Shown: in pieces, positions 1 through 64,000 of the stretch
Layout of the letters: every line of letters starts with the position of its first letter
How positions within the stretch are numbered: the first letter of the stretch is position 1
Origin: Ichthyophthirius multifiliis
Taxonomy: Eukaryota; Ciliophora; Oligohymenophorea; Hymenostomatida
Reading direction: 5' to 3'
Length of the DNA: 64,000 nucleotides
NCBI RefSeq assembly: GCF_000220395.1
Contig: NW_004086713.1
Coordinates: 1-64,000, forward strand
Notes under the pieces: generated by a model
What the model saw: the letters and a program-made list of their open reading frames with translations, nothing else
Databases searched by the model: none
Told to the model about the DNA's origin: nothing
Translations under genes and position numbers: made by a program

Positions 1-3000
1 ATATATCTATAAACATATTTTATTTTTATATATATATATCATTTATGGAAAAGTAACTAAACTATTGTTTTTTTTTATCTGATTTGCTTTTGCTTAATTT
101 TTCTACTAATTAAGCTTTTTCATCATCATTAAAATTTAAAATATTGAATATTATTTATAAATAATTTTCTGCTTCAACAAATTTACTATTTTTGTGTGCA
201 AAACATCCTAAAAATCCTCCAAAAATAAATTTAAAGTGTTATTTTTCTGTTTAATTTCCGTCTATTTTTTTTCTAATTATAAAATGTAATCATTTTTTTA
301 ATTTTTTCTTTCTTCCTTTCCTGTTTCAAGTTATTTAAATATAGATTCTTCATTAAAACTATCTAGATTATTATTATTTGCATGTTCAATTTCTTCTTTA
401 AACTTGAGTTTTTCTTCATATTTTTTTATTATTTGTTCTACTTTTTTTCCAAATTTTCTTCTTATTTGAGACATTCAAATTTATTTAGTATTTATAAACA
501 AAAATCAATAGAATTTTATTTTTAGTTTAAATTTTCTTCCAATTAATTAATTTTCTTTGATAATTTGGCATTATTTTGTTCTAATTCTTTCGTTTTTTTC
601 GTATTTTTATTTAAGTCTTCTAATAAATGTTATAATTAGTCGTTTTAACCTTCAATTATTTTATTTTTTTCCATTATTTCAGCCATTTTTTACATTAGTT
701 ATTCTTCTAATTAGTCTATTTTTTCATTTAAATTATTTTCATTCTCATTTTAATTATCTTCTTCGAACTCATCAAAATTTATATTTAAGTCTTTATTTTA
801 ATTTTATTTAATGTCTTAATTTTATCTTATGGTTAAAATTTCACTATTGTTTATATTTTAATTTAATGTTTAACTTTATCTTTGAGTATTTTAATAATTA
901 TTTTTACTAAAACTTAAATTTTAATTATTAAAATCAGTTTAATTTCCATGACTTTTTTTCGAGATTCTAATAATTTGATTTTTTTCAGATTTTTCTTTTT
1001 CTAATTCTTCTTAAAGATATTGTATATTTTCATTATTTTGCTTATTTATATTTTCTTAAATTTCTATTTTAGATTCTAATTTTTCAATTAGAGGTTTTAT
1101 TTATTTCATATTTTCTTCTTTTTCGATTTCTGCTTTTTTTTTAAGTCCTTCTATTTACATTAATTCTACTTATAATTCTTTTATTGTATTTATATTTTTT
1201 TATGCTTATTTATATGAAATTTCATGTTTTTATAAGATTTCTTCTTTTTCTATTTTTATTTATTAAACTTCTTATTATAATTTTATATTTTCGTCTTGTA
1301 TTTTTATCATTTATTCTTATTATTTACCGAATTATTCAGTTAAATAATCCAATTCTGACTATTCATTTTTGTAGACTTCTAACATTTTTTCCAGATTAAT
1401 TATTTATTATTCGGCTTATTAAAATTTTTAGATGCTATTTTCAAGTTCTTATTAAAGACTTTTTTGCTATTCCTTTAAGTTTACATATTATTATTTTGAA
1501 TCTTCATATTGTTCTTTTAAGTTTTCGTATTACTCCTTTATTTTTGTATTTTCTTATTCTTTTTGTTATATTTATTAATTTTTATATTCTATTTGTTATT
1601 ATTTTTCTTCAATTTCTTTTAGATTTTGATTGGATAATTCTTATTTTGAATTTATTTTTTGTTAATATTATTTATTATTTTATATTTATTTTTGTAGATT
1701 TTCATTAATATTTTTGAGTTTTTATTAATTTTCAATATCTTATTTTTAAAAAAGATCTTAGTATTATTTTTCTTATTAGTTTAATTTTTATTAAAGGCTA
1801 TCATTTTCTTATTTAAGAATTTAAAATTAAGCTAATAAATCTTCAAACTTTTAATTATTTTCTTATTAGTTTAATTTTTATTAAAGGCTATTATTTTCTT
1901 ATTTATGAATTTGAAGTTAAGCTAATAAATCTTCAAACTTTTAATTATTTTCTTATTAGTTTAATTTTAATTAAAGATTATTATTATCTTATTTAAGGAT
2001 TTAAAATTAAGCTAATAAATCTTCAAAATTTTAATTATTTTCTTATTAGTTTAATTTTAATTAAAGGCTATCATTTTCTTATTTAAGAATTTAAAATTAA
2101 GCTAATAAATCTTCAAACTTTTAATTACTTTCAATATTTTAATCTATTTAATTATTTTTTTCATTTATTTTATTTTTTTCATTTGCTTTATTTTTTTGAT
2201 TATATTATTATTTTAAGTTTAATTAATTTTTTTAAATTTCTTTTTCTAAATTTTCTAATTTTTAATTTAATTTTTATTTTTCTATATTAATTTTAATAAT
2301 TTATTCTTAATAAAACATTTCTTTTTCAAGAAAATTTTCATTATTATTTTTATTATTTACTACAAAAAATTCTCCATATTATTTTTAGTTTTTCTTTAAA
2401 TCGTTTCCTTTTAATAAATTTTATTATTTTTCATTTAAAAAATCAATCATATTTTAAATTTCTTAATTTTTTATTCCTTCTCCTAAAATAGTTTTCATTA
2501 ATTTATTTTTTTTTACACTAAACTCGAAATATTTAAAAACCCAATCATTACAAATTTAAATTTAATTTAAAAAATCTCTCAAATCCTCATATGGATATTA
2601 AATAAAAAAATGTTCTAATTAATTTATTTTCTTTTCTTTTTCTTCTATTATTTAATTTAATTACTTTATTATATTCTTTTTTTCTTTAAATTTTAACTAA
2701 TATTTTTTTAAGTCTTCAGTCTTTTTTATTTGCGATTCGATATCTTTCATTTTTCGATGCCTTTCTTCAATGTCAATACTTTTTTATTCTTTTCGGAAAC
2801 ATAATATATTTTATTTCAATGCTTTTAAATCCTGTTCCCACACTTTTACATTAAAATCTTTCTCTAATTAATTTCCAGTTATAATTATTCGAAGTTTTGT
2901 ACTCGAAAATATTAAATTATGTATTAATTTTACCAGATTTTCAAATTTAATTGGCTGTTTATTATCATTTGTAGGAGATTAAAACTTATTTTCGAAAAAA

Positions 3001-3119
3001 AAATCATTTTTAGGAGTAACTAAATTTGATCTACACATAAAACTTTAATGACTTGATGATTAGAAACTACTTTTAATATCAAATCCTTAATATAATTTCG
3101 CTCTAGGAGTTTTAAACAT
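1..3119 (-). CDS. Long coiled-coil protein with GRIP-like C-terminus (golgin-like), 3' end at or beyond window edge
   Basis: Read with TAA/TAG as Gln, an open frame starts at the ATG complementary to 3117-3119 (MFKTPRAKLYQGF) and runs about 1000 residues leftward. After a roughly 100-residue non-repetitive head it is almost entirely heptad-like coiled coil rich in E, K, N, Q and L. Four perfect-length 90-bp units (1771-2130) encode a 30-residue repeat with core FEDLLAQ and QENNSLQQKLNQQ. Near the 3' end (about 60-245) one frame gives KFIFGGFLGCFAHKNSKF followed by NYLQIIFNILNFNDDEKAQL, which resembles a GRIP domain (Golgi targeting via Arl1). The frame changes twice in the last 500 bases: a possible 62-nt GT..TAG intron at 438-499, and an A8 run near 262. 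A TGA at 39-41 would serve as stop only if one more base were inserted; otherwise the gene leaves the window. A golgin is my inference; another long coiled-coil protein is possible. Confidence 0.7.
1771..2130 (-). repeat. Four tandem 90-bp coding units
   Basis: Units start at 1771, 1861, 1951 and 2041 on the + strand, each opening with tcttattagtttaatttt and differing at only a few positions. Read on the minus strand they encode a 30-residue coiled-coil repeat inside the golgin-like gene. The length is a multiple of three and the frame is kept, so copy number can vary without breaking the protein. Confidence 0.95.
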
Positions 3120-3497
3120 TTTTTTTTCTTTTAATAAAAATAATAAAATGTAAAATAGGGGATATTATAAATTTTATTTTTATAATTATTTATTATAATT
3201 AATATATAAATTATATAAATTTATTATTAATTTTAACGATTTATAATTCAGAATTAATTAATTTTTTTATGCTTATATTTTTTTTTTTATATAAATATTT
3301 AAAAAAAAATATTTTTAATAAAAAATAAGAAATTTTATGATAAATAAATAAATGTATATTAATTATTGTCTATTTAATTAATATATTTTATAAAAAAAAA
3401 TACTATTCAAAATATTATACATTATATATATATATTTTATTTAATATAAAAAATTTATCCAAATCTTTATATATTCTTTTTTTCAATAAAAATAAAA
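3120..3497. other. Divergent intergenic region
   Basis: AT-only-like spacer between two divergent start codons (3119 minus, 3498 plus). It must hold both promoters, but I see no recognisable motif and no RNA gene. Confidence 0.6.
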
Positions 3498-4936
3498 ATG
3501 AACAAAGAAACATCTTTAGAAGATTACACATTACCTTAATGGTCGTCTAATTCAAAGCATAAATATTTGTAAAAAAAAAAGACTATAAATAATTTATAAA
3601 AATAACTATAAATTAATTTATATAAAAAAAAAAGCTTAGAAGTAATAAAAAATAGGAATTGAAATTGAAAAAATCGAAATTTCATATAAATAATTTATAC
3701 TAATAGGGAAATAAAAAGAATTATGTGATATAATATTAGATCACCCATCCATATCAAGAAAACATGCAATAATTCAACATAAAAATAATGGCGATATATT
3801 TATGTATGATATGAAAAGTACGCATAAGACTTATGTAAATAATAAAGCTTTACCATCTTAAATTTACCATAAATTAAATGTTTTTGATTAAATAAGGTTT
3901 GGATAATCTTCCAGAATTTATATTTTGAGATGTTTAGAAGTAGAAAAAGAAGAGATTGAGAAAAATATAGAAAATAATTCAGAAAATATATAAAAACCAT
4001 AATAAAAGAAAGGATGGTAATTTAAAGAAATATATATAAAATTAAGGGAAAACGATCCTTATTATAAATAAGAAATGAAATAAAGTAAGCAATTTAAAGG
4101 GAAAGATAATAAATAAGAAGAATTTAGTGGAGTTACATGGGGTATTGATGATGAATAAGAAGTTTATTAATATCAAGACGAAAGTTAAATTGCTTTAATT
4201 CCAGAATTATTAAAAAGATTGCCGGATTTAAATGAAAAATAAATAGAAAAAATCGAAAAATATGAAGAGAAATTGTCCAAATATAGAAATGTAGAATAGG
4301 AAATGTAAGAATTAATAAAAAAAGAACAACGAGAATATGGATTAGATGAAAAATTGAGATTAAAAAAGGAAAATTTATAAGCGAAATTAATAGAAACATA
4401 ATAAAATTTAGACATGGCAGAAAATAATGTCCGTTTATCGATTTTTGAAGAAAACGTAGAAGAATTAGAAGAATAAAGTAAATATATATATTATTTATAA
4501 ATAAATATTTATTTTTTTAAAATTAGAAAAAAAAAAAAATTTGAATAAATTTGAAAATTAAGAAGAATTTGATGAAAAAGATGAATATTTTGACAGAACA
4601 TTAGATTAAAAAAAAGAAGTAAAAAAAAATCCGTAATAAAGGAAAAAAGAAATTATGTAAAAATTAGAAAAAACTACAGAAAATTATTGGGGATTAAAAT
4701 AAAAAATGGAAAGATTAATAGAAGAAAAAAATTAATTAAATATTTAAGTTCTTGATTTAATTTAAGGAAATAATTAAAATAATGAAAGTGATGATGATTT
4801 AGATATTTATATGAGATAAACAGAAAATAATCTAAAAAATGAAAGCAGATAAAATTTTTTTAATAAAATAAAAAATTTAACTGAAGAAATTGAATTGTAT
4901 GAATATAAAAAATAAATATATATATAAATTATTAAA

Positions 4937-4990
<54 letters not shown>

Positions 4991-5490
4991 TTATTTTTCA
5001 AAGAATATCAGAATTGTTAAGTTACATAAAACCTGAAGAAAACAAAGATATTTAGATAAATTTATTAAATAAAAATTAAGAAAATTAAAAGAATGATAAT
5101 CAATCCATTTTATAATAAAGTTTTAATAAATAAGACAAAATCGGATAAGCTTTATAATAATTATAAGATATAAAAATAAAAAGATTTTAAGATAATGATA
5201 TATAAGACGAAGAAGAAATTCTTAAAATTACAAAAGAAGAGCTTAAAAGATAATAAAAAATTTAATAATAATATGAATATATTAATTTTGAAAGGTAATA
5301 TTAATAAACAAAAGATAATATATAAGAAAATTAAGAAGAAAATATTAAATAATACTCAGCTTGTTAAAAACCATAAAATAGAAATATAAAAAATAAAAAT
5401 GAATAAATTATTGATTTAACATTTATGGATGAAATGAATGAATATTATCATGATGTGAATAAAAAATTGTAAGAAAAATATGGATATTGA
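3498..5490 (+). CDS. SLC4A1AP: Kanadaptin (SLC4A1AP) homologue, FHA-domain protein
   Basis: The start MNKETSLEDYTLPQWSS is followed after an intron (about 3569-3634) by a full FHA domain: HPSISRKHAIIQHKNNGD, YDMKSTHKTYVNN and a final IRFGQSSRIYILRCLE (3740-3940). FHA domains bind phosphothreonine; the S-R-x-H and STHxT-VN core residues are present. Downstream come the kanadaptin hallmarks: VTWGIDDEQE (about 4130), EEFDEKDEYFDRTL (about 4565), DDDLDIYM (about 4795), and a C-terminus ending NKKLQEKYGY, as in plant and animal kanadaptins. Introns lie near 4480-4535 and 4916-5003, the second with a long TA run. Kanadaptin is a nuclear/cytoplasmic protein often linked to RNA processing; the role in ciliates is not known to me. 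A one-base frame slip near the A-run at about 3648 is needed to join the FHA start. Confidence 0.9.
4939..4987. repeat. (TA)n tract inside a kanadaptin intron
   Basis: About 48 bases of uninterrupted alternating TA within the last intron of the kanadaptin gene, just before the acceptor ttttcaaag. Confidence 0.9.
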
Positions 5491-5661
5491 TTTAAAATTA
5501 TTTATATATATATTTATAATATATAAATATATATATATTATAATATATAAATTTTTTAATATATGATTATATAAATATAAATTAAATTTATTTATATTTT
5601 TAAACATAATGATATTTTTAAATACAATTTTTTTATTTTTTAATAAAATATACTAATCATT

Positions 5662-6099
5662 TCATCTTTATGTAAAAATTTCTTATATTTTTTAAGAAAA
5701 TAATGGAATTTATATTATTGTTCCTATTTAATAGAAAGGATTTCTTTGTACAAATTCAACATATCCTTTTTAATAAATATCAGACAATATATCTGTATAT
5801 TCAACATCATTACTTGATGATAAAAGTATTAATTTTATTCCTCCAGGTGTATCATATAAAGACAATTTATAATAATTACTTTTAAGATATTTAACGTTTG
5901 AACTAGCAAAAGGTGAAAACTTTTAATTTAAAACTTTTAATCCTGCTACAAGTCCATTTAAATTTTAAATTCTAACTTCTTTTTATAATTCTTCTAATTT
6001 ATCAAGTTCAGATTCTTTGTTTTAAACTATATCAAAATGATATAATAATTAACGTCTTTCATTTAAAATTATAAATTCGTATATATCTTTAAAAGACAT
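5662..6099 (-). CDS. TRAPPC1: TRAPPC1 / Bet5, TRAPP complex subunit
   Basis: Single-exon gene of 145 codons plus TGA, starting MSFKDIYEFIILNERRQLLY. It matches the Bet5/TRAPPC1 longin-like fold over its whole length: an N-terminal strand reading IYEFIILNERRQ, a loop of charged residues, then GLVAGLKVLNQKFSPF, NYYKLSLYDTPGGIKLILL, DILSDIYQKGYVEFVQRNPF and a C-terminal IPLFSQKIQEIF helix. The length (145 aa) equals that of human and yeast homologues. TRAPP complexes are guanine nucleotide exchange factors for Ypt1/Rab1 acting at ER-to-Golgi and intra-Golgi steps; TRAPPC1 is a core subunit. It is convergent with kanadaptin and divergent from the EF-hand gene, so it is transcribed alone. Confidence 0.93.
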
Positions 6100-6721
6100 T
6101 TTTTTTAAACAAAAAAATAAATAAAAATATTTTTATGTATATTATTTAAAAATAACATATAATATAATATAAAATAATGTTCATAAATATATAATAAATA
6201 ATATATATTTTTAAATATATATATATAAATATATTAAATATTTTTATATATTATATATATTTATAAATTTATTTTTTTATATTTTTTTTTAATTTAATAC
6301 ATTTATTTATTTATTTTTATTTTCGAATTTATCATGAATATAATTATTCTAAAGTTCATATTAAATTTAATAATATTATTTTTATTTAATAAATATAATT
6401 TTTTTTTTTTTCTTTGAATCTTTTTTTATGTAAATCATTTTTTTTTATTTTTACTTTTATTTATATATACATAAATTATTTTTATTTTTATTTTTATACA
6501 AATAATTTGAAATTTGAAATTTCTATTTTTTTTTTTATTTAATATATAAATTTATATCTTTATCGAAATGATTTTTATAGTTTAAATATTAAAATTTATA
6601 GTTTATCTTTTTTTTTAAATTTTTAATTATATTTTTTATTTATTATAATTTTATTAATATTTAATATTATAAAGAATATTTACAAAATTTTAAAAATAAA
6701 AATTTAAAAAATTTAAAAAAA
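6100..6721. other. Divergent intergenic region, AT-rich
   Basis: About 620 bases of poly-A/T and TA-rich sequence between TRAPPC1 and the EF-hand gene, both of which start here on opposite strands. No ORF, RNA gene or repeat of note. Confidence 0.6.
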
Positions 6722-9712
6722 ATGTTTAATAATTGTAATAAATAATCATCATCAAACAAAATAAGTTAAAACAATTAATAAAATTCAAGTTAATGTAAAA
6801 GTAGTAGTTCAAAATCAAATATTTCAAAAAATGAATAAACTGAAATATTAGATTTACTTTAAAAATGCACTTGTATAAAATTTTTTAATTTAAAGTTTTG
6901 TATATAAAATATACTTATATATTTAAATAAAGAAATCATGAAAGATGATAGAATGATTTTAAGAAATATAATTAAAGAAGGATATTCAGCTGAACTAGAA
7001 GATTTATTATTAAAAAATAAAAAAAAATAAGGTTAATAAATATTTACACTATTCAATAACGAAAAATTTTATAAAATTTTAAAAAAAAATTAATTTTTTT
7101 ATAAAATAAATTTAAAGATTTATCAAATCTTCAATTAGAATTGAGAAAATTTTTAAACAAATTAAAAGGAAAATCATATAATTAAAGTCCTTTGTAGTAA
7201 TCATTTAAAACGAATCAATCACATTAATCTTATGGAATAAACACATTATAAAATGTTAAAGATTAAAAAAAAAATTAACAATAATCAGATGAAAACTTAT
7301 ACAATGTATTTTTATTTTTATTTGAAAAAAAAAAAAAAAAATATTCAAAAATTATATAAAAAAATAATATTAAAAATAATTTTATAAAATAAAAATATAA
7401 TTTTTTTTTTTTTTTTATTAAATCAAGGAAAATTAATAAAATTAAAATAAATTTGGAAATCATTATCTTTAAGCATAATATTTTAATAAAGAAGGTGAAA
7501 ACTTTACATAATATTTAAAATAATAATAAACTTTACCAGATTAAACTGAATCAATATATTTTGAAAAAGATTATAACTATTTACAAGAATACGATGATTT
7601 TATTCCTTAAACATACTAAAATATATAATCGAATAATATTATATCTGAAAATATAAATGAATAAAAATATACCCAAAAAAATTAATCTTTTGAAAAAATA
7701 ATAAGCTAAAAAAACCTTTCATCAAGCTAAATATAAAATCAAGAAGAACAAGAAGAACAAAAAGAACAAGAAGAACAAGAAGAGCAAGAATAAGAAGATA
7801 AAGATGAATAAGTTAATATTGAATAATAATAAATGATTCCACTTTTTTTAAATAAATAATCTTCTATAAATGATGATTTGCATACTCCTATGAATCATCC
7901 AGTTCGTATTTTGTCGGAAGTATAAAGAGCTCCTTTAAGGTCTCGTCTAGAAAATGAATAAAATTATGAATTTTTATTGAATTTAAACAAAAAAATTTCA
8001 TTAGAGGAGCCTTATACACCAATTAATCATCCTATAAAGCTAGTTTCTTAAATATAAAAGACTCCACAAAAAAATAAAATTGAGGAAATTCAAGAAATAG
8101 AAGAAGAAGAACATCAAGAATTAAAAATAAATGGAAAATAATAATAATTAGATAGCCTAACTGAATGTATTTAAACAAATTTTGAAAGTTAAATGGAAAA
8201 AGCTTATTAAGAATGTTAATATAATCAAAGTAATTTAAAATAAAAATAAGAATAAGAATAAAATTTAAATGAACAAGAATAAATAAATGAATAAGAATAA
8301 AACTAAGATTAATAAAAATTCTGTTCAAATGTAGAATTATCAATTAATATACCTTTTAATAATATGGAAAATTAAAAAGAAAATATATGTTATAATAGCT
8401 TAGTAAGCAATCATTTTAAATAAAAATAAAATAATAATTTCAATACTCCTAATTAAAAAATTGAGGCTTTAACTAATAACAATAATATTATTAACTAAGA
8501 ATTATAAATACTTAAATCTCCATAATACAGGAAAAAATATTTAAATGGAATTGCTAATAAATCAGTTAATAAAGTATTTTTTATATATATATATATAAAT
8601 AATTTACATTTTATAAATAGGATATTTTAATTGCAGCTATTTCACCATCTAGAAATATAGAAAAAATAAGCCCTACATAAGATTATATAAAGAAGAAATA
8701 TTAAGATCTTTTTACTTCCCCTTAATTATTGAAATAATGTAATATTTAATTCGACAAAGAAAACATTGGAGTATCTTATTCACCAAAAAGTTAATAAAAA
8801 ATACTCTTAAAAACAGACTTTTAATATAATACTGAAACTTCATAATCAAATATTATTTATAGTTAAAATATATAAAAATAAAACATATTTTAATAAACAA
8901 ATTTTTCGTAATAATATAATTTACCTTCTAATAGTTATATTGACAATAATAATATTTCAAATGCTAAAAATAATTATATTTATGATTATGCACTTATTAA
9001 TTAATCTATTAAATAACCATTTGATTTTAAGTCTTTATGTAATAATCATAGTGATAGATAATACTTTGTAGAACTCTTTAGTTTATATAATTCTACTGCC
9101 GAAAGAATGTTTGATATAATTTTTAATAATTAAATTTAGGTTAATTTCGCTTAATTTTAAATTAATATTCGTTAAAACTTGCCTTATATTTAAATTCAAG
9201 ATGTTGAAAGATTTTTCGAATTTTTAGATATAGTAAGATTTCTTTTTTTTAATAAATAAATTAAAAAAATAAAATTACTATATTAAATTAATTTTTAGAA
9301 TAATAAAAATGTTTTAGAAATAAATATTGTTGGTAATATTTTAATGGATTTATGCAATTTTAAATCTTAAGGGGAATTAATTCATGCATTTAATTATTTA
9401 GATTTAGATTAAAAAAGATTTCTTACTAGACTTGAAATAGAAGTACTTTTACATCCTTTAATGTGTAAAAAAAACATCATGACACAGCTTTAAACTTTTC
9501 TAAACAGTAAATTTATATATTTATTTTATAATTATATATTGTATTTTTTTACATAGATTGTTTAAAGATGCTGATATTTAAAAAAAGGGTATTTAACATA
9601 TTGGGATTTATATAATTGGTAATTTATTTTAAATTTTTATATTTAATTTATTTTTATATTTAAAAGTAAACTTTTTGATACAGTAAAATCATTAAATCAT
9701 ATAATATTTTGA
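6722..9712 (+). CDS. EF-hand calcium-binding protein, otherwise unrecognised
   Basis: Starts MFNNCNKQSSSNKISQ. It is built from about eight exons with GT..AG introns near 6875-6937, 7033-7117, 7303-7430, 8576-8622, 9230-9298, 9509-9556 and 9631-9665. The N-terminal part has a short helical stretch (MILRNIIKEGYSAELEDLLL). A long low-complexity middle follows, with an acidic run of QEEQ/EEQEEQE (about 7740-7810) and two copies of a motif TPMNHPVRILS / TPINHPIKLVS (about 7885 and 8018). The C-terminal 200 residues carry EF-hands: FNYLDLDQKRFLTRLEIEVL (loop D-L-D-x-K-x-F-L-T-x-x-E) and a longer loop in LFKDADIQKKGYLTYWDL. Calcium binding is inferred from these loops. The domain order suggests a cytoskeletal or regulatory calcium sensor, but no specific family is recognised. 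Confidence 0.72.
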
Positions 9713-10768
9713 TTGTAAAAATCATTTGAAAGATGTGATAAATTAATATTATTTTATTTTATAATAATTCAATATTTATAAACTAATTATATATTTAAAC
9801 AATGTATTTTTTATATATTATGTAAAAGCAAAAATAATTGCAATACTTGTGTTTTATTTAAAATAGAATTATATGTTAAATATATTATAAAGTTTCATTA
9901 TAATAATTTTATCAAACTTTATTAATTGTTTATAATGATTTTTTATAATAGGTAGTTATTATTATATAATTCAAATTTTTATTTAATTTTGGTTTAGTAA
10001 ATATTTTGACATTAATCGTACATGCGTATATGATTTTTTATTAAAAATTTTTAATATTAAATTTTATGTATTATACATTATAAAATACAAATATACATTT
10101 AATAAAATTTTATTAATTTAATTCCTAATTTAGTAAAAAACTAATAAATATATATTTTTATATTGTCATATTACTTGTTTATATTATTTATCAAACTCAA
10201 TCAAAATAAAAATGTTATTATCTATAATTCTCGTCTTTTTTTTTAGATGATTGAGTTTTTTAAAAAACAAATCACAGTAAATAAAAAACAAACCACAGTA
10301 AATAAAAAACAACGATATAAAAAATAATATATTTAAAGAAACAAATAATATTATTAAATATTTAAAATAAATAAAAATAACAACTTCTCTTCTTAAAATT
10401 AATTTTCATATTTTATATATAAATTTTTAATTTGATAGATTTTATTTTTATTCTAAAAATCAAAATATTTTTTATTTTTATTTTTAATGAAATGATAAAA
10501 AAAAAAATTAGTTTTTCTTTTTTCTTTTATTTATAAAAAAAGTATACAATTTATGAAATATTTATTTTATATAATTTACATAAAAAAAACGTTAGCAGAA
10601 AAATTTTTCTTAAATATATAGATAATTTAATACTAAATAATATTTTAAATATAATACAATAAAATATTATAAAATAAATATTAAAAAAAGAATTATTTAA
10701 ATAAAAATTTATAAAAAGAAAAAAAAATATATTTATTAATAAATTTATTTAAAAATAAAATAAAAAAT
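9713..10768. other. Intergenic region with a short direct repeat
   Basis: About 1 kb of noncoding AT-rich DNA between two + strand genes. The only structure I see is a direct repeat of about 22 bp (aacaaatcacagtaaataaa and aacaaaccacagtaaataaa) at 10265-10310. No ORF or RNA gene. Confidence 0.6.
10265..10310. repeat. Short direct repeat, two units plus a partial third
   Basis: Two nearly identical 21-22 bp units containing caaatcacagtaaat and caaaccacagtaaat, then a decayed third copy (aaaaaacaacg). It lies about 450 bp upstream of the next start codon. Function unknown. Confidence 0.75.
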
Positions 10769-13700
10769 ATGTCGTTTTAAAATTCGTCTTAGCAAGCTTA
10801 TTATGTTTCAAATCCATAAGTAGTAACAAACTCATATGTAGAGCAGAACGATAATAATAATAATCAAATATTATAATCTAGTTCTGTATAATAATAATAA
10901 TAATAATAGGTAGATGGTGGTAGATATTCTTATTAATATTAAAGTAGCCATTATCCATAAATACAAAATTCTTAATTTTTTAGGTAAAAAAAAATAATAT
11001 ACTTAAATTAGAAAATTACTATATTAATTTAAATAATAATTTATTTTATTAAAAAAAAAAAGTGGTTATTAATCATTTGGATAATAACAAGGCAACAACA
11101 AAAATTAAAAATAAAATAATAAATAATTATAATTACATTTATTTTTTAGATAATTATGATTAAATAAAAAGAACAGGAACTACAAAAACTACAGTTTAAG
11201 AAAGTAATTCTGAATAATTATAATTAAATTAATTAGCTGAAGAAAATGTATATTCATATTTACAAAAGAGATACATTTTTATATGTATATTTATATATTT
11301 AAAATAAATAAAAGATTTAACATAAAAATTATGCATTATAACTGGCTTCATAAATCACTTAATCTAATTAAGTAGTATACTAATATGCTCCTAAAAATTT
11401 ATCTGTAAACAATTAAAATAAAGAAGTTGAATAAAATACTTATGCGTATAAAACATAAGAATAACCTTAAATTTTACATACTTAATAGAATAAATAATCA
11501 TAAATGACTATTTCTTCTGATTAAAAGTATTTAAACATTTATATATATTTTTTGTATTTTTAATATAAAGAGTTGGTAAATTTGAAAATGTTGGAAGTGA
11601 AAATAACTCTTTATAATTTGAATTAAAGTTATAATTTTTTTTTTTTAAATTTAAATTTAAATTTAATTTTTGTTTAAAAAATAAATAGATAAAAAAATTC
11701 TTTAATTAATAATTTGTAATAAGATATTTAATAATTATAATATATGAATGAGGAATTAAAAGATGATAATTTGAAATTGGTTGAATTAGTCTAGTATTAA
11801 AAAAAAAAAACTATATTTTTAAAATATATAAATATATATAGAATTAAAGAAGAAGAATTAAACCAGCTTTTAAATTAAGAATAATCCTCTCAAATATATA
11901 TGCAATAAATATAAACTTTAACCCGCTAATTATAGTATTTTTTTTAAAAAAAATAGAATATATATAAAAAAATATATCTATAAAAGGTAAAAAGACATAG
12001 AAACAGTCAAAAATTGTAAAAATAAATAAATAAATAAAAAAATATATTTTTTTTTTTTTTTTTATAGAAAATTCGCAATAAAATAATACCTAATAATTAG
12101 AAAGAATTGTTTATTTATCAACTGAATTAGATAGATTATAAAAGTAATTATCTTCTTACTCATAATATGAGTAGAAGGTTTACTCATATGAACAACAAAT
12201 AATTTAATTAGAATAATAACTCTAAAAATAATAAGCTTTGATATCATAATCTTCACAATATGAAATTTAAATAAGATCTTTATAATAGGAATTGAGGATA
12301 AAAGAATAAGATATATCAGATTTAAAGGGTAGAATTTCATCATATTAACTTCAAATATCCTAAATAGAAACATACAAAAGATAAATAAATGAATTTTAAA
12401 TATAAAATACATAGTTCTAAAGCTAAGGAAATAACTAAATGGCTGAATTAGAATAATAATTATAATAAACATTATCTTAATTGAAGATAAGAGACTAGAA
12501 TATATTAGATTTAAAGAATAAATGTTCCGATTTTGAACTTTAAATACAGAATATTAATAAAGTTGTAAGTGCTTAATATTTAGGATAAATTGAATAATTA
12601 TAATAATAACTGAAATAAAAGGATATGTAAAATGTCAATATATAGAATAACGGTGATAAATATTTAGTATAAATAGAATAATTGTAATAATAACTGAAAT
12701 AAAAAGATATGTAAATAATTAATATTTAGCAAAATAGCTCTTAGCAATATTTAGTTTAAATTGAATAATTAAAATAATAATTATAATAAAAAGAAGTTGA
12801 AATTACAAATGTTTAATAAAAAAGTTCTTAATAATACTTAATATAATTCGAATAATTATAATAATAACTGAAATAAAAGGAAATGTAGATTATAAGTATA
12901 TAAAATAATGTTAATATTGATAAATATTTAGTCTAAATAGAATAGTTATAATAATAATTAAAATAAAAGGACATACAAATAATGAATATTTAATAAAATA
13001 ATAACTCTTAATAAAATTCAGTTTAAATAGAATAATTAAAATAATAATTATAATTAAAAGAATCATAAATAATAAATAGTTAACAGAATTCTTCATAACA
13101 ATATTTAGTTTAAATTGAATAATTAAAATAATAATTAAAATAAAAGGAAAATTAAATCATTAGTATATAAAATAATGTAAATGTTGAAAAGTATTTAATT
13201 TAAATAGAGCAATTGTAATAATAATTAAAATAAAAGGATTTATAAATAGTAAGTATTTAATAAAATAATTCCTAATAATATCTAGTTTAAATAGAATAAT
13301 TAAAATAATAATTATAATAAAAAGAAGTTTAAATTAATAATATTTAGTAAAATAGTTCTTAATAATACTTAATATAAATCGAATAATTATAATAATAATT
13401 GAAATAAAAAGATATGTAGATTATCAGTATATAAAATAATGCTAATGTTGATAAATATTTAGTATAAATAGAATAGTTGTAATAATAATTAAAATAAAAG
13501 GAAATGCTAATAATAAATATTTAATAAAATAATAGCTCTTAATAAAATTCAGTTTAAATAGAATAATTAAAATAATAATTATAATTAAAAGAATCATAAA
13601 TAGTAAATATTTAATAAAACTCCTCTGAAAAATATTTAGTTCAAATAAATTAATTATAATAATAATTACAATAAGCTTAATATTAAATAACGACAATTCA

Positions 13701-14962
13701 AAGTTCCACAAATGAAAAATATACATTATAAATCGAATAATTATAATAATAAATAAAATAATTATAGAATTCAAATTCCACTGAAAAATATTTACTTTAA
13801 ATATAAACTTTATAATAATAAATAGCTTAAAAAGACATTTACATTAAAGAAATGGAATAAAAAAAAGGAAATTTTACTGAAGAAAATTACGTACTTTAAC
13901 AGTAACTTTAATAGTTGGAATAAAGAGTTAAAAATACCTAACTTTTAGAAAACTAGTATATATAATTCAAAAGCCAAAATGAATAACTCATAGTTTAAAA
14001 TAACAAACTTAATTAAGAGATTGAAAATTAGAAAAAATCCTCTTATACTTATAGAAATTAATTAGATTAAATTACTTAAAATATTTAATTACTTTAAAAT
14101 TAATTAACAGAAAGAGATAGTTTAATTATGAAATTAAGGTTTTTTTGTTTTTTAAATTTATTTATATATATATTTTTTTTTTTAGATAAGAATTGGAATT
14201 CTAGAAAGGTATTACTATGAACTTGGAATAAAATAAAGGTGAAGTTTAAAGATTATAATAAATTATTATTTAAAAAGATAATGAAATTAACAATATGAGA
14301 ATTTCTTATAAGTAAACCGATAATAATTAATATGTTATATAATTAAGGTATATTTTTTTATAATAAAATATGAGGAAAAATAGATTAGTTAATTATTAAT
14401 ATTTTTTTTTTAAAAAAAAAAGGGAAAAAGATGAAGTTATTTCAGATTTAAAAGAAAGATTTGCTCAATATGTTTAAAGTAATAATGAAAAGTAATACGA
14501 AATTGAATAATTAAGATTATAATTATAAAACTTAAAAGGAAGCAATATTTAAGTTTAGACTAAATATGAACATATGTATAATTCTAATGTGTAATTTATT
14601 CACTTTTATTGAAATAATATATAATATATTATTTATATAAAGTTCTGGAGATATAAATAAAATTATTCATGAATTGAGGGTCGAAAATTAAAGATTAACA
14701 TAAGAAAATTTAGATATGAAAAACTTTATTAAGTAAATATTATATTTGACTATTTTTTTTATAAAAAAAAATTAATAAAAAATTAGATTAAATTAAAGTG
14801 AAATTAGAACAATTAAATAATAGTAATTTTATAACTTAATTATATATGTATATATTCAAAAAATTAATTTTTATAAATAATATATAGAAAATCATAGTTT
14901 TCTTGCATTTGAATGTAGGATTAAAAAATTATTTACTTTTCATAAAATAATATATATAATGA
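10769..14962 (+). CDS. Q/N-rich protein with long repeated coiled coil (about 14 x 29 residues)
   Basis: Starts MSFQNSSQQAYYVSNPQ. The first 250 residues are disordered and Q/S/Y-rich, in several small exons. From about 11740 the protein becomes coiled coil. Between about 12570 and 13840 it consists of a 29-residue repeat of form YLVQIEQLQQQLKQKDMQI-x-x-IQQNSSQQ, about 14 copies of 87 bp. More coiled coil follows (about 14180-14900) over small exons, with ERDSLIMKLR and DEVISDLKERFAQYVQ as examples. Most Gln codons are TAA, so the repeat is invisible under the standard code. The 3' end is uncertain; I place it at the first plausible TGA (14960-14962). Regular leucine/isoleucine heptads suggest a rod, perhaps cytoskeletal or basal-body material. 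No family is recognised. Confidence 0.7.
12570..13840 (+). repeat. Array of about 14 tandem 87-bp coding units
   Basis: Unit starts such as 12661 and 12748 are 87 bp apart, each reading tatttagt-taaat-gaataatt-taataataa. Neighbouring units show alternating variants (KDMQIINIQ, KEVQINNIQ, KESQIINSQ), suggesting a higher-order pattern of two to three units and recent unequal exchange. Confidence 0.93.
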
Positions 14963-15200
14963 AAGTATTTTAATATTTTTATTAATATAATTAAAAAAAT
15001 ATATATTATTTATAAAAAATAAAATAACAATTAATATTAAACTAAATATTATAATTAAATATTCATTCTAATATTTTATATTAAAATATAAAATCATTTT
15101 TAATAATTAAATTAAAATATAAACTCTTTTATTAAGATATAAAAATATAGATATTTTTTTTAATTATATAAATATATATATAATTATCCAAAATTAAAAA

Positions 15201-15455
15201 TCATACCAGACTTAAATTAAAATTAAACGAAATTTACTTAAAAGAACTAAAAATAATACCATTTTAAAAAGGTTCAATTTTTTGAATAATACTATTACTT
15301 AAGAGTACACCATAATGCATATTTTCAAGCATATAAATATTTGTAATATTAGCATTTTTTTGATTTAAAGAAAAATTTGAATATTAAACATCAGTTTTTT
15401 AAAAGATTTAATTATTTTAACAACTAATATTAACCTAAATATAAATAAAAATATG

Positions 15456-15521
<66 letters not shown>

Positions 15522-16889
15522 TTATTTTTTTAATCATTTATTTATATATATATTTTTTTTTATTAATATATTTACATTTAAATGAGATTATTAATTAATT
15601 TATTATTAATTTATAACTTTAATTTTAATTATTGAATTTTCATTAAGATCAACAAAATATAGTAACAAATTATAAAAAACTCTATCAAGAATTTAGCTAT
15701 CTTATATAATTTATATAGGTGCATTTTAATCATAAGTAAGTTTAATTTTGTATTTATTATTAGATCTATCTTACATTTTCTCTATTACATTCATTATAAG
15801 TTTTTAGAGGTCAATTTATTTCTTATTAGGTATAAAAAGGCCTGTTAATAATAAAGAGGAAGTTAAAAAATCTTACAAAAATTCATTCATACAGTCTACT
15901 TTTCCTATGCAACCGTGATAATCGATTTGTTATTTAGGGATATTTTTCATTTTCATAAAATATTCTTTAATATCTTTCATATCAATAGATATTTCAGATA
16001 TCATTTTGCTTATAAAATATTAAAAATTTTATAAAGAAGATTATATAACTACAAAAGGGTTAGTAAAATCCTGTTTTTTTATGTTAAAAAGTACATATTT
16101 ATCATTTTCAAATTTTACACGAGTCAATTCTATTTCCAAAATTGAATTACATAAGAAAAATTCTTTTAGATGTACTTGATTATTTTATTCTTTTTTCTCT
16201 AGATTTTCTTAACTTCTCGGTAATATACAGTACATAGTCTCTTTTTAGTAGTAGAAATTCTTAAATAATCCCTTCAATGTAGATAGTTCTGATACTTATA
16301 AAGGTTTATTAAATTAGCCTAGTATTTCTTTTAAGTTATTTATTTATTCTTTATAACTGTAAATGTTCTTTAAGGACATTAATTAGGAAAACAAGGTGTC
16401 TATTTAACAATTAAATATACATAAAGATTATTAGTTTGCATATGATATGTCCTATAATTCTTAGTTTATGAGAATTATACCGTTATTTATGTTCATTAGG
16501 AGAATATCTTAGATTTATAGTTTAAAATTATGGTCAATTTATTTATTTTATTAATTATATTCAATCAAATATTGATTATTTGCATCGTGTTGAAAAATAT
16601 TATTATTAGTATTATTTTTATTCATATATCCATCAATTTTAATACTATCTTCCAAATCTAATTATGACTATTTATATTATATACTGTTTCTACTATGTTA
16701 AGAATTATTTTATAATATTTCTTTAGTCCTTTAGAATTCTTCAGTTTAATTTTCAGGATAAAATGAAATATTATTATTATTATTAGTATTATTAGTATAA
16801 TAAACAGAGTTATTATTATTAGTATTAATAATAGCATTATAATTATTATTGTCATTATTATCATTATTGTCATTATTATTATTTTTATA

Positions 16890-16934
<45 letters not shown>

Positions 16935-18140
16935 TATTATCATCATCATTATTATTATTATTATTTTTTTCTACGCATTATCGTAAGGAATTTATATTTT
17001 CACGTGGTGAAATAAATTAATTTTTATTTATTTTAGGGGAAACAATTTAGTTTATTATATTATTATTATTTTCTTTAGAAATAATTATTTATTAATTTAT
17101 ATTTGTACAGTTTTAAAAATTTTGACAATTTCCAAAGTTAGGCGAGTTTAATTAATATATATTTTATGAATTTTATTAAATATTTTGTATCTTTTTATTT
17201 TTAATTTATGGTTTTTACTTTCTTTTTTTCTCTAAACATAAATACGAAATATAAGAAATAATTATTAAAGATAATGATAATATGTTTTTGACGTTCATTG
17301 CTTTAAGTTTCCATATTATATGGAAAAAAGAACAGAATAAGATTGAAATTTTATAAAGGTAATTAAGATCTTTTTACATGATATAGGAAGATAGTATTAT
17401 TGCATATATAAATACAAAATAAAATAATTCTATATTTTCAATATTTTTATTTTCATAGTTTAAATAGTTAAGCTTTAATTCTACATATATAATTAATGTA
17501 ATTATTTATAAGCATTATTTGGCCTTTTAAAATATATGAGTTTTTAAATAAGATAAAAATATTAAAATAATCACTAGAAATATTTCAAAAATATATACTA
17601 TTATTCCTATAATTAAAAGTTCTGTAGTTTGTGTTTTTTTTTGAATTAAATCTTATATTAAAATTGATATAAAATCAAATAGTATTAGAATTAAAATGAT
17701 CAATAAATTCTTCATTAAATAAAACTTTTTTGTTCTTTAAATTTGAATTAAAATAGATTAATTTTATCTATTATTGAATAATGTTTAATCTTAAATAGAT
17801 TATAAATTGTTTGTTTAATCTTAATTTTGTTGGTTATTGGGAAATTTTAATTTATCCAAGCATTCATAACGATTTTTTGGGGATTATATTATAAATTTAA
17901 ACTAATCATTTGAAGGATTTATTGTTTATTTAGATGATTATTATAATTAATTTTACTATTATTTATTTTTTTATTCGCAGTTTTCATGATTCATATCATT
18001 TTCTTGGTTTATATATTAATTTGTTTTTTTAATTCATCATTAAATTCGATTTATTATGGTTACTATTATTATTACTTTGGGTCGGATTTTATATGACCGA
18101 GTCTTTATTCATGAACTTGAATATCTCCAAAGGTTAACAT
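15201..18140 (-). CDS. Multi-membrane-segment protein with PAS-like and degenerate histidine-kinase-like regions
   Basis: Starts MLTFGDIQVHEQRLGHIKSD, then a Q/N-rich head. At least five hydrophobic segments follow, for example LLIILILILFDFISILI, LLIIGIIVYIFEIFLVIILI, LFYFVFIYAIILSSYI and ILSLSLIIISYISYL. An Asn-rich linker (about 16770-17000) leads to a PAS-like stretch ILLMNINNGIILINQELQ (about 16430-16500). The C-terminus resembles a kinase ATP-binding fold: ILDRVFYNLLLYFVDL where an N-box is expected, then, after an intron of about 170 nt with a long TA run (15430-15600), YGVLLSNSIIQKIEP-x5-IIFSSF ending FNFNLSLV. No clear phospho-acceptor His motif (HExRTPL) or DxGxG box is visible, so activity is doubtful. 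One frame slip near an A7 run at about 18029 is required. The family assignment is inference. Confidence 0.6.
15456..15514. repeat. (TA)n tract in an intron
   Basis: Nearly uninterrupted TA dinucleotides inside the last intron of the kinase-like gene. Confidence 0.9.
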
Positions 18141-19183
18141 TAATTGTATTATTATTTATTTTTAATTTATATTATATGAATTTTGATTATATATATATAT
18201 TTGTCAATTTTAAATAATATTTTTTATATTTAATATATATATTTAAAAATATTAATAATATAATTTAAAATTATTAATTTTATAATTTAATTTATTTTTA
18301 TAAAGTATATATTGTTAATAATAAAATTAAATTTAAAATAAATATTTTCATTAATATATTTTATTTTAAAATAAATAAATATATTATGAATTATAAAATA
18401 ATTTAGATATATCTATATAAACATTTTGTTAAAATATTGAGTTTATTTGTACATTATTAAAATATTTATATATATATATATCAAATAACTTAAAAAAAAA
18501 TATTTTATTTTAATATTATAATATAATAATATATATAGTTATAATTTTCCTTAGTTTTATTATAAGATTTATAAGCAAAATATATTTATAATTAATTTTT
18601 TTAAATAATTTTATAAAATATTTTTATTAATTAAAGCAGCTTTTATAAAAAAAAAAAAATAAATAAATTAATAATTATCGAAATAAATATAAATTGAAGT
18701 TAATATATATTATATAATTTAATGAATTTAGAAAATATATTATATATTAAATACAATAAAAATATATTTTTTAATATGTAATATAATTATTATATGTATT
18801 ATAAATATTATAAAAACTATATTTTTCATTTACTTAAATTTTTATTTTAATAAAAAATTAATAATATTAATATTTTTATTTTTATTTTTTAACGAAATAT
18901 AATTCGTTTATATTTTTTATTTATTTTTATATAATTACGTTTATTTTAGCATTTTTCTAAAGTTATATTAATTATTTATTTTTCAAAATATTAAATCGAA
19001 TATAATATAATAGATTATTTCATAAAATAAAAAAAAAATTAAAAAAAAAGTTTTTTAAAAAAAGAATATTAAAAAGAAATAATAAAAAGTAAAGTAAAAT
19101 CACTAAAAAGCTTCTAAATTTTTTTTTTTTATAATTCGATTGTTTATTAAAATAAATATGAAATCTTCTAAAATAAAAAAGAA
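18141..19183. other. Divergent intergenic region
   Basis: About 1 kb of noncoding sequence between two divergent genes, almost only A and T, with no motif I can name. Confidence 0.6.
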
Positions 19184-20061
19184 ATGAATTGTGAAAAAAA
19201 TGAGTTTAAGGCAGATTCTTTAGAAACAATAGTATTTTTATTTTATTTTATTTTAATATTAAATTAATAATTAAAATTTAATTTTTAAAATTCTAAATAA
19301 TATTAAATAAAAAATAAAAAATAGAGCTATATATATAATTGTTCGACTAAAGCTTCTTCTCCCTATTAAACTGAATCTGATGACAATCATAATTCTTAAA
19401 ATGATTCTAAAAAATTAAATTTTAATTAAAGCTTGTAATAAAACAAAAATTCAAATAATTAATTTTTAATTGCGTAAAATATATATATATATATATTATT
19501 TATATAATATTTATATTTAAAATTTATATAATAGAGTAAAACCTAAAAAATTAGTATTTTCTTCAACAGTAGAAAAAAAAAAATTTATTGACTAATATAC
19601 TCAAAAACTAAAAACAGAACTATGTAAAAATTGGGTTACTATTGGATATTGTTAATTCGAAGATAAAGTAAATATTAAATATATAATTAAAGTAATTTTA
19701 TATTAAAAAATATAGTGTTCATTTGCTCATGGAAAAGAATAACTTTAAGAGAAAATTCATTTGCATTAAAATTATAAATCTTAACCTTGCAAAAAGTTTT
19801 TTATTTATGGAATGTGTTAGTATGGTAATAGATGCTAATATATACATTCTACTGAACAATTAATAAATAAAGGACATTTTGATTTTATGAAAACAATCTA
19901 TCCAAACAAAACTTTATAAGATATAATTTAAAGATTAGAAAAATCAAATTATATATTATAATAATATAAAAGGTAAAAAAAAAATGTAAAATATAATATA
20001 GAATAAATAAATAATATATAGATTATCTGTTTTTAAATAAATAACCAACAAAAAATTATGA
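19184..20061 (+). CDS. Tandem CCCH zinc finger RNA-binding protein (TTP-like)
   Basis: Starts MNCEKNEFKADSLETI (the ATG at 19158 runs into TGA after nine codons). Introns lie near 19233-19323, 19477-19533, 19669-19711 and 19971-20029. The core is two CCCH fingers of the spacing C-x8-C-x5-C-x3-H: CKNWVTIGYCQFEDKCSFAH (split by an intron before CSFAH) and CKKFFIYGMCQYGNRCQYIH. The leader to finger 1 is KLKTEL, matching the (R/K)YKTEL lead-in of tristetraprolin-type proteins, which bind UA-rich mRNA 3' ends and promote decay. The protein is short (about 210 residues), with a Ser/Asn-rich head and a small basic tail (SVFKQITNKKL). RNA binding is well supported; the target is not known. Confidence 0.9.
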
Positions 20062-21109
20062 ATATTTAAAAAATTAATAACACTATGAATAAAAACAGAG
20101 TATCAGAGAATAAATAAAAATTAAAAATTGTTTTTTTTAATTAACTACTAATTATTAAATACTAAAGTAGATTTAATAACTATTATTTATAATTACTTCT
20201 TATTTAAAAAATATTATTTTACATTTAATTAATTTGTTTATTTATTTTTTCTTTAAACAAAATTATATTTATAATATATATACCATAAACATTTTTTATA
20301 ACAAAAAAATAAATTGTTTAATTTATATTATACATATAAAAGAAAAAACTATATTTTTAAATATATTTAAATCAATTTTATAAAAAAATATTTTATTTAT
20401 AATTTGCATTTAAATTGTTATTTAAAAAGGATTATTAACCTATCTTTAATTAAATTTATAATATAAATTATTTCTATTTATATATATTTGGTTTATATAT
20501 ATATTCTTATTAATATAGATTTAAATTTAGTTATAATTAAATTTTTACAAAATTTTAAGTAGTATTTTTAAATGTAATTTAAAAAATAATAATTTTAAAT
20601 ATATTTATTATTAAAAATTAATAAAATTATATATGAATTTTTATGAGCTTAAATATAATAAGTTAAAAATATAAAATATATTATATATTGAAAGAATATA
20701 TATAAAGGAAAAAAATAAAAAAAAGGTATTTAATATTAATTTTAATTTTATAATAAAATAATAATTTGCCTATTAAAAACTTATTTTTATATTCGATGAA
20801 ATATAGTATATTTAAATTTAAAAAATAAAGTAAATTATATAATATAATTAAAATTTCGAAATTATTTTAAATATTATTTAGATATGAAAAAAAATTAAAT
20901 AAAAATATTTAAAAATCAATAAAAATATCATAATAATATTATAAAAAAAATTATATTTTTATAATTATAATATATAAATAAAAAAAAATATATAAATTAA
21001 CTTTAAAAAAGATAAAAGATAAATTTATCTCAATATATTCATATATAAAATATATATTAAAATTATTACTTTAATTATTTTTATTATATTGTTAAATAAT
21101 TATTATTAA

Positions 21110-21145
<36 letters not shown>

Positions 21146-22412
21146 TTTTTTTATTATTTATTATTATACTATTATTATTTTTATTTTTATTATTATTTTT
21201 ATTTTTATTTATATTTATAATGAAATAAATTTAATTTAAAATAAAATAATATCAATTATATAATTTATCCTATTTTTAAATATTTAAAATAATATATTTT
21301 TAAGAATATAATTTTTTATCTAGTTAATAGAAAGTGAATATTTATATTAAATTATATATAGACTGTATATAAATATTATCCAATAAATACTTTTTAATAC
21401 ATATAAATTTTTAAAATTTCTTTTATTTTTTTTTATTTTTTACAAAATACTCATTTTAATTAATTAATATTAATAAGATATCAATATTTTACAATATTAA
21501 ATAGAAAAATATTTAAATAGTTAAATTTAAGATTAAGAAGATTAAATAAGTTAATGAATTTCTTTTTTATAAAAAATTGAAGAATTATTATTTTATAATA
21601 ATCTAAAAAAATTAAATATTAAATAAAAACATTTTTATATTTAAAAAATTTTAATAATATATATTTATTTTGAATATAAAAATATGAAAAAATATATGTT
21701 TAAAAAAATATTATAAAAAATTATAAATGATAAAATATTTATAGAAATAAAAAAAAAGAATAGCATTAATAAAAAAATGCCTGCCTATAAAAGAATAAAA
21801 TTATAAGAAAAAAACTATTTATTTAAAAAAAAATTAAATTTAAATAAAAAAAAAAAAATGTATAATATAAAAACAATTATTATAATTTATTTTAATAAAT
21901 ATAAATTTAAAATTAAATAAATACATAAAATAAAAATAAAGTATAATTTCAATATAAAAAAATATTATTATTAAATTTATTAAAAAATTATTTTTAATTT
22001 AAATATTTATAAAAAAAAATAAAATTATCTTTATTTTATGTTAAATAATAATAATAATATATTAATGTGATAAAAAATAATAATATATTATAAAAAAATT
22101 ATGGTATTAATTTAATATATATATAAATTAAAAAAAATTATAATAATTTAAATATATATATAAAAAATGACATAAAAATATCATATGTTATGTCTATATA
22201 TTAAAAAATAATAATTATATATTGATTGTAAAATATATTAAAAAAAGATATAAAAACTAAAAAATAAATTGTAAATTTTGAAATAAAATTTATTTTAATA
22301 AAACAATAAATAAAATTATTAAATTAAAAATAAAAATATAATTAAAATATATAATATTATAAATAGATATAATTTTAAGATATAAAATATTAAATTAAAA
22401 GATAAATTTAAT
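20062..22412. other. Gene-free AT-rich region up to the assembly gap
   Basis: About 2.35 kb without a convincing ORF on either strand under the ciliate code. Composition is almost pure A/T, with an (ATT)n cluster at about 21105-21210. It is the longest gene-free stretch in the window and ends in Ns, suggesting a region hard to assemble. Confidence 0.6.
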
Positions 22413-22788
22413 NNNNNNNNNNNNNNNNNNNNNNNNNNNNNNNNNNNNNNNNNNNNNNNNNNNNNNNNNNNNNNNNNNNNNNNNNNNNNNNNNNNNNNNN
22501 NNNNNNNNNNNNNNNNNNNNNNNNNNNNNNNNNNNNNNNNNNNNNNNNNNNNNNNNNNNNNNNNNNNNNNNNNNNNNNNNNNNNNNNNNNNNNNNNNNNN
22601 NNNNNNNNNNNNNNNNNNNNNNNNNNNNNNNNNNNNNNNNNNNNNNNNNNNNNNNNNNNNNNNNNNNNNNNNNNNNNNNNNNNNNNNNNNNNNNNNNNNN
22701 NNNNNNNNNNNNNNNNNNNNNNNNNNNNNNNNNNNNNNNNNNNNNNNNNNNNNNNNNNNNNNNNNNNNNNNNNNNNNNNNNNNNNNNN
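22413..22788. other. Assembly gap (376 Ns)
   Basis: Run of undetermined bases; it truncates the gene fragment to its right. Confidence 0.99.
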
Positions 22789-23155
22789 TTTACACTAACA
22801 TTTTCACAAATAAATTTAGAGTCTAATATTATTTAAATACCATAACATAATTTGTGGAAAGATTATTAACATTCAGAACAAAAATTATTGGGTTATTATG
22901 GGATAGTGTATTTTCATTTATTTAAATTATGTTTAAAGCATTATTTGGTATATAACGACGATTTTTTAAATTTTATTGATAATTTTTTATATATGAATTA
23001 AAAAAACAGTCATCAAAATTATTTTGTCTTTTTTATATGTTTTGTTATTCTTATATATTTTAGTGAGTTTTTATTTATTCATACTATTAAGAATTCTATT
23101 CTTAGAAATCTTAATGGTGATTTTAATATTAATAATTAAATTATTGGATTATCTA
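22789..23155 (-). CDS. Fragment of an unidentified gene running into the gap
   Basis: On the minus strand a frame without TGA reads NFDDCFFNSYIKNYQQNLKN, RRYIPNNALNIIQINENTL and NNPIIFVLNVNNLSTNYVMV up to the edge of the Ns. Codon use and composition look coding, unlike the flanks. The pattern of a short helix then a beta-strand-like NNPIIFVLNVNN resembles the PAS-like region of the gene at 15201-18140, so a related sensor is possible, but this is weak. The 5' boundary is approximate. Confidence 0.4.
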
Positions 23156-23407
23156 TTAATCTTATTATAAAAATTGATTATTTTATTATTATTATTATTA
23201 TATTTTATTATTATTATTATTATATTATTATTATTATTATTATTATTTTATACTTTAATCTTCTTATATTTATTTTAATTAATTTTATTTTTTATCATTT
23301 TTAAAATATTAAATTTAATTATTATTATTTTATATTTATATATTATTTTCATTTTATATGCTTTCATAATTCATATAATTATTAGAATTTTTTTTTTTTT
23401 ACAGTTC
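23156..23407. repeat. (ATT)n-rich spacer
   Basis: Contains clusters of ATT/TTA triplets at about 23185-23255. It may be intergenic or an Asn-rich coding insert of the fragment to the left; I could not decide. Confidence 0.4.
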
Positions 23408-25589
23408 TCATTTTTTTATTGAATTTCCTTTTATTTTATTTTTTGTTTTTCTTTATTGTTATTTTAATTTTTTTTATTTTAATTTTTTTTAATTTAAAAT
23501 TAAAAATTAAATATTTGATTCATTCTTTCTAATTTTTATAAAATACTTTTCATAAAATCTTTATTTTAGTATTTTTTTATAAATTATTCTTATTAATTAA
23601 TATTATTATTATTTTCTTTTTAAATAGAAATATTTAATTCCTATTCATTTAAACAGCATGATTTTTATAAGCAATTTTTTTCATTATCATCATCTTCTAC
23701 TTATTTACACTAATTATAATAATATAAGCAAATCATACAATCAGTTTCGAATTAAATAAAATTATAAAATTTATCTTTTTACTTTTATTTTTATAAATTT
23801 TCTCCTTCTTTGAATTATTTAATAAAAAAAATTATATTTAAATAAAAAAATATATTTTCTTATATTATATAAAAAAAAATTACATACAAATCATTTCAGT
23901 TTCTGCTGTTTTATCTGCTGATGTATATTCATCTAAATCTTCTTCATCAAAATTTTCTGAATTTTTTTTATTATCAAAGAACCTATTTCTTTTAAAATAC
24001 TCAAGAGTATTATATTCAATTTTATCTTTAAATCCTTATATAATACTTTTCCTTATTTAGGCGAACTTAATCTAATCCATAATTAAAATTGACTCATTTT
24101 TTGTATTATTTAAACAATAATATTTTTAATCTTAAAAAGATTTTATTTTTTACATTTAATTTTATATAATATTTTAATTGATTTCTAAACTTTTTTCTAA
24201 TAAACTCAAGTTTTATCCTAAAAAGTCCTCTTTTTAATGTCCAAAAATTACCTCTTATTTTGATTATTAAATTACACTTATTTTCAGACTTTCCTAATCT
24301 AAATTCATTATTTTCTGGCATATTAGTTAAGGCTAATTATCTAAACTAGGAGCAGAGTCTTTTTTTTCTTAAATTTATTACTATCTTTTTCCTTAGGCTT
24401 TATTTTTTCATATTTGTCCAAAAATTCCTTTAATTATTGATAGTTATTTCCTGAAGAAAATATAGTATAATTTCTCGGCATGTTTTTAGAACTAAAAGTT
24501 CTTTTATAATCTCCTTTTGTATTCACATCATATAGGGCCAAAAAACCTTCTCCTTCTTCATTATGGAATAAAACGGAAAATTATTTGTTACTTTTTAAAG
24601 GAAGAGGTTCTCCTATATATCTGTTTTGGTAATAATTGAATACTTTTTTTTTATTTTGGACTATTTTTTACACATTTTCTTCATTGCTTTATTAAGTTTT
24701 ATGTAGTTATAGTTCATTTTCGATTTCTTAAAAAGTGTTTTTTTATAGTAAAAAATATTATTGATCGATTTGTTCCCACCATTTTCTAATTATAAGATCC
24801 TTTATTCATCTGAAATAGGATTTAGAAGAAATAATTTATTTTATTTTAATTATTATATATTTTCTAATTATTATTGTTATTATTCAGGTATTTATTATTT
24901 TTTTTTTTTAATTTTTATCGTGTTTTTATTATTTAGAATTATTTTTTTCTTTTTTTTTTCTATTGAATTATTTTCGCTTGAAAATTTTTTGGGTCTTCCT
25001 CTGGCTCTTTTTTGGATATTATTATTTTTTGATAAAATCTGTTATTATTATAAATAATTTTAATTATTTAAATTCTTTCTTTTTTTTCTTCTTTTAAAGC
25101 TTTTTTATAATCTGCTAGCCATTTATTATTTAATTCATCTTCTAATTTTTTGAATGTTAATTCAGTTTAATCTTTTATTTTATGAGAATGAGTTCTACAC
25201 TAAATATAACATTTTAAGTTATTCTAATTATTTTATGTCTTATATATATGAGAGTTCTTTTGTACACAAGATAAATGACACCAATATTCACAATTTTCCT
25301 CATGGCATTTTATAGAATGGCCTTTTTGTGTGTTTCTTATGTCTTCACATAATCCACATTTGCTATTATGGAATTTTATTTAGGATATGTTTTGGACTTC
25401 AAAACCTCTATCAGGTGAAAATATTAAATTCAAATCATTAAAAAATAAGGTGCATATTAAATGAACAAAATAAATTTCTTATTGATTTTATATAGAAGTT
25501 GTTGGGTATGCGGTTACCATTACGTCGTTTTATTTTTTTTATTCTTTGCATAAATAGCAATAATAAAAAGATTTTTTTTTTTTTTACAT
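23408..25589 (-). CDS. Extended PHD finger (ePHD) and AT-hook protein, probable chromatin reader
   Basis: The likely start is the ATG at 25589, reading MQKKKKSFYYCYLCKE. A C2HC knuckle plus PHD finger fills residues 10 to about 125: CYLC, then YFVHLICTLFFND (the W/F-V-H-x-x-C step), CGLCED, GHSIKCHEENCEYWCHLSC and CYIQCRTHSH, the order expected of zf-HC5HC2H domains in BRPF/JADE/AF10-type proteins. An AT-hook, KRARGRPKKFSSE, follows near 24970-25005. Beyond this lies a region with YIGEPLPLKSNKQFSVLFHN (about 24545-24620) and KGDYKRTFSSKNMPRNYTIF that I do not recognise. An acidic segment ENFDEEDLDEYTSADKTAET and, after an intron (about 23827-23889), a Cys-rich stretch CMICLYYYNQCKQ...CLQKSCC come near the C-terminus. 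One A-run at about 24748 must gain a base to keep the frame. Nuclear DNA/nucleosome binding is inferred. Confidence 0.8.
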
Positions 25590-26371
25590 TTTTTTTTTTT
25601 TAGTTTTTATTTTATATAATTTTTTTTTTTTAATTAATTTTTTTTTTTCGTTGCACTTATTTTTTTTTTTCAATTTTTTTATTTTTTTTTAAGTTTTTTT
25701 GTTTTATAATTTTTCTCTATCTATCTATTTTTATTTATATATTAAATATTAAATACTTTAATTATTTTTTCTTCTTTTTTTTATAGGCGAATATATTTAT
25801 TTTGATAGATGTAATATAATTTTTATAGTATTAAGATATTCTTTTTTTGATTTGAAATAGATCAAATAAATTAACTCAACATAAAAAATTTAAAATATAT
25901 TATTTATAGAGTATTCGAATTTTTTTTATTATATTCTTATATTGAATAAATTAAGAATATTTAAAATTTTGATTTAATGTGAACATTCAATAAATTTTAA
26001 GTTAATTAATTATTTTTAAAAAGTTAAAAAATAAACTAAAAATGAACTTTAATCACTTTAAAATAACTATAATTGTTTTTTTTGTTTAATTTTTTTAAAA
26101 AATTAAAATAATTCGACAAAAAACATTTTAATATTAATATAAATATCACTATATATATTATAAATTAAAATTATTATTAAGGAAAAAAAAAAAAAAAAAG
26201 ATTATAAAAAGAAAAATTTTAAAATAAAAAACATATTAATTTTGGCTTTAAATTAAATTTTATTTTTAAATTAATTATAAAAAAATATTTTGAGTTATAT
26301 AATAAATTTTAAAAAAAAAAAAAAAATTAATAAATTTTTGAAAAATAATTAAAAAATATCATTATTTCTAA

Positions 26372-26408
<37 letters not shown>

Positions 26409-27341
26409 TTTAAAAAAAAAAAATCTTTAATTATTATTAATTTTTCATACTAATTTTTTTTTTTTTATTGTTTAATTCAAATTATTATATAAATTTAAAT
26501 TTATTTTAATTTTTTTTTTTCCTTTCAACTTTATTATATTAACATTAAAATTATTTTTTTAATAATTTACTTTGTTTAAATAATGCTTTTTTTTTAACAA
26601 AAAATTGATTATCTTTAATTTTTTATTAATATAAAAATAAATTTTTAATATATTTTTAAAATATTAACTTTTATATATAATAAAACAACTATATAATATA
26701 GTTATTTTTTTTATATTAGTATTTATATAAACTATTTTTTTTTATTTATACTTAATTCATTATTTTTGTAATTATTATGCCGAAACTACTAATTTAAAAA
26801 TATATAAATGTCTATTACTTATTATTTATTTTTCTCCATCTAAATTAATATCTAAATTTTAATTTTTTATTCATATATTCGATTAATACTTCTTCTTTTT
26901 CTATTTATTTATTTTATTAAAATATTAAACTTTAAGAAAATTAATCATAACACAAATATATTATTAATATAATAAATTTTTAAAATTTTGCTTTATTTTT
27001 AATTAATATATATAAATACATATTTATATTAAAAAGATGATAATCTAGCTTTATTATATAATAATAAAGTGGACTATAATTTAAAATAAAAGTATTTATG
27101 CTAATTGAATTAAAATATTATTTATAAAAGCAATAAATTAACAAATGAATTTAATTTTATAATTTTAGATAATTTTTTCTTTTAAATAATCAATTTCATT
27201 TCATATAAATTCATTTTGTATTTTCCAATTCATTTTAATTTTATTTTTATTTATTTATTACATTTGATTTAATATTTACATATAATAATTTTTTATTCTT
27301 ATTTATAAAAATTATTTATAACAAAAAACATAAAAATATTA
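25590..27341. other. Intergenic region with T- and A-homopolymer runs
   Basis: About 1.75 kb without a supported gene. The first 200 bases are dominated by poly-T runs (25570-25700); a TA run lies at about 26380-26404. Nothing else seen. Confidence 0.55.
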
Positions 27342-28995
27342 TCAATATATATTACATTTCTAACAGCATGCCTATTAAACTGGTTTAGAATAAGAAATTT
27401 AATTCCCTTTATTTGCTGAATTCATTGATTTTAAATCTGTATTTTCATCCACATTACTATAATTTTAATTATCTTTATCAAAAAACTTTTAAGAGTTGTT
27501 TTCTATAGAACAAAAACTAGTATTATTGCTTTCTGTCTATTATCCTGTCATTTTTCTATTATTAAAAGTATTTATTGGCGGCCCTTTTTTTTTTATTTAT
27601 TCATTATTTTTATGTTTATATTTATAAAATAGAAATAACCAATATTTTTCAATGTTTTTTATTGTTCCTCCATATTTTTCTTCTAATTGATCTGGATTAA
27701 TAAATTATAAAAGTTTATTGAATTCATTTTTTTTAAATAAATGTATTTTTGCAGCAGTTTCAGGATGAATAATTTCTATTTTTTTTTTTTTTTATAATTA
27801 ATAAAATAATTATTTAATAGAACTTCTGATAACAGGCCAAAAATTAGAAAAAATAAAAGAAGGATTCATAATAAACATTTTTTCAAGTGTAGAAGTAAAA
27901 TTTTTAGCCATTATTTATACGATTTTACTTATAGTCTATTTTTTTTTTAATAATGAATAAAATAATATAAAATATAATAATAAATATATAATATGTAATA
28001 AAATAAAATCTAATATAATATATAAGACATATTTTTATTTTTTTAAGTTTTTTTGTTAACTCCTAATTCTAAATCTACTATTCCTTTTCCGTTTGTCTCT
28101 AATATTACTGTCCAACTTTCGACGTATCCTTTTACAAATTCTACTTTTGCAACTCTTAATAAAAGATTACATATTGCCGATAAATAAACCTCTAAATTAA
28201 TCTTTTTAATTTGATTATTTTAATTTTTTTATGAAATAAAAAGTACTTATTAAGGATTAACCATATATAAATTTAAAACAATTATTGGTCTAAATTATTT
28301 ATCTCTTCCTAAATGATAAAAAATACCTTTTTCCTAATTTTTTTATATATTTATTATATAAAATAATACTTTATTATATATTTAATTTTTATTTACTAGT
28401 ATTTTTAATGCTTAAATATTTAAATTTTGGTATTTTGGATTTTTCTTCCATTCTAAATGCTATTTTAAATTTTCTATAGATTTTTTAACTTCAAATCCTC
28501 CTGAATAACAATATTTTAATGTCATTATATCATCCCAACTATTTATTTTTTTATTATTATGTGTTATTTAATTTATTTTTGATTGCTGTATTTATTTTAC
28601 TCATCTGTTAATTTTATATTTTAATTTTTTATTTCTTCTTGCAATTCTTTCATTTTATTATATTCGAATTCTGAAAATTATACACCATAAAATATTCTAC
28701 GAAAATGACTTTTACCATCAGTATGATAAACATAATAATCTTATTATTTTATATTATAAAATGAAATAAAGATTAATTAATTAACATTTAATTATTTTTG
28801 TATTTCAAAAGTATAATTGTAAAATTTAAAAAATAATATAATGAATTATTAGTTTTATTTATATAAAAATTATAAATAATAATTAATTATTATAATTTTA
28901 CCAGAATGCTTTATTTAATAGACTTCATTTGGTTATTTTAAATATGATAAATCAGTTTCTTCGTAAATATAATCAAATTATATTTCTTAAGACAT
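27342..28995 (-). CDS. CRAL-TRIO (Sec14-like) lipid-transfer protein
   Basis: Starts MSQEIQFDYIYEETDLSYL. Introns lie near 28747-28902, 28327-28400 and 27924-28048. The N-terminal helical part reads MTLKYCYSGGFEVKKSIENL. The lipid-binding fold then follows in order: KGIFYHLGRDKQFRPIIVLN, VESWTVILETNGKGIVDLEL, TISKIVQIMAKNFTSTLEKM, FIMNPSFIFSNFWPVIRS, IHPETAAKIHL and the closing FINPDQLEEKYGG. These match the CRAL-TRIO landmarks of Sec14 proteins: the buried strand of the pocket, the helix that ends in IINAP in animals, and the terminal LPxEYGG. Function would be phosphoinositide or small lipophilic ligand transfer between membranes. The tail ends QQACCQKCNIY, where the Cys pair could be acylated (inference). 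One frame slip near an A-run at about 28549 is needed. Confidence 0.88.
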
Positions 28996-29027
28996 TAAAT
29001 TAAATTAAATAAAATAAAAAAAAAATA

Positions 29028-29079
<52 letters not shown>

Positions 29080-29408
29080 TTATTATTATTTTATTTTTAA
29101 TATTTTTATGTTTTTTCTATTTAGATAGTTAATTAATTTATCTTTTTATTTTATTTAAATATACATATATTTTTATATTATATATATATATATATAATTA
29201 ATTTTTATTTATTTGATTTTTAATTAAAAATTATATTTATATTATTAATTTAATTCTTAATAATTTTAAATTATTTTTATTTTATATATTCAGTTTCTTT
29301 TTAATGTTTCTATATAATTAAATTAAAATTTATTTTTTATGATTGTTTTAATAATATACATATTAATATTATATTATCTAGATATAATAATATATAAATA
29401 TTTTAAAT
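28996..29408. other. Divergent intergenic region with (ATT)n
   Basis: Holds an uninterrupted ATT triplet run at about 29030-29077 and is otherwise AT-rich. Both flanking genes start here. Confidence 0.6.
29030..29077. repeat. (ATT)n microsatellite
   Basis: About 16 uninterrupted ATT units in a divergent promoter region. Confidence 0.9.
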
Positions 29409-30059
29409 ATGAGTATAATTTCAGGTAAGTTAAAATTAAAAGGAAAATTTAATGAAAATATGTTATAAAAAAATTAATTAATAAAATAAAAATTAGAAGT
29501 ACAATAAATAAAAGAAGCTGAGTAATTATTAAGAACTGATTAAGATAGAACCCCAAAACAAGATATACCTAATATAATTACATACGAACCTGAAGATGGA
29601 ATAGGTAAAATATTAACAAGTCAAGCAACCGTACATGGAGATAAAACAAAGTTTACTCAATAAGTTAAAAAAGGAGATTTTATTATATTAATGCATCCTT
29701 AATCATTGGCAAATGAAGAAAGAAAAATAGCATGTGTAATGAGTGATAGAAGTATATTATTAAGTTAAGCATTTTCTTCTGACATAATGAGTTATACTCA
29801 ATATTAAATTAGAAAATAAGACGAAATTTAATAAGAAGAAGAAAGTATAGAACATAAATATTTGTAGAAATTTTAAATTTTAAACAAAAAAATAAGCAAA
29901 GATAATAATAATAGTAATAAAGTAAAACTAGAATATAGATAAAAAAAAGGAATGTGGGGATATAAAAATGTAGTTGATGAAGTAAGTGATAATGTTACAA
30001 AAGAATAATTGCTTGATTTAAGAGCTAAAAAAAATAGAGATAAATTTTGTTGGATTTGA
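29409..30059 (+). CDS. Conserved-looking 216-residue protein of unknown function
   Basis: Single exon, MSIISGKLKLKGKFNEN to KKNRDKFCWI then TGA; codons are regular and the frame is unbroken. The first 60 residues are a Q/E-rich helix. A compact central part follows, DGIGKILTSQATVHGDKTKF then VKKGDFIILMHPQSL and IACVMSDRSILLSQAFSSDI, which alternates beta-like strands and looks like a small beta-barrel. The pattern G-x-L-T-x6-HG-x2-T-x-F...GD-x-I-I is distinctive. The C-terminal third is charged and carries KKGMWGYKNVVDEVSDNVT. I do not recognise the family and assign no function. Confidence 0.85.
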
Positions 30060-30788
30060 TTTTTTTTAAAAAAAATATTAATGAATTTTTATACAAATAT
30101 ATATATAAATAATTTCAAAGGTAATTAATTTTTTTTCAAAAAAATAAATAATAATAATATATATATGTATATTAATTAATTGATTATTAGTTTTTATTTT
30201 TTAAAAATAGCATTTTCATTTTTTATTTGTTATTAACATTGTTTTTTAAATTTTGAAATTTATTTCATAAATTAATTAATTAATTATTATTAATAAAAGT
30301 AAATAATTATGTTTATAAAAAAATTAATATTAAACTTGATTTCTAAGAAGAAAATTAATATAATAAATATTGTATTAAGTTTTAAAATAACTCTAATTAA
30401 ATATATTTAAATTATTATATATAAAATAATTTTTTTTTTAAATAATAAATGAATAAGTTTGTGTTTTTAACAAAGTAAAATTTATTTTATAAAATCTTAA
30501 TATAATAATTACTTTAAAAAAGTATTAATATTTTTTTGTTACTATAAGAAAAAACAACATATAGAAAAGGCTTTTAATTGTTTTTAAATTAAATTAGAGT
30601 TATTTGTTTGTATAGTAAAAAGAAAAATTATACGTTTGAATAAATAATATTATTAATTAAGATTTTAAATTATTTTATATTTTATTTTTTAAATTATTAT
30701 AATTATTAACAATCACTGTATATAAAACCATTATTTATATTCCGTAAATAAATATAAATTATCAATTAATTTATAATTTTCTTTATAA
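30060..30788. other. Intergenic region
   Basis: About 730 AT-rich bases between two + strand genes. No gene, repeat or RNA seen; it should contain the cyclase promoter. Confidence 0.55.
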
Positions 30789-32714
30789 ATGCATTAAAGT
30801 AATTAAAAACTCAAAAAATAGTAATCTATAAAGAATATAAAAAATGTATAATTGCCAAATTTTCACCTACAAAAAACATTTTAATATAACGTGACAGAAA
30901 ACAATAAATATTAAAGAGAAGTAATTTAAAAAAAAATCATTTTTTTTTTTATTTAATTTAAAAACAAATAAAAGATAGAATTATAAAATGGTGAAACAGT
31001 TTATTTAAATGGTTTTAATTCAAAAAAATGCCTTTATAATAAAATTAATGTTAAAGACTTAAATGTATGATATAATTTAAAAAAAAAAAAAAAAAATTAT
31101 TTAATTAGGCAAAAAATATAATTTATAGACTTTTTTATTAGTATTTAACTAGAATTGGAAATGCATTTTTGATATTAATTTATATTATTTTTTATGTTTC
31201 ACCATTTACTAATAATATTGAATAATATTTAACACTTAAAAAGTATTATTTATAATTATCTTAACAAATAAAGACTTTTACCTTAATTCTTAATATTTTT
31301 TTTTTAAAAAAAAGATCATTTAATTAATCTATATTCATTTTTTTAATGCTTTTATCCTTTTTAAGTTAATGTATAAATTAGTTGTATTTTGATTTTAAAA
31401 TGTTGTAACATTAGTAATAAATAAATAATGAGCCAGCAACTATATTAAACAGATTTGATGATTAAAAATAATATGAAGAACAACTAAAATAAAATAAAGA
31501 AATATCTGTATATAAATGTATAAAATCAAAAGAAATATAAGTAATAAAAACAAACAAAAAACTAAAAATAAAATATATATAAAAAATAATAGATTGGTGA
31601 TATTTTATTTGTTAAAAAAAACGAAATAGTATAAGCTGATATTATAATACTAGAAGTAAGTGATTCTATATGTTCTTTAGATATTTAAAATACTGAAGAA
31701 ATTCCAATTCAAAAATTAAAATATCCACCAGCATTAACTTATAGTATTTTTATATTTTATTTTATTTTAAATTATTTTGTTTTGTTTGTTTTTTTTTATA
31801 AGTTTCTAAATCTTCAAAGATGAAAGGACATCATTTTGATTATAAAAAAATTTTAAACGGAAAGTTTAATTATTATAGTCCAGAAATTCGATAAAAAATA
31901 GGCTTTGAAGGATTTATAAAACTTTCAAAAGATCCTTAAGGAACGGTAATAAATGAATAAAATATAGCAAATAGAGGATCTTTATTTTAATATGCGGATT
32001 GGTGTTTAGGTTTAGCAGTTTATTGTGGGTCAGATTGCTATTATTATAATTAATCGGACTTTTTTTTTTAAAAAAAAAAGACTTTTTTAAAAAAAAGGCG
32101 AAAAGTTATTCGGAATGTTTATTATTTGTATTATTTTTATTGTTATAATTAGTATTATAGATTGGTATACAAACCCTTGTTATACATGTTTAATGAAAAA
32201 TAAAGAAGAAGAAATTAATATTATTTATGTAATTTTTTCATATGTAAATGATTATATGCTATTTTTTCCGCAAATTTTATATTTCATATACGATTCTATA
32301 ACTTTTTCGAATTCAATTTTATAAAATTACTAATATAATAAAAATAAATTGGTTAATGAAAATATGGATGAAAATAGTAAAGATAATTAGAATTTTTTTA
32401 TAAATTCATAAAAAGAAATAGCTGAGTTATATCTCACAACACATTGTTTTATTGATAAAACATGCATACTTGAAAAAAATAAATAATTTGAAATTTGCAA
32501 AATGTATTTATAAGGATCATCTTATTAAATAAATAAAAATAATATTAATAATAAAAAAGATAATTGTAATAAAGATAATGATAATAATGATATAAATAGT
32601 AATAATGAAAATAATAATAATGATGAAAATAATAAAAATAATAATAATAATGATATTGATAATTAAAATGAAAAATTTAATAATAAAAAAATTTAAAATA
32701 ATAATATTAATAAT

Positions 32715-32748
<34 letters not shown>

Positions 32749-35700
32749 TTGATATATAATAACGTTTATTCTAATTTAAAAAATCAAATTCAATTAATAA
32801 TATAATTTATTAAAATTAAACTAATTTAATAAACGATGCTATTGGTGATGAATTATATTAATATAAGTTTTTTTTGCCAAATTCATAGACCATAAAGAAA
32901 AAGAAGGATATAGAATATCAAATAGTTCAAAATAAAAATTTGAATAATTAAACTAGTATTATTACCAATATTACTACAAATAATTCTTCTATGAATATTC
33001 TTTTTTAAAAGAATTAGATTACATTAAGAAATAATTTTATAAAAAAAAAAAGTATATCCAATTGTTCTTTATAAAATCAATCTTAAAAAATTTAAAATAT
33101 AAATAATCTATATAATCATAAATATTATTTATCTTTAATTTCTCCTCAAATTAAAGATACTGCATCTCTTGCTTTTATTGATAATTTGGAAATAATCAAT
33201 TAATTTTAAAAAGAAATTTAAGAAAATTCGGTTAAAGATGAAATTAAAAGTAATGTAAATATATGTAATTTATTAAAAGGAAACATAAATGATAATAATC
33301 AAACCTAATAAAATTATTTGGATAACAATAATTCCGAAAAAAAAGTATTGAAATTTTAGATTCTGGCTTAGAATTTATTTCTCAATATGCATAATAATAT
33401 CGAAAGTTCTCAATATTAATAACAAGAAAATTAACTCAAATAATCAAAATAAGATATATGCTATAAAATCGAAATAAATGATTAAGTTTCTCCTTTGAGA
33501 AAACTCACAAAAAAGTAATCTTTAATGAACCTTTATATTCCTCAAAATAGCTTAAATAAATTAAAAGAAGAAATTATTTCGGAAAGTTATCTTCTTTAAA
33601 AATAGGCGATTATTACTTTGGCTATTTGTCATATTTCCAGGACTGTATTAAATACTTTAAATGGAAAAATAGTTGTTGATTATTAGAAATACTTATGATT
33701 ACCTTTTATTGATTTTGCGAAATAATTTGACTGTAATTTTAAATGTGTAACTAAAGGCAAAGGATAATCACAATATTAATATGTTATCATGCTTAAATAG
33801 TAAATTATTATTCTTGAAATTTGTATTCCTCCTCTTTATAATTTAAGAGAAAATCGATTACATATTTTGGTTAAAGAAGATGATTAATATTTTATTTATA
33901 TAAGGTAAATAAATATAATTAAATTATTTTTTTGTTATATGTATGAATATATTTAATGTTAAAATATAGAGAAGAATTAGATAATATGCCTTCTTATATT
34001 AAATGTAATTAAGGTTTTAAGGAAAGACTAAAAGAACAACTTTAATATATGATTGAAAAAGGGCTTATTGGAATTATTTTTTGTAGAAAAAATATAAGTT
34101 GGTAAACTGCGGATATGATGATTGAGAAATATGGAATAATTTCTAAAAATTTAAATTCGGAAGATAGAAAAATTAATACTTATTTACTTTTTAAAGAATA
34201 GTTAAATGAAATGAATTTTATAAGTTTATTTTCTGTGAAATAAATATTAAATATGAATGCCTAAAGTTTAATTTAAAACCTAAAAAATGCATAAATAAAT
34301 ACTTTCTTAATTACGGGAGATTCCAGTTTAAGAGCTTTAGCAGTTGGATATGAAACCGGATTATTTAGTGGAAACGATATTATTAGTTTTGAATCTTATA
34401 AATAAGAAGAATTGAAATATTAAATGAATGTTAATTTGAAAAAAATTAGAGAAAAAATATTATATAAAAAATAAGAAATTACTAAAAAAGTTAATTAAAG
34501 TAAGATTTTTAAATTATATACATTAAGTTTAATTTTTATTATTATTTTTTCTTTTAAGATTAAAAATTTAATAGTATTAATAATATTATCCCTAATATTG
34601 AAAAATCATAAAATATAATCGATGAAGATAGAACTCAAATTCTTATTGATGGAAAATCTTTTTAATAAATAATAGAAAATTAATATTTAAAAAATCATTT
34701 TTGTTTTATTGTTTATTTTACTGACTAATGTATTGCCTACTCTTTTAGTTAAAATCAAAAAGCCTTATTTATTTAACTTATTAAGAATATAAATAAATGT
34801 ATATTTTTTATATTTTAAAAAATAAATAAAAATAAAATAAAAAAGAATAGATATATACTTTAGCTATTGGAAAAGGTATAAACAATACAAAAATAATGTA
34901 AAATGCTGATTTTTCAATTTAATATGAAACTATATCTGAATAAAATTAAAATAATGTTTTAAATTTATTTAGTTGTATTAAAGTTTCAAAATTGAGTACA
35001 ATTAGTTATTTATTATATTCTTTTAGTAGAAATGCATGTGAGATAGTGGAAGATAGTTTTAATTTTATATTTTACAGACATTTATTTTTGCTATTTTTAG
35101 TATTTTTATGGAATTTCGGGAATTGTAGTTTCGGTGATATTATTTTTGATTTTTATGATATTGTATAAGTGAATATTTCCTTAGTAATAATATTATTATC
35201 TTTTTTGGTAAGAAAAAAATATATAGTATAAAAACACGAAACTCATATTCTTACTTATGTGAAACAATTTAAATAGAAAAAAATTTTTTTTATTGATATT
35301 TTATAGAATTTTTTTTTGCTGATTTTACCTTAAACATTAGTCGATGTTTTTATTTTATTTTATTTGCTTTTTTATTCAATTAATTAAACTGTTTTACATG
35401 ACGGTATTATTTTTGAGAAATAACAAATTGTTTTTATAATAAAAAACCTTTTCCTTTTTTTAAATCATTATAAAATTATTCTTTATTAAAATTAATCAAA
35501 TAAAACCTTGATTTTAAATATAATTTTTCCTACCCTTTTTTTAATAAGAAATTCATTTGGAAAATTCTATGATATGGAATTTTCGATGTTTTATTCTCTA
35601 AATATGAGCCTTATTGTACTTGTCATTTTATTAAATTTCTCAATTTCTAATTTCCTTATGAGGTTAATTAGTCCATTAATTAGTTTTGGTATGATGAAAA

Positions 35701-38700
35701 ATAAAAATAGGTTTTAAGAAATATATTAATAAGTACTTTAAATTTGGTAGTAATCTTAAAACAATACACTTTAAAGTCCAGATATAAATATGAATACTAT
35801 ATTATAATAATAATAAAAAGAAATTCAAAAAAGAAAATCCTAAATATATAAATAAAAAGATTAATCATAAATATAAAAAGATTAATCTTAACTATAAAAG
35901 GAACAATCTTAAATGTAAAATTAAGTTAATTAAAATATATAACATAATGTAAATATTTAATATTCTTAATAATCTAAATAAATGGATACAGTATAATTAG
36001 ATAGCATTTATTAATAAATAGAAAAAGAAAAAATATCTAATGTTAAAAGAAAAATTAAAAAAGCTGCCCTTGCTTAAGTTTTTAAATTAATTTTTAAAGA
36101 CAATGAAGTTGATAATATTTTACAAGATCTAAACAGTGAAAATTTCAATATAAATGCTACCAAAATGCATCCTCTTTTTTTGACTTTTCCTTCGAAAGAA
36201 ACCGAAGGGAAATTCGTTCAATAGTAAATTCAAAAAAACAGAAAATTCTATATGATTTCTTCTGTTTTGATTGTTCTTTTTGGGGATATAATAATAGCAA
36301 TTTTTAATTAGTAAAAAATGAATATTTCTTACCTATTAATAGTTAGTAAATGTGGAATAGATATTTTTTTATGGATTATTTTGATATATTCTTAATATAA
36401 TCTCTTTACTTAAATTAATTATATGATTTTTTTTTTAAGATTTCTATATAGATTGGTTTTTTTGATTTTAATGGGAGAAGAAAGCATACTATAAACTATG
36501 TTTTATTCACTTTTATTTAGCTATAGTATACTTGTTTCGGCTTTTTTTTAGTTTTTTATTTAATTTGCACTAGTTTTGGCACATATAGTGTAGTTTATTA
36601 TTTAATATTTATTATAAAATACTTATTAATAAGATATTTATTTCCAATTGTATATAATACTCAATATAATTATAAATAATTTACTTTTCACTGGATTAAT
36701 TTTTAAAATGAAATATTAACATGATATTTAAAAGAGAAAAAATTTTTAACATGTAAATACTATTTTTATAGAAACAAAAAAATAAATAATGTCTTATCTA
36801 TTCTTTTACCGACCTTCATAAGGGAAATAATAGATGAAAAAGGAAAAGAATATTAAGAAGACCAAGGAAACGTGGCAATTTTGTTTTGCGATATATATGA
36901 TTTTGATTCCATTATTTAAATCGAGTAGGGAAACATTATTCGAATCTTAGATAAATTATTCAGGGCTTATGACAATACGTGTGATTTATACGGAATCTAG
37001 AAAATCGAAACTGTAGGAAAAACGTATATGGCTGCTGCTGGTTTAAAAGGAATTAAATAATCACAAGCATAACTTTAAATAAGCAAAGATATTCTCCCAG
37101 TAATCAGATGTATACTTATGGCTAACGAAATGTTAAATTAAACTAAAAAAATGACTTATGGTGAATAATAAAATAAACTCAAAATTAAAATAGGAATTCA
37201 TTATGGTGTTGTTTAGGCAGGAGTTATTGGAGGACATAAACCTTAGTTTTCATTAATTGGAGATACTGTAAATACTGCTTCAAGGGTATGTTTTAATGGC
37301 GAAGTGGATTTTATTACTATTTCAGATTAAGCAAAGGAAGCTAGTATAGAATAAGTAAAAATTTAAATGTATTATTATTTATTATTAATGGAATTTTTTT
37401 TAAATAGAAAATTTTATATATTAATTATTTTTTTTAAATTAAAATATATTATTACAAATATATATATATATATATATATATTAATATAATAGTTAAATGA
37501 TTTAAATTCAAAATAATTTTAAGATTATTCGCCTTAGTTTGGGTTTATAATTAATCTTATAGAAAAAATCATATAAGCGAAGGGAAAGGGAAATTTGAAG
37601 ACTTATTAGGTTATATTTAAATAAGTTAAAAAGAAATAAATATAGACGATAAAAAAATAAACTGAATTATTACTTACTAAATATAAAAATTAGAACTTTA
37701 TAAAAAGTAGTAATACAAATTTCATTAGTTAAGATTTTAATAGAGTCAGATCAAACAATTTTAATATAGAAAAAAGTATTTTTATAAATCAAAATAATTC
37801 TCCAATAACAAATGATATTAAATAATAATGTAAATTGATTACTTACAGTGTAGAGTAAAATAAAATAAAATAAACTCAAGATGATATTGAAAATACAAGT
37901 AATACAGAAATATAGATAGAATAATAAATATAAATAAGTATGGAATATAAAAGATAAGTATCAAAACAAGTAACTGAATAAATGGTAAATTATAAATAAA
38001 AAATATATATTATTAACTTAAAAAATAAAAAAAAGAAATATAATAATTTTTAAAATTAAATATATATATATAATAAATATATTTTAAATATTATATTATA
38101 ATAAAATTAAATTATATATCAAAATAATTTTGTATAATTATATATATATATATATTTATTTTTATAAAAATTAAAGTAAATATTTAAAAAAAATTATAAA
38201 AAAAATAAATAGTAAAATTTATAATATATTTTATATAAATATAAAAATACAAAAATAAATATAAAAAAATATATTTTATATAAATAAATATATTTTATAA
38301 TTATGTAAATTTTAATAGAAATTTGATTATTCTGCAATTAGATAATTAGAAAATTAGATTGGTATTTATCCTGTATTAGAATATTAAACTTAACTAAAAG
38401 ATATTGTATTAGATTCTGAAAAATTACGACAGTATTTCTATGATAAGTCTAATGATAATATAAATATAAATATATAATAAAAAAGATATAACTTTAAAAT
38501 TAGTATTCTAGAAATACTTTAAGGTTAATATTAAGCTGATTTATAACATTATTATGAGTCTGTTTTCTAGAATAGTTTTTAGAATATAAAAATATATAAT
38601 TTAATTATTTGCTTAATTAATATTATAATACTTTTTTTATAAAAACTTATGAATAATAATTTAATTAAAGATTAAAATTAATCGTTTTATACTAGAGTTA

Positions 38701-40059
38701 CTATTGCTTTTATTTATTTAGGTATTTTTCTTTCGAATAAATATATGATTAAAAAAGGTATTTTTGTTGTGAAAATTGTTATATATTTTTCTTATATTTC
38801 ATGGATTTTATAAATTGTTTATGAAGGATATTTGTATTTTCAATATTCCAAAATTGATTTTATTATTAAAATGTAAACTTCTACTGTTATTTTTATTTAT
38901 TCGATTATTATTTAATATAAATTCATAAAGTAAAAAATAAAAATTTTATTCAATTAAAAAAATAAAGTATAAAAGAAAAAATTATAACAAGTCTAATTTT
39001 AATGGTATTTTATTTAATTTTTAAAGTCTATAATTCAAATATTAATGTAGAAGATGCCTATTTATTTTTTATAATAATTATAAGTTTAATTATTTAATAA
39101 ATTATTTGTCTTTAAGTGGATCTTTGTAGTTTTAAAAACCGAAAAATGCTTGACAAAAAAATGCATGATTAAAATTAATTATTAGAATATTTACTTCCTG
39201 GTCATATTAGAGATTAATTTCTAGAAAATCAATCTTAAGCAATAAAATTAATTGATCATTTTGATAATGTGACTATTTTATATGCTGATATAGCAGGATT
39301 TACATAATATTCCGCAAGTGTAAAACCTGAATAAGTAGTTTTATGTTAAGAGAGTTATTTACAAAATTTGATTAAAAATGTTAATAAAATAAAGTTTATA
39401 AATTATATACAATAGGAGATTGTTATGTAGTTATGGGATTAATAAATATAAAAAATAGGAATTATATATAAGAAGCTTAAAATGGTAAAAAAAAAAAAAT
39501 TAAAAATATAAAAATATAAAAAGTGATAAATTTAGGATTTAGTATGATAGAAATAATATAAGAAGTTAGATAAATAATTAATTATGATGAACTTGATATG
39601 AGAATAGGAATTCATACAGTAATTAAAAAAAATAAAAATATATAAATAATAAATATATAAATATATAAATATATAAATATATAAATATATAAATATATAA
39701 TTATTATATATTTTTATATCTATATTTACTCTTTTAAATAATAGGGTAATATTATTGGAGGTGTCGTTGGAACAGGAGTTGTTAGATATGATATATATGG
39801 ACCTGATGTCGTTATTGCTAATAAAATGGAAAGTAATGGAAAATAAAGTAGAATAATGATTAGTGAAAATACATATTAATTAATTTATGAAAGTTGTCAA
39901 GATATATATATTTTTGAAGATGAGGGGGAGGTTTATATTTCTAGTCAGAAAAGAAAAATTAAAACTTATTTTATCAGACAATAATTTTAGTATGAAAATT
40001 AGTAAGAACATAATTCTAATATAAGTAATAAATATAGTATAAATAAATTATCTATTTGA
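30789..40059 (+). CDS. Guanylyl cyclase with N-terminal P4-ATPase-like (flippase) domain
   Basis: Starts MHQSNQKLKKQQSIKNIKN and spans about 9.3 kb with many small introns. The P4-ATPase half has an N-terminal GETVYLNGFNSKKCLYNKI, membrane segments, an actuator domain (GDILFVKKNEIVQADIIIL, about 31600), the phosphorylation site region FIDKTCILEKNKQFEICKMY (about 32445), an Asn-rich insert (32520-32760), FLITGDSSLRALAVGYETG (about 34305), TLAIGKGINNTKIMQNADFS (about 34860) and more membrane segments (35040-35700). Two cyclase domains follow, each after a membrane cluster. Domain one (about 36780-37350) has AILFCDIYDFDS, KIETVGKTYMAAAGL and QFSLIGDTVNTASRV. Domain two (about 39190-39960) has LYADIAGFTQYSA, LYTIGDCYVVMGL and YDIYGPDVVIANKMES. 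Glu and Ser at the purine-reading positions of domain one predict GTP as substrate. Domain one looks C2-like and domain two C1-like, the inverted order known from ciliate and apicomplexan guanylyl cyclases. Membrane protein, probably of cilia or plasma membrane. Confidence 0.93.
32520..32762 (+). repeat. Asn-rich low-complexity insert in the P4-ATPase region
   Basis: AAT triplets encode long Asn/Asp runs just after the DKTC phosphorylation-site region of the cyclase, where P4-ATPases have the nucleotide-binding domain. Length is probably variable between strains. Confidence 0.85.
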
Positions 40060-40604
40060 TATTTCTTATATATTTATGCGTTTACTAATTTTTATAACAT
40101 ATAAAAAATAAATTTATATTCTGTTATTTTTTATAAACAACTTTTTAACCAATTAATTTAAATAATTATTATAAACACACTTACAAATTAACTAATTTTT
40201 TTATTTATAATGTAAATATTAATATTTTTTTTTTTAATAAATATTCTATATATAAAAAATATATAATAACATATATCTTTTTATATTAATGTAAAATGTG
40301 CTTAATATTATATATATATCTTATTCTTAAAATATAAATATCACAAAATATTATAAGAAAATTTTTTTGAAAATTAAATTATGTAATATTCATAATAAAT
40401 CTTACCATTATTATTATTATTATTATTCTAATATAAATTATTTAATTATATATTTTTTTTTAAATAATATTTTTTTATAAATAAAATTTAATTTTATATA
40501 CCTTTAAAATATTAAAGTATTTTTAAATAGATTAAAAATATTTATAAATTCTAAAAAAATAAGTTTAAATTATTTTTCAAACAAAAATAGAAAACATAAA
40601 AAAA
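40060..40604. other. Convergent intergenic region
   Basis: 545 AT-rich bases between the 3' ends of the cyclase and RRS1; a short ATT run at about 40408-40427. Nothing else seen. Confidence 0.6.
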
Positions 40605-41560
40605 TCAATTTTTTTTTAATTTTTTAACAATATCTCCTTTTTATATGAAATCTAAAATATCCATATTTCTTTTTTTTTCTTCTTTAAAATTAGTAAACTC
40701 TGGATTAATTCTTCTTTTTTTAGTTTTAGTTTAGACTTCATCTTTATGAGCTTTTTAATCATAAGTTCCCATAGATCTAGTAGAATTTTAAGCGACCTAT
40801 AATTTTTTAGCTACGAGTTTTTTATCTTATTTAAGTTTTTGTTTTCCCTTAGTTAATTCACGCAGATTATGTCCTTTGGCTTCCATTTTATTTTTAATTT
40901 CATTTAATTTTTACCTTTCTTATAGAATTTTTTTTCTAATTTTTTCTAACGAAAGGATCTTCATAAGGATCTTCATTTTTTTTACTTCGATAATTGGATT
41001 ATTTTTTTCTTCTATTTTCTTTATTGAATTAGCTCCCCATCTAGGTACATAATCTTATGTTATCTTATCATAAACCATTCGCCCTCTTTTTCGTTTAATA
41101 ATTCCTTTTTCTTCAGCGAATTTTTCCCATCTAGTTTATTTTTTTTCTTTTGGAATAGGTTTAAATCTGGGAAATAAAGTCGATTTTTTTGGCAATTTTA
41201 AATCATAAAGTCCTTTGGAAAAATCCTGTATTTGTAAATCATCGTCTTTATTGTCACGATCTGCATTCATTTTGGTTTTTTATTGTAGAAGATTTGTGAA
41301 CAATTATTGGATGTTTTGTGTTGCTCGGGCTTTTATTTATTCAGAAGTGGGATTTATGTTATTTATGTCACTTATGGTTAATATTCCAGTATCAAATGTT
41401 ATGTTTGATTGAACATTTTGGTTTTCTTCGGTTTATTTTGACTATTTTTTTTTGGTTTAATGTTAATTTTAGTTTTTGATTGTTTGTTTCCTTTTTTTTT
41501 ATTTGGTTTTTTTTTTTTTTTTCTTTTTTTTTTTTTTTTACTTTAATTTTAGATTTTTTT
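40605..41560 (-). CDS. RRS1: RRS1, ribosome biogenesis regulatory protein
   Basis: The core matches Rrs1 throughout: NITFDTGILTISDIN and ATQNIQQLFTNLL near the N-terminus; then LPKKSTLFPRFKPIPKEKKQ, TRWEKFAEEKGIIKRKRGRM, VYDKITQDYVPRWGANS, and a C-terminal VAKKLQVAQNSTRSMG. Rrs1 acts with Rpf2 to bring 5S RNP into the pre-60S particle in the nucleolus. The raw frame is open across the gene, but between 40935 and 40990 the family-conserved NEDPYEDPFVRKN lies one frame away, bounded by two A8 runs. Two compensating length errors there would explain it. The N-terminus is a Lys-rich stretch encoded by poly-A, so the start is uncertain and I place it near 41560; an internal ATG is at 41270. Confidence 0.88.
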
Positions 41561-41642
41561 AAATTTAACTTAAATATTATTTTATATTTTATTTTTTATA
41601 AAGAGAGAAAAAATAAATAAATATATAAACTTAATATAAAAA

Positions 41643-43600
41643 TCATAAATTCATTTAATTAATTAAATCTTTTCTTTATTTTTCTAACATTTATTCTAAT
41701 TTATTACAAGTATTATCTTTAAGTTTAATTTCGTCTTTAAGTTTAATTATTTGCTAATCTTTTTTCAAAACTATATTTTTAATTCTTTCTTCTACATTTT
41801 CCAACTATTTAATATACTTTTATTCTTAGTCAGATAACTCTCCTTCAAAGCTTTGACTATTTATTTATATTTATTTGTTTAGTAATAAAATATCATTATT
41901 TAATTTCTAGATTTCTAGTTTATATTCAGCTTTTATGTTTTCTTCATTTAATAAAAATTATCCTTTTATTAATTATATGTCATTATTTTTTCATTTAATT
42001 AATTTTTTATATTCATAATATTATTATTTAAATCTTTAATTTATTCTATTTATTCATTTATTTTATTTTCAAGTTTTTCATTTTCATTTATTAAATTTTA
42101 AATTTTTTAATTTTTATCTTATAAAACAATTTTCATATTTTCTAATTCTTCGTTTTTTTAAAGAAATTATATTTCTTTTTATAGATTTTTAATTAGAGAT
42201 TTATATTAATTTTCCATTTAATTAAATTTAATTTCATATTTTTATTTAATTTCCTTCTCACAATTAACATTCTCTTCTGAAACTTTATTAATAAGTAAAT
42301 TTAATTATGCGAGATTTTCCTTTTCTAATTTTTTTTTCATTTCCAGTGTTTTTTTTGCAAGTTCTTGGTTATAATAAGTAATTTCTTTTTCTTTGAATTT
42401 TTCCATTTCTTCTTCATTTTGTTTTTATAAATTTTATTAAATTTCCTTTATTTCTTCAAGATTTTTTTATTAAATTTCCTTAATTTTACTCAAATAATTC
42501 TCGCTTTCGAGTTTTCTTTTATTTTCCACTTCTTTTAATTCAATCTCATAGTGTTTTTTCAAATTACTAATTTATTCACTATTTTCATTTTCTAATTTGT
42601 TAATTTAGTCTTTCATTTTTTCGTTTTTAAATAATCTTTCTTTACTTATTAATTCTTCAGTTTCATTAATTAACTTTTCCTTATATTATTTAAATTTATA
42701 TTCATATTCTTCCTATACAGATTCTCTTAAATCATTTAATTATTTTTAATGTTATTTATTGAGTTTTTGAATTTCCTATTTATTTTTTGATAATATTTTT
42801 TCTATTTCAGGCTCTAAGCCTTTGATTGTAGCTTCTTTTATTTATTGAGTTTTTTCGTATGACCATTTTTCTTTTCTTTGAATTTCAGTTGCTAGCCATA
42901 ATTCTTTATTTTACTTTTTTTTTTTTATTATTATTATTATTTTTATGTTTATTTACTTTCATTTCTTTTGCGAATTTATCTTTTATTTCTTTTATTTATA
43001 TTTGATATTTTTATTCAGTTTCTATCAGTTTTTCTGTAAGTTATTCGATTTGTTGATTTTATTCTTTTTTGTCTAATATTAATTAGTCGATGAATTTTAA
43101 ATGCCTTTCGATTACTTTTTCTAATTCTTCTTTTTAATCTTTTAATTTTTTTTCGTAATTTTATTTATTTGTTAACTCTATTTTTTTTAAAAAAATAAAT
43201 AAATTATATAATAATTTTTTTAAAAAAATAGTATTTTTTATTTATATATATATTTAAATAAACCTTATTATTATTAATTTTCTTGTTCTTTTTTTATCAT
43301 TTATTTTAAGTTTTCTATTGTTTAATTGGCTTCTGTTAACTCCATTTTCAATAAATTTAATTCTTCAATGTTGTTTCTATTATATTCGTTTTCTTTAAAG
43401 TTTGAAGAAAAATTATTATCTATTTAATTATCTTATTGACTAAATTATGATTCACTTTCTATATTTTCTAGAAATTTATGTAAGTTTTTTATTTTTTAAG
43501 ATGTATATGAAGAATTATCTTCTATCGGTTTTTATGAAGAAGAATAATTATTCCCATATTATTTTATTTTTTTTTCTATACGAAATTTTTCTGTATACAT
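41643..43600 (-). CDS. CEP131: CEP131 / AZI1 homologue, centriolar satellite and basal-body protein
   Basis: Starts MYTEKFRIEKKIKQYGNN and has introns near 43194-43267 and 42916-42952. After a Ser-rich head of about 100 residues it is coiled coil to the end. The diagnostic block is RKEKWSYEKTQQIKEATIKG followed by LEPEIEKILSKNKQEIQKL (about 42790-42880), nearly residue for residue the CEP131 signature KTKKIKEVTVKGLEPEIQKL. Further matches are a CEKEIKQKYEIKFNQMENQ segment and a C-terminal DNTCNKLEQMLEKQRKDL. It is about 610 residues, shorter than the animal protein (about 1080). CEP131 is needed for ciliogenesis and sits at the transition zone, basal body or satellites. It ends 83 bp from the proposed RRS1 start, with both genes on the same strand. 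Confidence 0.85.
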
Positions 43601-44913
43601 TATTTTTTATAAAATAGATTGATATTTTTTTTTTTTATTTTTTTTTTTTATAAAAAAATCTATATAAAAATTAACTTTTTTTTAATATACTTATATAATA
43701 AAATAACATATTTATTAAAATTATCAATATTAAAAGAAAAAAAAAATATGTATATATTTTATAAGTTTTTGATTTATTAAATTAATAATATAATAAGTAT
43801 AAAAAATATATATGTTTAAAAAAATCGGGAATAAAAAATAAAATATATGTAAAATTTTCTAAATCGAAATATTAAAAAAAAATTTAATTTTTAATTATTT
43901 TTTTATAATTTTTAATTTTTATTTTTTTTTAAAAAAATAGGACAAATTAAAATTAAAAAGATAATAATTTTCTAAAAATTTATTTGTATAAAGCTTCTTT
44001 TATTTGTAAATAAATAACTCCATTAAAATATTCTTAAATAAAATTTAATTTTAAAACTTATTATTAAACTTGTTTTTTTATAATAAAAATTTTTTTATTA
44101 TATAATAATATTTTTTAAAATAAATAAATAAATAATTAAGTATTAAAAATAAAATAAAAACTTTCTTATTTCATCCTTCAATTTTTTTTTTTCTAATAAA
44201 ATAAAAAAAATAAAAAATATACAAACATCTTCAAGTTAAGTATTCATAATATTGCACTTTCAAAAAAAAAAAAAAAAAAAATATTATGCAAATATAAACT
44301 CATATTCTCAAGATGAGTAAAAAATTATAAAAACTTAATCTTCATTAAATAAGTAAGCAAGAAAAAGATATTTATTTGATAATATATTTATATATATAAT
44401 TATATATATAAAAGATAGAGTTAAATGAATTTAAATAATTTTAAAAAAAAATTATATTAAAATATTTTTAGTAATATTCTAAGTTTTTCAAAATAAAATT
44501 AAAATTATTTATAAATAAAGAACATATATCTTAACGTATAGAAAGTATCTTAAACATATAAAACGATTAAAAATAAGTAAATTTGTATTCTAAAAATTAC
44601 GATATAAAATCAAAAATAATAATAAAGTATAAAATTAATAAGAATATATTATAATTTTACTTTTCAGATAAAAATAAATAAATATATAAAATATATAAAT
44701 ATAAAATAAATATAAATATATATAAAAAATAATTATTTGAATTCATATGTAAATATAAAAAAATATATAAATAATTATATGAATATATAAATATATATAT
44801 ATTAATATAAATATATATATATAATTATATATTTATATATTATATATTATATATTATATATATATATATATTCATATATATATATATTTTAATAAAGTTT
44901 TTTATTAGAAATT
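43601..44913. other. Intergenic region upstream of CEP131
   Basis: About 1.3 kb of A/T-rich DNA with poly-T and poly-A runs and TA-rich stretches (44770-44885). No gene seen on either strand. Confidence 0.6.
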
Positions 44914-47139
44914 TCAATTATTTTTATTAATTGCTTTATATAATTAAGGTACTTCATGTTTTTTCAGTCCTTTTATAGCTAATAATTTATCTAAATCCGT
45001 AATAATAGCATCTTCAAAGAAATTACTAAAATTATCAATAAAACCTTAAACGGGCATTCCTATAAGTTTTAATATATTTTTAGTTTTATTAAAGCTTTTT
45101 TTCACATACTAATTATAACTATTTATTTATTTATTTTAAATTTATTATTATTCTTCTTTTTTCGTATAATCATTTAGTGTATTTTCCAATTCTGTACAAT
45201 CTACAATTAATTAAGGTATAGCCCCGTTTCCAAATGACTTAATTTTATAGACTGTATTAAGAAACTTATTATTAACAGTTTGTACTAATTTTTTAAAATA
45301 GAAAAATTAATAAACTTCACTAATAATTGCTTTAATAATTATTGCATGTTAATTTAAAAAGAATTTTATTTCTTTCACACATTCATTTGAGTCTATTCCA
45401 GCCTATCCTTCTAAAATTTAAGCCCAGTTTATTTTCGCTAAATTATTAAAAGGGCCTTCCATACTCCATTCTACAAAATTTATATAATATTCTACTCCTT
45501 TATTAATACATGAAGAAAAAGAATCGTCTTCAGAACTCATATCAAATTATTCAGAATAAGGACTGTCTAGTTTTGCTTTTACAAGATCTTCTAAGCCAGT
45601 AATATTCTCTTTCCAACATTCTGATGTATTAATGGAAAAACCGATTTATTTTTGGAAAAATTCAGTATTTTTATGTTTGTTTTATGTTTCATTTGACATT
45701 CTTTATATTAACTCATCGCTGTACATTTTCAAACCTTTTTTTATTACTTTAGCTATTTGAAACATTGTTTAACTTCGAGAATAGGAAGACGCTCGATTTA
45801 TTAATTAACGAACATAAGATAATAAAATTAATGTAGAATTAAAAACTTTTAAATCTTATTCTACTTTTTCATCACTTAAAGCATCTTATATACATTTCTT
45901 TAATTCATTTTCTTCTTAATCTACAAAAGGTTTTAAATAAGGTTCGAAAGAATCTGATATTGAGCATTTAAATCTTGGGAGTCTTTAAATTGCGAATTCT
46001 TTTTTATTTTTAGGTATAAATTCTATATTATTATTATGAATTTATTCATTTTACATTTCATCTTACTATTAATGATTTTCTTAATTATTATTATTTATAA
46101 AATTCTTATATTTTTTTTCCATATCTCTAGTTATTTTTCCTTCAAAATTTAATGTGTTTACTAAGGCTTTCAAAATTATTCCGATTTCAGTTTTTCCACC
46201 TAGCTTTTCTAAACTCTCGGTACATTAAATTCTTGTGATTCCACAAAATTCATAAATTAACATACATTACATCCCCCAGTATTCAGGGAATACATTCACC
46301 CATTTTTTCTCGAAATCATCCAAGTTTCTCCAGAGCCAGGCAAAACGTCTCTCGTGTTGATCCAAAAGTTAATTTTCGGCTCTTGAGAAAGCATTTTTAT
46401 AAGACTTGAGAGCCAATTCGCATATATATTCGACCATTTTTTACTTAAAGGACAACCCTAAGGTCTCTATGACTTCACATGCACTATTCATATCTTAAGA
46501 AGTTAAAGTAGTCGATTGGTTATAATAAGATTCGAAATCCTCTTTTATTTAGAGTTAAAGTTCTCTTATAATTTCGTCTTTTTCCTTATATAAATCCTAT
46601 ATTTGAGGGATTGTTTAATATTTTTAAATAAAGACAGAAAGTTCATCAAAAGCTGAAATTAAATTAGCAACTTCTTTATATATTTTATTTGCGCAACAAT
46701 CTCTTAGTTTATCAACTGCAGTTAGCATCATTATAAATTTTTTTAAAGCAGTAATTGAAAACGTAAGATTTTTTTTAGCTATATCAAGAGATTTTATATC
46801 TTTGCACATTTCAAATACTAAATCTTCGGATTTCTCGGCTTTTTATTTTATCACGGTTATTTATTCTATTATTTCTTTTGTTGTTGAATGCGCGGTCTTT
46901 ATTTCTTGCTATAGAGATGTGTTTAATAATGCGTGATCATGAATAGATTCTATTAGTTCTTAGTTCATGGTATCTAATTCGGATTTTAATGTACTTATTT
47001 CAATGTCAAGGTTTGATAGAGATTGTTCATTTGGAAATCGGGTATTTATAAAATTTATTGGGTCAAAATCTTCTTGGTCAAATATTTGTTTTAGTTGTTC
47101 TGATGATAATTATTATTTTGATGATTCTATATTATTCAT
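44914..47139 (-). CDS. VPS53: VPS53, GARP/EARP tethering complex subunit
   Basis: A single unbroken 741-codon frame from MNNIESSKQQLSSEQLKQIF to AIKGLKKHEVPQLYKAINKN, then TGA. The Vps53 N-terminal signature is clear: FDPINFINTRFPNEQSLSNL, KAEKSEDLVFEMCKDIKSLD, IAKKNLTFSITALKKFIMM, and EVANLISAFDELSVFIQKY with TIPQIQDL. The second half has LLDQHERRFAWLWRNLDD, WVNVFPEYWGMQCMLIYEFC and a C-terminal helical region consistent with the Vps53 tether fold. The length is close to the usual 700-830 residues. Vps53 with Vps51, 52 and 54 (or syndetin) tethers endosome-derived vesicles at the trans-Golgi or recycling endosomes. It is one of the few intronless long genes here, useful as proof of the TAA/TAG=Gln code. 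Confidence 0.95.
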
Positions 47140-47734
47140 TTTTTTTTATTTCTAATTTTTTTTTTTTTTAGTTTTTTTTTTTTTCCTTTTTTTTATTTTT
47201 ATAATGAATTTTATTTAAAATTTTTTTTTTTTTTGATGATATTTATTTTTGTTTTTAACAAAATAATTAGCTTTATATTAAATTTTAATTGATATATGTT
47301 TGTATTACTAGTTTTGATGTTATTTATTTTTGATGTCATTGCTTTTTTAAGCCATTATTTCTCTATTTTTCAGTTTTTTATAAAAAATTACTTAAAAAAT
47401 AAAAAAACATTGAGAATAAGTAATATTACAAATGTTAATTTTTAATATTTTATTTTTTGTTTAAATAAAAATAAATGCTTAGTTCATAATCAAATTATTC
47501 TCACGTTTTTTATTTATCAATTGCATTTAAATAATAAAATACAGAGATAATATAAATTAAAGTAATATTTATAAATAAATTCAAAAAATAAAAAATATTT
47601 AATTATAAATTTAAATGTTTTATTTATATATTATAATAAAATTTTATTTATAATTTAAAAATATTTAATACTTTTAAACAATTTTGAATAAAAAAGAAAT
47701 TAAAATATTGTATATAAATATGTATTTTTTCTAT
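47140..47734. other. Intergenic region upstream of VPS53
   Basis: About 600 AT-rich bases with poly-T near the VPS53 start (47155-47235). Nothing else recognised. Confidence 0.55.
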
Positions 47735-47781
47735 TCATTCTTATTTATCAAGAAATTCCTTCTACATATATTTTTATTTAT

Positions 47782-47822
<41 letters not shown>

Positions 47823-48328
47823 CAAATCCTGGAAAATCATAATTAATTCCTAATTGTTTTAATTATTCTTTTTTTTTTTATTCATTTGAGATTAAATTTT
47901 TTACATTTTTAGCAATTTCTTCTTAACTTTTAGACTATAAATAAAATTAAAATAATATAAATAAAATTAAGATAAAAATAAAAATAAAAATAAACTTTAT
48001 TAAATTCTTTTGTATGAATTTTCTTCCAATTAATAAATTTATATTATTTTTAACCAGTTTTAAAACTAAAAGGATTTTTCTAATCTTTTTTTAAAACATG
48101 AACTTATAATACTTTTCCCGAAACCATATGTCCATTCACAGTTTTAGAAGCAATAGCAGCTACTTCAGGATGTAAATATTAAATAAACCCATATCCTTTG
48201 CTTCTAGCAGTTTTTTTACTTCTTGCAACTTTAATATTTTATATTTCACCATATTAAGAAAAATATGTCTTTAATTCCTCTTCTAATAAACCATGAGGTA
48301 AATGACCTACATAAATAGTACAATTCTA

Positions 48329-48382
<54 letters not shown>

Positions 48383-48833
48383 ATTTAAAAATATAAATAT
48401 ACTTAAGCTGTATTTTCTAAAGGAACTTTTGCATCTCTTGCTCTCATTTTCGCAATAGCTTTTTTTAATTAACTTTCATCAACTTTTTTTTTTTTTTGTG
48501 TTAAAAGAACATCTTTTACGGTATCTCTTAATTCAACTAAAGGCTCATTTGTTATTTTTTTATTTTCTTATGACTATGGTAGTAGTTTTTATTCTTATTA
48601 TTTTTTTTAGACTAAATTAGGAGTTTTTTTTTTGGTTGCTTTTTAATCTTCTATATTCCTTTTTTTTATTTAGAAGCTATTTTTAATTCTATAGGCTTTT
48701 ATTCTTTTTCTATTACTGTGTGCTTTTTTTGCATTTTCATTATATCTTTTTTTGGTTTTTCATCTGTCTTCTTTCCCTTTATTTGTTATTTTTTGGGATT
48801 CTTAGAAAGATCTTTAGTGGGATTTTTAGCCAT
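47735..48833 (-). CDS. NIFK: RRM protein of the NIFK / Nop15 type (60S ribosome assembly)
   Basis: Starts MAKNPTKDLSKNPKKQQ with a Lys-rich head. The RRM begins after an intron containing a TA run (about 48328-48400): NCTIYVGHLPHGLLEEELKT, YFSQYGEIQNIKVARSKKTA, SKGYGFIQYLHPEVAAIAS and NGHMVSGKVLQVHVLK. The RNP2 (IYVGHL) and RNP1 (KGYGFIQY) motifs and the VGHLPHG...RSKKT...HPEVA features are specific to the NIFK/Nop15 group, nucleolar factors for ITS2 processing in pre-60S particles. Two 3' introns carry a minor A-run and another TA run (47784-47821), then GFKEFLDKQE and stop. One frame slip at the A10 run near 48632 is needed between head and RRM. With RRS1 this is the second 60S assembly gene in 8 kb. 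Confidence 0.88.
47784..47822. repeat. (TA)n tract in the last NIFK intron
   Basis: Alternating TA tract between the last two exons of the RRM gene. Confidence 0.9.
48330..48376. repeat. (TA)n tract in an NIFK intron
   Basis: About 46 bases of TA directly upstream (genomic +) of the RRM-coding exon boundary. Confidence 0.9.
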
Positions 48834-49085
48834 TTTTTTGTTTTTAATGTTTTTTTTATTTAATTTTAGTTTTTAAATATTTATACTTTTAATTAAAATT
48901 AATTAATTATTTTTATATAAATATATATATTTTTTTTAATTTATATTGAAAAATATTAAAAAAAAACTGATATTTTAAAGATTTATATATTTATATATTA
49001 AAATATAAATTTATATAAAGTTATTAATTTTTATTTTTTAAATATTATCTATTTATTATTTAAAATTATTATTAAAAAAAAAAAT

Positions 49086-49596
49086 ATGAAAAACTTTTCA
49101 TTTTTTCCATAAAAACAAGAAGAAAATTGTAAATCTTTTTAAGTTTAAAAATTAGAGAAAGAACTGAATATAGATTAAACATTAATAATAGAAGATTTAT
49201 TAAATGTAAATAAAAAAATAAATTAATTATTAAAAAAAATAAATTAAAAGGGATGTAATGAATGGAATTAAGTACCAGATGTTGTAAAATTGACATTTAA
49301 GTCTGTAAAAGATATAATAAAAGGCTAAAATAAAACCATAAAAGAATTCTAAAAAGAAATTTAAATAAGATAATAAAAAGGTGAAAACCAATAATAATAA
49401 TTTATTAATGAAATTCATTCTTCTTTTCTAGATTTAAAATAATAATTAGAAGAAAAATTATCATATTAAGATATTTAATTAATAACATAAGATATAAAAT
49501 AAGAATTATAATAAAAATAATTAATATAAAACGATAGATATAATTAAAAAGTAAAAAAAAATTATATATAATTATATTTAAATATATATATATATT

Positions 49597-49646
<50 letters not shown>

Positions 49647-51107
49647 GAATCATTATCCTGATGAAGTTTAATTATTAGCAGCTAGATTAGACGAATTTCA
49701 AAAAGAATACACTAAAAATTAATTATAAAATAATTTATAAAATGAATTAGATTATATACTTTTAGAATTAGATAAAAAAGCTAATATATCTGATATATAG
49801 GAAGTTTTAGAAACAAAAGTAAATAAAGACAGTATTGTAGCAGCTTTAGGAAGAAAAGCAAATAAAAGTGATTTAGAAAAAAAATTGGAAATCAATGATT
49901 TAAATAACGTTATTAATTTATTGTAAAATAAAGCCGATATTAGTGTTGCTGAAAAAATAACGGAATTAATTGATTATAAGTGTGATAAAAAAGACTTTTA
50001 GGGCCTTAAAAATAAATAAGATTAGTTTTTTTTAAGTTTAAAGTGAAATGGAGAAAAATATAAAAATATTAAATGAAAAAATTAGTTTATTTGATATTCA
50101 GATACAAGTAGAAATAGAAAATTGGAAGAAAAATGAACAAAAAGATATGAGAAAGATAAATTTAAATAGAAAATTGATAATTTAAAAGAATAAATTTAAA
50201 GAATTTAAGAAAATGTATTTAATTAAAGCATATTAATGCAAAAAGAAGTTGCAAAAATATAGGAAAAATAAATAAATTTGGAAATGAAAAATGAAGATAA
50301 AAAAGTTAAAAAAGAATAAGAAAGAATTATTTATGAAAATTAGATAAAAGAAATAAATAAAGAAATTGTAAATAATAGAAATTTTTGTAATTAAAATGTT
50401 TAAAATTTTAATTTATAAATTTAATAAATTCAAAGTGATTTAGAGAATAAAATAATCTAAATTAATTTAAATTTAAGTGAAAATTAATCTTTATTATTGG
50501 ATAGATAGAATAATTTTCAAAAAGACTTTATAAAAAAGTTATTTCTTTAAAAGAAGATTTTCTAGTTTAAATAAAAAATCTTGATATTTCTATTAATAAA
50601 TAAATTGATGAAAAAGTTAGCTTTGAGGATTTTTAAAGCTCAATTTTATAAAAAATAAATTATTAATAAGTTGAATAAATTATTCAGAAAAATACTGAAA
50701 AATTGAATTTAGATAATTATAAATAAGAAATTTTAAATATAAAATAATAAATAGATCAAAATAAAGAATAAATTGATGTATAATTTGATTAAATTTAATA
50801 AATTATAGAAAAAAAATCTAATATTGTAGATGTTATTGCAATTTTGGATACTAAAGCTAGTATAAAAGACGTTAATTAAATAGCTTAGTAGTTATTTTAA
50901 GATATAGAATCTAGGTTTAATTATTTAAAAAAATAAGAAAATAAATCTAATAATATTAAATTATCAAGTAAAAAAATAATAAATGAATATTATATAAAAT
51001 AAAAATTTATATTTGTTAATAAGAAATATAAGTATATCTTACTTATATATATATATTTATTATTTAATTATATAGTTTTTTTTTATGTCTTATATAATAT
51101 ATTTTGA
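49086..51107 (+). CDS. Coiled-coil protein with KANxxD-type repeats, unidentified
   Basis: Starts MKNFSFFPQKQEENCKSF. After helices including GCNEWNQVPDVVKLTFKS, an intron with a (TA)n run (about 49550-49645) leads to a set of short repeats: LDKKANISDIQEVLETKV, NKDSIVAALGRKANKSDLEK, LQNKADISVAEKITELIDYK and, near the end, SNIVDVIAILDTKASIKDVN. This K-A-N/D-x-x-D-h pattern is found in several protist axoneme or basal-body coiled-coil proteins, but I cannot name the orthologue. The rest is coiled coil. The frame slips at about 50035 (T8 run), 50150 and 50530, all homopolymers, so the protein is continuous only with small length corrections. The stop could be at 51105 or earlier if an intron starts near 50970. 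Confidence 0.65.
49596..49644. repeat. (TA)n tract in an intron
   Basis: TA dinucleotide run ending at the acceptor tatttag of the gene at 49086. Confidence 0.9.
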
Positions 51108-51277
51108 AAAATTATTAAGTAAAAATTAAATGCAATAAATATTTATAATAAATATTATTTTATATAATTAAATATTTTTGAAATAAAAAAAAAGAGATAT
51201 AAAATTATATATATATATATATATTTATATTTTATTTATATATATATTTATATTTTAGTGTTTATTTTTTGTTTTTT

Positions 51278-52181
51278 TCATACTTAAAGTTAACATACAA
51301 TTTATTTTAAAGTTGATGATTGTGAATAATTATTACTAATATTAGTATATTCTTTAGATATAAAGCTAAAATCTTATTATTGAATATCTTTATTATTTTT
51401 TTTTGATTAATTTTTATAAGGATTTAATATTTTAATTTTTTCTTTATTATTTTTAACTTAGATTTATTTTAATAAGCTATTATTACATTTAATTATTTTA
51501 AAGATATTCGACAATTATTCCTTATTTAAATCACTTTATATATCTTTTGTTTTTTTTTATTTGTAAATTTAATTTTAATCTTTTTTTATTATTTAAGATT
51601 TTTTATTAAGATTTATTTAGTTTTATATTTCGGAATTTTAAATGCAATTTTATTTTTCTATTATATATAGGTCTTATTCTAAATTTAATTTCTCTAATTT
51701 TAAATTTTATACTTTATTTTTTAAATAGTATTCTTCATTTTATTTTAGCTCAAAATCACTATTTTTTTGAATTTATTAATTTTGTATTTTAATGTTATTA
51801 TCTTCATTATTTTAAATTAATAGGATATTATATTAAATTTTTTAAAGTAAACAATTATAAGTACTTTTTAAAAATTATTTATAAATTATTTCATTAATTT
51901 TTTTTGTTGAGAAGAAGAAAAAAGTCTTTTTTCTTATAAAGGTAGTTGATTTGATTTTAGTTTATTTTCTCGGTTTTTTAAATTTAATGCTTATTAAATA
52001 TATTTTTAAATAACTTTTTCGTTTTTAATTTCATCATTTTTATTTTCTTCAGTTAATAATTCTAATTTCAATTTATATTTTAAATATTTTTTTTAAAAAA
52101 TATAATTAATGTACATTGATTTTTTTTCTTAATTTTAATATTTATACTGTTGCTTCTTATTTTAGGTAATATAGTTTACAT
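51278..52181 (-). CDS. Small coiled-coil / low-complexity protein, unidentified
   Basis: The likely start is MQTILPKIRSN (ATG at 52181), then a GT..AG intron (about 52058-52147) and KLLTEENKNDEIKNEKVI. A basic segment LFSSSQQKKLMKQFINNF, heptad-like helices (EEYYLKNKVQNLKLEKLN) and a Ser/Asn-rich tail ISKEYTNISNNYSQSSTLK end at TGA 51278-51280. A frame slip near the A5 run at about 51866 is needed. About 270 residues. No family recognised. Confidence 0.5.
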
Positions 52182-52755
52182 TTTTTTTGTTTGAAAGTTT
52201 TGCTTATATTTTATACAAATTTAATTAAAATCTAATTTAATTATGATATTTTTTAATAATTTACATAGATTTTTTAATTAATTTATAATAGAAAAAAATA
52301 ATTATAACAAAAAAATCAAATTAAGATATTATAATTATAAAAATATTATAATTATTAAAATTATAAATTTATAAAATAAAAAGGATGATTTTATAAATAA
52401 AATAAATTATATATTAATAATAATATTAATTTTAATAATAGTAATATTATTAATATTAATAAAAATAATGATATATTTATTCGTTTAAAATTTGCTTTAT
52501 TTTTTTTTTAGGCGAAATAAAATAATAATCTATTATATATAAAAATTTAAAAGATTTTATCAAAAATATCCATTTTTTATTTATATATTAATAATATATC
52601 TAATTATTTTATTACTAAATAAAAAATTAACTTTTACCGAAGTTTATTATTAAGAATTTTATTTTACATTTTTAGATATATTTTTTATTTTAAATAAAAA
52701 AAAAGAACACATATCATTTTTTTTTTTATAAAAGGAATCAAAAAAAAATAAAAAA
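52182..52755. other. Divergent intergenic region
   Basis: About 570 A/T-rich bases between two divergent coiled-coil genes. Nothing else seen. Confidence 0.55.
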
Positions 52756-55700
52756 ATGGAAAATTAAAAAAATTCAAATTAACTAATATAAAATTCAAAT
52801 GATAAAAAACTAAAATAAATAAAAGAACTTAAACTTTTTTAAGTTCAACTTGAAGCAAATATAGAATAAAAAACAAAAAGTTCGAAAAAGAATATATAAA
52901 ATTAAGATAATAAAAACTTTTAAATAAATTAAGTATCTGATTTTAGAGAAACAACTTAAAAAAAAGAAATTTAATTGCCCGTAACACCTTAAAATAAAAG
53001 AAATTAGAATTTTTCAATTTAAGAAATTACAAATAATTAATTAGGGTAGCTTTTTAAATTGAGAGAGGAATTATAAAATAAAATTAGTAAAAAGAATAAT
53101 TAGAATATAAATCAAAATGAATAATACGAAGAAATTATTTATTATATATTAAGCCAATATGAGAATTCTATATAAGAAAAGATGAATATTTTTTATAATT
53201 TTTTTAAAAATTAAGAAGATGGATTTTTACATTTATAAAATGATATTTAAAAAATAAAAGAAAATTCAGAAAAGGGAGTATTTTTTGTATATAATGAACT
53301 TAATTAATATTTTAGACAAAAAACTGGTTTTTAATAAAATTTCAAATAAACAAATGAAAACGAAATAAAAGTTTGCCGAAAACTTAATTTGGATGAAAGT
53401 CCTGAATAATAATCAATATTTTAAAATTAAAATATATAAAATGAAGATTAATAAGAAAATAATTATATGCTAAATTGTTAGAATATTATTAAAAAATTAA
53501 GTTTTTTTTCTATTGGGGAATTTCAAGATGAAGAAATGGTTTTTTTTAAAAAAAATATTTAAAAAATTCTTTAGGAATGCTATTAAGTTTAAAATGATTA
53601 TTTTTAGTTAAAAAAAGCTTATGAGGAAAAAACTTTAAATATTTTTGAAGGGTTAAATATATAAGAAAATATAAAAAAATGTGAAAATTAAATTCAAGTT
53701 TTGGAAGATAAAAGTGAATTTTTAATAGGATTTTTTAAAATTTTAGAAAGAATGAAAAATTAGTTTGAAGAGAAAAAAAAAGAAGACTAAAATTTTTTTT
53801 AAATTGAAAAAGAAAAAATCGAATAAGAATTTATTTAAATAATTGATTTAAAAAATTAGTTTTTGTTAAAGAATTTTTTATAAAATAAAAATTTGTAAGA
53901 AGGTGTCATTAAACTTTATGATGATATTATATAAAATATTATTTATAAATAAAATATTATTGGTAAATATTAAAATCTTAAAAGTTAACTTTTGGAATAT
54001 TAAGAGTATGATAATAATAATAATTAAATAGTTTTGGGTTTAAAAAATGATATTTTTAACTTTATTTATTAAAATAATTAAGAAAAGTTTAGTATTTTTT
54101 GTTCTATTTTAGAAGAATTTTAAAATAAAATTTAAAAATAACTTAATTTAGAAGAATTGATTTAAAATATAGATGAAAAATATTAAATTTTATTAAAAAA
54201 AAATATTGAAGACAATAATGAAAATTTATAAAAGTATTTTAATTAATAATAAGAATTTTTTTTAAATAAATTTAATGAAACTTAAAGTAAATTTTATTAT
54301 GATTTTTTTGAGAAATAAATTTAATATAAGAATTGTTTTTAAGAATAAATTAATAAATTTTTGGTAATTATTCAAAATTTAAATGGAGAGAAAGAAAATT
54401 TAAATTAAAAATCAAATGAAAATATTAAAGAAATAAGTGAAAAAAATAAACAAATTATGTTAAAAAATAATGAATTAAATGAAAAAAATCTTTAATTAAT
54501 TGAAAAAAATAATGAATTAAATGAAAAAAATAATGAAATAAATGAAAAAAATATTTAATTAATAGAAAAAAATAATGAATTAAATGAAAAAAATAATTAA
54601 TTAAATGAAAAAAATAATTAACTGATTATTTTGAATTAATAATAAGATATTTAGTCGTAAAAACTTTCATAAGAAAATAAATTATTAATAAATAAAATAA
54701 AAGAAAAGAAGGATGTATTTTTAGAGAAAATATAATAAATTTAATCAGAAATTTATTAAAAAGATTTATAAATTTAATTTTTAGAGAAATAAAGTAAAGT
54801 ACTTTTTGAAGATTTTTCTATTTTAAATTTTTAAATTGATGAAAAAATGAGAAATTTACTAATTTTTTAAAATGAATTGGCTTTAGAAAATAATTATTAA
54901 AAAAATTTAATTTAATAATTGCAAATAGATAATAATAATTTAAATTTAAAGCAAATTAATGAATTGGAAACTTTAAAATAAAATTAAATATTAGAATAAA
55001 ATGAGAAAATGTTATAAATTAAAAAATAAAACTTAGAAAAATATGAAGAATTAAAAGATTAAATTTTTAAATAAAATTAAGAAATTTAAAATTATGAAAA
55101 AATTATTTTTTAAAAAAATTAAGAAACAACAGAAATTTTGGAAAAAGAAAAATAAAAATATCTAGATGAAATTTAAAAACTATAATATGATATTTAATAA
55201 TTAAATGAAAAAAATTAACATTTTAATTAATTAAATTATACATAAATACAAAAAATAGAATAACATTAATAAGAAAATCAACAATTAATTAAATAATTAT
55301 AATAATCTGACTTTAATTTTAATTAAATTTATTAAGAAAAAGTAAATTTAGATATATAAATAGAATAAATAAATGAAAAATTTATAAATTAAAATGGTTA
55401 TTTTGAAAGATTAATAAATGAAAAAGAAAATAAAATAAAAGAAATAGAAAAATAAATAAAAGGATTTGAGAATAAAATAAATTAATAAGATAATTTAATA
55501 AAAAAATATGAGAATTAATTAAATGAATATGAGAATTAAATAAAATAATATTAAAATAAAATTAATATTTAAGAAAATATAAAAATCCAAAAAAAATAAT
55601 TTGAACTTTTAATAAATGAAAAACAAAAAGAAAATTCAATTTAAGAATATGAAAACAAAAAAAGTGATTTAGGAGATAAAATATTATAAGAAAATGAATA

Positions 55701-57094
55701 TTAAATATAAGACATGGAAATAAATGAATATGAAAATAATGAAATAATAAATAAAATGAATGAAAAAAATTAAATGATAATAACTTAAATTCTGAAACAT
55801 TAATAAATAAAGAGAAAATATAAGAAAATTCAATATTAGAATAAGAAAATAAAACAAATAAAAATTTAAAATAAGAATAAGAAAATTAAATATAAGAATT
55901 AAAAAATCAATTAAATAACTATTAAAATATTAATATATAAAAATAATAAACAAATAATAATATATAAGAATAATAAACGAATATTAATATATAAGAATAA
56001 TAAACAAGTAATAATATATAATAATAATAAAATGGTAATAATATATAAGTATAATAAACAAATTTTAATAAATAAGAATAATAAACAAATATTAATATAT
56101 ATGAATAATAAACGAATATTAATACATAAGAATAAAAAACGAATATTAATATATAAGAATAATAAAAGAATAATAATATAAAAGAATAATAAACAAGCAT
56201 TAATTTATAAGAATAATAAACTTAAGATAAATAAATAATAGAAAATAAAGAAGATTTTATAAATTAAGAAAAAAACAATTATTTGAAAAAATATAAAATG
56301 AAAATAAATAAATTGGTTAAGTAATAATTAACTAAAAAAATTAATAAATAAAAGAATTAATAAATGAATAAAAAAATTTAATATAAAAAAATTAAATTTT
56401 AAGAATAAAAATAGAAGAAAATGGATAAAAATATTTAAACTTAGAATAATAATATTAAGATTTAATTTAAAAAAATTCATAAATTGAAAATTAAAAATAA
56501 TAAATATTTATTTAATAAACTAAATTTGAATTAGAAAAAATACAAATGGATAAACATTTTAATGAATAAAATTAAAAAATAATACATTTTGAATAATTAT
56601 TATTATTATAAGAAAAAGAAAATTAGTAAATTTTATAAGAAAATATTAAAAAAGAATAATAATTTGAAAGTCTTTAAAAAAATTTTAATTAAATTTAAAT
56701 ATAAATTGATATATTTAATAAAAAACATTTCGAAAATATTAAAAAATTGGGCTTAAAAATTATAAATATTATTGAATTATTACTTGATATATAAAAATTT
56801 TTAATATTAAATGTCAAATTTAATTTAAAATAAAATGTTATTGATGAAAATACTGAAAAATTTAATAAATTAAATAATTGTTTTAGTACATAAAAAAATA
56901 AGATGGTTAAAAACGGATAATAATATGCCAATTAATTAATATAATTAATAGAAACAAAACAAGGAAATAAAATTGAAAGAAATTAAAAAATTGAAAATAT
57001 TAATAATAATTTATTTTAAGAAATAAATTAATTTAATGTTTTTATTGAATATATAAATAAAATATATGAAGAATATAAAATTATTTATAATTGA
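52756..57094 (+). CDS. Very long coiled-coil protein (about 1440 residues), unidentified
   Basis: Starts MENQKNSNQLIQNSNDKKLK and is almost free of introns. After about 120 disordered residues it is helical throughout. Segments include FFSIGEFQDEEMVFFKKNI (about 53500-53555) and FLIGFFKILERMKNQFEEKK (about 53718). A block of near-identical 7-residue units NELNEKN / NQLIEKN (54460-54625) precedes a long region of coiled coil and, at about 55930-56225, ten copies of a nine-residue unit NINIQEQQT. The tail ends YINKIYEEYKIIYN. The ATG and TGA are out of phase by one base; a frame change at the A7 run near 55765, and probably another near 56265, fixes this. Size and composition suit a scaffold of the cytoskeleton, centriole or contractile cortex, but I see no diagnostic domain. 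Confidence 0.75.
54460..54625 (+). repeat. 21-bp coding repeats, NELNEKN-type heptads
   Basis: Eight or so copies of a 21-bp unit (aataatgaattaaatgaaaa) encode perfect heptads within the long coiled-coil gene. Confidence 0.88.
55930..56225 (+). repeat. Tandem 27-bp coding units (NINIQEQQT)
   Basis: About ten copies of a 27-bp unit, each ending in Gln codons taagaataataaac-. They encode a nine-residue Q/N-rich repeat. The opposite strand appears as an open frame of YYSYILIFV repeats, which is only the mirror of this array. Confidence 0.92.
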
Positions 57095-57187
57095 AAAAAT
57101 GTATCTTTTTTAAATTTATATAAGTTGCAAATATTTAAAATTATAAATAAATTTGTAAAAAAATAAAAAGATAAAAAAATATATAAA

Positions 57188-57189
<2 letters not shown>

Positions 57190-57240
<51 letters not shown>
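57190..57240. repeat. (TA)n tract, intergenic
   Basis: TA dinucleotide run between the convergent 3' ends of the long coiled-coil gene and its neighbour. Confidence 0.9.
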
Positions 57241-57243
<3 letters not shown>

Positions 57244-57355
57244 TATCCTTAAAAAATATAAATCTATATTAAAAATAAGATATAAAAATACAAAATTATT
57301 TATTTTTAAAAATACATATTTTAATTTATAATTATATTTTAAATATATATATATA

Positions 57356-58933
57356 TCATATATTATTATTATTTATTTACATATTTTATATTTACTTTAT
57401 TATATAGTTTATTTGGTTTTTAATATTTTTTATATTTTTTCCAACCTAAATTTTAAATAAAAAGAATATTTTTGAAATACCTTCAAAATAAGTTTCATTT
57501 TCAGTTACTTTTATTAGTATTTTTGGCAATATTTCATCAGTATTCTATATTTTTAATATTTTTAAAAGATTTTTCTCTAAAACAGTAATTATATTTTAAT
57601 TTTTTCTTAAATCAATGAAATCTTATACCATTTTTTCGAAATAATTCCAGTTTTCTTTCAAACTATTTATATTTTATTCTTTATTTTCCTATGATTAAAA
57701 ACATGTTTAAATAACATCATTAAAAGCTGCCTAAAATTGCCTATTTTTTTCATTTTCTTACTATATCTTATCTATTTTTTCCATAAATGAATTCATGTTA
57801 GGTTCTTTGAGATAATTTTGTAATTTTTCTATGGTTTTTTAATATTTATCAAGTTATTTAGTCATTATTTCAATTTAAAAATCATTATTTTTTTACACTA
57901 TGTAATATTTTTAATCATTTTATAGAAATATTTGATGATCTTTTTTACTTTAAGACAATTAATTTTACAAATCTAAATATTTTTATTATATTTGAACGTA
58001 TTTTTGGAATAATTTGTTAATTTTTAAGATTAATTCTGCATTTTCTTCTTAAAGTTATTGATTATAATTTATAAAAAGTTCGGTTTATAAATAATTTGGA
58101 TTTTACTATAAATTTAATTAAATTTGTTTTTGAAGATCTTATATACTTTTTTTTAATTATGAATTTTCATTTTCTAAAAGAATTTATTAAGAAGTCATTT
58201 AGTTGATTTATTTTCTCATTTTTATGATTATTTATTATTACTTTTATATTTTGAATTAATAATCATCTCCTTTATTATTTTATTCGAAATTTTTTTATAA
58301 ATCATCTTCTTATTCTTGTGTAGTTATTATAGAATCAAATGTATATATTTTTTATTATTATTAGTCATTCTCGCGCGCGTTATTTGGTAAATTTTTATTT
58401 TGTTATTTAGTATTATTTTATATATTAATGTTTTTTTGTTATAAAATTTTATTTTATACGTTTTGGATAGTCTGTTCCTAATTTAAATATTAATTTTCTT
58501 AATTTTAGTTTTTTATAAAATCTTTGTTTGAAAATGTTTAGTAGTTTTATAATATTTCAAGCGCTTTATTTTCATTTATTTAAGATAAATAAGATGATTA
58601 TTTTTAAGATTATTATATAAATTATTAGTCTGAAAATTTTATTGGTATATATTAATTATCTTAATATTTTTAAGGGGATTAATGATATTATGTATCTTAA
58701 TATTATTATGAAGAAGAGGTTTTTTCTGAAAATGTATTATCAATTAAAGAATTTGTTTATTTAAATATTTCAGTTTATTATTGGGATTACTAAATTCTTT
58801 ACTTTATTTCTTATATACGGTTAGAAGTTTCTATTTCTATTTCTAATAATGATTTTGAGGTTATAATAGAATATTTACTAGCTTGATCAAATGATGAAGA
58901 ATTTTTGTATTCATTTGTTTAATATTTATACAT
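57356..58933 (-). CDS. Coiled-coil protein of 525 residues, unidentified
   Basis: Unbroken 525-codon frame from MYKYQTNEYKNSSSFDQ to TGA at 57356-57358. The first 200 residues are Q/S-rich and disordered, with EIEIETSNRIQEIKQR and a repeated YQDTQY / YQDNQY. From GDDYQFKIQKQQIIIKMRK (about 58220) to about 57600 it is coiled coil (for example TELFINYNQQLQEENAEL). The C-terminal part has FIDLRKNQNIITVLEKNLL and ENETYFEGISKIFFLFKI, a compact segment that may be a small domain. A cgcgcgcg patch at 58371-58378 is a rare GC spot, encoding NAREND. No family recognised; a centrosomal role would be guesswork. Confidence 0.8.
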
Positions 58934-58997
58934 TTTAAATAATTATAAAATAATATTAATTAAACTTTTTTTGTTTGAAAAAAAAATAAGAAAAAAA

Positions 58998-59086
58998 CAT
59001 AAATATAAATATAAATATAAATATAAATATAAATATAAATATAAATATAAATATTAATATAAATATAAATATAAATATAAATATAT
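58998..59086. repeat. (ATAAAT)n hexanucleotide array
   Basis: About 14 copies of a six-base unit, one interrupted (aatattaat), in the divergent spacer between the coiled-coil gene and the SAS-4 homologue, 200-290 bp upstream of the latter's ATG. Confidence 0.93.
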
Positions 59087-59286
59087 TTATTATTTTTTTT
59101 ATTCTTATATATATTTAAACATTTTGATATATATCCTTTTTTTAAATATATATTATATTATTATAAAATTTTTTATATTATATAAATTTAAATTTCTATT
59201 TTTTAAAAATAAATAATTTAGAAAAATCAATTATATATAATTTTAAAATAATATTAAATTTTTATTGCCTTTTTAAAAAAATTAAA

Positions 59287-62200
59287 ATGAACGATAACAA
59301 TTTTTAATAATAAGCAAATTAAGTATTTCCCAAAAATGTTGATTCTTTACAATAACTTTCAATTTCTAGCATCAATAGTTAATATAATTAAAATATAAAA
59401 TAAAAAAATTAAATAATTAGGTATTTCAAACATTTAAGCATTAAATCATACTTCATAATAATAAAATAATCCTTAATAAATAATGGATATGTTTAATAAT
59501 ATGATGAAAATGATGATAAATTAATAATAAGTTTTACCCTAAACGAATAGTTAATCTACTTTATAAGGTTAGTTATTAAATACATAATAATAAAATCCTC
59601 ATATTAAATCAACGGAAAATTTTTCTATATAAACACTAGAAGACAGATTTTTGAACCATAAAAATGATTTAAATTAATTTTATAGCAAGGTAGGAGGCAA
59701 TAAGAATATAGGAAGTTAAAATAATAATAAAAAATATATTTATAACAATTAAAATGAAAAATTAGAATAATAACTTCCTTGTAAATAGGAATTTGTTTAA
59801 TATTAATAAAAATAGGAATAGAATATAAAAAATTTAAATAATAATACTAATAATTAGTAATATTAGAATAATTTTGAAGAAAAAAGTTCATTTAGAAATT
59901 CTTAAATAATTAATAATAGTGAATATTTTAAATAGGATAATGAGTTTTTAAGTTAAAGTATTTTATTTGGAAAAAGTAATTAAAAATAATAAATAGTTGA
60001 AAGTAATTAAAAGAAAAGAAATAATTAAGAAGATAATAATAGTGAATTTTTAAAAAGTAATAAATTTAATGATAATTATTATGAAAATAATTTTAAAAAA
60101 GATGATGTAAAATTAAATACTAAATTATAAAATATTAACGAAAATATATCTTTTAATAATTTTGATGAAATTCATTAAAATAAAAACTATAAATAAAATA
60201 ATAATAATTTTGCTGATTTTAAATATAACAATGATAATTTTGATGATTATAATAATAAAAATAATAAATTCAATAACAATTTTGATAATTACGAAGATTT
60301 ACCAATAAAAAATTATAAATTAAATAATAATTTAGATTAAATACCTTCCAAAAACAATAAATTAAATAATAATTTCGATGATATGCCTATTAAATCTAAA
60401 TAATTTAATAATATTTAAGATTATTAAATTTTTTAAACGAATAATTAAAATACTACTGATGAAATAAAAATCAAAGCAAATTAAAACAATAATTTTGATG
60501 AAATTCCTATTAAATCAAATAAACAAAATAATAACTTTGAAAACATATCCATAAAACCATCCAGATATTCTCAATATAATCTTGATGAACCTATTACAAA
60601 ATCTTAAAATTAACTAAATAATTTTGACGATTAATATCCTACAAAATATTAAAATTAAAATAATAACTTCGATGATTATGTTTAATTAAAATCTTAAAAA
60701 TAATAAAATAATTTCGATGATATACTTATTAAAACATAAAAATAATAAAATAATTTCGATGATATACCTATTAAAACATAAAAACAGGCTAACATTTTCG
60801 AAGAAAAACCTTTAAAAACAAGCAATAAATAATTATAAAGTGAAGAAATTCAGGTAAAATCTTAAAAAATATAAAATAAATAATATTAAAATTTTGATGA
60901 AGTTCCCATAAAAACATCAAATAATAAAAACATAGAAGAAATTTAAAAAAGAAGTAATTCATGTGCTTTTAAAGAAAATGAAAATAATAATAATAATAAT
61001 TAATAAGATGTAAATAATAATAATTAGTAAGATGAAAATTAAGAAATTAAAAGTAAAAGAACTTTCCTAAAAAAAGGTACTAGAACTTTTCTTTCTAATG
61101 CCCAATAAAGATCTAAAGCTGCATAATAACATATTAATTTAATTGTCGGATAATGTCAGGGATTAAGTATTAATGAAATAGAAGAAACACGACCTATTAG
61201 TAATGTTTAAAAAGCAAATTCAGTTTAATAAAAAAAAGTAGAAAAATAAAATAAAAAATAATAATAAAACAAAGAACAATAATAAAAAGAATAATAATAA
61301 AAAGAATAATAATAAAAAGAAATTAAAAATAATGAAAAACTTTAGGAAGAAAAAAGTCAAGAAAAAAACCGAAAAAATTTTTATAAAGAGGATAAGGAAA
61401 AGGAGGAGGAATTCAAGGAAAAAATATTTTTAAAGATGAAAATTTATAATAATAATAACAAGATAAATAATAATAAGAGAAATTAGAAAAATAAAAAGAA
61501 AAGAAATAAATTAAAAAAAAAGAAACAAAAAATAATTAAAATGAAGATTCTGATATTATTTCTATAAATGAAGATGAAGATTAAAAATTTAACTCTTAAA
61601 AATATGTCGATGATAAATAAAATTCGATGATGAATATGAATGGGTAAATTAAAAAAATAATAATAATAAAAAGAAAGAAAAAAATGAAATTTTTTCTATT
61701 GATAATAATAATAATAGTGATTAAAATGAAGATAATTTTGAGGAATATTAAGATGAGGAAGAATTCGAAGATGAAGACAAATAATAATATTCTAAAGTTG
61801 TTTAAAAATATTTTAAATAAGGAAATAAAAATAAAGTGAAAAAAGAAAATCAAAATATTATAATTATTTCAGAAGAAGAGAAAAAAAAAATAATTTAGGA
61901 ATATACTAATGAATAAATAGAAAAATTAAATTTAGAAATTAATAAATTTAAGTTGGAAAATGATAGAATAAAAAAAATGAAAATTAAATACGAAGATCTT
62001 ATTAAATAAGCTAATAAGGAAAAAGAATAATTCGCAAAATAAAAAGAAATTGAAATTGAAGAATTAGAAGAATGGAAAAGAGAAGAAATAAAAAAAATAA
62101 AAAATGAAAAAAAAGTATAAGAAAGATAGTAAAAAGTAATAATAATATATATATATAATATATAAATATATATATTTATATATATATATATATTAAATAA

Positions 62201-63015
62201 TAATGTAAACATATATATATTTATTTTTTTATTATTTAATTTATTCAATTAAGTCATTATATAATTAACCAACAAGAAAAGAACGAGAAGAAATTGAAAA
62301 ATGCAATTAATAAATAAAAAAAATATAAGAAGATTTTAAAATAAAGGAATAAAAATATAAATAAGCTATAGAAAGATTAAAAAAATAAATAGAAGATTTA
62401 ACTTAAAAAAATTTTGAATTAAATGAAGAAATAAAAAATTTCGAAAAAATAAGAATATGTGAAGAATAAAAAAAATCTATTTTAAAAAAAGGTCCCAGTA
62501 TTTCTAAAAAAATAAATACTTTATAAGATAATGAGGATATTTAGAGTATATAAAATGATGAAATTTAACAAGAAGATGAGTTTAATAATTACGAAAGCTA
62601 TTTTAATGATGAATAAAGAAATAAAGATATGATAAATAATGCCTATTAGGAAATAAATAATATAAATTAAAAAATAGGCAAAAAAATTGTTAACAATGAG
62701 CCTTAAAAATTATTAAATAAGACTAACTAAAGTACAAAAGGGAGCGAAATGAAAAGAAAAGAAGATAATTAACAATCTGTTTCATAATTAAAAAATTCAT
62801 AAACTTTAATTAAATAACAATCAAATTTATAAAAAAAATTCTAATATGATATTACAAATATATCTTAATTAGATAATATTAATATAAATATGATTAATAA
62901 ATAAATTGATTAAAAATAATTTTGGTTTGATTAAAATATTTATTATATAGCTTATCTTTAAAATTAAAAGAAAATTTCCAAAATCATTAAATAAGAAATA
63001 ACTTAAGATGGAAAA

Positions 63016-63062
<47 letters not shown>

Positions 63063-63315
63063 TTTATAAATTTATTTTTTATTTTATTATGAATATAGAT
63101 TTATAGAGTATATGATGATCGTAAAAGTGAAACAATATTCCCTAATTAAGTTAAGAAATAATAATTTAATGATGGTATTTGTGAAGGATATAGTATAGTA
63201 AATTTCGTTAATGGAGATATTAAATAAGTTCTTCCTGATAAAGTAACTGTTATTTATTATTTTGCAGAAGCATAAACTACTTAGATTACTTTTGAACCGA
63301 CAGGAATAAATGTAA

Positions 63316-63347
<32 letters not shown>

Positions 63348-63684
63348 TTATATATTTATGTATTTTTTTAAGGTATATTATTTTCCTAATGACTAAATTG
63401 AAATTCATTTTCCTGAAGGAAAGAAATAAATAAGGTATTTTTATATTTTTATTTTTTTATTTTTTTTTTATTAGATTTAATGATGGTACTGAGAAATATA
63501 TATGTGAAAACGGAGAAGAAAAAACTTATTTTGAAGACGGAACTATTTAAATTATTGATGTTAATAGAATTAAAACTATAAAATATGCAAATGGAAAAGA
63601 AGTAATTTTAATTTTTTTATTTAAAATAATTATAAATAGGATGTAATTTATCCAGAAGATTATATTTATTAAGATGAAGAATGA
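59287..63684 (+). CDS. CENPJ: CENPJ / CPAP / SAS-4 homologue (centriole assembly), TCP10 C-terminal domain
   Basis: Starts MNDNNFQQQANQVFPKNVDS. The N-terminal half is Asn/Gln-rich, with about 12 copies of a motif NNFDDIPIKTQKQ (60200-60920). Then come KRTFLKKGTRTFLSNAQQ (about 61045), an acidic region, and coiled coil: KYEDLIKQANKEKEQFAKQK and EELEEWKREEIKKIKNEKK, typical of CPAP. The C-terminus is a full TCP10/G-box of beta-hairpin repeats: IYRVYDDRKSETIFPNQVKK, VNFVNGDIKQVLPDKVTVYY, FAEAQTTQITFEPTGIN, YYFPNDQIEIHFPEGKKQIR, FNDGTEKYICENGEEKTYFE and IKTIKYANGKE. This matches human CPAP closely, including the AQTT step. SAS-4 adds microtubules to the procentriole and binds STIL/Ana2 through the G-box. 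Introns lie near 62135-62265 and three small ones in the G-box (63018-63098, 63313-63372, 63437-63474). A-run frame slips occur near 59405 and 61430. Confidence 0.93.
60200..60920 (+). repeat. Degenerate 13-20 residue coding repeats, NNFDDIPIK motif
   Basis: About 12 copies of a motif of form N-N-F-D-D/E-x-P-I-K, separated by 6-15 residues, in the disordered part of the SAS-4 homologue. The two most similar copies are adjacent 48-bp units near 60700-60780. Confidence 0.85.
63018..63058. repeat. (TA)n tract in a SAS-4 intron
   Basis: TA run just after the exon encoding TQDGK; a second, shorter one lies at 63312-63340. Confidence 0.9.
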
Positions 63685-63943
63685 TTTAATTTTCCAACAA
63701 AATATTTTTAGAATTAAAAAAGAAAAAATATAAAAATTCATTTATTTATTATTAAAATTAAAAGTATTATTTTAATTATTTTTATTTTTTTACTATAAAA
63801 ATTATAAACTTTATTTTATTTTATTATATTTAAGAATAATTTATTAATTTAATATATGTTAAATTTATTTATAGATTTTTCTTAATAAAATAATTATTAT
63901 TAATATCTTTTTTTTTTTTTTTTTTTAAAACATATTAAAAATA

Positions 63944-64000
63944 ATGGCAATTATATTTCTTGTTTTATTTTTTATAGTTTTTCCTATATTTTTTATATTT
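63944..64000 (+). CDS. Possible 5' end of a gene for a secreted or membrane protein
   Basis: An ATG followed by MAIIFLVLFFIVFPIFFIF to the window edge. The hydrophobic run of 18 residues would suit a signal peptide or membrane anchor, but random AT-rich DNA gives the same composition, so this is weak. Confidence 0.25.
   Translation, partial: MAIIFLVLFFIVFPIFFIF

What the first reader, a model, noticed from the sequence alone, without database searches (positions are those of the whole stretch)
30789..35720. P4-ATPase half of the cyclase has lost several catalytic motifs
The order of flippase motifs is intact, but key ones are altered. The DKTGTLT site reads DKTCILE, the actuator DGET stretch is replaced by DIQNTEEIP, TGDK reads TGDS, and GDGANDV reads GKGINNT, which removes two Mg-binding Asp residues. 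The phosphorylatable Asp itself remains. That suggests a transporter fold kept for sensing, trafficking or complex formation rather than lipid pumping. The fusion is known in ciliates and apicomplexans; the degree of decay in this lineage is what deserves a look.
Basis: partly seen in the sequence, partly recalled or inferred. Interest (0 to 1): 0.75.

Follow-up and report, generated by a model that had tools for sequence, protein, structure and literature searches.

The report
Retired lipid pump fused to cyclase
In a fish-parasite ciliate, one of about eighteen genes that join a lipid-pump half to a cGMP-making half has lost the pump's working residues while the cyclase half looks complete, an extreme case of a loss found in nearly all the ciliate relatives compared.

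Summary
In detail: DIQNTEEIP, DKTCILE, TGDS and GKGINNT lie at 31680, 32454, 34313 and 34869, and the deposited Ichthyophthirius multifiliis protein of this locus (IMG5_076200) carries the last three. The decay is not peculiar to this copy. I count 18 such cyclase loci in the genome; of the 17 whose P4 half can be read, none has the DGET glutamate and 4 have DKTGT. Of 87 aligned rows only two, of unnamed source, keep that glutamate. By contrast 6 of 8 free-standing P4-ATPase loci show all four motifs. Special here is a second, Ichthyophthirius-only step: both GDGxND aspartates and Gly-Thr of DKTGT are gone, though paralog C77 and five Tetrahymena proteins keep them, without faster evolution of the P4 half; the cyclase core residues viewed are kept. 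Best reading: a pseudo-flippase kept as scaffold or regulator of a guanylate cyclase. Caveat: the assembly breaks the frame at about five places, more than in any paralog; it is largely 454 data, so sequencing error and recent gene death cannot be told apart. A degenerate P4 half is already published for Plasmodium GCbeta.

The parts
30789..40024 (+). whole fused P4-ATPase-like/guanylate cyclase gene as modelled here, about 14 exons; last exon boundary and the stretch 37817-38357 uncertain
   Evidence: codon-usage Viterbi model and frame-tolerant spliced alignment to Tetrahymena P0002 and P0004
30789..30920 (+). first exon, ATG at 30789
   Evidence: intron 30921-30974 in the P0004 alignment
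31593..31743 (+). actuator-domain exon with DIQNTEEIP (31680-31706) in place of DGET
31803..33904 (+). exon with end of actuator domain, TM3-4 (PQIL 32268-32279), DKTCILE 32454-32474, Asn-rich insert and N domain; frame breaks near 32060-32101 and a pair near 33681-33690 and 33703 that brackets an apparent TGA at 33696
33970..34499 (+). P-domain exon with TGDS 34313-34324
34846..37354 (+). exon with GKGINNT 34869-34889, TM5-10 (to about 35700), linker, first cyclase membrane block and first cyclase domain; frame break near 36765-36783
36851..37339 (+). first cyclase domain, PF00211 match E 2.1e-30
38992..40024 (+). second cyclase domain in three pieces (ADIAGFT 39284-39304, DVVIANKMES 39805-39834); frame break near 39338

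Best explanation
The locus is a fused P4-ATPase/guanylate cyclase of Ichthyophthirius multifiliis whose P4 half is a pseudo-flippase. Shown by sequence: the P4 half lacks the residue that drives dephosphorylation (DGET Glu), both acidic residues of the Mg site (GDGxND), and the usual KGA Lys, GLR Arg and PISL, while the two cyclase domains keep their metal, base and transition-state residues; the P4 half is under the same constraint as that of its sisters. Inferred: it still folds as a 10-helix P4 module that places the cyclase in the right membrane, probably with a CDC50 partner, and may pass lipid or partner binding to the cyclase by shape alone, without an ATP-driven cycle. Loss went in two steps: DGET Glu and KGA early in the ciliates sampled, the P-domain core later and separately in C323 and C443.
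For: Motifs present as described. DGET Glu absent in 0-of-17 fashion in this genome and kept in 2 of 87 rows, against 6 of 8 free-standing P4 loci with all four motifs. C77 and Tetrahymena P0001-P0005 keep DKTGT and GDGLND; C77 and C443 are sisters to the exclusion of C323 (SH-aLRT 97; 97/97 and 99/97). P4-half branch lengths 0.40/0.39/0.37 for C323/C77/C443; P4-half dN/dS 0.31, 0.33, 0.32 for the three pairs, third-position share of copy-specific changes 43% in each. Cyclase core residues viewed are intact in 17 of 18 loci, the window included. Fold search of a model of the deposited piece ranks P4-ATPases first. In ATP8A2 changing the DGET Glu blocks dephosphorylation (PMC4937031, passages). 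Degenerate PfGCbeta and the dependence of P. yoelii GCbeta on CDC50 for stability are precedents (PMC6592433 and PMC9426505, passages).
Against: No expression, activity or partner data. About five frame breaks in this gene, more than the 0-3 of the other 17 loci, leave a pseudogene possible. P-domain pieces alone show a small excess for C323 (0.40 against 0.31 and 0.37), and on them the trio is unresolved. For the better-kept PfGCalpha the P-site Asp seems essential (no viable D756N parasites in three attempts; PMC7858053 section 10), and CDC50B is not needed for trafficking of GCalpha (PMC9426505 passages), so trafficking need not be the P4 half's role everywhere. The structural model lacks the actuator domain and part of the N domain, and its alignment holds flippase-like relatives.
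Confidence: 0.65

Rival explanations
1. The copy is a young pseudogene: the whole gene, cyclase included, has recently stopped making a protein, and motif loss is part of that.
For: About five frame breaks, the most of the 18 loci; one (39338) lies in a highly conserved stretch of the second cyclase domain in a short T run.
Against: Breaks lie mostly in A/T runs and the published assembly is mainly 454 reads (PMC3341644 passages); 7 of 17 other loci, among them C77, hold 1-3 such breaks; branch lengths, dN/dS and codon-position bias are those of the sisters. A death too recent to leave marks would escape these tests.
Confidence: 0.2
2. The P4 half is still an active flippase with unusual motifs.
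For: P-site Asp, Lys, Thr and the TGD Asp are kept; P4-like fold in the model.
Against: DGET Glu, both GDGxND Asp, KGA Lys, GLR Arg and PISL are all changed.
Confidence: 0.03
3. The altered motifs are artefacts of assembly or of the gene model.
For: The assembly does hold apparent indels in this gene.
Against: The motif changes are substitutions inside continuous alignable frames, and sister C443 changed the same two sites in other ways (EKSTL, GQSLSD); the deposited protein reads the same, though from the same genome project.
Confidence: 0.02
4. Constraint on the P4 half is only what the cyclase needs from its membrane anchor: any 10-helix membrane block would do, and the cytoplasmic domains have no role of their own.
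For: Membrane parts are among the less conserved stretches yet helices persist.
Against: Cytoplasmic actuator and P-domain stretches are better conserved than the membrane parts (for C323 against P0002: actuator 59%, P pieces 44-50%, TM5-10 33%).
Confidence: 0.1

Closest known systems
Plasmodium GCbeta
   Same: [quoted passage not shown] cyclase domain makes cGMP without the ATPase domain in P. yoelii; needs CDC50A for stability (PMC6592433 and PMC9426505, passages)
   Different: apicomplexan, two paralogs per genome against 18 loci here; not aligned here, statement rests on the papers
Toxoplasma TgATPaseP-GC and Plasmodium GCalpha
   Same: same domain order, cyclase core split between GC1 and GC2 (PMC6592433 passages)
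   Different: DGET (LNGET in GCalpha) and DKTGT kept; GDGxND kept in TgATPaseP-GC, degenerate in GCalpha; P-site Asp of GCalpha apparently essential (PMC7858053 section 10)
Tetrahymena thermophila / malaccensis / utriculariae cyclases P0001-P0005
   Same: nearest relatives outside the genome (44% identity in the P0002 alignment; tree); DGET Glu, KGA and PISL also lost
   Different: all five keep DKTGT and GDGLND
Paralogs C77 and C443 of the same genome
   Same: same clade, same fusion, similar rates
   Different: C77 keeps DKTGT and GDGLND; C443 reads EKSTL and GQSLSD
Paramecium/Tetrahymena guanylyl cyclases of Linder et al. 1999
   Same: founding description of the ciliate fusion; whole Paramecium enzyme expressed in insect cells was a functional cyclase (as told in PMC5746546, passages)
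   Different: paper not held, so its own statement on motifs was not read

Membership tests
P4-ATPase, active flippase | P4 fold / homology | tested here: met
   [not shown]
P4-ATPase, active flippase | DKTGT phosphorylation motif | tested here: not met
   reads DKTCI; Asp, Lys, Thr kept
P4-ATPase, active flippase | DGET dephosphorylation motif | tested here: not met
   no DGET; alignment certain to about one residue
P4-ATPase, active flippase | GDGxND Mg site | tested here: not met
   reads GKGINN
P4-ATPase, active flippase | KGA and PISL motifs | tested here: not met
   aligned with REE and PQIL
P4-ATPase, active flippase | CDC50 partner and lipid-stimulated ATPase | not testable with these tools
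   nine contigs of the genome carry CDC50 matches; binding unknown
Alveolate P4-ATPase/guanylate cyclase fusion | P4-like half followed by two class III cyclase domains in one gene | tested here: met
   spliced alignment to P0002 over residues 2-2913 of 2926
Alveolate P4-ATPase/guanylate cyclase fusion | one continuous reading frame after splicing | tested here: inconclusive
   about five frame breaks in a largely 454-based assembly
Class III guanylate cyclase, active | metal Asp, base and transition-state residues | tested here: met
   ADIAGFT, IGDCY, IETVGK, NTASR present; roles as described for TgATPaseP-GC in PMC6592433 passages and recalled
Pseudogene | loss of selective constraint | tested here: not met
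   rates, dN/dS and codon-position bias equal to the sisters; a very recent loss would not show

The most novel reading that the evidence does not exclude
The P4 half of most ciliate guanylate cyclases is a natural phosphorylation-without-dephosphorylation module: the P-domain core (DKTGT, TGD, Lys, GDxxND) is kept under selection while the DGET Glu is gone; seven Paramecium proteins in the set carry Gln exactly at that Glu, the kind of change that blocks dephosphorylation in ATP8A2. It would act as a one-way phosphate- or Mg-gated switch on the cyclase, and copies such as the window's have gone on to lose the switch and run uncoupled.
Probability: 0.18. Interest if true: 0.75.

Novelty: new member of a known kind. 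Interest (0 to 1): 0.45.

Why it matters
Whether the P4 half of these signalling proteins pumps lipid, senses it or only carries the cyclase is open in apicomplexans. Ciliates offer natural experiments: cyclase domains with complete core residues tied to P4 halves at every stage of motif loss, and close sisters (C77 against C323 and C443) that differ at the catalytic core. The 35 phospholipid flippases counted for Ichthyophthirius (PMC3341644 passages) may include many non-pumping fusion proteins; which genes were counted I did not check.

Tried and rejected
Considered and rejected: wrong genetic code or genome-wide artefact (free-standing P4 control); a true nonsense codon at 33696 (with an eased frameshift penalty all four queries prefer two nearby compensating frame changes, and C77 does so at the strict penalty; at the strict penalty the other three keep the stop); a link to radial spoke proteins (PMC12399478 passages, tell of guanylate kinase and phosphodiesterase). 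Coupling of P-site Asp loss with GDxxND loss could not be shown: on starred branches there are 5 independent pairs, at most 3 of which differ in the first GD Asp, all in the same direction, sign test p 0.25. Raw frameshift counts overstate breaks in diverged stretches; only those with conserved flanks were counted. At its best query locus C557 also showed one in-frame TGA, in a poorly conserved stretch. dN/dS is Nei-Gojobori from my own script with dS near 1, a comparison between sisters rather than an absolute value. Queries were seven fixed homologues. The tree leaves out 14 of 87 rows (11 near-duplicates, P0009 which repeats C576, the truncated P0038 and the fragment C687); C796 was left out of the change counts; deep joins are unsure, as the tool warned. 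In the homologue set 16 of 69 rows have a gap at the DGET Glu column, some perhaps from gene models. Homologue lists were capped (120 of 143 shown; 69 used). Apicomplexan cyclases were not aligned; statements on them rest on papers. Paper searches listed no paper whose listing reports DGET loss in ciliate cyclases; I read passages only of nine papers and one full section; subscription papers and Linder 1999 were not readable.

Full report
What the window is. The window lies on contig C323 of a 45 Mb, 937-contig assembly. GC is about 15% on average over its 2-kb steps and TAA/TAG must be read as Gln. Homologue searches returned deposited Ichthyophthirius multifiliis proteins: IMG5_133420 on a contig of 67,968 bases, the length of C576 here, and IMG5_076200, which matches the window at 1459 of 1459 aligned codons. 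So the organism is Ichthyophthirius.

Gene model. They differ where the assembly breaks the frame: there the Viterbi model invents very short introns of 25 and 28 bases or drops conserved stretches. The deposited model IMG5_076200 covers only 32115-37128: it begins within the P4 half, skips part of the N domain, and runs out of frame at the first cyclase domain, so that it has no Pfam match and hides the fusion.

The motifs. All four altered strings exist. In an alignment with 86 other rows the window keeps Asp-Lys-Thr of DKTGT, the Asp of TGD and the Lys of the QK motif, and has lost Gly-Thr of DKTGT, both Asp of GDGxND, the DGET Glu, the KGA Lys, the GLR Arg and PISL. The last four losses are shared with C77 and the Tetrahymena relatives. 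TGDK to TGDS is not informative, since the nearest relatives also lack the Lys.

Is it special? I group the 49 matches into 18 cyclase loci (17 fetched and the window; C796 is cut by a contig end, C687 is a fragment). Of the 17 whose P4 half can be read at these places (all but C796), none has the DGET Glu, 4 have DKTGT (C554, C662, C576, C77), 10 keep the P-site Asp and 7 have lost it (C520, C689, C557, C827, C443, C689b, C687). Among the 69 homologues used, mostly Tetrahymena and Paramecium, only P0064 and P0065, without a named source, keep the Glu; 16 of the 69 have a gap there. Loss of the Glu is therefore general in the ciliates sampled and probably old. On a cyclase-domain tree of 73 rows the P-site Asp needs at least 8 changes.

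The second step. C323 (the window), C77 and C443 form one clade beside Tetrahymena P0001/P0002 and P0003/P0004, and C77 and C443 are sisters (SH-aLRT 97; 97/97 on the P4 half and 99/97 on the cyclase domains; unresolved on P-domain pieces alone). C77 and all five Tetrahymena proteins have DKTGT and GDGLND; C323 has DKTCI and GKGINN, C443 EKSTL and GQSLSD. Thus the P-domain core was lost in two copies, by different changes.

Relaxed or not? P4-half branch lengths are 0.40 (C323), 0.39 (C77) and 0.37 (C443); cyclase domains 0.12, 0.16 and 0.14; P-domain pieces alone 0.40, 0.31 and 0.37, a small excess for C323. dN/dS of the P4 half is 0.31, 0.33 and 0.32 for the three pairs and 0.13-0.15 for the two cyclase domains; the third-position share of copy-specific changes in the P4 half is 43% in all three. 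So the catalytic core went without a general loosening of the P4 half. The cyclase core residues viewed are present in 17 of 18 loci, the window included; the fragment C687 lacks the stretches.

A family-wide pattern. In 16 representatives that lack the Glu, the near-invariant columns of the P domain are mainly the P-type phosphorylation core (DKTGT, TGD, Lys, GDxxND), and in the actuator domain 13 columns, the Gly before the lost Glu among them, stay near-invariant, whereas the N domain has only one, a Cys. The representatives were chosen on five of these columns, so only the others (Gly and Thr of DKTGT, Gly and Asp of TGD, Lys, Gly and Asn of GDxxND) count as evidence. Seven Paramecium proteins (P0011, P0012, P0013, P0019, P0021, P0024, P0025), two from Tetrahymena (P0039, P0057) and C827 have Gln at the Glu column; in ATP8A2 Glu to Gln at this site blocks dephosphorylation (PMC4937031 passages). 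This is the basis of the novel case. Against it: the N-domain KGA Lys is changed in most of these rows, so phosphorylation from ATP is not assured.

Frame breaks. Against two Tetrahymena proteins the window gene changes frame near 32060-32101, 36765-36783 and 39338, and an apparent in-frame TGA at 33696 is bracketed by two compensating changes near 33681-33690 and 33703. The 17 other loci together hold 10 breaks with conserved flanks (C443 3, C77 2, five others one each), so the window has the most. The breaks lie mostly in A/T runs, and the published assembly was made mainly from 454 reads at about 19-fold depth (PMC3341644 passages). I cannot decide between sequencing error and a gene that died recently; constraint argues for a working gene at least until recently. 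Copies with fewer breaks exist; I make no statement on how to mend this one.

Mechanism. The best reading is a pseudo-flippase that serves as scaffold or regulator of a guanylate cyclase. Precedent: PfGCbeta has a degenerate ATPase domain (PMC6592433 passages) and P. yoelii GCbeta depends on its CDC50 for stability (PMC9426505 passages); in Toxoplasma loss of CDC50.1 mislocalises the cyclase and stops its response to phosphatidic acid (PMC9600588 passages). Nine contigs of this genome carry CDC50 matches. Against: PfGCalpha seems to need its P-site Asp (PMC7858053 section 10). Shown: motif loss, constraint, cyclase residues. Inferred: fold in this copy, cyclase activity, CDC50 binding, and the absence of pumping.

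Noticed in passing
window 32115-37128: Deposited gene model IMG5_076200 (P0121) covers only the middle of the fused gene and shows no Pfam domain, so the fusion is hidden in the annotation.
   Followed up: yes
P0019, P0024, P0025, P0026, P0029: A Paramecium clade has DKTCT: the same Gly to Cys change as in the window, with GDEAND kept.
   Followed up: no
L025 (C687): A fragmentary locus: a P4-like start with FNKTRT and only the end of a cyclase domain, possibly a deleted copy.
   Followed up: no
window 40608-41642, minus strand: Neighbouring gene for ribosome biogenesis protein RRS1 (PF04939, E 2.4e-34).
   Followed up: no
window 29409-30056, plus strand: A 216-residue ORF upstream of the cyclase gene with no Pfam match.
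   Followed up: no
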